A DNA stretch of 64,000 bases from Runella sp. MFBS21. GTDB lineage: Bacteria; Bacteroidota; Bacteroidia; Cytophagales; Spirosomataceae. The notes beneath the pieces were generated by a model. That model was not told the origin of the DNA. It worked only from the letters and a program-made list of their open reading frames with translations, and did no database searches. Location of the stretch: positions 1-64,000 of the forward strand of contig NZ_JARNTW010000026.1 of assembly GCF_029433105.1 (NCBI RefSeq). The letters run 5' to 3'. Of this stretch, positions 1 to 64,000 are shown in pieces; positions within the stretch are counted from its first letter, which is position 1; every line of letters begins with the position of its first letter. The position numbers and the translations under genes were made by a program.

Positions 1-146
1 TTTGATTAGATGTGAGAACCCAATCTTACTACTTTTTATGTTTCTGGGAAAACTTTTACCCCACTATCTACATATAAGTATCTCGTTAATAAATAGTTGG
101 CTGTTAAACCCAACTCTTGATTCGCATTACTATATAAAATAAAGAG

Positions 147-2024
147 TCAACTAATGGGTACTTGAGCCGACACAAAAGTGCCTCTTGTATTTGATTCTAT
201 TTGCCATGTCCCTTTGAGCGAAGAAATCCTATCTTGAATATTTTGCATCCCTTTCCCTTGGGTAGTGTGCGGATTGATTCCTTTCCCATTATCAAATATT
301 TCAAGATGAACATAACCGCCGCTTCTTTGAAGCTTTATTCGAGCTTCGGTGGCATTGGCATGTTTGATTACGTTGTTTATTAATTCTAGACATATGCTAT
401 AAAACTCAAACTCCGTTTTATGGTTTAATCTTTCTTCAAGACCAATGTCTAGGTAAAAGGTGGTTCTATTGTTGCGGTTTAGCTTGTCAACAAGTTTTTG
501 TAAACTCAGCCCTAGTCCATCTTTTTCTAAATCTTCCGGTACCAAATTGTGGCTCAAAAATCTGACTCTCTGATGGGCATCTTTGGTCATTTCGACTAGC
601 CCCTCATAAACTTGTCTCTCTTGCGGTGTCAATCCTTCGGGATTGAAAGAAGAAAGCGTCCAACGCATAGCAGAGAGGGTTCCGCCTAGGGAATCATGTA
701 AATCTGCGGCAACTCTTTTTCGCTCCAAGGTTTGTCCGCGCAATAGTGCTTCAGAAATTTCCTTATTTTGTGATTTGAGGGTAAAAATTAGTTCCTCCTG
801 AGTTTGAACTTTTTCTTCTCGTGTACGGCGGTAATCATCTGCTAAAGCCCAAGTAAAAAACATCATTTCGAGCATACTGCCTATGTGCATTGCATTAGCC
901 ACAAATACATTAGGAGATAGATAGCTCAAGGTCCATAGCAATATGACCATTATACCTATAAAATAGGCGAGTGTACCAAATAGGTAATAAATCGCCGAAT
1001 GATTTCCTCTTTTATAACTTACAATGCAGGCAATAGATACTAAACAAAAAAAGATGACAATGAGAGCGCAAGAGTAAACGTTTGGGCTCATTAAGTCAGG
1101 TTTTATAACAATCCAAAAACTTAATACAATAGATAAAATCCCATCCAACATCAACAATCTATAAAGAATAGGAGCTAAGGCCCTTAGACGCAAAGCATGC
1201 GCATAAAACAGTGCTCCCAATACACAACTTAAAGCGACGGCTATTATGATGCTATATCTTTTTATCCAATCGTTGTGTTCCCATAAGAGAGAGTCAATGA
1301 TTCCATAGCCTCCCACCACAGCAACCAGCAGGTAGCCTGTTAAGAATAGTACATATAATAGAAAATTTCGCTCTTTAGTAACCAACAAAAAAATTAGTTG
1401 TACTATAATCATACAGATTACAAACCCCAAATGCCAGCTCCAAAACCAGAGTTCATCAAAATAAGATTCGTAAAAAAGATGGGTTTCTAAAATTTCAAAT
1501 TGAAGTTTTTTAGCATCTGCGCTATAGAAGTGGATATATACTGTATATACTTGACCAGGTATGAGGTCTAAAGGAAAAGCGCATTGATGAACATTTATAT
1601 TTCGCTGATACCCTGGAAATGTTTCCTTCAACGTCTTGCGTGTTACGACTCCTGAAGTCTCATTCAATAAATAAACTCTGAGCTCATCTACCATAGGGTA
1701 GCTATTATGCAAAACCCAACTGACAGATTGATTGGTTTTTTTGCAAACTTTAAACTTAATCCAGAACAAACTTTCTACAAAACCAAAATCGGGGGAATGG
1801 CTTGCCGCACTTTGGAAAGCCAAGGTGGTATCCAGCAGTATATTTTTGAGCTGCAGTTGTTGGGTAGTATCTTCTAAATATTGAATTTTGTCATTTCCCC
1901 AAATATTTATCTTTTTCGTGTTTTCATCAAGATAGATTACTGAGTTAGTTTGAGCCAATCCTATGAGGCTAAAACATATCCCAAAAACAATAATAGTAAT
2001 GAATCTGACTCCGAAATTTTGCAT
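147..2024 (-). CDS. 7TM-type sensor histidine kinase (HisKA_3/HATPase)
   Basis: Membrane sensor kinase of 625 aa. The sequence shows a signal peptide (to about residue 25), an extracellular region resembling the 7TMR-DISM extracellular domain (residues about 40-180), seven hydrophobic helices (about 190-400), a coiled-coil stretch, then a HisKA_3 dimerisation domain with the phospho-acceptor motif ERKRVAADLHDSLGG (His about 443) and a C-terminal HATPase_c with NNVIKHA (N box) and DNGKG (G1). Such kinases normally phosphorylate LuxR/NarL-type response regulators. No regulator lies beside it on the visible side, and the gene to its left is outside the window. It is transcribed in the same direction as tuf but lies beyond the tuf terminator, so it probably has its own promoter. 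The ligand is unknown. Confidence 0.9.
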   Translation of the reverse strand: MQNFGVRFITIIVFGICFSLIGLAQTNSVIYLDENTKKINIWGNDKIQYLEDTTQQLQLKNILLDTTLAFQSAASHSPDFGFVESLFWIKFKVCKKTNQSVSWVLHNSYPMVDELRVYLLNETSGVVTRKTLKETFPGYQRNINVHQCAFPLDLIPGQVYTVYIHFYSADAKKLQFEILETHLFYESYFDELWFWSWHLGFVICMIIVQLIFLLVTKERNFLLYVLFLTGYLLVAVVGGYGIIDSLLWEHNDWIKRYSIIIAVALSCVLGALFYAHALRLRALAPILYRLLMLDGILSIVLSFWIVIKPDLMSPNVYSCALIVIFFCLVSIACIVSYKRGNHSAIYYLFGTLAYFIGIMVILLWTLSYLSPNVFVANAMHIGSMLEMMFFTWALADDYRRTREEKVQTQEELIFTLKSQNKEISEALLRGQTLERKRVAADLHDSLGGTLSAMRWTLSSFNPEGLTPQERQVYEGLVEMTKDAHQRVRFLSHNLVPEDLEKDGLGLSLQKLVDKLNRNNRTTFYLDIGLEERLNHKTEFEFYSICLELINNVIKHANATEARIKLQRSGGYVHLEIFDNGKGINPHTTQGKGMQNIQDRISSLKGTWQIESNTRGTFVSAQVPIS

Positions 2025-2064
2025 TGTACGAGGAAAAACACGCCAAAATAACGGTTTAATTACA

Positions 2065-2100
2065 AAAATAAAAAGGGCACTCGTAGGAGTGCCCTTTTTT
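2065..2100 (-). terminator. Intrinsic terminator of tuf
   Basis: Stem 2075-2082/2087-2094 (GGGCACTC with its complement) and a 4-nt loop. On the minus strand it is followed by a T-rich run. It ends the tRNA-tuf operon 27 bp after the tuf stop codon. Confidence 0.85.
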
Positions 2101-2120
2101 AGTATATGACTATATATAAA

Positions 2121-3308
2121 TTAGTCAAGAATTTCAGTCACCTGACCAGCACCAACAGTACGGCCACCTTCACGAATCGCGAAACGAAGACCTTTTTCCA
2201 TTGCGATTTGGTTGATAAGATCAACTTCGATAGTCAAGTTATCACCAGGCATAACCATTTCCACACCTGCAGGCAAAGTAATAATACCTGTTACGTCAGT
2301 AGTACGGAAATAGAATTGAGGGCGATAGTTGTTAAAGAATGGAGTGTGACGACCACCTTCTTCTTTTGACAAGATATAAACCTCAGCTTTGAATTTAGCG
2401 TGTGGTTTTACTGAACCTGGCTTACAAATAACCATACCACGACGGATATCTGATTTTTCAATACCACGGAGCAACAAACCAACGTTGTCACCTGCTTCAC
2501 CACGGTCAAGGATTTTGCGGAACATCTCAACCCCTGTTACGGTAGATTTGAGGTTCTCAGCACCCATACCAAGGATTTCAACAGGCTCACCTGAGTTGAT
2601 GATACCACGCTCGATACGACCAGTGGCTACAGTACCACGACCAGTGATAGTGAATACGTCTTCAACAGGCATCAAGAATGGCTTATCTGTATCACGAGCA
2701 GGAGTAGGAATCCAGCTATCAACAGCGTCCATCAATTCTTCGATAGTTTTTACCCATTTAGCATCGCCGTTCAAACCACCAAGAGCAGAACCTTGAATTA
2801 CTGGGATATTATCACCGTCAAACTCATAGAAAGACAACAATTCACGAATTTCCATTTCAACAAGCTCCAACAACTCTGGGTCGTCTACCATGTCTACTTT
2901 GTTCATGAAAACCACCAATTGAGGTACACCTACCTGACGAGCCAAAAGGATGTGCTCGCGAGTTTGAGGCATAGGACCATCAGTAGCAGCTACAACAAGG
3001 ATGGCACCGTCCATTTGGGCAGCACCCGTTACCATGTTTTTAACGTAGTCAGCGTGACCAGGACAGTCTACGTGAGCATAGTGACGGTTAGTAGTTTGAT
3101 ATTCTACGTGAGCCGTGTTAATAGTAATACCGCGCTCTTTTTCTTCAGGTGCGTTATCAATTTGAGAGAAATCTTTCTTTTCTGCCAAACCTTTTTCTGC
3201 GAGTACCTTTGTGATAGCAGCAGTCAATGTCGTTTTACCGTGGTCAACGTGACCGATAGTACCTACGTTTACGTGGGGTTTTGACCGGTCGAATTGTTCT
3301 TTTGCCAT
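2121..3308 (-). CDS. tuf: Translation elongation factor Tu
   Basis: EF-Tu, 395 aa, the GTPase that delivers aminoacyl-tRNA to the ribosomal A site. The sequence shows the P-loop GHVDHGKT (residues 19-26), the switch motif DCPGHADYV with the catalytic His, the guanine-specificity motif NKVD, and full-length domains II and III ending [11 protein letters not shown]. Length is normal for bacterial EF-Tu. It is the last gene of a tRNA-Tyr/tRNA-Gly/tRNA-Thr/tuf transcription unit, 67 bp downstream of tRNA-Thr, as in the classic tufB arrangement. It is followed by a terminator and then a sensor kinase, not by tRNA-Trp-secE-nusG as in many Bacteroidota. Confidence 0.99.
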
Positions 3309-3375
3309 TGCTTTATTAACTAAAAATTGGTTTTTTATTTATTATGGAATTACAGAGAAAAACTTGCACATCCAG

Positions 3376-3447
<72 letters not shown>

Positions 3448-3546
3448 TTTTCAACAAAAAAGTTAATTGCTAACAGTCAATAGTTATTAGTTTTAAAAAA
3501 ATGTTTTCTAAATAACCATCAACAAGTAACAATTAACTTGAAAGAG

Positions 3547-3619
3547 AGCGGGAGACGGGGCTCGAACCCGCCACCTGAAGCTTGGAAGGCTACCGCTCTA
3601 CCAAATGAGCTACTCCCGC
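3547..3619 (-). tRNA. tRNA-Gly (anticodon TCC)
   Basis: 73 nt on the minus strand: acceptor GCGGGAG/CTCCCGC, D arm GCTC/GAGC, anticodon loop CTTCCAA with TCC, T loop TTCGAGC. The anticodon stem GTAGC/GCTTC contains one T-T mismatch (positions 28-42). The discriminator is T, as usual for tRNA-Gly. CCA is not encoded. Confidence 0.95.
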
Positions 3620-3690
3620 ATTTTAGTTGTTATTTGTCAGTCAATAGTCAAACAAGATGCTTACTCTAAACTGCAAACTTTTACTAAAAG

Positions 3691-3773
3691 TGGGGGCGGA
3701 TGGATTCGAACCACCGAAGGTATAAACCAGCAGATTTACAGTCTGCCCCATTTGGCCACTCTGGTACACCCCC
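3691..3773 (-). tRNA. tRNA-Tyr (anticodon GTA)
   Basis: 83 nt on the minus strand with the long variable arm of a class II tRNA. Anticodon stem GCAGA/TCTGC around CTGTAAA (anticodon GTA); acceptor GGGGGTG/CGCCCCC; discriminator A. It is the first gene of the tRNA-tuf operon. CCA is not encoded. Confidence 0.96.
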
Positions 3774-3826
3774 ATTGTATTTTTCAAAAAACGCCCAAAA
3801 CCTTATCTGTTCAGATTTTGGAGTCG

Positions 3827-3857
3827 CAAATGTACAAGCTTTTGTTTATAATTCAAA
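3827..3857 (-). promoter_or_regulatory. Bacteroidota-type promoter of the tRNA-tuf operon
   Basis: On the minus strand TTTG (3854-3857), 19 nt, then TACATTTG (3827-3834). This is a full match to the Bacteroidota vegetative promoter pattern. Transcription should start near 3820, about 47 nt before tRNA-Tyr. Confidence 0.8.
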
Positions 3858-3887
3858 TTTTTAAAGAAAAAAATATTCAAGAATAAT

Positions 3888-3943
3888 AAAAAAAATAGTG
3901 AGTCAAAAAGTAAAGGGCGATCCTATTACTATCTAACTCACTA
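3888..3943 (-). terminator. Probable terminator of the sigma/anti-sigma/OMP operon
   Basis: TAGTGAGT (3896-3903) pairs with ACTCACTA (3936-3943). A smaller AGTAA/TTACT stem can form inside the long loop, and on the minus strand an eight-T run follows. It lies 11 bp past the stop codon of the outer-membrane protein gene. Confidence 0.6.
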
Positions 3944-3953
3944 ATTTTAAGGA

Positions 3954-5018
3954 TTATAGACGAATACCAAAGCTCAAAACGCGAACCGCTGGACCTTTGT
4001 TGGTTTGATATAATTCACCTAAATCATATTGCATGAAAAGATCAGGGAAGTGTCTAATGCCTAGCTCGGCACCTAATCCATATCTAAAATCATTGAGGTG
4101 ATAGTTTGAATGATTTCTTTCAGAGCGCCCTTTTCTAGCTTCTTGCACTTTGGTGTAGCTAGAAATACGATACCCACCGTAGACGCCAAAACTTAAATAA
4201 GAGATGATACCACGGTGAATGGCAAGGGTAGGCATCAAAGACAAATCAATGTACGCAGCCGTTAGTTTTGTTTTATATACGTCGTTAGTCAAAGCTGGAA
4301 AGGCTACCGTTTGCATGTCTTTGCGGACAGTATTATTGCCATCAAACATAAAGTTATACCAAGAGACATCTATTCCCAAGTCCAAACCCAACGACGCGTC
4401 TTTGCCTCGACTTATAGCAGCACCTCTTACCCAACTCAAACTCACAAAGCGCGAACCCCAAGGCTGTAGGTCATAGTCTGCCGATTGATAGCTCAGAGGA
4501 TTGTTCTGTCCATAAGTGTTAAGCCCCACTAATACATCAAACCCATTACGAGGACTTCGATACCGACGGGTTACTTTACGGGTTACACTATTATCGTCAT
4601 TGTTGTTATCATTTTTGGAGCTATTATCTTCTTTCTCTTTAGAAACACTAGCTGAAGGTTCATTGATGGTAATCTTTACTTCGCCATCTTTCCGGCTTAT
4701 TACCAACACCGTATCTTTGAGGTATTTGCGTCCGTTTTGTTCATTGATGTAGATATAGGTCTCTTTATCACTGGAATCAAGAGCAGCTCCCATATCTCTC
4801 ACAATTTTGTTAAGGTCATACTGGCGTAGGCTCAAAATACCGTCTTTGTCTTTAGCTTGAATAATAAGACGCGTATTGTTCCCAAACTGTACAATGAGCG
4901 AATCGCCTTGCTGTGTGTATTTTTCGGCGTGTACAACAAAGGCCGAAATGGCAAAGAATAAGGTAAGCATTAACTTTTTCATGGCTGTGTTTAATTGATT
5001 ATGATGGTACTTTTTCAT
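3954..5018 (-). CDS. Predicted outer-membrane beta-barrel protein
   Basis: 354 aa. An N-terminal hydrophobic signal (about residues 13-31, ending HA) is followed by a soluble region of roughly 110 aa, an Asn/Asp/Lys-rich linker (about 125-150), and a C-terminal region of alternating hydrophobic strands ending in an aromatic/hydrophobic residue pattern (LSFGIRL) typical of small Bacteroidota barrels. It starts 3 bp after the stop codon of the anti-sigma-like gene, so translational coupling is likely. The first ATG (5018) has an A-rich upstream context and is chosen. An alternative ATG at 4982 would put the signal peptide right at the N-terminus. The sigma/anti-sigma/barrel operon suggests an envelope-response role. 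Substrate and function are unknown. Confidence 0.75.
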   Translation of the reverse strand: MKKYHHNQLNTAMKKLMLTLFFAISAFVVHAEKYTQQGDSLIVQFGNNTRLIIQAKDKDGILSLRQYDLNKIVRDMGAALDSSDKETYIYINEQNGRKYLKDTVLVISRKDGEVKITINEPSASVSKEKEDNSSKNDNNNDDNSVTRKVTRRYRSPRNGFDVLVGLNTYGQNNPLSYQSADYDLQPWGSRFVSLSWVRGAAISRGKDASLGLDLGIDVSWYNFMFDGNNTVRKDMQTVAFPALTNDVYKTKLTAAYIDLSLMPTLAIHRGIISYLSFGVYGGYRISSYTKVQEARKGRSERNHSNYHLNDFRYGLGAELGIRHFPDLFMQYDLGELYQTNKGPAVRVLSFGIRL

Positions 5019-5021
5019 TGT

Positions 5022-5891
5022 TTAATTTTCATTTTTGCCAGTGGCTTTGGCTAGTACTTTGTTTGGATTAAATCCCACCTCTTCCCAATCTACTTTTTCA
5101 CCATTTTTGGCATTTTTGAGCTGCTGCCATACTTTTGTCATTCGGGTTGACTTACGAGGTTTGTTCAACAGATTTTCACCAAAATCTTCATTGTCAGATT
5201 TTTGTTTTTCTACATTATCAGCGCTTTGTTTTTCTACGTTTGATTCAACTTGAGCCGAAGCCACCAAAGACTGTTTTAGTTCTGGAAGCTGTAATACCAC
5301 TGTTTTCGTCACTGGTTGATTAGAAGTAGGACTATTTTGGGCAATTAATTGAGGTTGTTCAACTTTGGTAGGAGCGATATTAACATTCTCACGCTCAGGT
5401 GTCTTATTTTCATTAACTGCTACCTCTTGGGAAGATTGTAGTGCCAACGATTCTAAGATAGTAGGTTCAGATTGTCGAGCATCTTTCTGGGGAACAGAAG
5501 ACCTAATATTTCTTTTTTCTACTTCTTTATCCGTTGGCTCTTTTGGGATTTCGGCCAACGCCGCGATAGCGTCGGTATCGGTAGAAGAGGGTATTTTGTT
5601 AGACTCACCTAGAGGTATAGTCTGCTTTTGTGGAGGCATTGACTTATTTGTCTCTTTATGAGCTACTGTCAAATCAGGCGATTGATTAAGACTCCATATC
5701 ACCCAGCCAGCCACAAGCACTAACGACACGCCAGCAGCAGCCAGCCAAGGGCCTTGTTGCCACCATCCGCCAATGCGTCGCTGTTTGGTCTGCATACGCA
5801 TTTGAAGCTTATCCCAAGCCTCAGGTCGAGGTTTAATTTCGACTTCTTTTAGCTTTTCAGCAAAAAACTTGTCTGTAGGGTGCTTTTTCAT
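5022..5891 (-). CDS. Single-pass membrane protein, probable anti-sigma factor
   Basis: 289 aa. A charged cytoplasmic N-terminus of about 45 residues is followed by one transmembrane helix (about 47-68) and a long periplasmic part rich in Gln, Ser, Pro and Glu. The C-terminus carries a compact segment around KNGEKVDWEEVGFNP. It begins 6 bp after the stop codon of an ECF-type sigma factor gene, and this position with one membrane span is the usual layout of membrane anti-sigma factors. I see no classical zinc-binding anti-sigma motif (HxxxCxxC), so the assignment rests on context and topology. Confidence 0.6.
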   Translation of the reverse strand: MKKHPTDKFFAEKLKEVEIKPRPEAWDKLQMRMQTKQRRIGGWWQQGPWLAAAGVSLVLVAGWVIWSLNQSPDLTVAHKETNKSMPPQKQTIPLGESNKIPSSTDTDAIAALAEIPKEPTDKEVEKRNIRSSVPQKDARQSEPTILESLALQSSQEVAVNENKTPERENVNIAPTKVEQPQLIAQNSPTSNQPVTKTVVLQLPELKQSLVASAQVESNVEKQSADNVEKQKSDNEDFGENLLNKPRKSTRMTKVWQQLKNAKNGEKVDWEEVGFNPNKVLAKATGKNEN

Positions 5892-5897
5892 GTTTTT

Positions 5898-6491
5898 TTA
5901 TTTTTTTAGGCGATTTACTACTTCTGTAGTGGTTCGACTTAGATTTTCTGCTTCTTTTACCATTTCCTGCAACAAAGCCCTTGCCCTGTGCAATTGAGAC
6001 TTGGAAGTACTTTCTGTGATTCCGAGTTGCTCAGCGATTTCGGCATGAGAGAACCCTTCTATGGCATACAAATTAAATACGGTACGGTATCCAGTAGGAA
6101 GTTTTCCGATGATTGCCATCAAATCATCCGCTTCTAGGTTTGCATCCGCCCAATCATAATTGGAAAGTTGCTGAGCTTCGGGAGCGTCAATATCGATTTC
6201 TATGTGGCGTTTCGTGCGTAAATACATCAGGGCTTCGTTTGTCATCAACCGCCGCATCCATCCTTCAAAACTTCCTTCTCCCTTGAATTGGTCTATTTTC
6301 TCAAAAATTCTCATAAACCCCTCTATCATTACATCTTCCGCTTCCATTTTATCATTGATATACCTGACACAAACCGCCAACAACCTCGCCGAGTATTTTT
6401 CATACAAATGGCGTTGTGCTTTGGTATCTCCCTTTTGCAAGGATTTGACCAATTGGGCTTCGCTCGTGAACAGTTGTAAAATTTTTACCAT
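5898..6491 (-). CDS. ECF-family RNA polymerase sigma factor
   Basis: 197 aa. Region 2 lies about residues 20-90 (HLYEKYSARLLAVCVRYI, then EDVMIEGFMRIFEKI for core and -10 binding). Region 4 is about 130-180, with a helix-turn-helix FSHAEIAEQLGITESTSKSQLHRAR. There is no region 1 or 3, as in ECF sigmas. It is first in a three-gene operon with an anti-sigma-like membrane protein and an outer-membrane protein, with gaps of 6 and 3 bp. It would direct polymerase to envelope-stress or nutrient promoters, possibly including its own. No FecR/TonB partner is nearby, so it is not the iron/glycan-signalling type. Confidence 0.92.
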   Translation of the reverse strand: MVKILQLFTSEAQLVKSLQKGDTKAQRHLYEKYSARLLAVCVRYINDKMEAEDVMIEGFMRIFEKIDQFKGEGSFEGWMRRLMTNEALMYLRTKRHIEIDIDAPEAQQLSNYDWADANLEADDLMAIIGKLPTGYRTVFNLYAIEGFSHAEIAEQLGITESTSKSQLHRARALLQEMVKEAENLSRTTTEVVNRLKK

Positions 6492-6657
6492 AACTAGGCT
6501 GTTTCAATAGGTAGATGCAAGTGATTGGCACAAAGGTTGCATAGATTTAAAAAAATTTTTTCTAGTTCCAACCGTTATTTTACAAAGTACGTCATAGGTT
6601 AAGTTTTCACTCAAACCAAACGGCCTTATGACTACTCTTTTTAGAACAGCATCAATC

Positions 6658-7875
6658 ATGAAAACCTCTTCTTTTTTTCAAAGCTTATTTGTCATTGCAG
6701 CGACTTTATTGCTACTCTGGGCAGCAATAGGGTGTAGTTCTGGTGGCCCAGCCCCTAGTGGTGTAGAAGTGACGATTTCTGGTGACTTTGCCAGCCGCAC
6801 GGATGACTTTGCCTTTGATTTTTTTAAGAAACTTAATGAAGGAGAAAAACCGGAAAAAAATGTTTTTGTTTCGCCTTTAAGTTTACATATGGCATTGGGC
6901 ATGCTTGTCAACGGTGCTAATGGCAAAACTGCGGAAGAAATTCAACAAACTTTAAAATTGAACGGCATATCATTGACTGACGCCAACGCTACTTATCAAA
7001 AACTAATTGAAGGATTGCCAAAAGCAGATCCCAAAGTGACACTGGGATTAGCAAACTCTGTGTGGAATCGAGATTCGTTTCAGCCCGAAACTGATTTTAT
7101 CAATATCCTAAAACAATCTTTCCAAGCCGAAGCTTCTTCTTTTAGCGGTTCTGATGCTACTCCCCTAAATAATTGGGCTAGTGATAAAACCAACGGCAAA
7201 ATCAAAAAAGTGTTGGATAAAATAGAGCCTCAAATGGTATTGTTTTTGATGAATGCTCTTTATTTCAAAGGAGATTGGAAAACGAGTTTTGATACCCAAA
7301 AAACGTCAGATTATCCTTTTCAGCTTAGCACAAGCCAAACAAAGCAAGTCAAAATGATGCAGATGAAAGATAAAATTTCGTTTGCCAATCGTGAGGGATA
7401 TTTTGCCTACGAACTTCCTTATGGCAATGGTCAATATGCCATGACGGTGATGGTACCTACCGGAAACACAGATATCAATAGCCTTATCTCAAAACTTTCA
7501 CCTACGGAATGGTCGGATTTGCAAAAAAGTTTGAAAGAAGTAAATAATCTACAAATCGGTCTTCCGCGTTTCACTTTAGAATATGAAGTTTATCTTAACG
7601 AAGTCCTAAAAAAAATGGGTATGCCTACGGCTTTTTCGGATGATGCCGATTTAACAAAAATCAACAAAGCAGGCAATCTCAAAGTAGGATTTGTAAAACA
7701 AAACACTTATGTTGGAGTAGATGAAAAAGGTACAGAAGCAGCGGCTGTCACTACGATTGGAGTAGAGTTGACATCTGTTCCCCAAACTTATTATGCAGAC
7801 CGTCCCTTTGTTATTGTTATAAATGAAAAAAGCTCTAATACTGTTCTTTTTATGGGAAAAATAGTAAACCCATAA
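6658..7875 (+). CDS. Serpin family serine protease inhibitor, lipoprotein
   Basis: Serpin, 405 aa from the ATG at 6658. That start gives a proper lipoprotein signal (positively charged start, hydrophobic core, then AAIGC); the upstream ATG at 6628 would add ten residues in front of it. The fold motifs run from NVFVSPLSLHMALGML to the C-terminal DRPFVIVINE and VLFMGKIVNP. The hinge GTEAAAVT matches inhibitory serpins, in which small residues allow loop insertion. Counting from the hinge as in alpha-1-antitrypsin, and back from RPF, places P1 at Thr (about 372), with Leu at P2 and Ser at P1'. This suggests an elastase- or subtilisin-like target (inference). It is probably surface or periplasmic, shielding the cell from proteases. 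Confidence 0.93.
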   Translation: MKTSSFFQSLFVIAATLLLLWAAIGCSSGGPAPSGVEVTISGDFASRTDDFAFDFFKKLNEGEKPEKNVFVSPLSLHMALGMLVNGANGKTAEEIQQTLKLNGISLTDANATYQKLIEGLPKADPKVTLGLANSVWNRDSFQPETDFINILKQSFQAEASSFSGSDATPLNNWASDKTNGKIKKVLDKIEPQMVLFLMNALYFKGDWKTSFDTQKTSDYPFQLSTSQTKQVKMMQMKDKISFANREGYFAYELPYGNGQYAMTVMVPTGNTDINSLISKLSPTEWSDLQKSLKEVNNLQIGLPRFTLEYEVYLNEVLKKMGMPTAFSDDADLTKINKAGNLKVGFVKQNTYVGVDEKGTEAAAVTTIGVELTSVPQTYYADRPFVIVINEKSSNTVLFMGKIVNP

Positions 7876-7902
7876 ATATTCAAAATAGTAATAGAGTAAT
7901 GG

Positions 7903-7930
7903 AAGGAGGCATTTGAGTGCCTCCTTTATT
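7903..7930. terminator. Bidirectional terminator between serpin and FAD oxidoreductase genes
   Basis: Perfect 9-bp stem 7903-7911/7918-7926 with a 6-nt loop, followed by a T-rich run on the plus strand. It sits between two convergent genes and could serve both. Confidence 0.8.
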
Positions 7931-7932
7931 TT

Positions 7933-9954
7933 TTAGCGCGGAACAAATAGCACGGCATCAGCCACTACGATTCCATGGGCTTTAAGATTGGTAATTTCGA
8001 CAAAATTATCAGCCCCTCTCTCCAGCACAAAAGAGCCCAACTTTATCCAATCATTGATTTGATTTTGAGACACAATCATTTCTTCTGTTACTTTACTGCC
8101 AGCTTTAATTCTGATTAGCGTTTTAGCAGTTTTGGTTTGGTCAGCTTCCGCTCCGGGGTTTCCTCCACCGCCTGTGGGATTGGGATTATACACATATATG
8201 TCATAGGTGGCTCTTTGTAAAATATCGGGCGTAAAACGCACAGTGGCTAGGTCTTTTGTTTTAGGGGTATTAATCAACTGCGACGCTGCATATTTTCCTC
8301 CCGTAGTGATTTTTTGCCAATTACCTTGTAGAGAAATATTTTGGGGAGTTACGTCATTATCAAGCAAAATCTCCGCTTGACTTCCATCCATGAGCGGATT
8401 GGTACGCAAAGTACCTCGGAGTTGAGAGATGTTTATTTCTTGCACCGCTTTCTTATTATCAATGGCCATTGTGGCGGCTACCGCCGCCGCTTGCGCCAAA
8501 GCCATAAAAACAGGCTCCATTCGAATAGAACCATAAGCAATATGACTCGCTGACAAGCAAACTGGCACAAGTAAATTTTGGCATTCTGCTTTTTTGGGCA
8601 CTAATGAACGATAGCTAATGGGGTAGGGGGGAAAGCCTCCTACTTGCACATCTCCTTCATTTTTTACTTCTAGTTTTCCGGTCCTGGGATTTTTCACTAA
8701 TATCCGTTGGCAGTTGTGAGAATCCATTGTATAAGCAGCAAGCCCGATTCCATCCTGCACCACTTCACGGCCTTCGCAATTGTGCTGAGTCATTACATAT
8801 TCTCCGACCAATCGACGGGCTTCTCTTATATACAACTGATGGCTAAAATGATCGTTGTCCAAATATTCGTCTTTAGGATAGCCCCATTCGAGCATTTGCT
8901 GCCGAAGGTGGCTAGGTACACGAGGGTCGTGCCCTACGAAATATAGGAAGCCCTTGGTGTAGTCTTCATGTGCTTGAATGATTTTCTTACGGGTCTCATA
9001 GTCTGCTTCTGCATAGTTATGATTAGCGCCAATCATATCGGTCGATAAGCCACCTTTGTTGTTAATGTCTGTTTTAGAATTAGGCATATCCGCAATATGC
9101 ATTACCCCCCAATTGATATGAGTAGGCTTTTCAATAGCAATTTGCCTCAGCAATAATTCGTATTTTGTTGAATCATAATGGGCTGGGCGAGTAATCGGAA
9201 TACGATTAGTGGGGTTGTTGGTAAGACACAGTCTAAAATTATAGGCTTGAACCAGTTTATCACCCGTTCCATTAGGAGCTAAAGCATCAGTAGAAATCCC
9301 CCAAAGCAATCCGCTTGAGGGGTCATTGGGGGTTTTATAGGGATCGATTCCGTCTGGAAATTGATGTTTGTCGAGGAGCTGTACCCCATTCCATGTTTCA
9401 TTATACTCACTATTGGCTTCTCGCCCTACGATATAACTAACCCCCGCTTTGGCCATTAAATCTCCTTCGTAAGTACAATCAATATACATCTTAGCTTTTA
9501 CTAGTTTTCTAGCACCTATGTTATTGGAGGATTCAACAGCAATTTCTTGAATGACGCCCTGTTTTTTGTTGACCGACAGCAAACGGTGTTCGTACCAAAC
9601 CACAATCCCGGCCTCTTTTACATAATTCTTAAATAAGTTTTCGGCCACATGAGGCTCAAAAGTCCATTGTTCAAACTTGCCATAATGCCGCCCAATCTTT
9701 CGATAAAACTCTCTAGCGATTCCCGTAATGGCATATTTATTACCAATATCTGTTTGGCCCAATCCGCCTGCACTCAGCCCTCCCAAATGTTTGCTAGGCT
9801 CTATCAGAAGTACAGATTTGCCAGCTTTTTTGGCGGTGTAAGCAGTTATTACTCCAGCAGATGTTCCTCCATATACACATATATCATAGACTTGCGCCAA
9901 AGTCAAGAATGGCGTGGCTAATAAAAGGACAACTCCTAAGGCATATTTTTTCAT
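7933..9954 (-). CDS. Secreted FAD-dependent oxidoreductase with golvesin-like C-terminus
   Basis: 673 aa. A signal peptide (to about residue 20, ending TLAQ) is followed by a dinucleotide-binding motif VYGGTSAGVITAYTAKKAG and LLIEP, then the FAD-dependent oxidoreductase family (PF12831-like) to about residue 530. Typical motifs include DCTYEGDLMAKAG and a late RMEPVFMALAQAAA. The last about 140 residues form a beta-rich domain (NWQKI, TYDIYVYNP, WIKLGSF, VVADAVLFVP) resembling the golvesin C-terminal/CBM-like domain, which would bind a polysaccharide or cell surface. The enzyme probably acts in the periplasm or outside the cell on a sugar-related substrate, but this is unknown. It is transcribed alone. 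Confidence 0.85.
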   Translation of the reverse strand: MKKYALGVVLLLATPFLTLAQVYDICVYGGTSAGVITAYTAKKAGKSVLLIEPSKHLGGLSAGGLGQTDIGNKYAITGIAREFYRKIGRHYGKFEQWTFEPHVAENLFKNYVKEAGIVVWYEHRLLSVNKKQGVIQEIAVESSNNIGARKLVKAKMYIDCTYEGDLMAKAGVSYIVGREANSEYNETWNGVQLLDKHQFPDGIDPYKTPNDPSSGLLWGISTDALAPNGTGDKLVQAYNFRLCLTNNPTNRIPITRPAHYDSTKYELLLRQIAIEKPTHINWGVMHIADMPNSKTDINNKGGLSTDMIGANHNYAEADYETRKKIIQAHEDYTKGFLYFVGHDPRVPSHLRQQMLEWGYPKDEYLDNDHFSHQLYIREARRLVGEYVMTQHNCEGREVVQDGIGLAAYTMDSHNCQRILVKNPRTGKLEVKNEGDVQVGGFPPYPISYRSLVPKKAECQNLLVPVCLSASHIAYGSIRMEPVFMALAQAAAVAATMAIDNKKAVQEINISQLRGTLRTNPLMDGSQAEILLDNDVTPQNISLQGNWQKITTGGKYAASQLINTPKTKDLATVRFTPDILQRATYDIYVYNPNPTGGGGNPGAEADQTKTAKTLIRIKAGSKVTEEMIVSQNQINDWIKLGSFVLERGADNFVEITNLKAHGIVVADAVLFVPR

Positions 9955-9991
9955 TGTATAAGGGGTTTCTAATAACCAAGTTATATTCTTT

Positions 9992-10020
9992 CAAAAATAC
10001 GATATGGCTACATAACTCAA
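9992..10020 (-). promoter_or_regulatory. Weak promoter candidate for the FAD oxidoreductase gene
   Basis: Minus strand TATTTTTG (9992-9999) matches the -7 element. A TTG at 10018-10020 is 18 nt upstream, only a partial -33. The leader to the start codon would be about 30 nt. Confidence 0.35.
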
Positions 10021-10074
10021 GCAACATCTTCCGTAGATTTGCGTTTTAGTTAATGCAAACTATAAAGTTGATTT

Positions 10075-10746
10075 ATGAAAATACGATTTGTATGTTTTTT
10101 GTGTCTTTGTGTCATCACAGCCAATGCGCAAAGAGTAGAATGGGGATTAAAAGCGGGACTGCAGCTTTCCCAATTTAGAGGAGAAGATTTTTTGGCCCGC
10201 CGAAGTGTCTCTAGTTTGTCTACACCAGAAACCATTCGTTCTAGTGGCAAAATGACATTTGGGTATGCGGTAGGAGGCTATGTTCGTACATTAGAAGATG
10301 TATTTTTACAAGGAGAATTGTTGCTATCCGTAAAAGGAGCCGAACTAGAAAGTTCAAATAGCAGTAACCTAACCAACCTTCAGTATGGCCAAATAGACAT
10401 TCCTTTGTCAATTGGTTATCAAAAAAATCGTTTTGAAATCAGTGCTGGACCCATGCTTTCATTCAAAGCATTTGATGATGGGAACCTCAAAGAATTTCTT
10501 TCTCAATATTCTAACTCTCCCCTTACTTTTTCACCTTATCGTCCTTTCACTTTAGGATACCAAGGAGGAGTAGGATTTAAAGCCAACAAATTAAAATTGG
10601 GATTGAGATATTTAGGCAGTATCCAGGGAGTAAGCGATATGTACATTGCCTATAATGTACCAGGCGATCCACAATTGAGAGATAGTCGATTTTTTCAAAA
10701 GTTTGGAGTTTTACAACTTACGGCGGCTTATCAATTGAGCAAATAA
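10075..10746 (+). CDS. Outer-membrane beta-barrel protein (PorT-like family)
   Basis: 223 aa. The signal peptide ends at ITANAQ (about residue 19). The rest is an alternating-strand barrel, starting VEWGLKAGLQLSQF and closing with FGVLQLTAAYQLSK, in the manner of the outer-membrane beta-barrel (OMP_b-brl_2/PorT) family. No enzymatic residues are evident. Its last 16 bases overlap the 3' end of the convergent thioredoxin-fold gene. A TAGATTTG at 10034-10041 may be the -7 element of its promoter, but I see no good -33. Confidence 0.78.
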   Translation: MKIRFVCFLCLCVITANAQRVEWGLKAGLQLSQFRGEDFLARRSVSSLSTPETIRSSGKMTFGYAVGGYVRTLEDVFLQGELLLSVKGAELESSNSSNLTNLQYGQIDIPLSIGYQKNRFEISAGPMLSFKAFDDGNLKEFLSQYSNSPLTFSPYRPFTLGYQGGVGFKANKLKLGLRYLGSIQGVSDMYIAYNVPGDPQLRDSRFFQKFGVLQLTAAYQLSK

Positions 10747-12101
10747 CTTTCTAGCTGCGAAAGACTCAGCCATCTTGCCACAATTTTCTTTTGGCGGTCG
10801 AGCAGATATAGCGTAGGATAATGATAAACACCGAGTTTGTCGAATTCAATCTTTCGAGAAGCATCTCGTACATTGACAAACGTTTCGGTTCTAAAATCTT
10901 TGATAAATTCCTTCCAAGTCTTTTCTTCGGCGTCCAAACTGACGGCAAATACTTTTAATTTTTCAGGATATTGTTTTGCCAATTTTGTCAGTTTGGGCGT
11001 TTGTTCTCTACAATGACTACAGCCTGGATCATAAAAAAATAAAAGAGTGTAGTCACTATTTATTTCATTCAACGCAATTTGGCGATTGAGGGTATCTACT
11101 AAAATCAATTCGGGAAAAGTCTTATTGAGACTCACTCTATCCTTTATTTGCTTTATTTCCTTTACTTTTTGAAGTGTACTTGCATCCCAAAGTGATGGCT
11201 CATGGGTTACATATTTCTCTATGATGTAACTGTAAAGAGAATCCAAGGCAGCCGTAGAAGCAAATTCTGTATCATTAGCAACTTTTCCAACTACAAACTT
11301 CCTCAACTCGACCGTACCTTGAGTTTGCCCAATGACGTTTTCAATGGTTTTTATAAGTTCTGAAGAAGGTAATTTTTCTATATTTTTCCAAAAACGCGTA
11401 ATCCGAGCTGGCACCGTAGGGGTATAAATCATTCTTTCGTCTGATAAAAAAGAATTTTCAAAATAATGTGCTCGAATATAGGACTGTAAATACAAGGAAT
11501 CTTTGGCGGTCCATTTTTTTATGGGCAAAATAGGACGTTTAGGTTCTTGATAACTTTTAAGGAAGCGTATCACAAACGATTCGGGCTGTTTAACATACAA
11601 TGAGTCCACGTAATATTTTATTTCTTCGTTTAACTCTTCAAAGCGAGCTTTCCAACGCGGGTCATTATCATCTTTGATATTGGTTTGTTTACGAAAAATT
11701 AGCGCTTTTTGATAGCGTACTCGAACTTGACGTTGATAGTCAAAAAACTGAGTATTTTCGGTAGAGTTTTGAAAGCGGATTGTCCCAATAACATCTTTTA
11801 TATCAGCTTCAAACGAAAAACGTTGCGAATCGGCCACCACTATGTCAAGCCCTCGTCCAATTCCTATTATACGACACATTCCAGCAGGTATAGTATGTGT
11901 ATCTTCCCAGACAAAGCGACCATCTTGTCCTACTACTGCCGTATCTATAGGCATCAATTCTCCGCCAAAATGCTGTGCCAAAATAAGCCTCATAGGAGTA
12001 GCATTATGCAATTTTCCTTCTATCCGAAAACCGTTTTGTGCTAGGGCAGATTTCACAAGAATCATTAGGAGAAACCCCACAAAGTGTATCGCTTTAAACA
12101 T
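10731..12101 (-). CDS. Secreted thioredoxin-fold protein (DUF4369/DUF5106-TlpA type)
   Basis: 456 aa from the ATG at 12101; a TTG at 12119 would add six residues before the signal peptide. Signal peptide to about residue 22 (SALAQ). The N-terminal beta-rich domain (FRIEGKLHNA, MRLILAQHFGG) resembles DUF4369. A helical middle region of about 100-300 resembles DUF5106. The C-terminal thioredoxin-like domain carries the redox pair CSHC (Cys 361 and 364) within FFYDPGCSHCREQTPKL, plus a cis-Pro (HYPTLYLLD). Such TlpA-like proteins reduce or isomerise thiols in the periplasm. The partner here is unknown. Confidence 0.85.
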   Translation of the reverse strand: MFKAIHFVGFLLMILVKSALAQNGFRIEGKLHNATPMRLILAQHFGGELMPIDTAVVGQDGRFVWEDTHTIPAGMCRIIGIGRGLDIVVADSQRFSFEADIKDVIGTIRFQNSTENTQFFDYQRQVRVRYQKALIFRKQTNIKDDNDPRWKARFEELNEEIKYYVDSLYVKQPESFVIRFLKSYQEPKRPILPIKKWTAKDSLYLQSYIRAHYFENSFLSDERMIYTPTVPARITRFWKNIEKLPSSELIKTIENVIGQTQGTVELRKFVVGKVANDTEFASTAALDSLYSYIIEKYVTHEPSLWDASTLQKVKEIKQIKDRVSLNKTFPELILVDTLNRQIALNEINSDYTLLFFYDPGCSHCREQTPKLTKLAKQYPEKLKVFAVSLDAEEKTWKEFIKDFRTETFVNVRDASRKIEFDKLGVYHYPTLYLLDRQKKIVARWLSLSQLESYLLN

Positions 12102-12144
12102 GCTATTTTGCCTTTTCAAAAGGCAGGGGCAAATCTCATGCCAT

Positions 12145-12187
12145 AAAAAACCCCTATCAGGCGCAAAACCATGATAGGGGTAAAAAA
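12145..12187 (-). terminator. Terminator of the M1 peptidase gene
   Basis: Perfect stem 12151-12159/12172-12180 (CCCCTATCA and complement), 12-nt loop, with T runs on both strands outside the stem. On the minus strand it follows the M1 peptidase stop codon by about 20 bp. Confidence 0.8.
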
Positions 12188-12204
12188 ATCATTAAGATAA
12201 TTTC

Positions 12205-14589
12205 TTAGTTTTTATTGGCGCCTCCTTGCTGAGCAGGACGGGTCTGTTGGTTTTGTTGGGCTTCACGCATGGGATTGCTGCCACCACCTCGCTGAAAACC
12301 GCCTCCTTTAAACAACTGAAAACGCGTAGGCTGTGCTGGCTGACGTGGGAAATGATTGCTCTCCTCATCAATATCAGCGATTTCGCGATAAGGATCCAAG
12401 GTCCATTGCACTACTTTCTTCTTCGTCGTCACCACCTTCGATACCTGCTGGTCGTTCAAACGCCATATCTCCGCTGGAAAACGAGCCACCGAATCCGTTC
12501 CGTCTTCAAACTGCATCTTCACTATCACAGGCATGGGCAAACCACCTTTGTTTTTGACTTTCAAAGTATAAAAATTCAAGCCTGATTCTACCAATTTACG
12601 CTCGTCGGGCGAAAGACTTGCCAGATAAGCTTCGTATTTCTTTTTGTCGGTGTCGGTTACTTTGTAAGGGTCGTAGGTATTATAAAAATCTTTCATGTCA
12701 GGATTTTTTTCTACCACCGACTCTTTGATGTAATCTTTGTCGCGCTGACGAGCCACGGTGTTGCGTTTTTCGTCAGCTTGTTTTTTAGCTTCGGCTTTGT
12801 TGAGGTCAGGATTTTGGGTATCTACCGCAAACCATTCTACTTCCACTAAGTCTTGGTCCACGGGCTCCACTCCATAAAACCAACCTTTCCAGAACCAATC
12901 CAAATCCACTCCAGAGGCATCTTCCATAGTACGGAAGAAATCAGCAGGAGTAGGATTTTTGAAAGCCCAACGGCGGCTATATTCTTTGAAAGCATAGTCA
13001 AACAATTCACGCCCCATTACTGTTTCGCGTAGAATATTCAACGCAGTGGCAGGTTTTGCGTAGGCATTGGGGCCATACATCATGATATTGTCGGAACTTG
13101 TCATGATAGGCACCAGGTTTTTGGTGTCTTGCTTCATGTATTCCACAATATCTTGAGGTTCACCACGGCGCGCTGGGAAATCTCTATCCCACTCTTTTTC
13201 GGTGAGATATTGTACAAAAGTATTTAATCCTTCATCCATCCAGCCCCATTGACGTTCATCAGAATTGACAATCATAGGGAAGAAATTGTGGCCCACTTCG
13301 TGAATAATCACCCCAATCATTCCAAATTTCGTGCCTTCCGAATAAGTCCCGTCAGGGTCGGGACGGCCACCATTAAACGAAATCATTGGATATTCCATCC
13401 CACCATTGACATGGCAAGAGTAGCATACAGGATAGGGATAATCAATAGAAAATTTAGAGTATGTTTTAATGGTATGAGCAATGACCATTGTCGAATATTG
13501 TCCCCATAGCGGATTTCCCTCTTTAGAATAAAGCGACATACACATCACTTTCTTGCCAGCCTGCTCTACTTGCATCGCATCCCAGATAAATTTGCGGCTA
13601 CTAGCAAATGCAAAGTCACGGACATTATCAGCTTTGAAAATCCACGTTTTCTTGCCCGTAGGCTTGCCCTTCTCCGCTTTTTCTGCTTCTTCTTGGCTCA
13701 CAATTAATACTGGACGAGTAGCGGTTTTTGCTTTCTCCATGCGCTTTTGCTGCTCAGGCGTCAGCACTTGTGCCATATTTTGAATTTCGCCCGTTGCCCC
13801 CACGATATGGTCATTGGGGACGGTAATAGCAACTTTATAATTTCCAAAAGTCAAGGTAAACTCCCCTTGCCCTAAAAACTGCTTATGCTGCCATCCGTTT
13901 ACATCATCATACACACACATACGCGGAAACCAGTGCGCAATGAAGTAATTGGTGTTGCCATCTTTTGGGAAAAACTCATACCCTGCACGTCCATAATATT
14001 CGTTGATGAAATAATTCCAATCTACCGAAAAAGCATATGATTGCCCTGTTTTGATACCTACCGGTAGCTCCACTCTCATCATGGTATTGTTGATGGTATA
14101 AGGGAGTGGTTTGCCTGTTTTAGCATCTTTGACCGAAGTAATTTTAAAATCATAGTCTTTATCTCCCGTAATGCTACTACGTACCGAGCTTGGTGCGTTT
14201 AGACCACGCACGGCATTGGACGACATTTGGGGCTGGATGCTATTGTGCTGTGAAAGCGCATTAATAGAACCCTTCGCAAACAAGTTTTGGTCAAGCTGCA
14301 ACCATACATATTTCAGCTCATCGGGCGAATAATTATGATAAGTAATGGTTTCGCTTCCGGTGATTTTACGTTGTTCGTCATCTAGTTCTGCTTTGATATC
14401 ATAGTCAGCACGTTGCTGCCAAAAGTCTTTCCCAGGAGCACCCGATGCTGTACGCGTCGTGTTGGGAGTAGGCAGGGTCGCTCCAAGTTGTTCAAAGCGG
14501 TCGTTGGCATGATAGTTACCTGCTGGAGGCTGTGCTAGCAGGCCGCCTCCTGTAAGCATGAGCCAATAAAAGATAAACTGTTTTCTCAT
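12205..14589 (-). CDS. Secreted M1 family zinc metallopeptidase
   Basis: 794 aa. Signal peptide (LLAQPPAG). The zinc site is HEVGH (His 429-433) with the third ligand in WMDEGLN about 18 residues later, and the exopeptidase motif is GGMEYPM, which is GxMEN-like with Tyr for Asn. An N-terminal beta-sandwich (about 50-270) precedes the catalytic domain. The C-terminus is low-complexity, rich in Gly, Gln and Asn. The family removes N-terminal residues from peptides, and secretion suggests breakdown of external or periplasmic peptides. A gene for a HupE-like membrane protein lies downstream after 91 bp of non-coding sequence, so each may be separately transcribed. Confidence 0.93.
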   Translation of the reverse strand: MRKQFIFYWLMLTGGGLLAQPPAGNYHANDRFEQLGATLPTPNTTRTASGAPGKDFWQQRADYDIKAELDDEQRKITGSETITYHNYSPDELKYVWLQLDQNLFAKGSINALSQHNSIQPQMSSNAVRGLNAPSSVRSSITGDKDYDFKITSVKDAKTGKPLPYTINNTMMRVELPVGIKTGQSYAFSVDWNYFINEYYGRAGYEFFPKDGNTNYFIAHWFPRMCVYDDVNGWQHKQFLGQGEFTLTFGNYKVAITVPNDHIVGATGEIQNMAQVLTPEQQKRMEKAKTATRPVLIVSQEEAEKAEKGKPTGKKTWIFKADNVRDFAFASSRKFIWDAMQVEQAGKKVMCMSLYSKEGNPLWGQYSTMVIAHTIKTYSKFSIDYPYPVCYSCHVNGGMEYPMISFNGGRPDPDGTYSEGTKFGMIGVIIHEVGHNFFPMIVNSDERQWGWMDEGLNTFVQYLTEKEWDRDFPARRGEPQDIVEYMKQDTKNLVPIMTSSDNIMMYGPNAYAKPATALNILRETVMGRELFDYAFKEYSRRWAFKNPTPADFFRTMEDASGVDLDWFWKGWFYGVEPVDQDLVEVEWFAVDTQNPDLNKAEAKKQADEKRNTVARQRDKDYIKESVVEKNPDMKDFYNTYDPYKVTDTDKKKYEAYLASLSPDERKLVESGLNFYTLKVKNKGGLPMPVIVKMQFEDGTDSVARFPAEIWRLNDQQVSKVVTTKKKVVQWTLDPYREIADIDEESNHFPRQPAQPTRFQLFKGGGFQRGGGSNPMREAQQNQQTRPAQQGGANKN

Positions 14590-14680
14590 TTGATATTTGG
14601 TTTGTTGGATTGGTGTAAAAATACTTTAATAATAAATAAAGACCTTTTAAGGCGCGACATTTAGCACTTTTTTAGCGACG

Positions 14681-15289
14681 TCATTCTACCGACATCCCCA
14701 TCATAGTACGGAAAAGCTCATTGTTTAAGATAAGCGAAAGTGCCATTCCTGCCACGATACCCGATATAAGATGATTCCAAGTGAGACGTTTTACTCTTAA
14801 AACCTCCACAAAAAGCGAGGCAATCCCCAAGGCAATGGCAACAATTAGCAACTGTCCCAATTCCAAACCCAGATTAAACGCAAACAAAGGCATTACGATA
14901 CTTTCTTGTTCGCCCAATAAACTCCGCAAGTAATTGGAAAAGCCCATTCCGTGAATTAAACCAAAAGATACCGCTAGTATGTACCGCAATTTGGGGGATT
15001 TTGCTTCTCCTTGATTAGTTTCGGAAAAATTAGAAAGCGCTGTAATAAAAATAGTTATAGGAATCAACAACTCTATTACATCCGAACTGTAAGTGATAAG
15101 CTTGAGCGTAGCCAACGCAAGCGTGACCGAATGCCCTAATGTAAAGGCCGTAATCAGAATCAGCACTTTTTTCCAATCACGAAAAGCATAAATGGCGCAA
15201 AGTGCAACTACAAACAAAATGTGGTCATAACCATTCGGATCGGTGATGTGTTCAAAACCAAGTTGTAAATACGCTTGAAATTCAGACAT
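14681..15289 (-). CDS. HupE/UreJ family membrane protein
   Basis: 202 aa with about six transmembrane helices. The N-terminal stretch GFEHITDPNGYDHILFVVAL is the family hallmark (His- and Asp-containing first helix), followed by FTLGHSVTLAL and FGLIHGMGFSNYL. HupE/UreJ proteins are linked to nickel or cobalt uptake and, in a broader group, to unknown transport. No hydrogenase or urease genes are nearby, so the metal role is only a family expectation. It is followed by hpt 54 bp upstream in the same direction, so an hpt-hupE unit is possible. Confidence 0.85.
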   Translation of the reverse strand: MSEFQAYLQLGFEHITDPNGYDHILFVVALCAIYAFRDWKKVLILITAFTLGHSVTLALATLKLITYSSDVIELLIPITIFITALSNFSETNQGEAKSPKLRYILAVSFGLIHGMGFSNYLRSLLGEQESIVMPLFAFNLGLELGQLLIVAIALGIASLFVEVLRVKRLTWNHLISGIVAGMALSLILNNELFRTMMGMSVE

Positions 15290-15343
15290 GGAGTGGGAGA
15301 GAGGTGAGGTGAATTTTCTTAATTATTATCAAAATAGAACGCC

Positions 15344-15874
15344 TTAATCAGCCAAAACATAAATACTATCGGTATTGCGGCCATAGCCGTCATAATCAAG
15401 CCCATAGCCTACCACAAAACGATTTTCTATTTCAAAACCTACGTATTTAACGCTAAGAGGGGTTTTGAGGGCAGCGGGTTTAAAAAGTAAAGTCGCAACC
15501 TGAATAGAGTCTGGTTTGTGAATAGACAGCTGAAACAATAACTTATTCATTGTCAATCCCGTATCGACAATGTCTTCTACAATAATCACGTGTCGATTCT
15601 GGATTGGTTCTTTTAATCCCAGCACTTCAGTAAGCTCACCCGTAGAAGTAGTTTTGGAGTAAGAAGAAACCCGCACAAACGTAATTTCACATGGGATTGA
15701 AACGTTTTTCATAAGGTCTGATGCAAACATAAAAGCACCATTGAGGACTACAATGAATAAAGGGTTTTTATGTCGGTAATCTTCACTAATTTCGCGACTA
15801 AGTTGAGCTATTCGCGTTTCTATTTGGTGTTTGTCGATAAACAAAACAAATTTTTTGTCTTTGACCGTCAGCAT
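15344..15874 (-). CDS. hpt: Hypoxanthine phosphoribosyltransferase
   Basis: 176 aa. It transfers ribose-5-phosphate from PRPP to hypoxanthine or guanine in purine salvage, in the cytoplasm. The PRPP-binding motif VIIVEDIVDTGLTM is intact, preceded by the flexible-loop region (RVSSYSKTTSTGEL) and followed by VKYVGFEIENRFVVGYGLDYDGYGRN. Length is typical. A possible -7 element TATCTTTG (15957-15964, minus strand) lies 83 bp upstream without a clear -33. It heads a possible two-gene unit with the HupE-like gene. Confidence 0.96.
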   Translation of the reverse strand: MLTVKDKKFVLFIDKHQIETRIAQLSREISEDYRHKNPLFIVVLNGAFMFASDLMKNVSIPCEITFVRVSSYSKTTSTGELTEVLGLKEPIQNRHVIIVEDIVDTGLTMNKLLFQLSIHKPDSIQVATLLFKPAALKTPLSVKYVGFEIENRFVVGYGLDYDGYGRNTDSIYVLAD

Positions 15875-15971
15875 GATTTGAAAAATATTAAAAAATCCTT
15901 AAAAAAACAGAAGGCACACAAACTGTTCTCAAGAATTGTTCGTTAGTATGACACAGCAAAGATAATACACC

Positions 15972-17210
15972 ATGAAAAAGAACCACTTAAAATATTGGTT
16001 ATTCAGCTTAATAGGGTTGTTTGTGGTTTGTCAAAGCCCCCTACACGCTCAATTATACGCTTCTGCCGATTTTGATAGTAAATACGAAATGCTTTTGTCG
16101 AACCCAGGGGTACAAATTGAGGCTACCGAGGCAATCAACAAACTGTATAATTTTAAATTTGCCGAAGCAGATGCGGAGTTTCGCTGGTTGAAATACCGCT
16201 ATCCCAATCATCCAATGCCTTATTTTTTGATGGGCTTGGCCGAATGGTGGAAAATGGTACCTAATACCGACGACACCCGCTATGATGCAAGCTGTATTGC
16301 ACTCATGGACACATGCATTTCGCTGGCCGAAAAGCTCTATGACATTCGAGAAAATAAAATCGAACCTGCGTTTTTTCTAGCAGCTGCGTATGCATTCAAA
16401 GGTCGTATCCACTCTGAGCGTAAACACTGGACACGCGCTACCTTGGCCGGAAAAAGTGCTCTCAAATACATGGAGAAATGCCAAGGGAAAAGTGAACTTA
16501 GTCCTGAACTGCTATTTGGAGATGGTTTGTTTAATTATTTTGCCGAGTGGATTCCCGACAATTATCCGCTGTTAAAGCCTATTTTATGGCTTTTCCCGAA
16601 AGGCAACAAACAACTCGGTATGCAGCAATTAGAAAAAGTAGGTAATAATGCCTTTTATACGCGGACGGAGGCGCGCTATTTCCTTCTTCAAATTTATGGC
16701 TACGAAAATCAGTATGCTAAATCGTACGATTTGGCCAAATACTCTTGGGAAACCTACCCCGATAATCCTTACTTTGAACGCTACTATTTGAGGTCAGCGT
16801 TTGTACGAGGACAAGCTGCTGAAGCCGAAAAAATAGCCAATAGTATTTTAACTAAAATTGACAAAGGAATGCCTGGTTATGAGGCCGTAAGTGGTCGAAA
16901 TGCCGCTTACGCTTTGGCGTATTATTACAACAATTACCACCGTGATATACCTAAAGCCAAAGAGTATTATCAAAAAACGATTGATTTTTCTACTAAAACC
17001 AAATCATTCACTTCGGGCTATTATCTATCTTCTTTGATAAGTTTAGGAAAAATAGCCGAAAATGAAAAAGATTTTACCGCCGCCTTGGAGTACTATAAGA
17101 CGGTCGTAGATAGAGGCGAAAAAAAATCGAGCCAAGTAAAAGAAGCTAAAGATGCAATTAGCAAACTCAATAAGACACGCAGAGAAGAAAGACGTAAAAG
17201 GCGGGATTAA
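15972..17210 (+). CDS. Secreted tetratricopeptide repeat protein
   Basis: 412 aa. Signal peptide to about residue 26 (CQSPLHAQ), then helical repeats with TPR character: FAEADAEFRWLKYRYPNHP near residue 60, DIPKAKEYYQKTIDFS and DFTAALEYYKTVVDRGEK near the end. The C-terminus is strongly basic (RREERRKRRD). It probably acts in the periplasm as a protein-protein scaffold; no enzymatic motif is seen. Its stop codon is part of the stem of a strong bidirectional terminator. Confidence 0.8.
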   Translation: MKKNHLKYWLFSLIGLFVVCQSPLHAQLYASADFDSKYEMLLSNPGVQIEATEAINKLYNFKFAEADAEFRWLKYRYPNHPMPYFLMGLAEWWKMVPNTDDTRYDASCIALMDTCISLAEKLYDIRENKIEPAFFLAAAYAFKGRIHSERKHWTRATLAGKSALKYMEKCQGKSELSPELLFGDGLFNYFAEWIPDNYPLLKPILWLFPKGNKQLGMQQLEKVGNNAFYTRTEARYFLLQIYGYENQYAKSYDLAKYSWETYPDNPYFERYYLRSAFVRGQAAEAEKIANSILTKIDKGMPGYEAVSGRNAAYALAYYYNNYHRDIPKAKEYYQKTIDFSTKTKSFTSGYYLSSLISLGKIAENEKDFTAALEYYKTVVDRGEKKSSQVKEAKDAISKLNKTRREERRKRRD

Positions 17211-17248
17211 CAAGAGAAGGGCAGAAGTGATTCTGCCCTTCTCTTGTT
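17209..17248. terminator. Bidirectional terminator between TPR and DeoR genes
   Basis: Perfect 18-bp stem 17209-17226/17231-17248 with the tetraloop GTGA. It overlaps the last two bases of the TPR stop codon and ends 2 bp before the stop codon of the convergent DeoR-type gene, so it can serve both. Confidence 0.85.
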
Positions 17249-17249
17249 A

Positions 17250-18017
17250 TTATAAAATGATGAGTCCGTTTTGGTCATAATTGCTAAAGACAGGGTCTGT
17301 GGGGATAAGTTCAGTAATTAAAAAATCTATATCACTCAAATCACAAACCCGCAACCGCTGCATACTGCCCAATTTTTCGCTAATAGTCACAATCGCCGTA
17401 CGTTTTGAGGCTTTCATCATTGCTTTTTTAACTTGTACCGCTTCTAAATCCGAATCCGTTATTCCTTCCGTCACATCAATAGCGTTAGTGCCCAAAATAC
17501 ACAAATCAGCATTGATGTCATTGACTCGGCTTATGACTTCTCCACCCACGCTTATTTGAGAGTTTTTGATAAGCTTTCCGCCCAAAAAAATGACTTCCAC
17601 ACTGGGATGATCACAAAGTTGTAAAGCTGTAGTTAGGCTTACTGTAAAAAACGTTGCTTTCAAATCTTGAGGGAGCAATCGCACCAATTCACGAACGGTA
17701 GTTCCTCCTCCTACCATTACATACATACCTTCTTCTATCAAAGTAACAGCTTTCTGCGCAATGATGGTTTTTTCGGGAAGCGCATAAGTAGTATTGGAAG
17801 CATAATCGTAATGGTAAGATTTTGATAAGGCTCCTCCATGAACTTTTACAAGCTCTCCAAGCTCCGCCAACTCGTTCAAGTCTCTCCGAATTGTATCTTC
17901 TGATACATTGAGCATCAATCCTAAATCAGCCGATAAAACCCTGTTGTGTAGGTTTATCTGCTTCATAATAAAAGCCTGTCGTTCTCTTTTTAACAAATGC
18001 GTTTGAACTTGATGCAT
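17250..18017 (-). CDS. DeoR/GlpR family transcriptional regulator
   Basis: 255 aa. The N-terminal winged helix-turn-helix (about 5-56: LKRERQAFIMKQI, then VLSADLGLMLNVSEDTIRRDLNEL) and the C-terminal sugar-phosphate sensor domain (VMVGGGTTVRELVRLLP, FFTVSLTTALQL, VIFLGG, INADLCILGTNAID) define the DeoR family, usually repressors relieved by a phosphorylated sugar. The start at 18017 is chosen because family similarity begins there and the upstream context is A-rich; the next ATG upstream (18083) adds 22 unrelated residues. It is divergent from a SusC gene, with a 212-bp gap holding a large imperfect palindrome, so it probably controls that pair and itself. Confidence 0.92.
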   Translation of the reverse strand: MHQVQTHLLKRERQAFIMKQINLHNRVLSADLGLMLNVSEDTIRRDLNELAELGELVKVHGGALSKSYHYDYASNTTYALPEKTIIAQKAVTLIEEGMYVMVGGGTTVRELVRLLPQDLKATFFTVSLTTALQLCDHPSVEVIFLGGKLIKNSQISVGGEVISRVNDINADLCILGTNAIDVTEGITDSDLEAVQVKKAMMKASKRTAIVTISEKLGSMQRLRVCDLSDIDFLITELIPTDPVFSNYDQNGLIIL

Positions 18018-18127
18018 ATTTTTTTCAATTGAAGATAAACCCGCATAAAGGCGCAAATAAATCAAATAACCTATGCGGCACAAATCTTTTTATTGGCCTA
18101 AATCGTTTTTTTTTAGAATATTTTACC

Positions 18128-18176
18128 AAAAAAACGAAAAACTCCGCAATTATTTGTCGGACTTTGCCGTTTTTTT
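18128..18176. promoter_or_regulatory. 49-bp imperfect palindrome, candidate DeoR operator
   Basis: Arms are symmetric about 18152: AAAAAAACG (18128-18136) with CGTTTTTTT (18168-18176), and TCCG (18143-18146) with CGGA (18158-18161). The two 6-nt spacers agree at 3 of 6 positions. It lies midway between the divergent DeoR-type and SusC genes, where an operator is expected. No protein-binding data are available. Confidence 0.45.
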
Positions 18177-18229
18177 ATTTATTTCATGCGGTTTTATGCC
18201 GATTTCAACAATAACCTATTTCAATAACT

Positions 18230-21200
18230 ATGAGCCAAAACAGCTACGTTCATTTTTTACCCCTACGGCTTCAGTTTTCATGGAAGCAAATCCTTGGCAC
18301 TATCGTTGCGATGCTGATTACATTAAGTAGTTGGGCGCAGTCATTTACCGTAAAAGGTAAAGTTACAGATGCCAATGGGCAGCCTATACCAGGGGCTACT
18401 ATTCAGGTAGTAGGTACTACAGTAGGTACTACTGCCAACATCGAAGGAGACTACTCCTTATCACTGAATGGAAATGCAAAACTAACCTTTAGTGCTATTG
18501 GGTTTAGTTCTGCAAGCCAAAATGTAACTTCCAGCCAATCGGTCGTTAATGTGTCTTTAAAAGAAGACCAAATGAATCTTGATGAAGTGGTAGTAACAGG
18601 CTCGACACTCCGTGCAGAAAGACGCCAGTTAGGTAATGCTATCACTACTATCAAGGCCGACAATCTTGAAAAAACCGGTACTCCAAACCTTGTAAGTGCT
18701 TTACAAGGAAAAGTACCCGGCGCCCAAATTACCCAAAACTCTGGAGACCCTGCCGGTGGGATTACGGTGCGGTTGCGCGGGGTAAAATCTATCTTAGGAA
18801 GCTCTGACCCGCTGTATGTCATCGATGGTGTGATTGTCAACAACGAAACATCTTCTGTATCTCAACTTGCCCTTAGCTTGGGCGGCCAAGCTCCCAATGC
18901 CGCTTTGGGTACCAACCGTTTGGCTGATATTAACCCTAACGACATCGAAAGCCTCAACGTAATTAATGGTGCCGCTGCCGCCGCACAATATGGCTCCAGA
19001 GCTGCCAATGGCGTGGTCATTATCACTACCAAACGAGGCAAAGCAGGAACGCCAAAAATCAATTTTTCGACCAACTTCTCGGTCAATGAGCTTCGTAAAG
19101 GGGTATTTATTTCTACTCTCGGTAAGCAGTTTGGATTCAAAGATTTAAGATTACATACTATCGGTGTGATTTCATCCGCGCAAATCGCCGCCAACCCAGG
19201 AACTACCACCGTGGGTATCGTAAGAGACGGCGCTACTTCTCAGCTAGCTTCTAATCTAGTTGATGTGACTCGCTACAATTATTTTGACGAAATTTTCCGT
19301 ACTGGTTATGGAAATGACAATACGCTCTCTATCTCAGGCGGAACTGACCGTACTCAGTACTTTGTATCAGCTTCTTACATGAAAAATGAAGGGATTGTCA
19401 AAGGTGTAGATTTCCGTCGTGCTAGTTTGCGCGCTCGGGTTGACCAACGTTTGACCAATTGGGCAAAATTATCGGCAGGCTTAAATTATTCTAATAGTTT
19501 TTCCAACGAAAAACCCAACGGTAACGTCTTCTACAGCCCTATCAACTCCGTCACTATCACTAACAACATCTACGATATTACCCAACGCGACGCAGCAGGG
19601 AATTTGCTAGCGGTAGAGCCAACGCGTGTCAATCCACTTACTACGGTTGAGGCTATGCAGTTTACGCAAGCCGTAAACCGCACTATCGCAGATGCTCAGC
19701 TCAATCTAACCCCTATCAAAGGTCTAGGCATTGACTGGATTGTGGGGGTAGATAATTACTCACAGTTGGGTAAAAACTACATTCCTCCTTATCCTTATCA
19801 AGCCGTAGCAGGGCTACCTGCCGAACGCTATCCTGATGGATTTGCTGCGAATGCCACCAACAACGTAACGCAATTTAATAGCGACATCAACGCCACTTAC
19901 GAAATTGACATTACCAACGACCTCAAACTCAATGCGGCGGCTGGCTTCAACTACCAATTTTATCAGTCAGATTTTACCCGTGCAAGTGGCTTAAACACAG
20001 CACCTTTTATCGAAACTGTAAGTGGTGCAGCTAGTACTACCGTTACGGCGGGCTATGGCTTAGACCGTTATAATTTGAGTGGATTCTTTGCCCAAGCTAC
20101 GGTGGGTTACAAAAACTTAGCCTTCTTGACCGCTGCGATTCGCCGCGACCGTTCTTCTAAATTCTCACCTTCTGAAACCAACCAAACTTATCCCAAAATC
20201 AGCGGTAGCTTTGTGGTATCTGACCTAGAATTCTGGAAAAATAGCGGTTTGGCGGGAATTTGGGATGGCCTCAAACTTCGTGCTTCTTACGGGCAAGCCG
20301 GTAACCTCACAGGTATTGGTAGCTATAGCCGTTTTTGGCAATTTTCGCCTGTTCCGTTCTTAGGAAAAAATACCATTGTACCGGGTAGCGCTCTTGCCAA
20401 TCCGCGTGTACGCCCCGAAAGAATGGATGAATTAGAAGTAGGGGCCGATCTTTCTCTCTTGAAAAGCAGAGTAAATGTAGGGGTGTCTGTCTATAATCAG
20501 CAAATCAAAGACTTAGTTGTAAACCGCGAATTGGCACCTTCTACGGGTGGTACAAGTATCGTAAACAACGTAGGAACCATGGAAAACAAAGGCTTTGAAA
20601 TCAGCTTGAATGCACTTGCCGTCAAGAAAAAAGACTTCTCAGCAGATTTTACCGTGCTCTATAACCAAAACCGTAATAAAGTATTAGATATTGACCAAGG
20701 AAACCCAGGAATCGGGACACTTACTATTTCAAACTCAGCAGGTGCGCCCGTATTTTTGATTGAAGGACAACCTGCGAGTGTATTTTACGGCTTCCCCTAT
20801 GCCCGCAATGCCGATGGTTCACTTCTTCTAACTTCTCAAAACCTTCCACAGCGTGAACGTGGTACTCAAAATAGTCCGACTAGTTATACCGCTCAACGCG
20901 GAGCTGATGGCCAACCTTCGGGAAGCTTCATCACGGCTGTAATTGGTAATCCAAACCCTAAGTGGACAGGTTCCTTTAGCGGAAATCTTACTTATAAAAA
21001 AGTAGGTTTACGGTTTTTGTTGGATGCTGTTCAAGGTGTTCAAGTCTTTAATGCCGACAAACGTACCCGCAACAACGTAGGTATCGGCGATTTGGCAGAA
21101 GCCGAGATGCTCGGTACAGTACCACGTGGTTATGTATTTTCTTTGGTGAACATCGAAGAATACCGCGTAGATAATGGAGCATTTACTAAACTAAGAGAGG

Positions 21201-21409
21201 TGGCCTTGACATATCAATTACCCCAAGTAAAAGGTATCAGCAATTGGAGTGTTTCGTTGGTAGGTCGCAATTTGATTTCTTGGGATAAATACAACGGTTT
21301 TGACCCTGAAACAAACGCCGGTAATAACAGCGATATTTTGCGCGGAGTTGACTTCGGAAACGTGCCTATCCCACGTACTTACCAAGTGCAGCTGAACCTT
21401 TCATTTTAA
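18230..21409 (+). CDS. SusC/RagA family TonB-dependent outer-membrane transporter
   Basis: 1059 aa. Signal peptide (to SSWAQ, about residue 37), a carboxypeptidase-D-regulatory-like domain (FTVKGKVTDANGQPIPGATI, about 39-115), the plug domain with the SusC hallmark (LQGKVPGAQI, DPLYVIDGV, GSRAANGVVIITTKRGK), then a 22-strand-type barrel ending VPIPRTYQVQLNLSF. SusC proteins form the channel of a TonB-driven glycan or peptide importer, with SusD as the lid. The partner gene follows after 19 bp. No glycosidase, peptidase or TonB regulator gene is in the same direction next to it, so the substrate is unknown. Confidence 0.96.
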   Translation: MSQNSYVHFLPLRLQFSWKQILGTIVAMLITLSSWAQSFTVKGKVTDANGQPIPGATIQVVGTTVGTTANIEGDYSLSLNGNAKLTFSAIGFSSASQNVTSSQSVVNVSLKEDQMNLDEVVVTGSTLRAERRQLGNAITTIKADNLEKTGTPNLVSALQGKVPGAQITQNSGDPAGGITVRLRGVKSILGSSDPLYVIDGVIVNNETSSVSQLALSLGGQAPNAALGTNRLADINPNDIESLNVINGAAAAAQYGSRAANGVVIITTKRGKAGTPKINFSTNFSVNELRKGVFISTLGKQFGFKDLRLHTIGVISSAQIAANPGTTTVGIVRDGATSQLASNLVDVTRYNYFDEIFRTGYGNDNTLSISGGTDRTQYFVSASYMKNEGIVKGVDFRRASLRARVDQRLTNWAKLSAGLNYSNSFSNEKPNGNVFYSPINSVTITNNIYDITQRDAAGNLLAVEPTRVNPLTTVEAMQFTQAVNRTIADAQLNLTPIKGLGIDWIVGVDNYSQLGKNYIPPYPYQAVAGLPAERYPDGFAANATNNVTQFNSDINATYEIDITNDLKLNAAAGFNYQFYQSDFTRASGLNTAPFIETVSGAASTTVTAGYGLDRYNLSGFFAQATVGYKNLAFLTAAIRRDRSSKFSPSETNQTYPKISGSFVVSDLEFWKNSGLAGIWDGLKLRASYGQAGNLTGIGSYSRFWQFSPVPFLGKNTIVPGSALANPRVRPERMDELEVGADLSLLKSRVNVGVSVYNQQIKDLVVNRELAPSTGGTSIVNNVGTMENKGFEISLNALAVKKKDFSADFTVLYNQNRNKVLDIDQGNPGIGTLTISNSAGAPVFLIEGQPASVFYGFPYARNADGSLLLTSQNLPQRERGTQNSPTSYTAQRGADGQPSGSFITAVIGNPNPKWTGSFSGNLTYKKVGLRFLLDAVQGVQVFNADKRTRNNVGIGDLAEAEMLGTVPRGYVFSLVNIEEYRVDNGAFTKLREVALTYQLPQVKGISNWSVSLVGRNLISWDKYNGFDPETNAGNNSDILRGVDFGNVPIPRTYQVQLNLSF

Positions 21410-21428
21410 TTAAAACTTTGATTTTCAT

Positions 21429-22754
21429 ATGAAAAAGACCATCATATATTCAATTTTAGCTGGATTTTTGCTGACTGCTACTTCTTGTAACCAAGAGTAC
21501 CTCAACCCTAGTGCCGCCAGTGAAACCCAAGTAACTACCGATATCAATGGGTTGATTACTCTTTGCAACGGATTACAGTATCGTTATACCAGCACTCGTG
21601 CGGGGGTTATTTATACCTCCATTACAGCCAACGGTCTTACTACCAAAGAATTGACTGTTTTGAATGCCGGAAATGGTGATGAAGAACAACTCCGTATTGG
21701 GGGGATTGGTATCACTACTAACAATGGCATCATACGCAACCTGTGGGCTCAAAATCAATTGGTAAAAGCAAATGCGGATTTGATTTTGAAAAATGTAGGC
21801 AATGTAGCCGGTGATGCAGGTACCAAAAGTGGTATCACTGTCTATGCTTCTATTTTCAGAGCATTAGCATTGGGGACAATGGCTCAATTTTGGGAAAAAC
21901 TGCCTATCGTAAGTGGTACTAATGCTCCTTTCGTAACGCGCGAAGACGCCCTGAAAGAAGCGATCAAAACCCTCGAATCAGCCGCTACGACTCTTGCTGC
22001 TACTCCTGTTTCATCCACATTTACGAGCCGTATTGTAGTAGGGATAGATCTTACTAATACCCTTCAGGCGTTGATTGCGCGGTATAGTCTTATGGTGGGT
22101 GATAATGCCAAAGCACTTGCGGCAGCCAACAAGGTGGATTTAACCAAAAAATCGTCTTTTAACTTTGACGACGCCACCCAGAACCCTATGTTTTTCAATA
22201 CTTTTGGTAACAGAAACGTTACCGAACCACTCAATGCTACCTTAGGTCTGCCAGAGGGCTTACGTCCTGTAGCGACAGACAAACGCCTGACCTTTTATTT
22301 GTCTAATCCTACGGGAGTTGCAGCAGGCGGAGTAAATCTAGGACGAGCAAGCTTCTTTACGGCTAACAACGCTGCGATTCCGGTGTATTTGCCTGGCGAA
22401 ATTTTGCTTATCAAAGCAGAAGCAGCGGCGCGTACCAACGACTTGGCGGGTGCTACAGCAGCACTCAATTCAGTATTGACAAAAACTACTGATGCTTGGG
22501 GGATAGGAGCAGGGCTTCCGGCTTACAGTGGCGAAAACACTGCAACAGCTTTGTTGACAGAAATATATCGTCAGCGGACGATTGAATTGTATTTATCAGG
22601 CATGCGCCTAGAAGATAATCGCCGCTTTAATCGTACAGCTCCTGTTTCAGGAAATGCCGCTTCACAAGTAGAGCGGAGTCGTACATGGTATCCTTATCCA
22701 TTGACCGAAAGAGCTAACAATACCGCCAATACACCCGCCGACCCTGCTATTTAG
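21429..22754 (+). CDS. SusD/RagB family substrate-binding lipoprotein
   Basis: 441 aa. Lipoprotein signal ending LLTATSC (Cys about 20). The remainder is the helical SusD fold with TPR-like helices, including GEILLIKAEAAARTNDLAGATAALN and the C-terminal EIYRQRTIELYLSGMRLEDNRRF, a near-invariant signature of the family. It sits on the cell surface and captures the ligand for the SusC channel encoded just upstream. At 441 aa it is on the short side for the family. A strong terminator follows at 22844-22874. Confidence 0.95.
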   Translation: MKKTIIYSILAGFLLTATSCNQEYLNPSAASETQVTTDINGLITLCNGLQYRYTSTRAGVIYTSITANGLTTKELTVLNAGNGDEEQLRIGGIGITTNNGIIRNLWAQNQLVKANADLILKNVGNVAGDAGTKSGITVYASIFRALALGTMAQFWEKLPIVSGTNAPFVTREDALKEAIKTLESAATTLAATPVSSTFTSRIVVGIDLTNTLQALIARYSLMVGDNAKALAAANKVDLTKKSSFNFDDATQNPMFFNTFGNRNVTEPLNATLGLPEGLRPVATDKRLTFYLSNPTGVAAGGVNLGRASFFTANNAAIPVYLPGEILLIKAEAAARTNDLAGATAALNSVLTKTTDAWGIGAGLPAYSGENTATALLTEIYRQRTIELYLSGMRLEDNRRFNRTAPVSGNAASQVERSRTWYPYPLTERANNTANTPADPAI

Positions 22755-22843
22755 TGTTGGCAAGGCTGTTAATTGTTATTCGCTGATTTACAGAAAATTA
22801 ACAGATTTTTAGATTTTTTGGGTTGTAAGCAACCTACTCCATA

Positions 22844-22874
22844 AAAAAGCCCTGACTCATCATCAGGGCTTTTT
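22844..22874. terminator. Bidirectional terminator between susD-like gene and prfB
   Basis: Perfect 12-bp stem 22844-22855/22863-22874 with A and T runs forming the outer stem, so it works in both directions between the convergent genes. Confidence 0.8.
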
Positions 22875-22895
22875 GTATTATTTGAGATAACTGTT

Positions 22896-23976
22896 CTACT
22901 GCTGCAACATCAAATAGGCTTTGATAAATTCGTCCAAGTCGCCATCCATTACCCCCTGAACATCAGAAGTTTCTACACCTGTCCGAACGTCTTTTACCAA
23001 TTTGTAAGGGTGCATGACGTAGTTACGAATTTGTGAACCCCACTCAATTTTTTTCTTGGAGGCTTCTACTTCGGCCCGGGCAGCGTTTCGCTTTTCAACC
23101 TCGATTTGATATAGTTTTGATTTTAATAAACGCATCGCCAAATCGCGGTTGAGGTGTTGGCTTCGTTCTTGCTGACACTCAATCATCAAGCCCGACGGAC
23201 GGTGTCGAAGACGTACTGCCGTTTCTACTTTGTTTACGTTTTGGCCTCCAGCACCTCCCGAACGGTAGGTATCCCATTCAATATCAGCGGGATTGACTTC
23301 AATTTCAATACTGTCGTCAATCAAGGGATAGGCATATACCGACGCAAAGGAAGTATGGCGACGAGCATTAGAGTCAAAAGGCGAAATACGCACTAAACGG
23401 TGTACCCCATTTTCGGACTGCAAATAACCGTAAGCTTGTGGACCGTCTATTTGAATAGAAGCCGATTTTATACCTGCCCCGTCTCCTTCTTGATAGTCGA
23501 TTTGGGTTACTTTGTAGCCGTGTTTTTCGGCCCAACGCACATACATCCGATACAACATATCCGCCCAATCTTGACTTTCGGTACCACCCGCCCCAGAGTT
23601 AATCTCCAAAACAGCATTGAGTTGGTCTTCTTCGTTGGAGAGCATTTTTTTAAGCTCCACTTCTTCCAACACTTTCAAGAGCGCTTGGTATTCGGCTTGT
23701 ACTTCGGCTTCTGTAGCTTCGCCTAGCTCCCAAAACTCCTGCAAGGTTTCTAAATCTCCCAAACGCTCCTCGACTTTTTCGTAGCCCTCGGTCCAACCTT
23801 TTAGGGCTCGCACTTCTTTCATAGTCTGCTCAGCTTTGGTATTATCATTCCAAAATTCGGGCTGACTTTGTACTTGTTCCAGTTCTGTTAGTCTTTCTTT
23901 CTTGGTATCGTAGTCAAAGATACCCCCTCAAAGCCGAAACACGGGCTTTCAAGTCTTTCAACTGTTCTGTGGTCAT
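22896..23976 (-). CDS. prfB: Peptide chain release factor 2, programmed +1 frameshift
   Basis: RF2 recognises UGA and UAA stop codons and triggers peptide release. The gene is read in two frames. A 20-codon leader starts at the ATG 23974-23976 and ends at an in-frame TGA (23914-23916). After CTT (23917-23919) the ribosome slips +1 and continues to 22896, giving about 359 aa. The protein has the stop-recognition motif SPF ([11 protein letters not shown]) and the catalytic GGQ ([10 protein letters not shown]). The internal SD-like AGGGGG (23923-23928) and the slippery CTTTGAC are the same as in E. coli. A possible -7 element TACTTTTG lies at 24023-24030. Confidence 0.97.
23913..23928 (-). promoter_or_regulatory. 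RF2 autoregulatory +1 frameshift site
   Basis: Minus strand reads AGGGGGTATCTTTGAC: an SD-like element, 3 nt, the slippery CTT, then the in-frame TGA and C. When RF2 is scarce the ribosome pauses at TGA and shifts, which makes more RF2. Confidence 0.93.
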
Positions 23977-24034
23977 GGTATTAAAATGTTATTTTATTTA
24001 TTATTCTTTTTTGAAGAAACGACAAAAGTACAAA

Positions 24035-24071
24035 TAAAAAGCGGTCGGTCAGGATTAAACCGACCGACCGC
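24035..24071 (-). terminator. Terminator of the DUF4920 gene
   Basis: Perfect GC-rich 10-bp stem 24041-24050/24062-24071 with an 11-nt loop, followed on the minus strand by TTTTTATTTG. It lies 17 bp past the DUF4920 stop codon. Confidence 0.85.
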
Positions 24072-24088
24072 CTGCGACTTTGTGTTCT

Positions 24089-24553
24089 TTATTTTTTCAC
24101 AATTACGCCATCAGCAACAAAAGTGAGTTCATGCTTAGGCTCGGTGATTTTAGCAATTTCTTCTTTACTCTTGCCAGCATCTTCGGCATAATGCTGCAAT
24201 TCGGCCACAGGAGTGGTTTTCATTTTTGCCTCTCCTTCAAACACTACTGTTTTGCCAGCGATGTCTTTAGGCACAAAAAAACCATAGTCTTTGAAAGTCA
24301 CGCGCATCGTTTGACCGTCCGTAGTTTTGACCTTCATCCAGCAGCCCTTTGCTTGGCAAACTGATTCGACAGTACCTGTTACTTTGGTACTCATTTTTTC
24401 TTTAGCGCCTAGTTTTTTGGGTAGCTCAGCAGAAGCGATTGCTCCTTTGTCGTTTATTTTTTTTCCAAAATACCCTTCTGATTGTGCAAAAACGCCTAAT
24501 GTAAGTATCGTCATCAAAGACGTTAAGATTACTTTTTTCATGGTTTTAGTCAT
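24089..24553 (-). CDS. Secreted DUF4920 domain protein
   Basis: 154 aa. Signal peptide ends GVFAQ (about residue 24); a second ATG at 24541 would shorten the front by four residues. The mature part matches DUF4920, with the conserved VESVCQAKGCWMKV motif (two Cys four residues apart), MRVTFKDYGFFVP and GKTVVFEGEAKM. The Cys pair and small beta fold suggest metal or redox binding, but no function is established. It is a single-gene unit with its own terminator. Confidence 0.85.
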   Translation of the reverse strand: MTKTMKKVILTSLMTILTLGVFAQSEGYFGKKINDKGAIASAELPKKLGAKEKMSTKVTGTVESVCQAKGCWMKVKTTDGQTMRVTFKDYGFFVPKDIAGKTVVFEGEAKMKTTPVAELQHYAEDAGKSKEEIAKITEPKHELTFVADGVIVKK

Positions 24554-24604
24554 TGTGTTTTTACAAAATTAAGAAAAAATAAAGTCTACAAGTATACTCA
24601 TCTA

Positions 24605-25150
24605 TTAAGCGGCTCCCGAGGGATGCTGTTTGCGAAATATAAGGGCTATCAACAATACCGCCATCACAATCAAAAGTAATGTAAAACGGAATTCATCAAA
24701 GATAAAACTTGAAGGTTCAAGCAGATCAATATCGGCTATTTTTTGATCATAGAGCTCTTTACCCCATACTTTGACAGCCTCTTCCTTATTGGTCAGGAGA
24801 GATTGGCGAAGGATGTTTTTATAGTGTAAAAGGGAATTTGGGAAAAAATAAAAAAACAAACTCGTAAGGTACCCACAAAACAATGCCCCCGTCAACCACA
24901 CTACATACCCAATCGAAATCCCTTCCCACATATGCATATAGCCTTTGCCAATATTTTTTCGATAATACCAACACGCCGCCGCAATCAGAATACTAAAGAA
25001 TCCAACGTCTAATAATCGGCTAGTGCTAGAAAATTTATCGAGGTTTTGCACTACCAAAAAAAACAAAAAGCAAACCAATCCCGCCACTAGTCCAAATAAG
25101 AGAGGAATCTTGAGTAAAGGTTTGTTGAAAAAGTTAATCACACTTTTCAT
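24605..25150 (-). CDS. DUF4199 membrane protein
   Basis: 181 aa with four predicted transmembrane helices (about 15-33, 42-60, 75-97 and 150-168) and an Asp/Lys-rich extracytoplasmic loop between helices 3 and 4 (YDQKIADIDLLEPSSF). This layout matches DUF4199, an uncharacterised Bacteroidota family. It begins 15 bp after the stop codon of the dihydroorotase-like gene, so the two are probably co-transcribed. A perfect DnaA box lies in that gap and another overlaps the upstream stop codon. Confidence 0.75.
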   Translation of the reverse strand: MKSVINFFNKPLLKIPLLFGLVAGLVCFLFFLVVQNLDKFSSTSRLLDVGFFSILIAAACWYYRKNIGKGYMHMWEGISIGYVVWLTGALFCGYLTSLFFYFFPNSLLHYKNILRQSLLTNKEEAVKVWGKELYDQKIADIDLLEPSSFIFDEFRFTLLLIVMAVLLIALIFRKQHPSGAA

Positions 25151-25153
25151 AAG

Positions 25154-25174
25154 TTATCCACATAGTTATCCACA
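25154..25174 (+). promoter_or_regulatory. Two perfect DnaA boxes in tandem
   Basis: TTATCCACA at 25154-25162 and again at 25166-25174, same orientation, 12 bp start to start. The first is in the gap before the DUF4199 gene; the second overlaps the stop codon of the dihydroorotase-like gene. A third perfect copy lies at 25377-25385 inside that gene. No other perfect copy was noticed outside the oriC region. Confidence 0.6.
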
Positions 25175-26437
25175 TTTCTCGACCATATTTCGATTTAGCA
25201 CATACAGCGCTTTGCCTTTTAATGGTTTTCCTAAAAATGGAGTGTTTTTAGATTGGGAACGGGTTTCGGTAAATATCCAATCCAATTCTGGGTCAAAAAT
25301 CGTCAAATTAGCTTTGTTTCCTTCCACAATACTTACTTCAGGAAGTCTTAAAATCTCACGAGGTTGGTGGGTGAATTTATCCACAATTTGCTCTAACTCT
25401 ACTTTTTGACGATAAGTGTTGAGCAAAGCAAAAGCGGTTTCAAGCCCCGTAATACCAAATTCGGCTAAATCAAATTCTAAGTTTTTTGATTCTTCATCTT
25501 GGGGATTATGATCCGAAACCACCGCATCAATGGTTCCGTCGGCTAGTCCTTCCCACAGGGCATCTATATCCTGTTGCGCACGGAAAGGCGGGTTGACTTT
25601 GTAATGTGTATCAAAATCACCTAAAACTGTGTCATCAAACGCAATCTGATGGGCTGCAATATCACATGAGACTGGCAATCCTTTTCTCTTGGCTTCTCTT
25701 ATAAGGGCTACTGAATTGGCAGTAGAAATAGTAGAAATATGTAAAATAGGTACATTACTATTGACTCCCACATACTCAAGCAACTTCAAATCTCGCATAA
25801 TCGTCAACTCTTCTGCGATAGAAGGGATGCCCCTCAAGCCTAATAAAGTGCTTGATTCGCCTTCGTTCATTTGACCAAAAACGGTTAAGTCATGATCTTC
25901 GGGGCGATTCATCAATACTCGATTGACTTGCTGTAAGTACTGGAGTGATTTTAAAAATATGTGGGTATTGTACAAAGAATGTATACCGTCTGAAAAAGCA
26001 ACAGCCCCCGCATGAGCTAGGTCAATCATTTCGGTAAAGTCTTTACCCTCACAGCTTTTTGTAACCGCTCCAATTGGATGCACATTTACGATTTTTCCAC
26101 GTGCTTTGTGCTTTACATATATCAAAGTATCCTTTGAGTCGAGAGCTGGTTTGGTATTTGGCAATATTGCTATCTCCGTAAATCCTCCCGCTTGGGCTGC
26201 GTCACAGGCGCTTGATAAGTCTTCTTTATGCTCATAACCTGGGTCATAAGCCGATACACGCATATCTACCCAGCCTGGTGATATGTGCCAATTGGATCCA
26301 CTTAATATTTCCGCTTCTGCAACTTCCAGAGAATCTTCGATTTGAACGATGTTTCCATTATCAATCAAAATATCCTTGGTTTGCCCATGATAGGGAGAGC
26401 GGCTATCCACTATTTTAACAGAACGAATCAGTAGCAT
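25166..26437 (-). CDS. Dihydroorotase-like protein lacking catalytic metal ligands
   Basis: 423 aa, full length for a class I dihydroorotase (closes or opens dihydroorotate in pyrimidine synthesis). The fold motifs are present: PGWVDM, PNTKP (93-97), FSDG, HISTISTANS (His 233), KVNPP and SDHNP (Asp 309). The paired metal-binding HxH, however, is Arg 60-Val-Ser 62, the usual second Asp of FSDDG is missing, and the His of HAED is Asn 177. Such a protein should not bind the binuclear zinc and is probably catalytically inactive, like PyrC' of pseudomonads, which supports aspartate carbamoyltransferase assembly. A normal pyrB lies at 57.4 kb. Whether they interact is inference. Confidence 0.88.
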   Translation of the reverse strand: MLLIRSVKIVDSRSPYHGQTKDILIDNGNIVQIEDSLEVAEAEILSGSNWHISPGWVDMRVSAYDPGYEHKEDLSSACDAAQAGGFTEIAILPNTKPALDSKDTLIYVKHKARGKIVNVHPIGAVTKSCEGKDFTEMIDLAHAGAVAFSDGIHSLYNTHIFLKSLQYLQQVNRVLMNRPEDHDLTVFGQMNEGESSTLLGLRGIPSIAEELTIMRDLKLLEYVGVNSNVPILHISTISTANSVALIREAKRKGLPVSCDIAAHQIAFDDTVLGDFDTHYKVNPPFRAQQDIDALWEGLADGTIDAVVSDHNPQDEESKNLEFDLAEFGITGLETAFALLNTYRQKVELEQIVDKFTHQPREILRLPEVSIVEGNKANLTIFDPELDWIFTETRSQSKNTPFLGKPLKGKALYVLNRNMVEKCG

Positions 26438-26492
26438 AGAGTTCGTTTATCATTACAGTTGCTGTTGTTGTTGTTCCAACAAACAACTTCTT

Positions 26493-26520
26493 CAAAAAAA
26501 AAGCCCCTTTCGGAGCTTCT
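26493..26520 (-). terminator. Terminator of gcvH
   Basis: Stem 26502-26507/26512-26517 with the loop TTTC (GAAA on the minus strand), followed on the minus strand by a run of nine T. It lies just past the gcvH stop codon. Confidence 0.75.
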
Positions 26521-26522
26521 AT

Positions 26523-26900
26523 TTATTCGCCAATCAATTCTTTATATGCTTCTACTGAGAGTAAACTTGCAACAGAACCAGTGATTTTGACACGAATCAT
26601 CCAACCTTGTCCATAGGGATCTTCGTTGACTAATTCGGGAGATGACTCCAATTCTTCATTGAATTCTAGGATTTCGCCAGTGACTGGTATAAACAAGTCT
26701 GAAACTGTTTTAACCGCTTCTACGGTTCCAAAAATCTCACCTTCTTCAATGGTTTGACCAACAGTCGTAATGTCGACGTACACAATATCACCCAATTCTC
26801 TTTGGGCAAAATCTGTAATTCCTACTACGGCAGTATCGTCACCTTCTAGGCGAATCCATTCGTGGTCTTTTGTGTATTTAAGCTCTGCTGGGAATGTCAT
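26523..26900 (-). CDS. gcvH: Glycine cleavage system H protein
   Basis: 125 aa. H protein carries the lipoyl arm that shuttles the aminomethyl group between the P, T and L proteins during glycine breakdown. The lipoylation site is Lys 64 in [11 protein letters not shown], flanked by the barrel-sandwich motifs [18 protein letters not shown] and [13 protein letters not shown]. Length and motifs are normal. The other glycine cleavage genes are not in the window. The terminator separates it from the downstream dihydroorotase-like gene. Confidence 0.97.
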
Positions 26901-27087
26901 GGTTTGTTGAGGCTTTATATTTGGGCGTGCAAGATAATACGAAAAGATAAATTATGCGAAATCCCTTTACTACTTTACCTGTTTTTCTAAAATGCTTTCA
27001 TTTTCCTAATCTAATCCTAGAGTGCTTTCTTAAGGAGAATCTCGTCATAAAACACTTTTTAACCGATAAGTAAACTCCTAAATCTCT

Positions 27088-29076
27088 ATGAAAATTTTAC
27101 GCCTCTTTTTCCTATTTTTTGTAGTCCTAAAAGCTTCTTCCCAAACCCCTCTGCGGCGCTCTGAGAGTTTTTTTGGTCTTCATTTTGATTTCCACGCAGG
27201 TCTTAAAGATACGCTTATCGGCAAAACCCTCACCGACAAAATGATTGACTCTCTTCTCAAAAAAGTAAAGCCTGATTTTATTCAAGTAGATTGTAAAGGA
27301 CACCCTGGTGTGACGAGCTACCCTACAAAGGTGGGGCATAAACCCAAGCATTTTGAGAAAGATATTTTGAAGCTTTTTAGAGAAGTAACACGCCGCAATG
27401 GAGTAGCATTGTATGTTCATTATTCGGGCGTTTGGGACGATGAAGCTGCTAAAAATCATCCACAGTGGGCTAGAGTTGGCGCAGACGGAAAGGCCGATTC
27501 ACAAAAAATATCGTTTTGGGGTGCTTACTCCGACAGCCTTTTGATTCCTCAACTAAAAGAAATCAGCGATTATGGTATAGATGGCGTATGGGTAGATGGA
27601 GACTGCTGGGCTACCAACCCCGATTATTCGCCCAAAGCGATTGAAGAATTTCGAAATACTACTGGTATTCAAGAGATTCCACGTAAAAAAACAGATCCTA
27701 ATTACGATAAGTGGCTCGAATTTCACCGAGTGGCTTTTCGGCGATATGTGCGTAAATATACCGACGCCCTCCATGCTTATAATCCCAAATTTCAGGTAGC
27801 AAGCAACTGGTCGTTTTCGGCCATGATGCCCGAAAAGGTAGATATCAACGTTGATTTTTTATCTGGCGATACTGAGCCGCTCAACGGAGCCAATCAATCT
27901 GGTTTTCAGGCACGGTGTCTAGCACCGCAAGGCAAACCTTGGGATTTGATGTCGTGGAGTTTTGGGTATGGCTGGGAAGACCAAGTCAAATCTCCCAAAA
28001 ATGCCGCCCAACTCTCGCAAGAAGCAGCCCAGGTGATTTCGATGGGGGGTGGTTATCAGGCTTATTGGACTCAAAACCACGATGGTAGTCTTCCCACTTA
28101 TGCTTATGGAACCATGGCTGACTTGGCTAAATTTTGCCGTCAGCGGCAACCGTTTTGTCAAAATACCAAGCCTGTACCACAAGTCGCTATCTTGTATTCC
28201 AACGAAGGCTATAAAAGCGAAATCACCACTGTCTACAATACAGGCGACCGCAAACTAGAGCCCATGATTGGAGTCCTTAATGCGCTTTTGTATAGTCAGT
28301 TTTCGACCGAAATATTACAAGAACATCATCTCAAAGGACATACCAGAGAATATCCACTTATTGTGATTCCTGAGTGGAAAACAATAAATACTGACCTCCA
28401 TAAAGAACTGATTGAATATGTTCAACAAGGCGGAAATCTACTGGTGATTGGGGCTCAAACAGTCAAAATGTTTGAATCACAATTGGGCGTTCGCTTAAAC
28501 CCGACGACTCAAGTGATTCCGAATTGGGGCTTCGGCAATTTGCTCACCGGGACAAAAGCTACTTTTCAGCCCTTTGAGCCACTTCCTAGCACTCAGACCT
28601 TTGGTCAGTGGTTTTCGCAGGGAGATACTCGGTATAACGAAGGTCCTATTGCGTCGATTGCTTCTTTTGGAAAAGGTAAAATAGGAGCTATTTATTTTAA
28701 TTTGGGGGAACAACACTTCAAACGCGAAACCTATATTGGACGAGATTTTTTGAGACAAATGGCTCATCAACTTTTCCAACCCAAGATAACTGTGAGCGGC
28801 TCTAAATTTGTAAATGTGGCATTGAATCAAAAAAATGGAACGCTTTATGCCAATCTCATCAATATGGCAGGCAACCATGCCAACAAAGCAATCCATGCTA
28901 GTGACGACATACCGCCTTTGTCTAATCTGAAAGTTATGGTTAAATCCTCCCAGCGCCCCCAAAAGGTAGTGCTCCAGCCAGAAAATAAGCCCCTAGACTT
29001 TGCGTATAAAAATGGAGAGGTAGTCTTTATAATAAGTAAATTAAATATTCACTCGATAGTCGAAATCAAACTATGA
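27088..29076 (+). CDS. Secreted GHL6-type putative glycoside hydrolase
   Basis: 662 aa. Signal peptide (to SSQ, about residue 19). Residues about 25-330 look like a TIM-barrel glycosidase of the hypothetical glycosyl hydrolase 6 family (GHL6): FIQVDCKGHPGVTSYPT, HYSGVWDDEAAKNHPQWARV and YGIDGVWVDGDCW, the last being a candidate acid/nucleophile strand. Residues about 355-500 resemble the beta-galactosidase trimerisation/amidotransferase-like fold (VAILYSNEGY, PLIVIPEWKTI, QGGNLLVIGA), and a beta domain ends the protein. This layout is GH42-like. The stop overlaps the start of the next gene by 4 bp (ATGA), so the two are translationally coupled. Substrate unknown. Confidence 0.75.
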   Translation: MKILRLFFLFFVVLKASSQTPLRRSESFFGLHFDFHAGLKDTLIGKTLTDKMIDSLLKKVKPDFIQVDCKGHPGVTSYPTKVGHKPKHFEKDILKLFREVTRRNGVALYVHYSGVWDDEAAKNHPQWARVGADGKADSQKISFWGAYSDSLLIPQLKEISDYGIDGVWVDGDCWATNPDYSPKAIEEFRNTTGIQEIPRKKTDPNYDKWLEFHRVAFRRYVRKYTDALHAYNPKFQVASNWSFSAMMPEKVDINVDFLSGDTEPLNGANQSGFQARCLAPQGKPWDLMSWSFGYGWEDQVKSPKNAAQLSQEAAQVISMGGGYQAYWTQNHDGSLPTYAYGTMADLAKFCRQRQPFCQNTKPVPQVAILYSNEGYKSEITTVYNTGDRKLEPMIGVLNALLYSQFSTEILQEHHLKGHTREYPLIVIPEWKTINTDLHKELIEYVQQGGNLLVIGAQTVKMFESQLGVRLNPTTQVIPNWGFGNLLTGTKATFQPFEPLPSTQTFGQWFSQGDTRYNEGPIASIASFGKGKIGAIYFNLGEQHFKRETYIGRDFLRQMAHQLFQPKITVSGSKFVNVALNQKNGTLYANLINMAGNHANKAIHASDDIPPLSNLKVMVKSSQRPQKVVLQPENKPLDFAYKNGEVVFIISKLNIHSIVEIKL

Positions 29077-30587
29077 TTTTGTTGCAAGCTTTTTCTGATT
29101 GGGCGGCGTTTTTTGGGCGATTTCACCCCGTTTTAGTTCATTTACCCATTGGTTTTTTGATTTTAGCAGTATTGCTCGAAATAGGTCGATTGACCCATAA
29201 AATTGATGTAAAAGAATCTACAGTTTCATTTGTTTTGTTTTGGTCAGCTATTGGAGCTACCCTTTCTTGTATCGCAGGTTATTTGCTTTCATTGGGTGGA
29301 GGTTATGAAGAAAGCCTTTTAAATGAACATCAATGGCAAGGGATTTGGGTGGCAGTAGCTTCATGGATAGCATGGGCATCTAAAGCCGATTTTTTTGTCA
29401 ACAAAATCCCTTTTGGAAGTCTTCTGTATTTACCTGCATTGGCCATTGGAAGCTTCTTTACACTTTCTGCGGGGCATCATGGTGGCTCCCTTACCCATGG
29501 CGAAGGTTTTTTGACCCAAGAAACCCCCGAACCTTTCAGAGGATGGCTTGGCATGGAACCTAAACCAGAAAAAGGAACCGACGAAATCAAACCCATTGCT
29601 GATATAAACAATGCTATGGTATTTCAAGATGTGGTTAATCCTATTCTGAAGGCTCGTTGTGTTCAATGTCACAATGCCTCCAAATCAAAAGGAGATTTGC
29701 GCATGGATGGTATTGAATTCCTGAAAAAAGGCGGAGAAAATGGTCCTATCATTGTGAATGGCAAAGGCCAAGAAAGTGAGCTAATCAAACGCTGTCTTTT
29801 GCCGCTTGAAGACGACAACCACATGCCCCCCAAAGGAAAAACGCAGCTGAACGATACCCAAATAGCCATTTTGTCGTGGTGGATAGACCAAGGAGCGCCC
29901 TTTGACAAAAAAGTAGCCGACTTAAAAACACCAGATGATATAAAACCTGCCCTAGCTTCGTTGAGTACAGGAGCTACTTCTACCGCATCTAGCTCTTCAG
30001 CAAGCGGCCCAGCTCCTGAGTCTCCCGTTTTTTCGGCTAAAATACCAGCAGGGGATCCTAAGGCTATAGAAGCCTTAAAAAAAGTAGGGTTATTGGTGAT
30101 TCCTGTTGCTAGTGAAAGCAATCTATTGGAAGTAAACGCCGTCAATGTAAACTCTCTTACCGACGCCCAAATCGCACTTCTTGAACCCCTCAAAGAGCAA
30201 ATCGTTTGGTTAAAACTGGGTGATACCAAAATCACCGACCAAGCTGCCGCTACTTTTGCCAAACTAAAAAACTTACAAAAACTTAATTTAGAAAATACGG
30301 CTGTTAGCGATGCGACCCTTCGCCAAATCAAGATGTTGCCTTATCTTGAATATCTCAACCTTGTAAATACCCAAGTGACCGATGCTGGCCTTAAAGAACT
30401 CAGCTCTCTACCAAACTTGCGTAGCCTTCACTTATGGCAATCAAAAGCTACAGAGGCAGGGGTAGCCGTATTAAAACAAACCAAACCTAATATTGACATC
30501 ACTGTGGGTATCACACAGCAACAGATGGCCGAGTTTATCAAGGCAGGTGAAGCAGCACAAAAAGCAGAAGAGGCCAAGAAAAAATAA
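29073..30587 (+). CDS. DUF2231 membrane / cytochrome c (PSCyt1) / LRR protein
   Basis: 504 aa. Four or so N-terminal transmembrane helices (about 15-135) fit DUF2231 (FHPVLVHLPIGFLI). They are followed by a planctomycete-type cytochrome c domain with the heme motif CVQCH (Cys 196, Cys 199, His 200) and the later HMPPKGK, whose Met is a candidate sixth ligand. A Ser/Ala-rich linker leads to leucine-rich repeats (about 380-480: LKNLQKLNLENTAVSD, LPYLEYLNLVNTQVTD) and an Ala/Lys-rich tail. It is probably an inner-membrane electron-transfer protein with a periplasmic interaction surface. The overlap with the GHL6 gene suggests a shared sugar-related pathway, possibly oxidation linked to a sugar dehydrogenase elsewhere (inference). 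Confidence 0.82.
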   Translation: MILLQAFSDWAAFFGRFHPVLVHLPIGFLILAVLLEIGRLTHKIDVKESTVSFVLFWSAIGATLSCIAGYLLSLGGGYEESLLNEHQWQGIWVAVASWIAWASKADFFVNKIPFGSLLYLPALAIGSFFTLSAGHHGGSLTHGEGFLTQETPEPFRGWLGMEPKPEKGTDEIKPIADINNAMVFQDVVNPILKARCVQCHNASKSKGDLRMDGIEFLKKGGENGPIIVNGKGQESELIKRCLLPLEDDNHMPPKGKTQLNDTQIAILSWWIDQGAPFDKKVADLKTPDDIKPALASLSTGATSTASSSSASGPAPESPVFSAKIPAGDPKAIEALKKVGLLVIPVASESNLLEVNAVNVNSLTDAQIALLEPLKEQIVWLKLGDTKITDQAAATFAKLKNLQKLNLENTAVSDATLRQIKMLPYLEYLNLVNTQVTDAGLKELSSLPNLRSLHLWQSKATEAGVAVLKQTKPNIDITVGITQQQMAEFIKAGEAAQKAEEAKKK

Positions 30588-30588
30588 T

Positions 30589-31356
30589 TCAGTCTTCCAA
30601 AATAGCAACTACACGGGCGGGGGCAGCTGATGCCCCCACAATTTTTAGTGGAAATACACAAATTTTAAACCCAAAAGGTGGTAATTGATCAAGATTGACA
30701 AGCTGCTCAATATGACAGTATTCTTTGTCTCTCCCTACCAAATGAGCTTGCCAAAACAATTCCGAATCATTTGTTTCTTTGGCTTTCTGAATCATGTAGC
30801 GCATCGGCAAATCCCACCCCCATTGATCTATACCCATTACCTTAATCCCTTGATCAATAAGCCATTCGGTGGCTTCTTTACTCATACCCGTTCCTACATC
30901 TGCAAATTGCTTTGTTCCGTTGTATTTATCCCTTCCTGTCTTGATAAGCACAATCATACCTTCTTTTAAAGAGATACCTATTTTAACTAAATCTTGCCTG
31001 ATATCATCCACCGTAATAACCTCAAAGTCAGCCTTGTGACTCATATCTACTACCACACCGTCTCCATAGCACCATTCTAGCGGAATCTCATCAATGGTTT
31101 TGGCAGGTTTGCCCGCTACCGTCGGATAATAATGCCAAGGAGCATCAATATGTGTAGTAGCATGAACCCCCATATGCTTGATAGTATCATCAGCCCAACC
31201 CTCAAAGCCTTTGGGGTATAAGCGAAAAGGTAGACCCAAAAAACGAATCAACCACTTTGCCGCTCGATGAGGTTTATGTTTTATTTTTACTCTCATAAAC
31301 CATGGGTCTTGTTGGTTATAACGAATAGGTTTAGATAAATCAATAATTTTTGTCAT
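30589..31356 (-). CDS. Cyclase family protein (kynurenine formamidase-like)
   Basis: 255 aa. The family motif HxTTHIDAPWH (VHATTHIDAPWHYYP) supplies the metal-binding His and Asp residues, and the later GVVVDMSHK, VLIKTGRDK and KVMGIDQWGWDLP segments match the PF04199 cyclase fold. Members hydrolyse formylkynurenine or related amides and lactones; the exact substrate cannot be told, as no tryptophan-catabolism genes are close. The stop codon is 1 bp from that of the convergent cytochrome c gene, with no terminator between them. Confidence 0.85.
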   Translation of the reverse strand: MTKIIDLSKPIRYNQQDPWFMRVKIKHKPHRAAKWLIRFLGLPFRLYPKGFEGWADDTIKHMGVHATTHIDAPWHYYPTVAGKPAKTIDEIPLEWCYGDGVVVDMSHKADFEVITVDDIRQDLVKIGISLKEGMIVLIKTGRDKYNGTKQFADVGTGMSKEATEWLIDQGIKVMGIDQWGWDLPMRYMIQKAKETNDSELFWQAHLVGRDKEYCHIEQLVNLDQLPPFGFKICVFPLKIVGASAAPARVVAILED

Positions 31357-31406
31357 AGCTTTTCAAAAAAATATTATCCCTTATTTCCCATTTCATATTT
31401 TTACGT

Positions 31407-31454
31407 TTATGAGTTTATTAGGTGGCAGTAAAGTGCCTAACAATAAACTCATAA
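31407..31454. repeat. 48-bp inverted repeat between cyclase and murD genes
   Basis: Perfect 13-bp arms TTATGAGTTTATT (31407-31419) and AATAAACTCATAA (31442-31454), with an inner GGCA/TGCC stem. It lies between two divergent genes, so it is not placed as a terminator for either. It could be an operator or a small mobile-repeat remnant. The rest of 31357-31596 is AT-rich with no gene seen. Confidence 0.5.
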
Positions 31455-31596
31455 GCTCAAAAACAGCACTATTATATTAAACATATTTCTTTAATTATAT
31501 ACCTTTAGAGCTTTTCATTTCTTTGCAATTTCTTCTAAAAAAGCCTTATTTTGGCTGTAAGTTTCTTTTTCTGCTTTTACCCCATATATAATAAAA

Positions 31597-32949
31597 ATGT
31601 CTATAAGTGCCTTCAAAATCGTCGTATTAGGCGGAGGTGAAAGTGGCGTAGGTGCTGCTTTATTGGCGAAAGCCAAAGGATTTGATGTTTTTCTTTCGGA
31701 TAAAGGCGTTTTATCAGACGATTATAGGGCTATTCTTCATTCCAATCAGATTTCTTTTGAAGAAGGTCAGCACGACATACAACGCATACTTGCTGCTGAT
31801 GAAATTATCAAAAGCCCTGGTATCCCCGACAAAGTACCTTTGATACAGCAACTGCTCGCGCAGGGAACACCCATTATTTCTGAAATAGAATTTGCGGCTC
31901 GCTATACAAAAGCAAAGACAATCGCAATCACTGGCAGCAACGGAAAAACTACCACTACCCTTCTTACTTATCATTTACTGAAATCTGCCGGAATCAATGT
32001 AGGACTGGCAGGTAATATCGGAGAGAGTTTTGCAAAACAAGTCATTGACGACAAATTTGATTGGTTTGTGCTGGAACTCAGCAGTTTTCAGCTCGACAAC
32101 ATGTTTAATTTTAAAGCGGATGTGGGTATTTTGTTAAACATCACACCCGATCATCTTGACCGCTATGAGTATTCTTTCCAAAACTATATCAATTCCAAAT
32201 TTCGTCTGTTGCAAAATATGCAACCTCAAGATGACTTCATTTATTTTATAGACAATGAGGCTATCACCAAAGAGCTTCAACACAAACATTTCAATGTCAA
32301 CCACTTACCAATTTCTTTCTTAAAAAAGGAAACTAATGGTGGATTTTTTAGCAATGGGGTATTGGAAGTAATGTATCATACTCGTACTTTTGACATAAGA
32401 GCAGATGAGCTTCCCATCAAAGGTCCTCACAATGCTATCAATGCAATGGCAGCTACCTTGGCAGCGATGGCAGTGGGATTGAGTGATGAACAAATAAAAC
32501 ACGGATTATTGAGTTTTCGAAATGCGGCTCACCGGCTGGAGCCGATTGCAAATATCAATAATGTTTTATTTGTTAATGATTCAAAAGCCACCAATGTTGA
32601 TTCGGTGTTCTATGCTCTCAACAGTTACGATACCCCAATCATATGGATAGCTGGCGGAATCGACAAAGGCAACGACTATACCCAAGTCGAGGCTTTGGCC
32701 CGTCAAAAAGTAAAAGCCCTTATCTGTCTGGGCAAAGAAAATAGCAAACTTCTCTCGTTTTTTACCCCTATCGTTCCATTTGTTATTGAGACACAGGACG
32801 TTAAGGAGGCAGTACAACACGCTTTGTCATTAGCCACTGCTGGTGATGTGGTGTTGCTCTCACCTGCTTGTGCCAGTTTTGACTTGTTCAAAAACTATGA
32901 AGACCGCGGCGAACAATTCAAAGCGGCTGTGATGAGTTTTGTACCCTAA
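31597..32949 (+). CDS. murD: UDP-N-acetylmuramoyl-L-alanine--D-glutamate ligase
   Basis: 450 aa. It adds D-Glu to UDP-MurNAc-L-Ala in the cytoplasmic phase of peptidoglycan synthesis. It has the N-terminal uridine-binding Rossmann motif VLGGGESGVGAALLA, the Mur ligase ATP loop TGSNGKTTTT (about 111-120), the central HLDRYEYSF region, and the C-terminal substrate domain (FVNDSKATNVDS, WIAGGIDKGNDY, LLSPACASFD). It heads the visible dcw cluster and is separated from ftsW by 21 bp. The usual preceding genes (mraZ, mraW, ftsL, ftsI, murE, mraY) are not upstream. Confidence 0.97.
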   Translation: MSISAFKIVVLGGGESGVGAALLAKAKGFDVFLSDKGVLSDDYRAILHSNQISFEEGQHDIQRILAADEIIKSPGIPDKVPLIQQLLAQGTPIISEIEFAARYTKAKTIAITGSNGKTTTTLLTYHLLKSAGINVGLAGNIGESFAKQVIDDKFDWFVLELSSFQLDNMFNFKADVGILLNITPDHLDRYEYSFQNYINSKFRLLQNMQPQDDFIYFIDNEAITKELQHKHFNVNHLPISFLKKETNGGFFSNGVLEVMYHTRTFDIRADELPIKGPHNAINAMAATLAAMAVGLSDEQIKHGLLSFRNAAHRLEPIANINNVLFVNDSKATNVDSVFYALNSYDTPIIWIAGGIDKGNDYTQVEALARQKVKALICLGKENSKLLSFFTPIVPFVIETQDVKEAVQHALSLATAGDVVLLSPACASFDLFKNYEDRGEQFKAAVMSFVP

Positions 32950-32970
32950 TCCATAAAAACGAATATAGAG

Positions 32971-34146
32971 ATGAATGCTTTTGAATCCCAAGAAGGTACC
33001 TTACACGCCCCGCAAAATCGTTGGCAAATTATCAAACAATGGCTGCGTCGCAATCTAAAAGGCGATACGGTCATTTGGGTCATTGTGGCATTACTTTCAT
33101 TGGTTAGTATGCTTATTGTATACAGTGCTACAGGTACTTTGGCCTATCAACGAGGCGGTGGATACCCCGAGATTTTTCTATTTAAGCATGTATTTTTTAC
33201 AGGTATTGGACTACTAGTGATGTGGCGTATACATCTTGTCAATTATACCTATTTTTCGCGCTTATCACGGGCGGCCTTGCTGATTTCTATCCCTCTACTC
33301 ATCTTAGTAAAAGTAGCTGGCGTTACCATCAATGGAGCCACTCGTTGGCTAGCTATCCCCGGAACTGGACTTACTTTTCAACCCGCAGATTTTGCCCGTT
33401 TAGCCCTTATTGCCAATTTGGCGGCCATGCTAGCCAAACGTCAGCGGGTACAATACGACTGGGGGGTGCTTGGCAAAATGATCGCTTGGGTGGTCATTAT
33501 TTGTTTTTTTATTGCACTCACTAGTACCTCTACCGCTTTTCTGTTAGGTTTTACATGTTTCTTGATGTTTTATGTAGGTAGGGTTCCTGCCAAATACCTC
33601 ATAGCAATGCTCATCGCTTTAGCGGCAGTAGGTGCCTTAGGGCTTATAGTTGGTCAGCGATTCGAAACCGCCAAAGGACGCATTGAGCGATTTGTCAAGC
33701 AAGACGAATATCAGGCAAAGCAGGGCTTTATCGCTATCGCCAATGGCGGTACCATAGGCCAAGGTCTTGGCAATAGTCATCAGCGAAATTACCTAACTCA
33801 AGCTTATTCTGATTTTATTTATGCCATTATCGTGGAAGAATATGGCTTGTTGGGTGGGATTTTTATTATGCTTTTATACACTGTTTTGCTAGTAAGAGGA
33901 GTTCAAAATATTAATGAAACAAATAGAGCTTTTGGTGGTCTGCTTTCAGCTGGACTCACACTAAGTATTGGCTTACAAGCTTTTACAAATATGGCAGTAG
34001 CCGTTGGTATATTTCCAGTGACAGGACAGCCGCTTCCTTTGCTCAGTATGGGCGGTACCTCCGTCTTATTTACGTGTATATCTCTCGGTATTATCCTAAG
34101 TGTAAGCAGAGGAGAAGTCGACGAAAGTAAAATGTTAAGAGAATGA
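32971..34146 (+). CDS. ftsW: Lipid II polymerase / cell division protein FtsW
   Basis: 391 aa SEDS-family membrane protein with about ten hydrophobic helices. The family features include QPADFARLALIANLAAML, GQGLGNSHQRNYLTQAYSDFIYAIIVEEYGL (split here: the catalytic loop with the conserved Glu pair) and the C-terminal TGQPLPLLSMGGTS. FtsW polymerises glycan strands at the division septum with a class B penicillin-binding protein. Its stop overlaps the murG start by 4 bp (ATGA), indicating coupled translation. Confidence 0.95.
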   Translation: MNAFESQEGTLHAPQNRWQIIKQWLRRNLKGDTVIWVIVALLSLVSMLIVYSATGTLAYQRGGGYPEIFLFKHVFFTGIGLLVMWRIHLVNYTYFSRLSRAALLISIPLLILVKVAGVTINGATRWLAIPGTGLTFQPADFARLALIANLAAMLAKRQRVQYDWGVLGKMIAWVVIICFFIALTSTSTAFLLGFTCFLMFYVGRVPAKYLIAMLIALAAVGALGLIVGQRFETAKGRIERFVKQDEYQAKQGFIAIANGGTIGQGLGNSHQRNYLTQAYSDFIYAIIVEEYGLLGGIFIMLLYTVLLVRGVQNINETNRAFGGLLSAGLTLSIGLQAFTNMAVAVGIFPVTGQPLPLLSMGGTSVLFTCISLGIILSVSRGEVDESKMLRE

Positions 34147-35234
34147 TAAAAAAAGTTATCATAAGCGGTGGTGGTACAGGTGGACATATCTACCCAGCTA
34201 TTGCTATTGCCAATGCCCTCAAAGCCACCAATCCTTCCATTGAGATTTTGTTTGTAGGTGCTTTAGGAAAAATGGAAATGGAAAAAGTACCCAAAGCTGG
34301 CTATGAAATTATTGGATTGCCTATTTCAGGAATCAAGCGAGAGTTGTCGCTAGATAATCTGTCTTTTCCTATCAAGCTCACAAGGAGTTTGCTAAAAGCC
34401 CGAAGTATTATCAATAGCTTCAAGCCTGATGTAGCGATTGGAGTAGGGGGGTTTGCAAGTGGTCCTCTTCTGATGATTGCTTCTTTGATGGGAATCCCGA
34501 CATTGATACAAGAACAAAATTCGTATGCTGGTATTACCAACAAATTATTAGCTAAAAGAGCGAAAGCTATCTGTGTAGCCTATCCCCACATGGAAGCTTT
34601 TTTTCCAAAAAATAAACTAAAACTTACAGGCAATCCCGTCAGAAGTGATATTCTGAATGTAGAACATAAACACCAACGAGCTTATGAGCATTTTGGACTT
34701 CAACCCAACCGCAAAACACTACTAGTAATAGGAGGAAGCTTAGGTGCAAAAACAATCAATGAAAGCATTGAAGCTGGCTTGAGGTTAATCATAGAGTCGG
34801 GTTATCAAATACTTTGGCAGACGGGCAAACCTTATGCCGACAAGGCTAAATCAGCAGTAGACAATCTAAAAACTCCTTATGTAAAGGCATCGGATTTTAT
34901 CTATGAAATGGATTTGGCTTATGCGTCGGCTGATGTAGTAGTATCGAGGGCAGGAGCTTTGTCTGTGTCAGAGCTATGCTTGGTAGCAAAACCAGCCATT
35001 TTAGTCCCTTTTCCATTTGCCTCTGAGGATCATCAAACCAAAAACGCGATGAGCCTCGTAGAACAAAATGCAGCTTTACTTGTAAAAGACAAAGACGCCA
35101 AAGAAGAACTTGTTCAGACGGCGTTGAGGCTCTTACAAGATACTGCCAAACAACGTGAATTAAGTATTAACATCAAAAAATTAGCAAAACCTGATGCCGC
35201 CATGGATATTGCTCAAGCTATTCTACAGCTTTAA
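34143..35234 (+). CDS. murG: UDP-GlcNAc--undecaprenyl-PP-MurNAc-pentapeptide transferase
   Basis: 363 aa. It converts lipid I to lipid II on the inner face of the membrane. It has the family motifs GGGTGGHIYPAIAIANAL (G loop 1), GVGGFASGPLL, QEQNSYAGITNKLLA, the second nucleotide-sugar loop GGSLGAKTINE, and RAGALSVSELCLVAKPAILVPFP (shown in parts: the donor-binding region). Length is normal for the GT28 family. It overlaps ftsW by 4 bp and is 69 bp from murC; a small TGTAGAT/ATCTACA stem lies in that gap. Confidence 0.97.
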   Translation: MIKKVIISGGGTGGHIYPAIAIANALKATNPSIEILFVGALGKMEMEKVPKAGYEIIGLPISGIKRELSLDNLSFPIKLTRSLLKARSIINSFKPDVAIGVGGFASGPLLMIASLMGIPTLIQEQNSYAGITNKLLAKRAKAICVAYPHMEAFFPKNKLKLTGNPVRSDILNVEHKHQRAYEHFGLQPNRKTLLVIGGSLGAKTINESIEAGLRLIIESGYQILWQTGKPYADKAKSAVDNLKTPYVKASDFIYEMDLAYASADVVVSRAGALSVSELCLVAKPAILVPFPFASEDHQTKNAMSLVEQNAALLVKDKDAKEELVQTALRLLQDTAKQRELSINIKKLAKPDAAMDIAQAILQL

Positions 35235-35303
35235 TGATATTTTGGTCGGTGAATCTCGTTAATATACGTTGTAGATATTTCATCTACACAAAACCTCAAA
35301 ACC

Positions 35304-36719
35304 ATGCAGATTTCTGATTATAAAAATATTTATTTTCTGGGTATCGGAGGTATTGGCATGAGTGCGCTAGCTCGATGGTTCAATATCAATGGCTTTCAAG
35401 TAGCAGGATATGACCGTACAGCGACAACTCTCACCGACACTCTCCAACAAGAAGGAATATCTGTTCATTTTGATGATTCTATTGATTTAATTCCTTCGGC
35501 TTTCTTAGAAAATCCGACTCAAACTTTGGTAGTTTTTACGCCCGCTATTCCCAAAGACCATCAAGAATACAACTATCTCATCAACAATCATTTTCCTTTA
35601 CTTAAGCGTTCAAAAGTTTTAGGGTTGATTGCCAACGAAATGTACACTATCGGAATCGCTGGTACGCACGGAAAAACTACTACATCTTCCATGACAGCCC
35701 ATTTGCTAAGACATTCAAATGTCAACTGCGCGGCTTTTTTGGGAGGAATTACCCAGAATTACGGAACCAATATGCTTCTCAATAAACCCAGTGAAGATTT
35801 GAGTTCCGTTCCTTGCGTAGTAGAAGCTGATGAATTTGACCGTTCATTTCTAACCCTGTTTCCAGAGATTGCCGTAGTTACCTCAACTGACGCCGACCAC
35901 TTGGATATTTATGGTGACCACCACGCTGTTTTGGATTCTTTTTCTGCTTATGTAAGTCAAATTAAACCTACGGGGCAGCTATTCATGAAAAAAGGGCTAG
36001 CACTCGCCCAAAAAACTCAAGCAAAAGTGTGGGAATACTCCCTAAACGAAGGAGATTACCATGCACAAAATATTCGTATCGAAAATGCCTGTTTTATTTT
36101 TGATGTCGTACATCCTAGTGGAATTATAAAAGAACTAGAGCTAAAAGTACCAGGGTTTCATAATGTCGAAAATGCGATTGCTGCTATTGCTATTGGTCTA
36201 ACGATAGGACTCACTGATGATCAAATCCGAGAGGCCATTGCTACTTTTGGAGGAGTAAAACGTAGATTTGAATACTACTTAAAAACAGATTCTCATGTGT
36301 TAATTGATGATTATGCCCACCATCCAGCAGAAGTGGCGGCATTTCTATCATCATTGAAGGCTTTATATCCTGACCGGCACGTAACGGCGATTTTTCAACC
36401 TCATTTGTATAGCCGCACTAGAGATTTTGCGCTTGAATTTGCCCAAAGTTTATCCATAGCCGACAGCGTAGTGTTGTTAGAGATTTATCCTGCTCGAGAG
36501 CTTCCTATAGAGGGCGTCTCTTCAGATTTAATTTTTAAGCACATTACATGTGACAAAATGCTGTGTTTTAAGTCTGACTTAATAAACGTTATAAAAAACC
36601 GTTCAACCGATGTCATAGCTACAATTGGCGCAGGCGATATAGATACATATATCGAACCTCTAAAACAACTAATTCAAGATTCTATTCCTTTCTCTGGCTT
36701 TCACTCAGAAAGTCAGTAA
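35304..36719 (+). CDS. murC: UDP-N-acetylmuramate--L-alanine ligase
   Basis: 471 aa. It adds L-Ala to UDP-MurNAc. Motifs: FLGIGGIGMSALARWF (uridine-binding Rossmann), GIAGTHGKTTTSSM (ATP loop), EADEFDRSFLTL, TSTDADHLDIYGDH, DDYAHHPAEVAAFL and IFQPHLYSRTRDF. These fit MurC rather than the related recycling ligase Mpl, and the place in the dcw cluster agrees. It is followed by ftsQ after 13 bp. Confidence 0.96.
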   Translation: MQISDYKNIYFLGIGGIGMSALARWFNINGFQVAGYDRTATTLTDTLQQEGISVHFDDSIDLIPSAFLENPTQTLVVFTPAIPKDHQEYNYLINNHFPLLKRSKVLGLIANEMYTIGIAGTHGKTTTSSMTAHLLRHSNVNCAAFLGGITQNYGTNMLLNKPSEDLSSVPCVVEADEFDRSFLTLFPEIAVVTSTDADHLDIYGDHHAVLDSFSAYVSQIKPTGQLFMKKGLALAQKTQAKVWEYSLNEGDYHAQNIRIENACFIFDVVHPSGIIKELELKVPGFHNVENAIAAIAIGLTIGLTDDQIREAIATFGGVKRRFEYYLKTDSHVLIDDYAHHPAEVAAFLSSLKALYPDRHVTAIFQPHLYSRTRDFALEFAQSLSIADSVVLLEIYPARELPIEGVSSDLIFKHITCDKMLCFKSDLINVIKNRSTDVIATIGAGDIDTYIEPLKQLIQDSIPFSGFHSESQ

Positions 36720-36732
36720 AGTCAAATTTATT

Positions 36733-37497
36733 ATGAAACGCTGGATTTGGTATATACTCGGAGCTCTTGTGGTTTTAGCGCTTGTGATTTTTGTAGAAAT
36801 ACAGCAATCACACAAGCTCTGCAAGGGAATAATTGTCAAATTAGACCCAAATGCGGAATACCCTTTCTTTAGCGAACAAGACATAAAAGACCTTGTCACC
36901 TTAAAAGGTGTAGACGAGATAAAAGGCATGTCTTTCTCTGATATAAAACTAAAAGGCCTCGAAAAAAGAGTCCTAAAAAACCGTTTGATAAAAAATTGTC
37001 AAGTATTTCGAGATTTATCTGGAAATTTGGTCGTATCTATAGAACAACATAGACCTATCGGGCGCCTTTTAGGTATCCAAACAGCAGAAAACCAAATTTT
37101 ATCGGCCCAAAATGGCGGATACTTGACCGAGACCGGAGATTTTGTCCCGTTGTCGAGCAAGTTTGCCGCACGTACGGTTATTTTATCCGGAGGATTTTTT
37201 AGTAAACAACAAAACATAAAATCGAGTAAAGGGCAAAAAGTGGTAAGCTTCCTGAAAGAGTTGCAACAAAACTCATTTTGGAAAGCTCAAGTAGCTGAAG
37301 TAGTAATAGATGACGATAGTGAATTGACGCTTATTCCCCAAGTAGGTCATCATCAAATCGACTTTGGGCTACCCGAGGATGCAAACATTAAGTTTGATAA
37401 ATTAAAAGTTTTTTACAAAACTATATTACCTCTCAAAGGCTGGGATAGATATAAAAAAGTCAGTGTGAAGTTTAAAAACCAGATTGTGTGTGAATAA
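36733..37497 (+). CDS. ftsQ: Cell division protein FtsQ/DivIB
   Basis: 254 aa. A short cytoplasmic N-terminus, one transmembrane helix (about 5-24) and a periplasmic part with a POTRA-like domain (about 45-110: PFFSEQDIKDLVTLKGVDEIKG, here in parts) and the FtsQ beta domain. Sequence similarity in this family is low, so the call also rests on the location between murC and ftsA. FtsQ bridges FtsB/FtsL with the cytoplasmic ring. The motif HRPIGRLLG fits the typical post-POTRA EHRPIAR segment of Bacteroidota FtsQ. Confidence 0.88.
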   Translation: MKRWIWYILGALVVLALVIFVEIQQSHKLCKGIIVKLDPNAEYPFFSEQDIKDLVTLKGVDEIKGMSFSDIKLKGLEKRVLKNRLIKNCQVFRDLSGNLVVSIEQHRPIGRLLGIQTAENQILSAQNGGYLTETGDFVPLSSKFAARTVILSGGFFSKQQNIKSSKGQKVVSFLKELQQNSFWKAQVAEVVIDDDSELTLIPQVGHHQIDFGLPEDANIKFDKLKVFYKTILPLKGWDRYKKVSVKFKNQIVCE

Positions 37498-37572
37498 CCC
37501 CTTTTTCTATTACTAAAACAAACTGATGAGGATTTTGTGTGGAAACACTTTACACCCTAACACCATATAATC

Positions 37573-38934
37573 ATGTCAGAAAATAATGTATTTCACCTAG
37601 GAATTGACATTGGTAGTACCAAGGTCGCAGCGGTTTTGGCTAAATTAAAAAAGCACAATAACCATTCAATGTTAGAAGTGATAGGCCTTGGCTCCGCTCG
37701 TAACGAGGGAGTTTATAGGGGAATTATTAACAATCCTATCAAAACCAAAGATGCTATTCGTCAGGCATTGGAGCTGGCCGCAAAAAAAGCTCAAATGGCG
37801 GATTTGTTGCACTACCCACTCACTGCAACTGTCAATGTAAGTGGTACGCATTTAGAAACTACCTCCGAAACTGGATCCATTACTTGTAAATCAACTTTTG
37901 TACAAGGGGATGATGTAGCGGCATTATTGGCTGATATGCAACAAACTTTTGATTCTGATACCAATCAAATCATTCATTTATTGCCGCTAAAATTTGCGGT
38001 AGGAGACCAACATGACATCAAAGACCCTGTAGGGCATACGGGTCTTAAACTGAGCGGAAACTTCCAAATAGTAACCGCAAAAAAATCAGCGATTCACCAA
38101 ATCAGGGATTCGTTACAAAAAGCTAATATTCAAGTAGATGAAGAAGATGGCTTTGCAGCTTCTCCTTTAGCTTCGGGGCTTGCTGTTTTGTCAGAAGACC
38201 ATAAAAACTTAGGAGTGGTTTTGGTAGATATTGGCGGAGGCACCACCGATATTGCTATCTATCACGAAGGCTTGCTAAGGCATGCTGCTGTACTTCCTTT
38301 TGGAGGAAATCACATCACCAACGACATCAAAGAAGGTTGTAATCTTACTCACGAAAGTGCCGAAGAAGCAAAAACCACCTTGGGAGAAACCAATCCTGAT
38401 GCTTGTAGTCTCAATACCATTTTGATGGTACCCACGGCTGATGGCATTCCTCCAATTGAGATTGTAGCTCGTAACATTGTTTTGATAGCTCGCGCTCGTC
38501 TGCGTGAAATTGCAGCATTGGTTTTTGCCGAAATCAAAAAAGCAGGTTATGAACATAAGCTTAGAGCAGGTGTGATCCTTACGGGCGGTACTTCTAAGAT
38601 AAATGGTATCGATTCGATTTTTAGAGATGTTACGAAAATGCATGTTCAAATTGGGAAACCTCAAAACTTAGAACGATTCAATGCACCTATTCATGACTCT
38701 CTTGTGAATGATCCCTCTTATGCTACAGCTCTTGGGCTTGCATGGTCAAGTATCAAACCACTTGATAAGCGTGTTGAAAAAAAATCAAAACAAGAGAAAG
38801 AGCAGGAGAAGAAAAAAACAAACAGCAGCATTTGGGGAAATTTTGGGATTAGAGATATTAAAATCAAAGAAGTAGGATCTTATATCTGGAAAGGTCTTAT
38901 GCACGATGATATGGAGGGAAAAGATAAATATTAG
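37573..38934 (+). CDS. ftsA: Cell division protein FtsA
   Basis: 453 aa actin-fold ATPase that anchors FtsZ to the membrane. Phosphate 1 is HLGIDIGSTKVAAVLA, phosphate 2 VVLVDIGGGTTDIAIY, and the adenosine motif RAGVILTGGTSKINGI. The 1C subdomain lies between the two phosphate motifs. After a Lys/Glu-rich linker, the C-terminus carries an amphipathic segment (IKEVGSYIWKGLMHDD) suited for membrane attachment. It lies 75 bp after ftsQ and 50 bp before ftsZ. Confidence 0.96.
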   Translation: MSENNVFHLGIDIGSTKVAAVLAKLKKHNNHSMLEVIGLGSARNEGVYRGIINNPIKTKDAIRQALELAAKKAQMADLLHYPLTATVNVSGTHLETTSETGSITCKSTFVQGDDVAALLADMQQTFDSDTNQIIHLLPLKFAVGDQHDIKDPVGHTGLKLSGNFQIVTAKKSAIHQIRDSLQKANIQVDEEDGFAASPLASGLAVLSEDHKNLGVVLVDIGGGTTDIAIYHEGLLRHAAVLPFGGNHITNDIKEGCNLTHESAEEAKTTLGETNPDACSLNTILMVPTADGIPPIEIVARNIVLIARARLREIAALVFAEIKKAGYEHKLRAGVILTGGTSKINGIDSIFRDVTKMHVQIGKPQNLERFNAPIHDSLVNDPSYATALGLAWSSIKPLDKRVEKKSKQEKEQEKKKTNSSIWGNFGIRDIKIKEVGSYIWKGLMHDDMEGKDKY

Positions 38935-38984
38935 CCCTATTCAAACTAAAATCTTTCTCACCAATTGTTTATATTTAAAAAAAT

Positions 38985-40490
38985 ATGGTTTTTGCAAGAA
39001 AAAACTATTTTGACCACGACTACGAGTTCGTCATGGAAAATTCACAACATTCGGAAGAGGCTCCCATTATAAAAGTAATCGGGGTAGGAGGGGGAGGTAG
39101 CAATGCCGTCAACCACATGTATAAAAAGGGCATCAAAGATGTGGTGTTTGTCGTTTCTAATACCGACAAGCAGGCATTATTGAGAAGTCCTATCGAAAAT
39201 AAAATTCAGCTAGGAGCCGAAATGTTGAAAGGTCTCGGAGCTGGAACTGACTCTGCCACTGGAAGAAAAGCCGCAGAAGAAAGTATTGAGTATATCAGGC
39301 AGCTTATGCAACCTCCCACCCAAATGGTTTTTATTACGGCCGGTATGGGAGGAGGTACGGGTACTGGAGCTGCCCCTGTGATAGCTCAAGTAGCCAAAGA
39401 AATGGGAATGTTGACGGTAGCTGTGGTGACTGCCCCCTACAGCCACGAAGGTCGAACCAAGAAAAATCAAGCCTTAGAAGGTATCAATGCTCTCAAAGAT
39501 CACTGCGATACGGTGTTGGTCATCCTAAACGACGAATTGGCCAAGCTTTATGGTAAACTTCCTATTTTGAGGGCCTATGAACACGCCGATAACGTGTTAT
39601 CCAATGCCGTGAAAAGTATTGCAGAGATTATTACCGTACACGGTAGTGTCAACTCTGACTTTATGGACGTCAAAAAAGTACTAGAAAATGCGGGTACTTC
39701 GGTGATGAGTTCGGCATCTGCTTCGGGAGAAAACCGCGCAGAATTAGCCATAGAAGCAGCGTTAAATTCGCCACTTCTCAACAATAGAGATATTAGAGGT
39801 GCCCAAAAAATCTTGATTACTCTTGCTTCGAGCACTCAAGAAGAGTACATGGCAACGCTTGACGAACAAATGGCTATTACAAACTACATCGAAAGTTTGA
39901 TTGGCGATGAAGCAGATATGTGCAAAGTAGGGGTTATTTTTGATGATTCTCTTCAAGAAAAACTCTTGGTGACAGTTATTGCAGCTGGATTTGAAGATTC
40001 ACATTTACCTTTCCATTATGATTCTACTGGTGTAAAACCCATAAAAAAAGACGCAAATGGGAGTTCTGTAGAACCATCAACTACCACTCCTCAATCTCAG
40101 ACCAAGCCATCTATAGTCAAAGAAGTAGGTGAAACAACCCCTACGACAAATCCTGTTCCGGTCCCATCTGAAGCAGCGAAGCCACCAACAATCACCGTAG
40201 AGTATACCCAAACGCCCAACAATACAGAGCCCCCTCAGCCTCCAAAAATTGAGAGTGAAGCGGCTCAACCAGCAGATAAACATTCTTCTTCAAAGCCATA
40301 CACTACTCCCGAGCCTCAAGAAGATCCTGCCATTTTGGATAAATTGGTCAAAGACATTACTAATGGCAGATATAGCGCAAGTGACTTAGAAAAGCCCGCA
40401 TATTTGCGCCAAAACGTAGTCTTATACTCCAAACCAAACTTGCCCGAAGAAGCGTTTATAATGGTTAAACTTGATAAACATAAACGATAA
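38985..40490 (+). CDS. ftsZ: Cell division protein FtsZ
   Basis: 501 aa tubulin homologue that forms the division ring. Nucleotide-binding GVGGGGSNAVNHM, the tubulin signature MGGGTGTGAAP (about 121-131), and the T7 region with NSDFMDVKKVL. The globular core ends near 335. A Pro/Thr/Glu-rich linker (about 350-450) leads to a conserved end segment (DLEKPAYLRQNVVLYS), probably the peptide that binds FtsA, followed by a short basic tail. An alternative ATG at 39033 would remove 16 residues before the conserved core. A terminator-like hairpin lies 40 bp after the stop, inside the next gene. Confidence 0.98.
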   Translation: MVFARKNYFDHDYEFVMENSQHSEEAPIIKVIGVGGGGSNAVNHMYKKGIKDVVFVVSNTDKQALLRSPIENKIQLGAEMLKGLGAGTDSATGRKAAEESIEYIRQLMQPPTQMVFITAGMGGGTGTGAAPVIAQVAKEMGMLTVAVVTAPYSHEGRTKKNQALEGINALKDHCDTVLVILNDELAKLYGKLPILRAYEHADNVLSNAVKSIAEIITVHGSVNSDFMDVKKVLENAGTSVMSSASASGENRAELAIEAALNSPLLNNRDIRGAQKILITLASSTQEEYMATLDEQMAITNYIESLIGDEADMCKVGVIFDDSLQEKLLVTVIAAGFEDSHLPFHYDSTGVKPIKKDANGSSVEPSTTTPQSQTKPSIVKEVGETTPTTNPVPVPSEAAKPPTITVEYTQTPNNTEPPQPPKIESEAAQPADKHSSSKPYTTPEPQEDPAILDKLVKDITNGRYSASDLEKPAYLRQNVVLYSKPNLPEEAFIMVKLDKHKR

Positions 40491-40493
40491 ATC

Positions 40494-41198
40494 GTGGCTT
40501 TAGAAAAAATACAAAACGAACTAATAAGTAAAGGCAGCCCCAAAAAGGCTGCCTTTCTTTCTCATTTTTTTAAAACAGGAAAAGGGCAATACGGAGAAGG
40601 CGATGTTTTTCTAGGAGTTACAATGCCTCAAATACGTCTTCTTGTAAAGAAATATTCAGATTTGCCTATTGAAGATTGGGTTCAACTTCTTCATAGCCCT
40701 TATCACGAATTCAGAATGGCTGCTTTACTTGGGTTGATGTTTCGATTCCAAAAATCAAAAAAAGATGAAGTAGTACAAAAGATTATTTTTGATATATATA
40801 TAACCAACTTCGAATTCATCAACAATTGGGACTTAGTGGATGTCACCTGTCGTGATATAGTGGGAGCCTATTTGTTTCGACGAGATCGAGCTGTTCTTTA
40901 TCAATTAGCTACCCAAAGCATTTTATGGGCTCAACGAACCGCAATTGTATCTACTTGGTATTTTATCAAACACGGGCAGTTTATTGATACTCTCCAAATT
41001 TCCGAGTTGCTCCTTTCTCATTCTCACGACCTTATTCACAAAGCTGTAGGCTGGATGCTTAGAGAAGCAGGAAAACGCGATGAGCTGGTTTTAGAAGAGT
41101 TTTTAGATACACATATTCACCAAATGCCTCGCACAGCTCTGCGCTATGCCATAGAGCGTTTTCCAGAATCTAAACGCAAGTATTATCTCTCTCTTTGA
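40494..41198 (+). CDS. DNA alkylation repair protein, AlkD-like
   Basis: 234 aa, GTG start 3 bp after the ftsZ stop; no ATG is available in frame before the conserved N-terminus. It is built of HEAT-like helical repeats and matches the AlkD family: FFKTGKGQYGEGDVFLGVTMPQIR, WVQLLHSPYHEFRMAALLGL, NNWDLVDVTCRDIVGAYL and HKAVGWMLREAGKRD. AlkD glycosylases remove bulky or cationic alkylated purines without base flipping. The first codons contain a strong 10-bp hairpin (40530-40556) that may stop much of the ftsZ transcript. Confidence 0.92.
   Translation: MALEKIQNELISKGSPKKAAFLSHFFKTGKGQYGEGDVFLGVTMPQIRLLVKKYSDLPIEDWVQLLHSPYHEFRMAALLGLMFRFQKSKKDEVVQKIIFDIYITNFEFINNWDLVDVTCRDIVGAYLFRRDRAVLYQLATQSILWAQRTAIVSTWYFIKHGQFIDTLQISELLLSHSHDLIHKAVGWMLREAGKRDELVLEEFLDTHIHQMPRTALRYAIERFPESKRKYYLSL
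40530..40573 (+). terminator. Terminator-like hairpin inside the AlkD-like gene
   Basis: Perfect stem AAAGGCAGCC (40530-40539)/GGCTGCCTTT (40547-40556) with a 7-nt loop, then CTTTCTTTCTCATTTTTTT. It lies 40 bp after the ftsZ stop but within codons 13-21 of the AlkD-like gene, so it may act as a partial terminator at the end of the dcw cluster. Confidence 0.55.
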
Positions 41199-41226
41199 TG
41201 CTTAGATAAAAAACTTAGTATCTTTG
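41194..41226 (+). promoter_or_regulatory. Bacteroidota-type promoter of accD
   Basis: TTTG (41194-41197), 21 nt, TATCTTTG (41219-41226). The -33 element overlaps the stop codon of the AlkD-like gene. The expected start of transcription is near 41233, giving a leader of about 90 nt. Confidence 0.7.
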
Positions 41227-41321
41227 AGCCCACTTCGCCGTTGAGGGCTAAAATACGTTCCACCTAAAAGTATTTTTCAAATCTCGGCAACTCATCTATA
41301 AACTGTTAACTGTTGACTTTT

Positions 41322-42164
41322 ATGTCTTGGTTTACTAGAAAAGAAAGAGGTATTCAAACACCTACTGAAATGAAACGAGAAGCCCCTGATGGGCTTTGGT
41401 ATCAATGTCCCAGCTGTAAGCATGTGATGCATACTCGGGAGCACAAACTCAACGCTTATACTTGTATAAAGTGTAGTTATCACGAAAAAATTGGGTCAGA
41501 AGCATATTTTGGAATCTTGTTTGATAATACTGATTACACCGAACTTGACTCCAACATGACCTCTGGAGACCCCCTTCAATTTGAAGACACAAAAAAATAC
41601 CCTGATAGAATTCGTGATACCATAAAAAAAACAGGACTCAAAGATGCTGTACGCACCGCTTATGGCAAAATGGATGAAATCGATATTGTAGTAAGTTGCA
41701 TGGATTTTAATTTTATCGGCGGCTCTATGGGTTCGGTAGTGGGTGAAAAAATTGCGAGAGGAATTGATCATGCTCTCAAGCACAAAAAACCTTTCTTGAT
41801 GATTTCACGCTCAGGAGGAGCCCGCATGATGGAAGCAGGATATTCACTTATGCAAATGGCTAAAACCTCTGCTAAGTTGGCTTTATTATCAGAAGCAGGT
41901 ATTCCATATGTATCTTTACTCACAGATCCTACAACTGGCGGTGTTACAGCTTCTTATGCAATGTTAGGAGATTTCAATATTGCCGAACCTGGTGCTTTGA
42001 TCGGTTTTGCAGGGCCAAGAGTTATTAGAGAGACCATAGGCAAAGATTTACCTAAAGGTTTTCAAAGTGCAGAGTTTGTATTAGAGCATGGCTTTTTAGA
42101 TTTCATTGTCGATCGCAAAGACTTGAAAGACAAATTAGCGAGCTTACTTCGCATGCTTCAATAG
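41322..42164 (+). CDS. accD: Acetyl-CoA carboxylase carboxyltransferase subunit beta
   Basis: 280 aa from the ATG at 41322; an upstream in-frame TTG at 41313 is less likely because the family starts MSWF. With AccA it transfers the carboxyl group from biotin to acetyl-CoA, making malonyl-CoA for fatty acid synthesis. A zinc ribbon with Cys 29, 32, 48 and 51 is followed by the crotonase-like carboxyltransferase core ([66 protein letters not shown]). Full length. A terminator follows. Confidence 0.97.
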
Positions 42165-42180
42165 TGCTATATTTAAGCAT

Positions 42181-42220
42181 AAAGCCGCAATTTCATTTTG
42201 TCATTGCGGCTTTATTTTTT
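42181..42220 (+). terminator. Terminator of accD
   Basis: Perfect 11-bp stem 42181-42191/42203-42213, 11-nt loop, then ATTTTTT. It lies 16 bp after the accD stop codon. Confidence 0.85.
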
Positions 42221-42234
42221 AAATCCTTCTTCTT

Positions 42235-43206
42235 ATGCGTTTAGTATCTCATCCAGTATTGTGCAATTACTACGTGACTTATCGCTGCAATGCTACTTGT
42301 GGTTTTTGTGACATATGGGAGAGGCCTTCACCCTACATTACGCTTGAGAATGCTAAATCAAATTTTAAAGCGCTAAAAAAATTAGGAGTTAAAGTTGTTG
42401 ATTTCACGGGCGGTGAACCTCTTTTACACCGCCAAATTGACGAATTGCTCAGAGAAGCAAAAAAAGCGGGTCTCATTACCACAATCACTACCAACGGTCT
42501 TCTCTATCCTAAATACGCATCTCGTCTGAGAGGTTTAGTGGACATGCTTCATTTTTCACTTGATTCGCCTAACAGAGACGAGCACGATCAATCACGTGGC
42601 GTCAAATGTTTTGATAAAGTAATGGAGTCTATCCAAATTGCTAAATCATATAATGAACGCCCCGATATTTTGTTTACGGTGTTTGAAACCAACATCCACC
42701 AGATTCAACAACTCTGGGATGAAATATGCCTACCCAACGATTTGGTTTTGATTTTAAATCCGGTTTTTGAATATAATCAAGTAGGTGCTCAGCTTTCGAC
42801 CAAAGCCCTTCAAGAATTAAGAGAATGGGGCAAAAGAAAGAATGTATATCTGAATGATGCCTTTATCCAACTTCGTTTAGACGGCGGTAATCATACCTCT
42901 GATCCTGTGTGTTTAGCAGGTAGTACAACCATTGTGATTTCGCCCGAGAATAAAATTATCCTGCCTTGCTATCATCTTGGCTTGAAAGAATATGCCATCG
43001 AAAACAATCTTTTCGAGCTTTATCAATCCCCCGAAATTCAACAGCTAGTGGCATTAGAAGGTCGTCTTCCTGCCTGTGAAGGTTGTGCGATCAATTGCTA
43101 TATGCAGCCTTCTTTTGCCGTTAAAATCAACAAATATTGGTGGAAAGCACTTCCTAGTACAATGAAATATAACTTCATCAAAGGTACTTGGAAGCAGTTG
43201 TTTTGA
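42235..43206 (+). CDS. Radical SAM protein with SPASM-like C-terminus
   Basis: 323 aa. The [4Fe-4S]-SAM cluster motif CNATCGFC uses Cys 18, 22 and 25, followed by the GGEPLLH motif that binds SAM. The C-terminal part carries more Cys in two groups (DPVCLAGS and LPCYHLG, then LPACEGCAINC), which suggests an auxiliary iron-sulfur cluster as in SPASM/twitch enzymes. Such enzymes modify peptides, sugars or lipids (for example hopanoid or lipid modification); no partner peptide or pathway gene is adjacent, so the reaction is unknown. Confidence 0.88.
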   Translation: MRLVSHPVLCNYYVTYRCNATCGFCDIWERPSPYITLENAKSNFKALKKLGVKVVDFTGGEPLLHRQIDELLREAKKAGLITTITTNGLLYPKYASRLRGLVDMLHFSLDSPNRDEHDQSRGVKCFDKVMESIQIAKSYNERPDILFTVFETNIHQIQQLWDEICLPNDLVLILNPVFEYNQVGAQLSTKALQELREWGKRKNVYLNDAFIQLRLDGGNHTSDPVCLAGSTTIVISPENKIILPCYHLGLKEYAIENNLFELYQSPEIQQLVALEGRLPACEGCAINCYMQPSFAVKINKYWWKALPSTMKYNFIKGTWKQLF

Positions 43207-43233
43207 CACTTTGGTGATTGTTATCTAATTTTG
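43202..43233 (+). promoter_or_regulatory. Bacteroidota-type promoter of ybeY
   Basis: TTTG (43202-43205), 20 nt, TAATTTTG (43226-43233). The -33 element overlaps the TGA of the radical SAM gene. The leader to the ybeY start would be about 95 nt. Confidence 0.7.
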
Positions 43234-43336
43234 TATCCTATTTATAACTTCCTCAAACTTTATTGGGTGAGTTATTTATCTTACAGAATCTTCTATCGAT
43301 TTTGCTCACATTGTAGTATCAATCACCAACTCTTAT

Positions 43337-43750
43337 ATGATTCAGTTTTTCAATGAGGATATAGACTTCAAAGTACCTCAATCACGCATCACAAAAAAAT
43401 GGTTATTAAACATAATTGAAGCGGAGGGGTTTCATCTGAACCAACTCAACTACATATTTTGTTCTGATGAGTACCTTCTCAAGATAAATCAACAATATCT
43501 TGAACATGACTTTTACACTGATATTATCACTTTCGACAATAGTGAAGAAGACAATCATATTGAAGGAGACATTTTTATAAGCATAGATAGAGTGAAAGAA
43601 AATGCCACTTTACATCAAAAAACTTTTGAAGAAGAATTGCTACGGGTGTTAGCACATGGAGTACTTCACTTAGTTGGATATGACGACCTTGAAGATGAGC
43701 AAGAACTTCAAATGAGAGCGAAAGAAGACCACTATTTATCTAAGCTATAA
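43337..43750 (+). CDS. ybeY: Endoribonuclease YbeY (rRNA maturation factor)
   Basis: 137 aa, single-domain metal-dependent RNase acting in 16S rRNA 3' processing and ribosome quality control. The zinc motif is LAHGVLHLVGYDD: two His are present and the usual third His is replaced by Asp, which I believe is common in Bacteroidota YbeY and does not imply loss of function. Other motifs: YLEHDFYTDIITFDN and GDIFISIDRVKENA. mnmG follows after 99 bp that contain a parS-like site. Confidence 0.94.
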   Translation: MIQFFNEDIDFKVPQSRITKKWLLNIIEAEGFHLNQLNYIFCSDEYLLKINQQYLEHDFYTDIITFDNSEEDNHIEGDIFISIDRVKENATLHQKTFEEELLRVLAHGVLHLVGYDDLEDEQELQMRAKEDHYLSKL

Positions 43751-43777
43751 GTAACTTTAAATCAACAACATACAAAG

Positions 43778-43793
43778 TGCTTCACGTGGAACA
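43778..43793. other. parS-like ParB binding site
   Basis: TGCTTCACGTGGAACA; its reverse complement TGTTCCACGTGAAGCA differs from the bacterial parS consensus (TGTTNCACGTGAAACA) at one position. It lies in the 99-bp gap upstream of mnmG and 3.8 kb from the DnaA-box cluster, where origin-proximal parS sites are expected. Confidence 0.8.
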
Positions 43794-43849
43794 TTTTAAT
43801 CATTTTCACAAAAAACACTTTTTTAGTACAACTCAACCACAAACAAGAG

Positions 43850-45712
43850 ATGTTTCCAAAATATGATGTAATAGTCGTAGGAGCAGGACATGCAGGATGC
43901 GAAGCGGCGGCGGCGGCGGCAAAGATGGGTTCGAGAGTCCTCCTTGTCACAATGAATATGCAAACGATAGCACAAATGTCATGCAACCCCGCAATGGGAG
44001 GAGTGGCAAAAGGGCAAATCGTTAGAGAGATAGACGCACTAGGAGGGCAGTCAGGAATCATTAGTGACAAAACAATGATTCAATTCAGAATGCTAAACCG
44101 CTCTAAAGGTCCAGCGATGTGGTCACCGAGATGCCAAAGCGATCGGATGAGATTCGCAGAAGAATGGCGCATGACTTTGGAGCAAACTCTGAATATTGAT
44201 TTTTGGCAAGATACCGCAAAAGAATTACTCATAAAAAACAAACAGGTAATCGGCATAAAAACAAGCCTCGGCATCGAAATTCAAAGTACTACAGTTGTAC
44301 TTACAAATGGGACATTTTTGAATGGTCTTATCCATATCGGTGAAAAAAACTTTGGTGGAGGAAGAGTAGGAGAGAAAGCCGCGACTGGTATTACAGAACA
44401 ATTAATGACATTGGGATTTGAATCAGGTCGGATGAAAACCGGCACTCCTCCTAGAATTGACGGGCGTTCATTGAACTACGAAAGAATGGAGGAACAACCC
44501 GGAGATGAGAATCCAGCGAATTTTTCTTATACCGATACACCCCAACTATCCCAACAAAGAAGTTGTTGGATTACCTATACCAATGAAGACGTACATGCGG
44601 TATTAAGAACAGGATTCGATAAATCGCCAATGTTTACGGGAAGGATAAAAGGACTAGGGCCTCGTTATTGCCCTTCAGTAGAAGATAAAATCAACCGATT
44701 TGCCGATAAAGACCGTCATCAAATATTCGTAGAACCAGAAGGATGGAATACGGTGGAAATATATGTAAATGGCTTTTCGACATCGCTACCAGAAGATATA
44801 CAATACAAAGCCTTACGGTTGATTCCAGGATTTGAAAATGCACGAATGTTTAGACCAGGTTACGCTATTGAATACGATTACTTTCCTCCGACTCAATTAC
44901 AGCTCACGCTAGAAACACATCTGATTAAAAACTTATTTTTTGCAGGTCAAATCAACGGTACAACTGGCTACGAAGAGGCGGCTTGCCAAGGATTAATTGC
45001 CGGAATAAATGCGCACCAAAATGCCCACGAACTTGAGCCTTTTATTCTGAAACGGTCGGAAGCATACATAGGAGTATTGGTAGATGACCTAGTCAATAAA
45101 GGCACAGAAGAGCCCTATCGAATGTTTACTTCAAGGGCCGAATATCGCACCTTATTAAGACAAGATAATGCCGATATTCGACTTACCGAGAAAGGGTATC
45201 AAATAGGTCTAGCAGATGAAGCCCGCTATCAAAGAGTAAAAGAGAAGGTTGCCAATACGGAGTTTATTCTCAACGAACTAAAAACTACAAAAGCAAATCC
45301 AGAAGAAGTAAATAGTCTTTTGGAAGAGTTGGGGACGACCACAATCAAAGAGAAACAACCACTTTATCATTTGCTCAAAAGGCCCAATATCGAGATAGAA
45401 GACCTAAAGAAAATCAAAGGCTCAGTATCAGAATTCCTCAACAAATACGATGAAGAAACCCTAGAACAAGCCATGATAACGGTCAAGTATGAGAGCTATA
45501 TCGAGAAAGAAAGACTCATGGTCGAAAAAATGAATAAACTCGAAGACCTCGAAATTATTTCAGAATTTGACTATGATAGGGTTTCTGCATTGTCGTTTGA
45601 AGGTCGTCAAAAACTCAAAACTATTCGTCCGCGTACCTTGGGGCAAGCCTCCCGAATAAGCGGTGTAAGCCCTTCCGATGTTTCTATTTTGATGGTATAC
45701 TTAGGAAGATAA
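43850..45712 (+). CDS. mnmG: tRNA uridine-5-carboxymethylaminomethyl modification enzyme MnmG (GidA)
   Basis: 620 aa FAD protein that, with MnmE, makes the cmnm5 modification of wobble uridine in several tRNAs. FAD motif VVGAGHAGCEAAAAAAK at the N-terminus, the catalytic-Cys region MSCNPAMGGVAKGQIVREID (quoted in part: CNPAMGG), the second Cys region RMKTGTPPRIDGRS, and the C-terminal MnmE/tRNA-binding helical domain ending RISGVSPSDVSILMVYLGR. The alanine run is coded by four GCG repeats, unusually GC-rich for this region. gidA next to oriC is a classic arrangement, although here the gene points toward the origin. Confidence 0.97.
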   Translation: MFPKYDVIVVGAGHAGCEAAAAAAKMGSRVLLVTMNMQTIAQMSCNPAMGGVAKGQIVREIDALGGQSGIISDKTMIQFRMLNRSKGPAMWSPRCQSDRMRFAEEWRMTLEQTLNIDFWQDTAKELLIKNKQVIGIKTSLGIEIQSTTVVLTNGTFLNGLIHIGEKNFGGGRVGEKAATGITEQLMTLGFESGRMKTGTPPRIDGRSLNYERMEEQPGDENPANFSYTDTPQLSQQRSCWITYTNEDVHAVLRTGFDKSPMFTGRIKGLGPRYCPSVEDKINRFADKDRHQIFVEPEGWNTVEIYVNGFSTSLPEDIQYKALRLIPGFENARMFRPGYAIEYDYFPPTQLQLTLETHLIKNLFFAGQINGTTGYEEAACQGLIAGINAHQNAHELEPFILKRSEAYIGVLVDDLVNKGTEEPYRMFTSRAEYRTLLRQDNADIRLTEKGYQIGLADEARYQRVKEKVANTEFILNELKTTKANPEEVNSLLEELGTTTIKEKQPLYHLLKRPNIEIEDLKKIKGSVSEFLNKYDEETLEQAMITVKYESYIEKERLMVEKMNKLEDLEIISEFDYDRVSALSFEGRQKLKTIRPRTLGQASRISGVSPSDVSILMVYLGR

Positions 45713-45852
45713 ACTAAACTTGAAGAATAATCTCGTCGCATGTTTAGCTTTTACATACTTTAAGATTAGACAAAACCACACTCTATAAAGTTAAGTATAC
45801 CAAAGGAGAAAAAGCGATTATAATAATCCGTCTTTAAAAGATGTTAATTTGC

Positions 45853-45882
45853 AGGGGCTTTACGAAGCCCCTTTTATTTTTG
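45853..45882 (+). terminator. Terminator downstream of mnmG
   Basis: Stem AGGGGCTT (45853-45860)/AAGCCCCT (45865-45872), 4-nt loop TACG, then TTTATTTTTG. It lies about 140 bp after the mnmG stop codon. Confidence 0.8.
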
Positions 45883-45910
45883 TCAAAAAAAATCAAGCCA
45901 TTCATATCTT

Positions 45911-47578
45911 ATGATAGCACCATACAACCGTCCAAATTCTTGTCTATCTTACCTAAGAACTTTTTTTACATATACGGCTCTCTACTTTCTACTTCAATCT
46001 TGTGCCCAATCGGTTTCTCCTACGGGCGGTAAAAAAGATATAATTCCTCCTAGTCTTATAAAAAGTAATCCTATCCATAAACAAACCAACTACCGCCAAC
46101 AAACCGTAGAACTGGAGTTTGATGAATATATAGTGGTGGAGAATTTACAACAAAAACTTCTCATTACTCCAGATGCAGGAGAGTACAACTCCAAAGTAAA
46201 ACCCACTGGATTGCGAATTACATTTAAGCAACCCCTCGATTCTGCTACTACCTATTCTTTGGCATTTGGCGATGCTGTCAAAGATTTTAGCGAAAAAAAT
46301 CCAGCCAAAAATCTCCGACTTGTTTTTAGTACAGGTCCGATATTAGATTCCGCTTCGGTCTCAGGAACCGTCAAGGATTTGTTTACTAATAAACCCATGT
46401 TGGATGTTTTGGTAGGCCTTTACCCCAATACCGACACGCTCAATATTGAGAAAATGAAACCCAACTACTTTACTCGCTCTGATAGTTCGGGTAGGTTTAG
46501 TATTGAAAACATACACCCCAATTTTTATAAACTAATCGCTATCGATGACAAAAACCGCTCTTTGACCTACAATTCTAAGGCTGAGAGAATAGCATATTTA
46601 AGGGATAGTATCAGAGTTTTTGATTCTACGCAAATCTCAGACGTTTCAATGAAGCTATTTTTAGCCAATACGACCCCCTCAAAAGTGCGAAATACGCAGC
46701 CTAGAGCCAATTATTACTCCATCAATTATGATAAAGGATTTGTGGATTACAAAGTAAAATTTGACAATCCAGAAGACTCTATTCCGCATTTTCAGGCAGG
46801 AACCAATGAACTAAAGTTCTATAATACCAAAAATAAGAAGGACACTATACTTACCAAGATAATCATTAAAGACTCTCTCGGTATCCCGTTTGAACATGTC
46901 CAAAAAATCAAATTCAGAGAGAGTAGGGGAGGAGGTAAAAATGCAGACAGTAACCGAGACCCCTTCGAAATGAAAACGAATTTTAAAGAAGGTGAAGAAA
47001 TAGAACCACGTTTGGTAAATCTAAAGTTTACATTTACGAAGCCCCTTCAAATAGCAAAACCAGAGCAACTAGAGTTTTATAGTGATAGCACCAGAACTGA
47101 AAAAGTAGCACTTACCGACTATAAATGGGAAAATAATAATACTATTCTTTCGCTTTCAAGGCCTATTAGCGCACGAAGAGAATTTAAAATTATCATTCCA
47201 AAAAACACCTTTATCAGTGTTGAAAACGATACTATCCCGGCTAAAACATACAAACTACCTATCATGGACGAAGAAGACTACGGAACACTAGAAGGCGAAA
47301 TAAAAGGAAGCGATGATAATCTTATTGTGGAACTTCTAGATGATAAGTATGAAGTAGTCAAAACAATCACAGGGCAAAAGTCTTATAGCTTCACCTATTT
47401 AAAACCCGCCTCATACTATCTGCGCGTCATTGTGGATAAAAACAACAATGGTCGTTGGGATTCAGGAGACATTAAGCAAAAAACCTTAGCTGAACCCATC
47501 ATCTTTCACCCTGATGAGGTCAAAGTGAAGAAAAATTTTGTAATGAGTGGTATAGATATAGACTTATCCACAAAATAA
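45911..47578 (+). CDS. Ig-like (Big_5) domain lipoprotein
   Basis: 555 aa. The N-terminus has a lipoprotein signal ending YFLLQSC (Cys about 31), a little long because of a basic 15-residue start. Mature residues about 45-135 form a bacterial Ig-like domain of the SbsA type (Big_5: IPPSLIKSNP, VELEFDEYI, LRITFKQPLDSATTYSLAFGDAV). The rest is beta-rich with an Ig- or transthyretin-like segment (VSGTVKDLFTNKPMLDVLVGLYP) and a C-terminal YYLRVIVDKNNNGRWDSGD motif. It is surface- or periplasm-exposed with no known activity. Its last codons contain the first perfect DnaA box of the origin. Confidence 0.82.
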   Translation: MIAPYNRPNSCLSYLRTFFTYTALYFLLQSCAQSVSPTGGKKDIIPPSLIKSNPIHKQTNYRQQTVELEFDEYIVVENLQQKLLITPDAGEYNSKVKPTGLRITFKQPLDSATTYSLAFGDAVKDFSEKNPAKNLRLVFSTGPILDSASVSGTVKDLFTNKPMLDVLVGLYPNTDTLNIEKMKPNYFTRSDSSGRFSIENIHPNFYKLIAIDDKNRSLTYNSKAERIAYLRDSIRVFDSTQISDVSMKLFLANTTPSKVRNTQPRANYYSINYDKGFVDYKVKFDNPEDSIPHFQAGTNELKFYNTKNKKDTILTKIIIKDSLGIPFEHVQKIKFRESRGGGKNADSNRDPFEMKTNFKEGEEIEPRLVNLKFTFTKPLQIAKPEQLEFYSDSTRTEKVALTDYKWENNNTILSLSRPISARREFKIIIPKNTFISVENDTIPAKTYKLPIMDEEDYGTLEGEIKGSDDNLIVELLDDKYEVVKTITGQKSYSFTYLKPASYYLRVIVDKNNNGRWDSGDIKQKTLAEPIIFHPDEVKVKKNFVMSGIDIDLSTK

Positions 47579-48138
47579 TTCACAATTATCACATTGTGTG
47601 GATAAGCTATTTAGGGTTTTGGCTCATTATTTGTGAACTGTTTAAAAAGAGCAATGTTAATATAAGGCTGTGAAACTACATTTTCACAAAAAATCAAAAG
47701 TTGCGGAAAAAATGTGAATAATAATGTGGATAACTATCATAGCAGTGGGTAAGTTGGTGGATAAGTACTCGCATAACTTGTAGATAACCTTCCAAAAGTG
47801 TGGATAAAAAGTTATACACATCCAGACTGTTTGTAATCATCCCCTTTTTACACATATTTTCAAGGTGTTTTAAACAGTAAAAACCGTGGATAAACAACCT
47901 TCCACATCGTTGATAAAAATATCCACAATCCACCAGTAATTGTGAATATTTGCATATATTCCTGAAAAACAGTAATTTCAGTTGTGGATAAAAATAAAAT
48001 ACTGTGGATAAACCTCTCATTTATTCACATGTTCGTTTTAGAGTAACGTGGAAAACTAGTTGATAACTTTATTGTCCACATATCCACGGCGGTAATGAAC
48101 TTTAATAGTTTTAAAAATTAAATATTTAAGTTATTAAA
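47564..48138. other. oriC: Probable chromosomal replication origin (oriC)
   Basis: A stretch of about 560 bp without a gene. Perfect DnaA boxes TTATCCACA lie at 47564-47572 (+), and as TGTGGATAA at 47597-47605, 47725-47733, 47799-47807, 47983-47991 and 48003-48011 (-). Boxes fitting TTWTNCACA lie at 47713-47721 (-), 47812-47820 (+), 47846-47854 (+) and 48021-48029 (+). One-mismatch copies are at about 47759, 47779, 47885 and 47919. An AT-rich tract at about 48099-48138, just before the TPR gene, is a likely unwinding element. mnmG and a parS-like site lie within 4.4 kb. dnaA itself is not in the window. Confidence 0.88.
48099..48138. other. AT-rich candidate DNA unwinding element
   Basis: Almost pure A/T (ACTTTAATAGTTTTAAAAAT and on to the start codon at 48139), directly next to the DnaA-box cluster. 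The placement fits a duplex-unwinding element. No clear DnaA-trio repeat was recognised. Confidence 0.5.
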
Positions 48139-49977
48139 ATGGGTGCAAGAAAAGTGTGTATAACCTCGCTCTATCGCTCAGCGTACTTATTAGGAATTTT
48201 TTCACTTTGGAGTTATACAAGTTGTCTTGCCCAAAGTGATGCAGATTTGGCTGATGCTTATTTCCAAAAAGGAGAATGTGACAAAGTGGTGACGCTTTAT
48301 CAAAAAGTGCTGCGTAAAGACTTCAATAAAATTTATTTGAGGAGATATGTGAACTGCATGATCAAATTGAAAAACTTTGAAGAAGCAGAGAAATTCTTTA
48401 AACGTCAGCAGAAAGCTGACGAAAAGTTTGGATACTTATACACACTGTATTGGGGACGAATGCTTGAGCAAATGGGACAAGTGCCTGCAGCTACTCTCAA
48501 ATACCAAGAAAGTATCGCTCAAGCTCCACCCAAAGATATCAATGCCTATAAAGATCTCTCGGAAGAATTTAGAGAAATAGACAATACGGAAGCAGCTATC
48601 AATGCCTTGCTCAAAGGCAGAGACATGGCAGGAAACGATAATCTCTTTAAAATGGAATTGGCGGCTTTGTATGCGCAAACCGGAAAAACCGAGCAGATGA
48701 TTGAGGAGCTTTTAAGCCTAGGTGTAGTTATTCAGAGCAAAGAAGTGATTCAAAACTATTTTCAGGATTTTTTGCGGGAAGAAAAAGACCAAGCCAAGTT
48801 TGAAAAAATTCTTTATGAAAAAATTCAAAGACAACCTAATGAAACTTTCTATGCTGAAATGCTCATTTGGTTTTTGACCCAAAAGAAGCAGTTCAGTAAA
48901 GCATTTATACAAGAAAGAGCGCTAGATAGACGACTCAAATATAACGGCGCAAAAATATTTGATCTTGGAAATCTAGCTTTACAAAATAAAGACTATGGAG
49001 CTTCTATACAATCGTTTGAGTACATCATCAAAGAGTATCCGCAAGGACAGCTATATCCTTATGCAAGGCGCATGGTCATCGTGGCAAGAGAAGAACAAGT
49101 CAAAAATACTTTTCCTATTGAGCAAGCCGCTGTAAGAAAACTGATAGAAGATTACAAAAAACTATTGGGAGAATTGGGTCAAAATAATCGTACCCTTGAT
49201 GCAATGAGAAGTATGGCCAATCTATACGCTTTTTATCTCAACGAAAAAGATACGGCCACAGTCATCTTACAAAATGCGATAAAAATTGGCAGAGCAGAAA
49301 GTGACTTTATAGATAAGTGCAAATTGGATTTGGGGGATATCTTTTTGCTTAAAAACGAACCTTGGGAATCGACACTATTATACTCTCAAGTCGAAAAGTC
49401 TCAAAAAGAAACCCCACTAGGCTACGAAGCTAAGTTAAGAAATGCCCGACTCAACTATTATAAAGGTGATTTTGCGTTGGCAAAAGACATCTTAGATATT
49501 CTAAAAATGGCAACTTCTCGGGAAATTGCCAATGATGCCGGCTCATTGAGTTTGTTGATTCAAGATAATACGGGTTTAGATACGTCAGAAGCTGCGATGA
49601 GAGAATACGCAGCAATAGACCTATTACTTTATCAAAATCAAACTACGGAGGCGTTAGCGGCCTTAGACGAGCTCTTTAAAAAATATAAAGATCATTCCTT
49701 AGCCGACGAAATATTGTGGCTCAAAGCACGGACCTATGCCAAAATGGGTGATCATCAGAAGGCGGTGGATAACTTACAGCAAATTGTGGAAAAGTTCTCT
49801 GCTGATATATTAGCGGATGATGCCTTGTTTATGATGGCCGAGCTTTACCAAAATCGTTTTAAGGATAAAGAAAAAGCAATGGAACTTTACCAAACTATCC
49901 TTGAAAAACATCCTGCGAGTATTTATGGGGCGGAAGCCAGAAAACAGTTCCGACTTTTGAGAGGAGATTCTTTATAA
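48139..49977 (+). CDS. Secreted tetratricopeptide repeat protein
   Basis: 612 aa. Signal peptide to about residue 31 (YTSCLAQ), then TPR helices over the whole length: DAYFQKGECDKVVTLYQKVL near the N-terminus, ALAALDELFKKYKDHSLADEIL, DHQKAVDNLQQIVEKFSADI and KAMELYQTILEKHPASIYG near the end. The last repeats resemble those of YbgF/BamD-type periplasmic proteins that bind envelope complexes. It is the first gene right of the putative origin, co-directional with replication, and is followed by a phosphatase gene after 8 bp, so the two are likely co-transcribed. Confidence 0.85.
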   Translation: MGARKVCITSLYRSAYLLGIFSLWSYTSCLAQSDADLADAYFQKGECDKVVTLYQKVLRKDFNKIYLRRYVNCMIKLKNFEEAEKFFKRQQKADEKFGYLYTLYWGRMLEQMGQVPAATLKYQESIAQAPPKDINAYKDLSEEFREIDNTEAAINALLKGRDMAGNDNLFKMELAALYAQTGKTEQMIEELLSLGVVIQSKEVIQNYFQDFLREEKDQAKFEKILYEKIQRQPNETFYAEMLIWFLTQKKQFSKAFIQERALDRRLKYNGAKIFDLGNLALQNKDYGASIQSFEYIIKEYPQGQLYPYARRMVIVAREEQVKNTFPIEQAAVRKLIEDYKKLLGELGQNNRTLDAMRSMANLYAFYLNEKDTATVILQNAIKIGRAESDFIDKCKLDLGDIFLLKNEPWESTLLYSQVEKSQKETPLGYEAKLRNARLNYYKGDFALAKDILDILKMATSREIANDAGSLSLLIQDNTGLDTSEAAMREYAAIDLLLYQNQTTEALAALDELFKKYKDHSLADEILWLKARTYAKMGDHQKAVDNLQQIVEKFSADILADDALFMMAELYQNRFKDKEKAMELYQTILEKHPASIYGAEARKQFRLLRGDSL

Positions 49978-49985
49978 AATTCGTT

Positions 49986-50510
49986 ATGACTAAAAAAACT
50001 TTAAAACTCCATCTTTCTATACTTATATCAGCACAGATACTAATAAGTAGTTGCTATAGCTCTACTTTCTATCTAGTACGCCACGCAGAGCGGCTAGATC
50101 AAACTGAAGATACACCCCTCTCCGAAGCAGGAAAAAAAAGAGGAGAAGACTTAGCGCTACTATTAAAAGATAAACAGATTGATTCCGTTTTTGTGAGTAA
50201 ATACCAAAGAACCTTACAAACGGCACAGCCACTGCTTAATGAGCTAAACCAAAAAACGGGCGTTTATGAAACCAAACCAGTCACGATAATCGCAAATCGT
50301 TTAAAAAAACTGAAAGGTAAAAATGCACTGATGGTGGGACATAACAACAATGTCATCGAAACCGCAGTAGCATTAGGGGCAAAACCTACCCTTAAGAGCA
50401 TTGAGCATACTGATTATGACAATCTTTTGATAGTCAAGATAAAAAGACGGTTTTTTTGGGAAAGAGTAAGCCTCACTGAAACTACTTATGGCCAAAAAAC
50501 ATTGCCATAA
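49986..50510 (+). CDS. Histidine phosphatase family lipoprotein
   Basis: 174 aa. Lipoprotein signal ending ILISSC (Cys 23). The catalytic RHA motif LVRHAERLD (His 33) and the second-site VGHNNNVIE are present, with the SixA/phosphoglycerate-mutase pattern PLSEAGKKRGEDLA and SKYQRTLQTAQPLL. Location outside the cytoplasm makes a classical phosphoglycerate mutase role unlikely; it may dephosphorylate an external substrate. It follows the TPR gene by 8 bp. The stop codon is 1 bp from that of convergent mraY. Confidence 0.9.
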   Translation: MTKKTLKLHLSILISAQILISSCYSSTFYLVRHAERLDQTEDTPLSEAGKKRGEDLALLLKDKQIDSVFVSKYQRTLQTAQPLLNELNQKTGVYETKPVTIIANRLKKLKGKNALMVGHNNNVIETAVALGAKPTLKSIEHTDYDNLLIVKIKRRFFWERVSLTETTYGQKTLP

Positions 50511-50511
50511 A

Positions 50512-51726
50512 CTATCGTAATTTGAGGGTAACTAAAGTGGCTATCGCTAAAATAATCCCAATAATCCAGAAACGAGCTACTATTTTGGCTTCGTGATAGC
50601 CTTTCTTTTGGAAATGGTGGTGTAGAGGTGACATCAAAAAAATACGTTTTCCTTCGCCATATTTTCGTTTTGTGTATTTGAAGTAGCTGACCTGCATAAT
50701 TACCGAGAGAAGTTCGGCAAAGAAAATACCACACATGATAGGGATGAGGAGTTCTTTTCTGATAGCCAAAGAGATAACCGCAATCACCCCTCCTAGCATT
50801 AGACTTCCTGTATCTCCCATAAAAACCTGAGCAGGGTAAGAATTATACCATAAAAATCCAATACAAGCTCCTACAAAAGCAGCAATAAATATTACTAATT
50901 CGCCCGAATTAGGAATATACATGACGTTGAGATATTGTGAAAAGCGAGTATTACCTGATATATAAGCCAATACACCCAGTGTAAGAGCTATAATAATGGA
51001 TGTCCCAGCCGCTAAGCCGTCTATGCCGTCGGTGATATTGGCACCATTAGAGACAGCTGTAATGATAAACACAGCCATTATGGTGTAAATTATCCATGTA
51101 TAACTATCTGGTAATAATCCAAAAAGTAGATTGGAATAATCGAATTCGTTGTTTTTAATAAAAGGAACTGTGGTAGTAGTAGGGTTAATGACATCGCTAT
51201 ATCTTTGAATTTCCCCAATGGCAGTGCTGATGATAGGTTTGTCATATACCCGAATCTTAACGTGCTGGTTAAAAGACAATGTAAGCCCCACAATCAGTCC
51301 CAAACCTACTTGCCCCACAATCTTAAACTTACCTTGGAGCCCTTCTTTATTATTTTTAAACTTCTTTATATAATCATCTATAAATCCAATTAATCCCGTC
51401 CAAACAGTCGTAATAATCAATAAGACGATATAGACATTGGATAATTTTGCAAAAAGAAGTACTGGAATGAGTAAAGACGCTATGATAATAAATCCCCCCA
51501 TAGTTGGAGTCCCTTTTTTCTCCATTTGCCCCTGTAATCCCAAATCACGAATAGTTTCGCCGATTTGTTGACGACGGAGAAAATCAATGATGCGACTACC
51601 AAATATTGCTGCAATAAGAAGAGACGTAACAGTAGCACCTAAAGCCCTGAAAGAAATATATTGAAATACTCCTGCACCAGGAAAGTTGAATTCTTTGTCA
51701 AGAAATGAAAATAAGTAGTAAAGCAT
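50512..51726 (-). CDS. mraY: Phospho-N-acetylmuramoyl-pentapeptide-transferase
   Basis: 404 aa integral membrane enzyme that makes lipid I from UDP-MurNAc-pentapeptide and undecaprenyl phosphate. About ten helices; Asp-rich catalytic motifs [26 protein letters not shown] and [13 protein letters not shown], plus the C-terminal [19 protein letters not shown] loop (here in part: LHHHFQKKG). It is about 30 residues longer than most bacterial MraY because of an inserted loop around residues 150-185. It stands alone on the minus strand, 19 kb from murD and on the other side of the putative origin, although it normally lies directly before murD. Confidence 0.97.
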
Positions 51727-51749
51727 AATGAAAGATGAGGTTAGGCTAA

Positions 51750-51805
51750 ACTAAAAAACGCCTATACTTTGCACACAAGGGGGCAAGTATAGGCATTTTT
51801 AGTAA
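51750..51805 (-). terminator. Terminator of the 173-aa membrane-anchored protein gene
   Basis: Perfect 10-bp stem 51760-51769/51785-51794 (GCCTATACTT and complement) with a 15-nt loop, and TTTTTTAG after the stem on the minus strand. It lies between this gene and mraY. Confidence 0.75.
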
Positions 51806-51831
51806 AATTCAGAAAAATCTATGTAAAGGAA

Positions 51832-52353
51832 TTACTCAGCCAAATGGAATGCCATCTTTACTTCCTCGTAATCACTCATATTGACGGGTGATTTTTTTAC
51901 TAACGAATTAGGAATCAGTATATAACGATACTGCTGTTTTTTGGTAGGATTAAACCTACCTTTCAAACCTATCGTCACGATTCGCAGAGAGGAAGAGTTG
52001 GGTAATGTATAATCAAAACGCTGTTCGGAGCTATCCGTATTTAATGTAAATGGAAGGGTATGTATATCGTTATCAATTTTTGAGTAAACATAAAGTTGAT
52101 TGTTTTCTAGCGTATTACTATTAATTTTGATTTGATTGATTTCGTAAGAACGAGCCGGCAATCCAAACACACTAGTACTTACCCAGTGCTCTACAGGAAT
52201 CCAGTCAGAAGCAACCACATCCGTAGTATTTAAATCTAGAAATGGCTGAGAGGTTTTAGGAACGGCTAAGCCTGTACAATTGAGCATCCAGCCCAAAAGA
52301 AAAAACACTACTACACTTAATAATCCAAAGGAGTAAAATCTTCTCATAAGCAC
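51832..52353 (-). CDS. Unrecognised membrane-anchored or secreted protein
   Basis: 173 aa, not recognised. One N-terminal hydrophobic segment (about residues 8-25) followed by Cys 26; the sequence MLNC is a poor lipobox because of Asn before Cys, so a plain membrane anchor or signal peptide is as likely. The mature part is beta-rich (VEHWVSTSVFGLPARSY, LYVYSKIDND, SSLRIVTIGLKG, QYRYILIPNS) without catalytic motifs. The basic KKSP segment near the end and FHLAE tail show nothing diagnostic. It lies alone between terminators and the HHH-barrel gene. Confidence 0.65.
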   Translation of the reverse strand: MLMRRFYSFGLLSVVVFFLLGWMLNCTGLAVPKTSQPFLDLNTTDVVASDWIPVEHWVSTSVFGLPARSYEINQIKINSNTLENNQLYVYSKIDNDIHTLPFTLNTDSSEQRFDYTLPNSSSLRIVTIGLKGRFNPTKKQQYRYILIPNSLVKKSPVNMSDYEEVKMAFHLAE

Positions 52354-52464
52354 ACAATGTAATATTGACCTATAACGGGGTACTAGGGTTCATATTTACA
52401 AAATTTATGCCAAAATGATAATAGAGATAAATCATTGATAATAAGTGAGAAATAATATACTTTT

Positions 52465-54570
52465 TTATAATTTATATCTCAATTGGAATTTTAACTCTGT
52501 ACGATGAGAACTGTCTATTTCGTCTACGTATGAGCCTATTTTGTCTCTTTCGGGCATGGTTGTACGTGCTATCCTTAACCATAAATCTAACTTGCGGTAA
52601 GGCGTATATCGTAATAGTATATAATTTCTAAAACCACGTTCGTAATAAACAGGCATGGAAATTGCATAGAGCACATCTTTCTCTACGGCGTACTGCCGAG
52701 CATCATAACTATCGGTATTGTAAGATGAAACCCTACTACTAATCGAAATCTTACGCCAAGTTATAGCAACCTCTTGAAAAATAAGCCATCCCTTATCAAC
52801 AGGAAAGTCTTGATAGCTAAATAAGCTCCCTTGGATGCGAGTGCGAAGCGATATTATTTTATGGGGGGTATATTCGGCATTTAAAATAAGATTTTGGCGA
52901 AGAGTATGACTGACAAATCTTTGTTTGGATAGACTAGATGGTATATTTTTTTCTTTTCTTTCATGTCTAATTATCCCATATAAGGTCCATTTTTTAGAAG
53001 GCGTCCAAGTGGTTTGAAAAAGTACATCATATCCGCTACTGTTTTGTTTATCAACCAAATATTTATACCAACTGAACTTGTAAATATCTATATACGTACC
53101 TATTTTTAGTTTTTTGTGAATAGTATATTTTAGTCCTACATAGAGACCTGTCTCATTGATATTGCGACTATTTTCACCAAAACTATTGGCATAAAAGCTA
53201 TGAAAATTCTTATCATAGTGCCTAAATACAGTTGTTGCGTCCCAACGTTTGCTCAGACTTGCAAGCATTCCCGCTACAGCCCCAATACCACTGCTTTTTG
53301 AACGTGCTATTTCGCCAAAAAAATTAAAATTTTGCCATAAATAATTTCCATGGCACCCTACTACAAGGTTGTCTTTTCCAGAAAATTCATAGTCATTACG
53401 AATAGCAGAGGCTCTTTTAAGGGGGATATCAAAGTGAGTATACAAAAAGCTAACCCCTAATTGTCCACGGGTAGAGTTGTACCACAAATGGGCACCCGTA
53501 TTTTGTTCTACTGTATTGGCACGGTATTGTAATTCATTAGGAATTCGGTGAAGACCATCTATTTGTAAAGAACTGACAACAGTTTGAACAGTAGAATCGT
53601 CTTGCACCGCACTAAGATTACCACTACGCCTTGTACGAGAATATACCAAAGTGAGAGAGAATTTTTTGTGCAGCGCATAAGTAGCAGAAATGCCTCTCAA
53701 ATACCCTGCTTCTGTAACAGAAGTGTAGGGTTTAGCACCCACAGTTGGCCGTCGAACGGTATATACTGTTTCCATCCCTTTTCCTAGAGAAAACCCAGCG
53801 GCAAAAATTAGCCCTTGGCCAACCTGTAATTGATAATCACCAATAATTAAATTTTTGAGCTTGCCTCTATTTTGGATTTGGGCATGTATCGAAACAAAGT
53901 CAGCACCATATTTGTATTTTGAAGGGTTCCATTCGAAGGCTTCTCCTTCATCTTTTTCAAATGTAAATCCAAAACTAAAATCTCGTGATCGACTATATCG
54001 GTAGCGTGCATACCATTGTAAACTACTTCCTTCAAATTTCTGCAAAGTACCATCGCGAGACTTGGGCGCATTGAGGGTTGAGCCCCTTTTGGTTTCGAGT
54101 AGCTGCTCCGTACGAAACAAAAAATAATGATCTGAAGGGTTGTTGATCCCTTTCCAAATTTTTTGATTGGGGGAAGAAATTCCTACAAAAGGCAATATTT
54201 TATAAATAGTAGGTAAGTCAAAATCCGAAATAGCTTGTAATTCATAGATTGATATAAATGGGCCAATTTGACTGCGATACTCAAAAAAATGATTAAGTTG
54301 CCTTTCATTGAGTAAAAATGTCGCCGAAAGCTCTTCGCGAGTACAAGTGTTTAGGTCGAGGGGTGTAGAGTAAAGTTGGATTAAATTTTCGGCTACTTCG
54401 TTATAGTTAATATCATCTCCTTGAATCGGTAATAGGTTTTGAATAAAGCTATTGACATCAATTTCACGGCGAATAAAATCTTGATTATAGCCCTTCGTGT
54501 AAGTCAATACTATACATAGGGTGAGGCATAAAGCATTAATGACCAGAGATTTAATTGGATGTATACACAT
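52465..54570 (-). CDS. Helix-hairpin-helix / outer-membrane barrel protein
   Basis: 701 aa. Signal peptide (about 1-29). Residues about 60-130 carry a ComEA-like helix-hairpin-helix region (LDLNTCTREELSATFLLNE, QIGPFISIYELQAISDF), which in other proteins binds DNA. The remaining about 550 residues show the alternating-strand pattern of a large outer-membrane barrel (YRYSRSRDFSFGFTF, ISIYKFSWYKYLV-type segments, ending TELKFQLRYKL). This HHH-plus-barrel architecture is common in Bacteroidota and has been linked by name to competence, without a proven role in DNA uptake. It is a single gene. Confidence 0.8.
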   Translation of the reverse strand: MCIHPIKSLVINALCLTLCIVLTYTKGYNQDFIRREIDVNSFIQNLLPIQGDDINYNEVAENLIQLYSTPLDLNTCTREELSATFLLNERQLNHFFEYRSQIGPFISIYELQAISDFDLPTIYKILPFVGISSPNQKIWKGINNPSDHYFLFRTEQLLETKRGSTLNAPKSRDGTLQKFEGSSLQWYARYRYSRSRDFSFGFTFEKDEGEAFEWNPSKYKYGADFVSIHAQIQNRGKLKNLIIGDYQLQVGQGLIFAAGFSLGKGMETVYTVRRPTVGAKPYTSVTEAGYLRGISATYALHKKFSLTLVYSRTRRSGNLSAVQDDSTVQTVVSSLQIDGLHRIPNELQYRANTVEQNTGAHLWYNSTRGQLGVSFLYTHFDIPLKRASAIRNDYEFSGKDNLVVGCHGNYLWQNFNFFGEIARSKSSGIGAVAGMLASLSKRWDATTVFRHYDKNFHSFYANSFGENSRNINETGLYVGLKYTIHKKLKIGTYIDIYKFSWYKYLVDKQNSSGYDVLFQTTWTPSKKWTLYGIIRHERKEKNIPSSLSKQRFVSHTLRQNLILNAEYTPHKIISLRTRIQGSLFSYQDFPVDKGWLIFQEVAITWRKISISSRVSSYNTDSYDARQYAVEKDVLYAISMPVYYERGFRNYILLRYTPYRKLDLWLRIARTTMPERDKIGSYVDEIDSSHRTELKFQLRYKL

Positions 54571-54779
54571 GTGCTAAGTTGTTTGAAAACCATTAAACAT
54601 CCTTAAGTTTGACGAATAGAAGATAAACTCTATTTGGAATGTATTTTGGATAAAAAGTCACATGTAGGCTAGAATTTTTATCAAAAAAAATGCACTATGA
54701 TTGGTGATATTTCTTGAAAATGTACAATTTTTTGTTTTTCTTCGCTTTTCATTACCCACCTTTAAATTAACAACCCACA

Positions 54780-57353
54780 ATGCCCAACGTATATCAAGAT
54801 GCTGTTGTGACGAAATACAATATCTTCAACAGCCTATTTTTGAGTCTGCCGTTTCAGGACATTTTTCGGACTGGTACTTTATTACCACTGCTAACCCAAG
54901 CTAGTGAAGAGGGATTTGAAGCAGGGAAAAGCCCTCAGCAGATTATTGAGTCTTTTTTCGAAGAATATATCGAGCACGCTACCGAACCCGCAAGAAGAGA
55001 CTTACTCTTTCATTTTATTAAATTTATTGAACGCCAGGTCGTTTTGTTTGATTCTGTAGAGGATGCAGGATTTAATCAGACCCATGATTTGAATGGGGAA
55101 GGATCTATCACACAGCTTCTCAACCGAGTAGATAGTGAAGATTTGCGTCAAAAATTATTAAAGAAATTGAATGATTTTTGCGTCAGAATTGTCCTCACTG
55201 CACACCCTACGCAGTTTTATCCTGGGAAAGTACTGGGAATTATCACTGATTTGGAGGAAGCTATTAGAGATAATGATTTTATAGCGGTCAACAATCTACT
55301 ATTACAACTTGGAAAGACAGGTTTTATCAACAAAAACAAACCTACTCCCTTTGATGAAGCATTGACCCTTGGTTGGTTTCTCGAAAATGTATTTTATCAA
55401 GCAATCCCTGCTATCTTACAAAAATTGCTGAGAGGCCTTAATATCCCTATCAATGAATGGCCTCATACGCAGCTTTTCCGTTTGGGTTTTTGGCCTGGAG
55501 GAGATAGAGACGGTAATCCCTTTGTGACTTCTGAAGTGACTCTTCAAGTAGCTGACCGCCTTCGGCAAATTCTACTCAAGTGCTACTGGCGAGATATAAA
55601 ATATCTTAAACGACGTTTAACTTTTGAGGGTGTAGAGGAGATTATTGCAAGAGCCGAGCTAAAAACCAATAATGCTATTTATTATCCAGATCAAGAGCAT
55701 TATGCCTCTGCTGAGGAGCTTTTAGAAGATCTTCAACAAGCAAGAGCTGTATTGGTTGAGCATCACGATAGTTTCTTTGTCGATTCCTTGGATGATACTA
55801 TCCTCAAAATCAAATTATTTGGTTTTTTCTTCGCCAGCTTAGATATACGTCAAGTAAGCCCCAAGCATACTTTGGCTTGGCAGGAAGTTTTAACCAAAAT
55901 AGAGAAACAAATCCCCGTTTTCACTTATGATGATTATGTGAATTGGGACGAGAAAAAGAAAATAGATTTTCTATTGTCGCTCCAAGTAGAAATCAATGCA
56001 AATGATTTCCAAGACCCTATTGCTCAGGATATTTATGGGTCGATGTTGGCTATCAGAGAAATTCAACGCCGCAATGGCGAAGCAGGTGCTCATAGATATG
56101 TGATTAGTAACTGTGCAAGTGCTTTGAACGTGATAGAAGTGTTGGCTTTGCTAAAAAATGTGTGGAAAACTGCCGATATTGATGTGGATATAGTGCCGTT
56201 GTTCGAAACCGTAGACGATTTAGCAGGCTCAGCTGAAGTAATGCAGCAGCTCTACGACAATCCTCATTATCGAAAACATCTGGCGCGAAGAGGCAATCAG
56301 CAGACTATCATGGTTGGCTTTTCGGATGGTACAAAAGACGGCGGGTACCTAAGAGCCAATTGGTCTATTTTTACAGCCAAAGAACAACTCACAAAAATAT
56401 CAAGACAATACGACGTTAAGGTTACGTTTTTTGACGGTCGTGGAGGGCCTCCAGGTCGTGGAGGTGGAAACAATCACGCTTTTTATGCATCCTTAGGGAA
56501 GGATATAGAAGATAAAGAAATACAGCTTACGGTACAAGGACAAACCATCAGCTCAAACTATGGTACTGTTCCGACGGCGATGTACAACCTAGAAAGACTT
56601 TTTACGGCAGGGCTAGAAAATCACCTCTTTACTTCTAAAAGTGCTAAAGACCAGCTGTCTGATTCTGACAAGGCTCTTATGGAAGAACTTGCTGATGTGG
56701 CTTATGAAGCTTATTTAGGCCTTAAAAATCACCCTACCTTTGTACCTTATCTCGAAAAAATCACCCCTTTGCGTTTTTATGGACAAACAAAAATCGGAAG
56801 TCGTCCTGATAAAAGAGGTAGTGGCGGAGGCCTCAGATTTGAAGATTTGCGAGCCATTCCGTTTGTAGGTTCATGGGCACAAATGAAGCAAAATGTTCCG
56901 GGATTTTATGGATTTGGTTCAGCCCTAGAAAAGCTCAAGGCTGAGGGTAAAATGGAAACATTGCGTAAACTCTACAAGCGGTCGCTATTTGTGCGTACCC
57001 TTGTCGAAAATTCCATGCAATCATTGATGAAAGCCTATTATCCTGCTACGATGTACTTGAAAGAAAATTCAGAGTTTAGTACGCTCTGGACGATGATGTA
57101 TGAAGAGTACGAGCGTAGTATTAAGCTCATGCTAGAGTTTTCGGGAGAGCAAGAATTAATGAATCAAAATCCTGTTACGAAAGATTCTATCAAAGTGCGG
57201 GAGCGAATCGTATTACCATTGATGACAATCCAACAATACGCTTTACAAAAGCTTCAAAGCGGAGAACTGTCGGCTTCAGATGCAGATATATATAGCAAGC
57301 TGGTGATACGAGCTATGTTTGGTATCATTAATGCCGCCCGAAATTCGGCCTAA
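54780..57353 (+). CDS. ppc: Phosphoenolpyruvate carboxylase
   Basis: 857 aa. It carboxylates PEP to oxaloacetate to refill the TCA cycle. Catalytic His 142 lies in LTAHPTQFYPG, with Gln where E. coli has Glu. WPGGDRDGNPFVTSEV, VGFSDGTKDGGYLRANW (key Lys) and GSRPDKRG are intact. The usual FHGRGG loop is FFDGRGGPPGRGGG (His to Asp), and the C-terminus ends ARNSA instead of the classical RNTG. These are probably features of a Bacteroidota subfamily rather than damage, since the frame and length are complete. A convergent pyrB is separated by a strong terminator. Confidence 0.95.
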   Translation: MPNVYQDAVVTKYNIFNSLFLSLPFQDIFRTGTLLPLLTQASEEGFEAGKSPQQIIESFFEEYIEHATEPARRDLLFHFIKFIERQVVLFDSVEDAGFNQTHDLNGEGSITQLLNRVDSEDLRQKLLKKLNDFCVRIVLTAHPTQFYPGKVLGIITDLEEAIRDNDFIAVNNLLLQLGKTGFINKNKPTPFDEALTLGWFLENVFYQAIPAILQKLLRGLNIPINEWPHTQLFRLGFWPGGDRDGNPFVTSEVTLQVADRLRQILLKCYWRDIKYLKRRLTFEGVEEIIARAELKTNNAIYYPDQEHYASAEELLEDLQQARAVLVEHHDSFFVDSLDDTILKIKLFGFFFASLDIRQVSPKHTLAWQEVLTKIEKQIPVFTYDDYVNWDEKKKIDFLLSLQVEINANDFQDPIAQDIYGSMLAIREIQRRNGEAGAHRYVISNCASALNVIEVLALLKNVWKTADIDVDIVPLFETVDDLAGSAEVMQQLYDNPHYRKHLARRGNQQTIMVGFSDGTKDGGYLRANWSIFTAKEQLTKISRQYDVKVTFFDGRGGPPGRGGGNNHAFYASLGKDIEDKEIQLTVQGQTISSNYGTVPTAMYNLERLFTAGLENHLFTSKSAKDQLSDSDKALMEELADVAYEAYLGLKNHPTFVPYLEKITPLRFYGQTKIGSRPDKRGSGGGLRFEDLRAIPFVGSWAQMKQNVPGFYGFGSALEKLKAEGKMETLRKLYKRSLFVRTLVENSMQSLMKAYYPATMYLKENSEFSTLWTMMYEEYERSIKLMLEFSGEQELMNQNPVTKDSIKVRERIVLPLMTIQQYALQKLQSGELSASDADIYSKLVIRAMFGIINAARNSA

Positions 57354-57361
57354 TACCTCAC

Positions 57362-57394
57362 AAAAAAGGTAGAGGATTAGCCTCTACCTTTTTT
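57362..57394. terminator. Bidirectional terminator between ppc and pyrB
   Basis: Perfect 14-bp stem 57362-57375/57381-57394 with six A and six T at its ends and a 5-nt loop, so it should work in both directions. Confidence 0.88.
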
Positions 57395-57414
57395 GTTTAA
57401 AGAAAAATTACTGA

Positions 57415-58335
57415 TTATTGTTGAGCCAATAAATAAAGTACAGCCATACGCACTGCTACGCCATTTTCTACTTGGTTGAGAATGATACTCTGACGAGAAT
57501 CGGCGGCATCTGAAGTAAGTTCTACTCCACGATTGATAGGCCCCGGATGCATCAATACAATATCGTGGTCTATCTCATCTAGCATTTTTTTATTGATTCC
57601 AAAGTACAGCGAATACTCCCTTAGGCTTGGGAAGTATTTGACTTGGAGGCGTTCAAGCTGAATACGAAGTACATTTGCTACATCGCACCACTGAAGCGTT
57701 TCTTTTACGTTGTGGCTTACTTCTACGCCAAGAGAAGAGATATATTTCGGGATAAGGGTAGTGGGGCCACATACTCGGACTTGTGCACCTAATTTTTTCA
57801 AACAAAATATATTGGACAGCGCTACTCTGGAGTGTAAAATATCTCCAATGATAGCGATTTTTTTTCCAGCCAAATCCCCAATCTGCTCACGAATAGAAAA
57901 AGCATCTAAGAGAGCTTGAGTAGGGTGCTCGTGGGTACCATCACCAGCGTTGACGACATTGGCGGATATTCGTTGAGAAAGGTAATGAGGCGCTCCAGGG
58001 CTGCTATGGCGCATCACTATCATGTCTACTTTCATCGAAAGGATGTTGTTGACCGTGTCGAGTAGAGTTTCTCCCTTTTTGACAGAACTTCCCGAGGCCG
58101 AGAAATTGACAACGTCGGCAGAAAGTCTTTTTTCGGCTAATTCAAAAGACAAACGCGTTCGGGTCGAATTTTCAAAAAAAACGTTTGCGATAGTTACATC
58201 TCTTAATGAAGGGACTTTTTTTATCGGACGATTGATGACGTCTTTGAATTGAGTCGCGGTATCTAAAATACTGTAAATGTCTGATTCGGTGAGGTTTTTG
58301 ATGCCCAAAAGGTGCCGTACAGAAAGTTGTGACAT
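57415..58335 (-). CDS. pyrB: Aspartate carbamoyltransferase catalytic subunit
   Basis: 306 aa from the ATG at 58335; the upstream ATG at 58398 would add 21 hydrophobic residues and lies before the likely transcription start. It condenses carbamoyl phosphate and aspartate, the first committed pyrimidine step. Motifs: FFENSTRTRLSFELAEKRL (quoted as the STRTR phosphate site), DGTHEHPTQALLDAFSI and HPGPINRGVEL. There is no N-terminal extension and no pyrI beside it, so the subunit may form simple trimers or pair with the inactive dihydroorotase-like protein at 25.2 kb (inference). Confidence 0.96.
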   Translation of the reverse strand: MSQLSVRHLLGIKNLTESDIYSILDTATQFKDVINRPIKKVPSLRDVTIANVFFENSTRTRLSFELAEKRLSADVVNFSASGSSVKKGETLLDTVNNILSMKVDMIVMRHSSPGAPHYLSQRISANVVNAGDGTHEHPTQALLDAFSIREQIGDLAGKKIAIIGDILHSRVALSNIFCLKKLGAQVRVCGPTTLIPKYISSLGVEVSHNVKETLQWCDVANVLRIQLERLQVKYFPSLREYSLYFGINKKMLDEIDHDIVLMHPGPINRGVELTSDAADSRQSIILNQVENGVAVRMAVLYLLAQQ

Positions 58336-58360
58336 AGTCAGAAGCACAAAGAAAGTTTTG

Positions 58361-58391
58361 CAAAGGTACAAAACCCTGCAAGTTTGCGAAA
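58361..58391 (-). promoter_or_regulatory. Candidate promoter of pyrB
   Basis: Minus strand TACCTTTG (58361-58368) as -7, with TTTC 19 nt upstream at 58388-58391, a one-base mismatch to TTTG. Transcription would start near 58354, between the two possible start codons, which supports the ATG at 58335. Confidence 0.5.
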
Positions 58392-58420
58392 CAAACACTT
58401 AGAAAAACCTTTCAAGAGGG

Positions 58421-59290
58421 TTATTTGAGAATCTCAATAAGGTTGTCGCGGATGGTGTTATAAATAGTATCCGTGGGAAGGTCATTGGCATCGGTGCCAA
58501 AAGGATCTTCGATTTCTTCAGCCAGTACTTCAATACTTGCGAAGACATAGAAGATGATAGAGACAATAGGAATAGCCCAATATTTGAATTCAATCACGAA
58601 TCCAATAGGCATGGTAAATACATACAAAAAAATGACTTTTTTTAGAAACAAACTGTAGGCGTAGGGGATAGGAGTACGCTTTATGCGTTCACAAGCTCCA
58701 ATGTTATCTGTAAAGGAGCGAAGTTCTTCGTTAAGGATGAAAAGTTGGTCACCTGTAATCACTTTCTTTTGATAAAGCTGATGAATCTCTTCATAAATTG
58801 CCCCCATGATTTGATTAGGGACGTGTTTCTTTTGGTTAAAAAAATGGGAGTTATACTTTCCGATTTGTTCTAATTCGTCTGTATTTACGCCCGCCCGAAG
58901 ATGTTCTTTGGATGCATAGACATAGTTACTGATTAAAATCCGAAAAATTTGCCGTGTATGATAATCTTCTTTAGGAAGAAAGGTGTCTAGTTTCAGAGAT
59001 AAGTTTCGAGAGTTGTTCACAAAACTCCCCCAAATTTTTCGGCCTTCCCACCAACGCTCGTAGGCGGTATTGGTACGAAATACCAGTAACATTGATAATA
59101 CAAACCCTACGAGTGAATGTACAACTGTGGTGTTTTTGAAAGAAGCGTGGAGTATGTCATTTTCTATATAAGCGACTACTCCAGTATAAGCAGCAACTCC
59201 AAGGATACCCGGCAATAAAAACATAAAGGTATCACTTCGGTGGAAGGCAAAGATAAGTTTCCACCAGTCTTTAGGATTATAAGTAATCAT
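58421..59290 (-). CDS. Bestrophin-like chloride channel family protein
   Basis: 289 aa with four or five hydrophobic helices. The family signature appears as VFRTNTAYERWWEGRKIWGSFVNNSRNL (shown here only by its core TNTAYERWWEGRKIWG), followed by the C-terminal EVLAEEIEDPFGTDANDLPT, the acidic cluster that in bestrophins binds calcium. Bacterial homologues form pentameric anion or cation channels in the inner membrane. It starts 3 bp after the stop codon of the DUF3467 gene, so the two form an operon. Confidence 0.9.
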   Translation of the reverse strand: MITYNPKDWWKLIFAFHRSDTFMFLLPGILGVAAYTGVVAYIENDILHASFKNTTVVHSLVGFVLSMLLVFRTNTAYERWWEGRKIWGSFVNNSRNLSLKLDTFLPKEDYHTRQIFRILISNYVYASKEHLRAGVNTDELEQIGKYNSHFFNQKKHVPNQIMGAIYEEIHQLYQKKVITGDQLFILNEELRSFTDNIGACERIKRTPIPYAYSLFLKKVIFLYVFTMPIGFVIEFKYWAIPIVSIIFYVFASIEVLAEEIEDPFGTDANDLPTDTIYNTIRDNLIEILK

Positions 59291-59293
59291 GGA

Positions 59294-59614
59294 TTAAGCT
59301 TCGCCTATGGGACCGCCAAAATTTACAAATGGGAAATCAGGATCTTCTGCCTGTCTTATATCGCCGTGGTTGTCTTCAAATTTGCGAATATTATCTTTAA
59401 GAGCAATAAGTAAACGTTGAGCATGTTCAGGAGTTAAAATAACTCTCGCCTTTACTTTAGCTTTGGGTACACCGGGCATCAAACGAATAAAGTCCAGAAT
59501 AAACTCCGTATTGGAATGGGCAATCATCACTAAGTTTGAATACACACCTTCGGCCATTTCTTCCGAGATTTCAACATTGATTTGTTGTTCGATTTCGTTT
59601 TTATTGTCTTGCAT
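59294..59614 (-). CDS. DUF3467 domain protein
   Basis: 106 aa from the ATG at 59614. An earlier start (59671) would add 19 hydrophobic residues that lie over the likely promoter -7 element TAATTTTG (59641-59648). The conserved block (MAEGVYSNLVMIAHSNTEF, LDFIRLMPGVPKAKVKARV, TPEHAQRLLIALKDNI, given in parts) is the DUF3467 signature. The function is not established; the fold is predicted small and soluble. It is upstream of and coupled to the bestrophin gene. Confidence 0.85.
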   Translation of the reverse strand: MQDNKNEIEQQINVEISEEMAEGVYSNLVMIAHSNTEFILDFIRLMPGVPKAKVKARVILTPEHAQRLLIALKDNIRKFEDNHGDIRQAEDPDFPFVNFGGPIGEA

Positions 59615-59649
59615 GGGATTCACTATAATTGGTATGTTGGCAAAATTAA

Positions 59650-59685
59650 CTAAAAAAAGCACCTTCGTCATGAAAGTGCTTTTTG
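59650..59685 (-). terminator. Terminator of asnS
   Basis: Stem 59658-59666/59672-59680 with one G-T pair, 5-nt loop, and a long T run after the stem on the minus strand. It lies 28 bp past the asnS stop codon. Confidence 0.8.
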
Positions 59686-59712
59686 TTTATGAATAACTTT
59701 CGAAAAAGTAAC

Positions 59713-61164
59713 TTAAAACTCGGCCGATTTGGGCGTACGAGGGAAAGGAATCACATCGCGAATGTTGGTCATGCCTGTTACAAACAAAATCAATCGCTCA
59801 AAACCAAGCCCAAAACCCGAATGTGGCGCTGTCCCAAATTTACGAGTTTCCAAAAACCACCACATTGATTCGGGTTCGATACCCACTTCGTGCATTCTCG
59901 TAACCAATTTGTCGTAGTTTTCTTCTCTTTGGGAGCCACCAATGATTTCGCCAATGCCTGGAAACAACACATCCATTGCTCGTACTGTAGGGCCAGGTTC
60001 TAGCTCATTAGGCTCATTTTGTTTCATATAAAACGACTTGATAGCCCGTGGATAGTTGGTCAAAATGATAGGTTTTTTGAAATGTTTTTCTACCAAAAAG
60101 CGCTCATGTTCTGATTGCAAATCGATTCCCCATTCTACCGGATATTGGAATTTCTTTTCTTTGTGAGGTTTTGATTTCAACAAAATGTCGATTGCTTCAG
60201 TATAAGTAATGCGCTCAAAAGAATTATCCATAACAAAACGCAGTTTTTCGAGCAAAGGCATCGAACGTTCGTTTTGTGGTTTTGATTTTTCTTCTTCTTC
60301 GAGGCGTTTTTGTAAAAAAATCAAATCTTCTTGGCAGTTTTCGACTGCATACCGAATCACATACTTTACGAAGTCTTCGGCCAGATTCATGTTGTCTTCT
60401 AGCTCAAAGAAGGCCATTTCGGGTTCAATCATCCAAAACTCCGCCAAGTGGCGGGTGGTATTGGAGTTTTCGGCACGGAAGGTCGGCCCAAAAGTATAGA
60501 TTTTTGACAAAGCCATTGCACCCAATTCCCCCTCTAGTTGCCCCGAGACGGTAAGGTTGGTTTCGCGGCCAAAAAAGTCTTCTTTGAAGTCAATTTTTCC
60601 TTCTTCATTGCGGGGTAATTTTTCTAAATCAAGTGTCGTTACCCGAAACATTTCGCCTGCACCTTCGGCATCGGATGCGGTGATGATAGGCGTATGGAGA
60701 TAATAGAAGCCGTTGTCGTTGTAATACTTATGCACTGCAAAAGCCAATGCATGACGAATACGCAATATCGCACTGAAAGTATTGGTACGTGGCCGTAAGT
60801 GAGCTATTTCTCGCAAAAACTCCAGAGAGTGCTTCTTAGGTTGAAGAGGATATACTTCAGGGTCAGCGGTGCCGTAGACAAAGACATCAGTGAGTTTGAC
60901 TTCTACGGATTGCCCCGAACCTACCGATTCTACCAAATTGCCAGTCACTTTCACACAAGAACCGGTCGTAATCAATTTGAGGGTTTCTTCGTTGATTTGA
61001 CCAGGCTCAGCTACTGCTTGGATATTATTGATGGTAGAACCGTCGTTGATAGCAATAAAAATAGCGTTTTTGCTTTCGCGCTTAGTGCGTACCCAGCCTT
61101 TTACCACCACTTCGCTGCCTACTTTGGCTTCGGCAAGAATCTGTTTAATCTGTATCGGACCCAC
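59713..61164 (-). CDS. asnS: Asparaginyl-tRNA synthetase
   Basis: 483 aa class IIb aminoacyl-tRNA synthetase charging tRNA-Asn. An N-terminal OB-fold anticodon-binding domain (about 5-110: [23 protein letters not shown], shown here by [13 protein letters not shown]) is followed by the catalytic core: [20 protein letters not shown] (motif 2 region) and [15 protein letters not shown] (motif 3) ending [12 protein letters not shown]. The start is GTG at 61164, since no ATG occurs upstream in frame before the first stop. A promoter matching the Bacteroidota consensus lies at 61263-61293, leaving a leader of about 90 nt. Confidence 0.97.
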
Positions 61165-61262
61165 GTTTGTAAATGATATAAAAATTAAAAAATCTTATGA
61201 CTCCTACTTTAGTATTTGGTTGGAATTAAATCAGACAAAACCATCAAAAGTAGTAAGGGCTG

Positions 61263-61293
61263 CAAAATTAGGGTTTTAATACGGTTCGGCAAA
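61263..61293 (-). promoter_or_regulatory. Bacteroidota-type promoter of asnS
   Basis: Minus strand TTTG (61290-61293), 19 nt, TAATTTTG (61263-61270). Full consensus match, about 100 bp upstream of the start codon. Confidence 0.78.
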
Positions 61294-61318
61294 GAGAGAA
61301 AGGTTTTGAAATCAGGCT

Positions 61319-61349
61319 TTTGGGTTTTCAAAATCTTATCTTACTTTTG
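61319..61349 (+). promoter_or_regulatory. Bacteroidota-type promoter of the response regulator gene
   Basis: TTTG (61319-61322), 19 nt, TACTTTTG (61342-61349). The start codon is 24 nt downstream. It is divergent from the asnS promoter in the same 209-bp gap. Confidence 0.78.
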
Positions 61350-61373
61350 ATTAACCCTAATCGTTTATGAAAA

Positions 61374-62021
61374 ATGTCTATTCGTGTACTTATAACTGAC
61401 GATCATCAGATTGTTTTGGACAGCCTTTCTCTCTTGATTTCTACGATTCCGGAAATGGAAGTAATCGGAACACTCAATGATAGCCGCAAGGTTTTGGGTT
61501 TTTTGGATACCCACGAGACTGATATTTTAGTAACGGATTTGAGTATGCCGTATTTGTCGGGGGTAGCACTTACGCTCCAAGTGCGTCAAAAATTTCCTAA
61601 TCTTAAAATCTTGATGCTCACCGTTTCGGAAGATGCCGACAATATCCGACAGGCGTTTCAAGCGGGAATTTCGGGCTATGTGATGAAAAAAGCAAACCGT
61701 GCTGAGCTAGAAAGGGCTCTCACTACGGTAGCAAGAGGTGAGAAGTATTTTAGTGAGGCAGTAATGAAAGAATTGCTAAGCCCGGCCTCTTTAGCTGCTA
61801 CCTCTAATGAAGAAATTCCTAGTGAGCCTATTGCTGTTACGGCTCGCGAACTAGAGATTATAAGATTGATAGCCCAAGAACTCTCAACTTCAGAAATTGC
61901 GGAGCGGCTTTTTATCAGTGTAGGTACGGTCGAAACGCACCGCCACAACATCTTACGAAAATTGGGCGTAAAAAACGCCATAGGTATCATTAAATATGCC
62001 GTAAAAAACAAATTGGTTTAG
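61374..62021 (+). CDS. NarL/LuxR-family response regulator
   Basis: 215 aa. Receiver domain (about 1-120) with acidic pocket TDD (residues 8-10) and phospho-acceptor Asp 55 in VTDLSMP; Lys is present near 106. C-terminal LuxR-type HTH (about 150-212: VTARELEIIRLIAQELSTSE and SVGTVETHRHNILRKLGV). It should be phosphorylated by a HisKA_3 kinase; a convergent kinase gene of that type shares its stop-codon bases (TTAG at 62018-62021), and a second is next to it, so these are likely partners. Confidence 0.94.
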   Translation: MSIRVLITDDHQIVLDSLSLLISTIPEMEVIGTLNDSRKVLGFLDTHETDILVTDLSMPYLSGVALTLQVRQKFPNLKILMLTVSEDADNIRQAFQAGISGYVMKKANRAELERALTTVARGEKYFSEAVMKELLSPASLAATSNEEIPSEPIAVTARELEIIRLIAQELSTSEIAERLFISVGTVETHRHNILRKLGVKNAIGIIKYAVKNKLV

Positions 62022-63835
62022 ACAGGTACTTCTATACTTATTTTGGTGCCCACCTTAGGTTTGGTATCTAGGGACCAAGTTCCTTTTAGCGATTCTACAC
62101 GCGCACTTATATTGCGTAGGCCTACTCCCGTGGGATTGGTGTGGGTGGGCATTCCGATGCCGTCGTCGCTTACGGTAAGAAAAATCGACTGATTTTTTTC
62201 GGAAAGGCTTATCCATACTTTTTGGGCGTGGGCATGTTTCAAAACATTATTTACTAACTCTAAAATAATACTATAAAGCTGGTATTCGGTGGTGGGGCTA
62301 GGGCGAGCTAAAGCTTCATCCACAATGAGATGAAACGTGGTTTTGGTATTTAGATTAAGCTTTTCAATTAGTTTTTGTAAAGCCATTGCTAAGCCTTGAG
62401 TTTCGAGTTCGGGAGGAAGCAAATTGTGAGATATGAGGCGTACATCTGCATATACATCCTCAAGGGTTTGAAGAATTCCGGCATGAATTTTTTGGTCTGT
62501 TTCAGGATATTTGGAAGTATCAAGTGCTTCTAGTCGCCATCTAAGTGCCGCAATTTTGGTATTTAGGTTATCATGTAATTCAGAAGCGACGCGTTTGCGC
62601 TCAAGGGTTTGTCCTTTCAGTAGGGCTTCTTCTATTTCTTTGTTTTTGATACTTAGTTGTTTGTTGGTAGTTTTTAATTTATGATTTGACCAAAATACAA
62701 AGCCAGCCACAAAAAGGCCCAAAATCGAAAGCCCAATTAAAAAATTGCGCCATTGGGTGAGTTTTTCATTTTCTAAATCACTGATTCTAAGTTGTTGTTT
62801 TTCGGCTTCGTATTTTGCTTGCAGTTCGGCATAGGCTTTCTGGACTGAAAATCGCCCGAGGCTATCTTCGTGCATTTTGTGAAGCTCATAATATTTGAGG
62901 GCATTTTGGTAGTCGCCCATTCGTTTGTAAGTTTGATAAATGTAATTTTCGGCCCGTGATTGCATTTCTTTCCAGCCTGATCTACGAGCGTAGTCTAAGC
63001 TAGCTTTACGGTATTCGAGGGCTTTGGCGTAAGATTGTTTTTGATCGTATATATCAGCTAAATCGGCATAAGTAGCAAAAATGACAACCCGATTGTTGTA
63101 AGATTTGGCTAATGCCAATGCTTTGTCGCGATATTGGGTGGCAAGAGCTTCATTGCCGAGTTTCATATATACATTGGCCAAGCAATGAGGATTATCAGCT
63201 TTGAGGGTAGGGCTTGTGGTGTAGGGCATAAGCCGCTCTACTTGTTTGTAATAAAAAAGCGCTTTTTTATAATTTCTGACTCCGAATGAGTCATAGTAAT
63301 TATAGTCTCCCAAGAAATCATAAATCCAACCGAGATTGTTTTTGTTGGTAGTAGCTTTGGCGTAGGGCAAAGCCTCATATAAAAGTTCTAGGCATTTGTT
63401 GGTGAGGCCATTGTTGTTTAAAACAAATGCCGCTAATACGTACGTGTACGCTAATTCGTAAGGGTCTCCTCCTGCTTTTTTAAGGGTTTGAATGGCTTGA
63501 TTATAGTGTTGAAAAGCTTCTGTGTAGTTTCCTTTTATATCGTTGTATTTACCCAAAGCACGTTGATATAGCCCTATTCCCTTGGGCCACTCTACCGCTA
63601 CTGTGAATCTTTTAAGAGAATCCAAAAACATCAGTTCACGTGAATCTCCTAGATTGATTGAGCGCTCCGTAAGAAGGCTCAAACTCAATACAATATTGGT
63701 ATCCCGATGTAAAGAAGATTTTTGGGTGGATAAGTCATGAATATGGTGGATAAGGCTATCCAATAAGGGATTTTGTGCTTTTGAAAATCCCACATTTAGT
63801 AAAAAAACAATGAAAATGCATACGATTTTTTTCAT
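62018..63835 (-). CDS. TPR-containing sensor histidine kinase (HisKA_3)
   Basis: 605 aa from the ATG at 63835; a TTG at 63865 would add ten residues and overlap the upstream gene's stop. Signal peptide (GFSKAQ), six to seven TPR-like repeats in the periplasm (for example YTEAFQHYNQAIQTLKK, YAKALEYRKASLDYARR and YQNALKYYELHK), a coiled coil, a transmembrane helix (about 372-390), HisKA_3 with ELHDNLN (His 421) and HATPase_c with NNVLKHAHA and DDGIGMP. It probably senses a periplasmic protein or peptide through the TPRs. The convergent response regulator is the likely partner. Confidence 0.92.
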   Translation of the reverse strand: MKKIVCIFIVFLLNVGFSKAQNPLLDSLIHHIHDLSTQKSSLHRDTNIVLSLSLLTERSINLGDSRELMFLDSLKRFTVAVEWPKGIGLYQRALGKYNDIKGNYTEAFQHYNQAIQTLKKAGGDPYELAYTYVLAAFVLNNNGLTNKCLELLYEALPYAKATTNKNNLGWIYDFLGDYNYYDSFGVRNYKKALFYYKQVERLMPYTTSPTLKADNPHCLANVYMKLGNEALATQYRDKALALAKSYNNRVVIFATYADLADIYDQKQSYAKALEYRKASLDYARRSGWKEMQSRAENYIYQTYKRMGDYQNALKYYELHKMHEDSLGRFSVQKAYAELQAKYEAEKQQLRISDLENEKLTQWRNFLIGLSILGLFVAGFVFWSNHKLKTTNKQLSIKNKEIEEALLKGQTLERKRVASELHDNLNTKIAALRWRLEALDTSKYPETDQKIHAGILQTLEDVYADVRLISHNLLPPELETQGLAMALQKLIEKLNLNTKTTFHLIVDEALARPSPTTEYQLYSIILELVNNVLKHAHAQKVWISLSEKNQSIFLTVSDDGIGMPTHTNPTGVGLRNISARVESLKGTWSLDTKPKVGTKISIEVPV

Positions 63836-63848
63836 GAAAAAGAAAAAT

Positions 63849-64000
63849 CTAAATGGGAACTTCAATCGTTGCCTTGGTACCTACTTCTGGTTTGCTTTGG
63901 AAAGTTAACTTTCCCGAAAGAGTTGCTACTCTGTTGTTGAGATTTGTCATCCCAATGCCATCTGATTGGAGTTCATCGGTCATTCCTACGCCATTATCGC
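63849..64000 (-). CDS. Second sensor histidine kinase, partial (C-terminal end)
   Basis: The only visible part is the last 50 codons of a gene cut by the window edge, ending in TAG at 63849-63851. The translation reads DNGVGMTDELQSDGIGMTN, then LNNRVATLSG and finally EVGTKATIEVPI, which are the G1 and G2 boxes and the end of a HATPase_c domain. It closely resembles the end of the kinase downstream (DDGIGMP, GVGLRNISARVESLKG, VGTKISIEVPV). The gap to that gene's ATG is only 13 bp, so the two kinase genes are probably paralogues in one operon. Confidence 0.85.
   Translation of the reverse strand, partial: DNGVGMTDELQSDGIGMTNLNNRVATLSGKLTFQSKPEVGTKATIEVPI

Follow-up and report, generated by a model that had tools for sequence, protein, structure and literature searches.

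Does the box-rich DNA between an Ig-like protein gene and a TPR-repeat protein gene of a Runella bacterium serve as its chromosomal replication origin (oriC)? The window, that is, the whole stretch of DNA analysed (64,000 nucleotides, C19:1-64000), belongs to a genome of 7.88 Mb in 72 contigs. The TPR protein encoded from position 48139 showed 99% identity to its counterpart in Runella zeae DSM 19591, so the source is that species or a very near one. A first-pass annotation of the window had read 47564-48138 as a probable oriC and had described it as lacking a gene. The sole open reading frame inside it (108 amino acids, 47694-48020, minus strand) was indeed rejected as a gene, since in-frame stops were present in the matches of 9 of the 10 loci tested and the frame was open in R. 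zeae DSM 19591 only, but at the left edge the first box overlapped the last codons of the upstream gene. A further, seventh perfect box in reverse orientation was located at 47431, inside the same Ig-like gene. An Rfam scan of the window returned three tRNAs only. The features of the locus are collected in the table.

Table. Features at and around the proposed origin, in positions of the window
Feature	Position	Strand	Basis or remark
mnmG (gidA)	43850..45712	+	TIGR00136, E 7.5e-252; 1.85 kb from array
parS-like site TGCTTCACGTGGAACA	43778..43793	+	two mismatches to TGTTTCACGTGAAACA; 3.8 kb from array
Ig-like (Big_5) protein gene	45911..47578	+	PF13205; directly upstream of box array
Proposed oriC, DnaA-box cluster and A+T tract	47564..48138		box excess over shuffles; conserved upstream of TPR gene
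Perfect DnaA box	47564..47572	+	in last codons of upstream gene (ends 47578)
Perfect DnaA box	47597..47605	-	sequence match
Dyad TGTGAAACTACATTTTCACA	47669..47688		inside array
Variant box TTATTCACA	47713..47721	-	TTWTNCACA
Perfect DnaA box	47725..47733	-	equal position in Runella loci
One-mismatch box TTATCCACC	47756..47764	-	sequence match
One-mismatch box TTATCTACA	47779..47787	-	sequence match
Perfect DnaA box	47799..47807	-	sequence match
Variant box TTATACACA	47812..47820	+	TTWTNCACA
Variant box TTTTACACA	47846..47854	+	TTWTNCACA
One-mismatch box TTATCCACG	47885..47893	-	sequence match
One-mismatch box ATATCCACA	47919..47927	+	sequence match
Perfect DnaA box	47983..47991	-	sequence match
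Perfect DnaA box	48003..48011	-	sequence match
Variant box TTATTCACA	48021..48029	+	TTWTNCACA
Tandem forward pair TTGTCCACA (48072, one mismatch) and ATATCCACG (48080, two mismatches)	48072..48088	+	proposed guide boxes of unwinding module
Short G+C-rich spacer, then A+T tract	48089..48138	+	proposed DNA-unwinding element, by composition
TPR-repeat protein gene	48139..49977	+	Pfam TPR models; directly downstream of array; synteny anchor

The crowding of DnaA boxes in 47564-48138 was as pronounced as had been annotated. Six perfect TTATCCACA boxes were counted, five in reverse and one in forward orientation, and the number of boxes with at most one mismatch to TTATCCACA rose to 14, eight of which carried one mismatch where the annotation had spoken of several. 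The degenerate pattern TTWTNCACA was matched 10 times, by the six perfect boxes and by exactly four variants beyond them (at least four had been claimed). Across 2000 dinucleotide-shuffled versions of the 575 bp, the mean number of perfect boxes was 0.008 (maximum 1) against the six observed, and the mean number of boxes within one mismatch was 0.33 (maximum 4) against 14.

Conservation of the array was followed with the TPR gene as anchor, whose protein profile matched 115 of 118 Cytophagales genomes. Among 34 named loci, 17 carried a cluster directly upstream of this gene, namely eight Runella-labelled loci, L037, L016, two Telluribacter, one Dyadobacter, two Fibrisoma, Persicobacter and Thermonema. 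The make-up of these clusters varied: each of the two Fibrisoma loci contained 0 perfect and 6 one-mismatch boxes, while Thermonema rossianum (L042, upstream of position 10001) contained 18 perfect boxes in about 600 bp. Persicobacter (L036) had another group of three boxes at a distance of 8.6 kb and one of five boxes at 0.29 Mb. No cluster was found in the other 17 named loci, which comprised Rufibacter, Adhaeribacter, Sabulibacter and several MAGs and included L040, a locus without upstream sequence. Within Runella, box positions and directions were largely common to the loci, and the box at 47564..47572 was perfect too in 8 of 8 Runella-labelled loci and in L037.

A wider survey covered the kilobase upstream of the TPR gene in 90 Cytophagales genomes (two of the stretches were shorter, 808 and 843 bases). 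A cluster was scored when at least five boxes lay within one mismatch of TTATCCACA and outnumbered those of any of 60 shuffles or, alternatively, when at least three exact TTATTCACA copies and five within one mismatch of TTATTCACA were present. By this rule, 44 of the 90 genomes from 10 of 17 families carried a cluster upstream of the same TPR gene. All nine genomes read from the window's own family (f1) did so, the tenth f1 genome of the sample having been left out, and the other families with a cluster were f4 (3/9), f5 (6/6), f9 (4/4), f13 (6/9), f15 (1/1), f16 (1/1), f17 (6/7), f18 (1/1) and f21 (7/7). The 46 genomes without a cluster included all those read from f2 (9), f3 (1), f6 (1), f10 (3), f11 (9), f14 (9) and f19 (4). 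The suggestion that box spacing and polarity represent an architecture specific to this lineage was therefore not borne out, given the boxes shared within Runella and the presence of the cluster at this site in most of the families. Judged from this distribution rather than from a tree, the origin site beside the TPR gene is probably ancestral in Cytophagales, several families having lost it, moved it or changed its boxes.

The GC skew marked the proposed origin more sharply in relatives than on the window's own contig. The annotation had expected the minimum of the cumulative skew near 47.8 kb. On the own contig, of which 84,000 of 88,395 bases were read, the minimum fell at 32,319 (-712) on a plateau that extended to about 56 kb, with a value of -645 at 48 kb. 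This agreed only roughly, within 15 kb, with an origin in the region and did not place it at 47.8 kb. Because of this imprecision, sampling was extended to two other Runella genomes, on the largest contig of each, and in both of them the switch from negative to positive skew did fall at the orthologous site. The first (G006:C1, 7,432,530 bp, from a 7.6-Mb genome in 4 contigs) was covered with 40 samples of 20 kb. All 20 samples at 2.20-5.84 Mb were negative, and the other 20 consisted of 19 positive ones and a slightly negative one at 7.40 Mb. The TPR gene of this genome occupies 5846334-5848169 on the minus strand, which puts the start of the orthologous upstream site at 5848170. Binned at 5 kb, the skew stayed negative throughout as far as 5.848 Mb, was close to zero in three bins at 5.848-5.863 Mb and was positive in 15 of 15 bins beyond, with the cumulative minimum in the bin ending at 5.863 Mb, about 15 kb or less from the site (5.848 Mb). 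The opposite switch took place at 2.16-2.20 Mb, where three samples at 2.06-2.16 Mb were positive and that at 2.20 Mb was negative; its distance of about 3.67 Mb from the site compares with 3.72 Mb for half of the contig.

The second contig (G004:C1, 6,810,953 bp) gave the same picture in 27 samples, of which the 14 at 1.0-4.22 Mb were negative and the 13 elsewhere positive, one of them being about zero (0.0009). The sign turned between the 4.22-Mb and the 4.24-Mb sample, and the site lies at 4.227 Mb (TPR gene 4225542-4227377); the opposite switch occurred between 0.77 and 1.0 Mb. A separate observation concerns Rufibacter (L026, G013:C1), which has no cluster at its TPR gene (0.54 Mb), yet its skew, weak and noisy, changed sign within 0.40-0.58 Mb. 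The Rufibacter origin may thus lie near the TPR gene, with other boxes or slightly moved.

An origin also needs to be opened, and the gene-side end of the array has a composition suited to this. The nearly pure A/T tract noted by the first-pass annotation was confirmed at 48094-48138 (91% A+T), and it adjoins the boxes. The core CAC[AT]T[AT]TCC of the tandem forward pair was present in 16 of 16 aligned rows, and this end of the rows ran in the same order from the tandem core through a few G+C-rich bases and TAAT-rich sequence to the A+T tract. By their arrangement and composition, the tandem pair, the spacer and the A+T tract are likely to form the unwinding site. The basal unwinding system (BUS) of B. 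subtilis is described as DnaA-boxes, a spacer and DnaA-trios (PMC8287927, PMC6669920). The published trio pattern calls for three or more 3'-NAN-5' triplets in succession, no farther than 16 bp from a box that itself has two mismatches at most, and the commonest spacer between box and trios is 13 bp (PMC8287927). The window resembles this system in its tandem forward boxes, short spacer, A+T tract and 13-bp spacing, as four consecutive trio-like triplets start at 48102, 13 bp after the box at 48080, with none on the mirrored strand. It differs in that the trio pattern itself stands at chance level: when the tract was shuffled 5000 times with the boxes fixed, 59% of the shuffles reached three triplets and 24% reached four. 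The pattern in the window is no better than chance and proves nothing there.

Among relatives, the likeness to the BUS extended to the NTA triplet repeats that follow the boxes. In every locus with a cluster (44 in all), the forward box was selected after which the most A+T-rich stretch follows, and the next 45 bases were examined. Runs were allowed to start up to 20 bases after the box, a range that missed the window's run of four described above. Seven of the 44 loci were dropped because the chosen box lay more than 330 bp away from where the stretch ends. Runs of at least three NTA triplets were present in 15 of the remaining 37 loci against 2.6 expected from shuffled letters, and the mean 3-base periodicity of the 37 loci was 0.45 against 0.34 in shuffles (largest mean of a shuffle set, 0.38). 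In the same test, the window's genome had a run of 1 and a periodicity of 0.34 against 0.30 shuffled. The repeats in relatives favour trios, as support rather than proof, the boxes having been chosen by A+T content and the relatives not being independent; repeats of the pure TAA type, moreover, cannot settle which strand is used.

Other places in the genome were compared with the array. Perfect TTATCCACA copies numbered 117 (60 forward and 57 reverse) in 7.88 Mb, against 59 for the backward-pattern control. Of these, 113 were located, and the other 4 lie beyond C45:200195. The densest other groups among the located copies contained three boxes each (window 25154-25385 and C5:172128-173345). 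The four unlocated copies together with one located neighbour could make up a group of at most five, and a larger group of perfect boxes elsewhere is therefore impossible. The first-pass annotation had named a similar, stronger cluster elsewhere as evidence that would speak against it, and among perfect boxes none was found. The fetched groups on C5 (three) and C30 (two) had no adjoining one-mismatch boxes. The three perfect boxes at 25154-25385 lay in and at the 3' end of a gene at 25166-26437 (minus), which from a reading of its protein we take to be dihydroorotase-like, and just upstream of a gene at 24605-25150 (minus). Given this setting and the lack of neighbouring one-mismatch boxes, the group was judged incidental as a candidate origin. 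The dnaA gene sits on a separate contig (C67), and no box within one mismatch was found in the 4.4 kb around it. In the surrounding 20 kb, five isolated one-mismatch boxes were present without any cluster, and an origin at dnaA was rejected on this ground.

Two neighbouring elements were also considered. The annotation had placed mnmG and a parS-like site within 4.4 kb of the array, which was correct for both, the latter with two mismatches to TGTTTCACGTGAAACA, which we take to be the 16-mer parS consensus. Matches to it with two mismatches are expected 0.32 times in the window by chance. For TGTTYCACGTGRAACA, a pattern selected with knowledge of the site, no second position in the genome came within one mismatch. 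Together with the ParB gene of this genome, carried on C23, the parS-like site may lend oriC some weaker support. The dyad inside the array was the only perfect TGTGAAA-N6-TTTCACA in the genome, and within one mismatch the motif occurred at five places against three for the backward control. All nine additional Runella or near-Runella loci shared it (one base being changed in L010), L016 had a shorter form, and it was not found in L017, L019 and L020. Perhaps, as a matter of speculation, the dyad is a binding site for an origin regulator. Another element, CTGAAAAACAGTAATTTCAG at 47962-47981, contained no box and was nearly unchanged in the Runella alignment rows; it may bind another protein.

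Can the array be explained otherwise? Dense box clusters need not be origins, and the array could be a DnaA-titration or regulatory reservoir near the true origin, like datA of E. coli, a reading to which the own-contig skew minimum 15 kb away also lends itself. We consider it improbable, however, because the skew of two relatives switches within about 15-20 kb of the orthologous site, no larger perfect-box group exists nearby or elsewhere, and the gene-side end of the array has a conserved tandem box core followed by an A+T tract. Still less credible is the proposal that DnaA regulates the TPR-protein gene at 48139 through these boxes. The position of the cluster directly upstream of this gene in 44 of the 90 genomes would suit it, but the other 46 have the gene without the cluster, and one promoter explains neither the number of boxes (14 in the window and 27 in G080, a relative of family f4) nor the skew switch. 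As for a chance or low-complexity artefact, nothing beyond the regional A+T richness speaks for it, and it is refuted by the shuffles, none of the 2000 reaching the observed counts (the annotation's "far beyond chance"), and by the conservation of the cluster across genera.

The box cluster, the A+T tract, the GC-skew switch in two Runella genomes and the conservation of the site make oriC the best reading, and 47564-48138 is very probably the chromosomal replication origin of this Runella zeae-like bacterium. On this central point the first-pass annotation was upheld, by the lack of any larger perfect-box group and by the keeping of the cluster across many Cytophagales as well. Weighing against this reading are the own-contig skew minimum, the 46 Cytophagales genomes that have no cluster at the site, the chance-level trio pattern with little 3-base periodicity in the window's tract, and the two mismatches of the parS-like site. 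We infer that DnaA binds there, that the DNA opens, that the helicase is loaded and that replication starts. In the mechanism that we propose, DnaA, encoded on another contig, would occupy the array, whose perfect and weaker boxes mostly face in reverse. Acting through the tandem pair in forward orientation, it would open the adjoining A+T tract, at which the replicative helicase would then be loaded and from which two forks would leave.

Compared with bacterial origins of the TTATCCACA or TTWTNCACA kind, the locus is alike in box sequence, in clustering, in its adjoining A+T-rich element, in the position of the skew switch in relatives and in the nearby mnmG, a gene that E. coli oriC also adjoins. 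It differs in that dnaA lies on another contig and the neighbours are genes for an Ig-like and a TPR protein, and in that five of the six perfect boxes are reversed, whereas the tandem pair next to the A+T tract faces forward. The Runella origin thus seems ordinary in kind and of an already known type, while its site beside the TPR gene seems old and common to many relatives. Among the matches listed, no title or beginning of an abstract described the locus, although its position may have been predicted already, for example in DoriC; in the portions of literature matched for "Runella" together with "oriC", the string "oric" occurred only within an unrelated taxon name.

Family f4 offered a lead on how the boxes at this site may change, and 13 of its genomes were compared. 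Upstream of the TPR gene, exact TTATTCACA and TTATCCACA copies numbered 15 and 0 in G053 (L133), 13 and 0 in G135 (L269), and 3 and 0 in both G067 (L136) and G136 (L268). G080 (L270) had 24 TTATCCACA copies and 1 of TTATTCACA, with 27 boxes within one mismatch. The corresponding DnaA motif read GNRDHTTVIHA in G080 and GGRDHSTVIHA in the window's genome. At the residue equivalent to E. coli 438, in the recognition helix (helix 5), isoleucine was present in both of these and in three other aligned DnaAs from outside f4 (G082, G045 and G087), and serine or threonine in ten f4 genomes (G053, G067, G137, G117, G135, G128, G092, G020, G038 and G105). G134 had alanine there and only 95 upstream bases, and no DnaA was found for G136, a genome 62% complete. 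Box type and residue therefore agreed in the three of three TTATTCACA-box genomes with a DnaA found (serine or threonine) and in G080 with its TTATCCACA boxes (isoleucine). Counting against this lead, 7 of the ten serine/threonine genomes had fewer than three exact TTATTCACA copies at the site; within one mismatch, G137 had six, G117 five, and G020, G038, G105, G128 and G092 none to three.

For Epsilonproteobacteria, a T at the fifth box position and boxes with a TTCAC core are described, and many DnaAs of epsilon/delta proteobacteria are reported to have a polar serine at position 438 (PMC5043019). The f4 relatives alone resemble those origins, in their TTATTCACA boxes and polar residue at the 438-equivalent; the window differs, with TTATCCACA boxes and a DnaA isoleucine there. 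We give about an even chance to the scenario in which the site is ancestral to Cytophagales, kept its place in several families and, in f4, saw its boxes become TTATTCACA along with the change at the 438-equivalent, an independent repeat of what is found in Epsilonproteobacteria.

These results fix a probable origin for a genome in 72 contigs, and they make the TPR gene a simple anchor for origins in many Cytophagales, which is useful because dnaA does not mark the origin in the Runella genome studied. An otherwise ordinary locus gains some interest from how widely its site is conserved and from the box change in f4. If the box change is real, one syntenic origin would be available with DnaA and site both before and after it, and the co-evolution of initiator and box would become directly testable.
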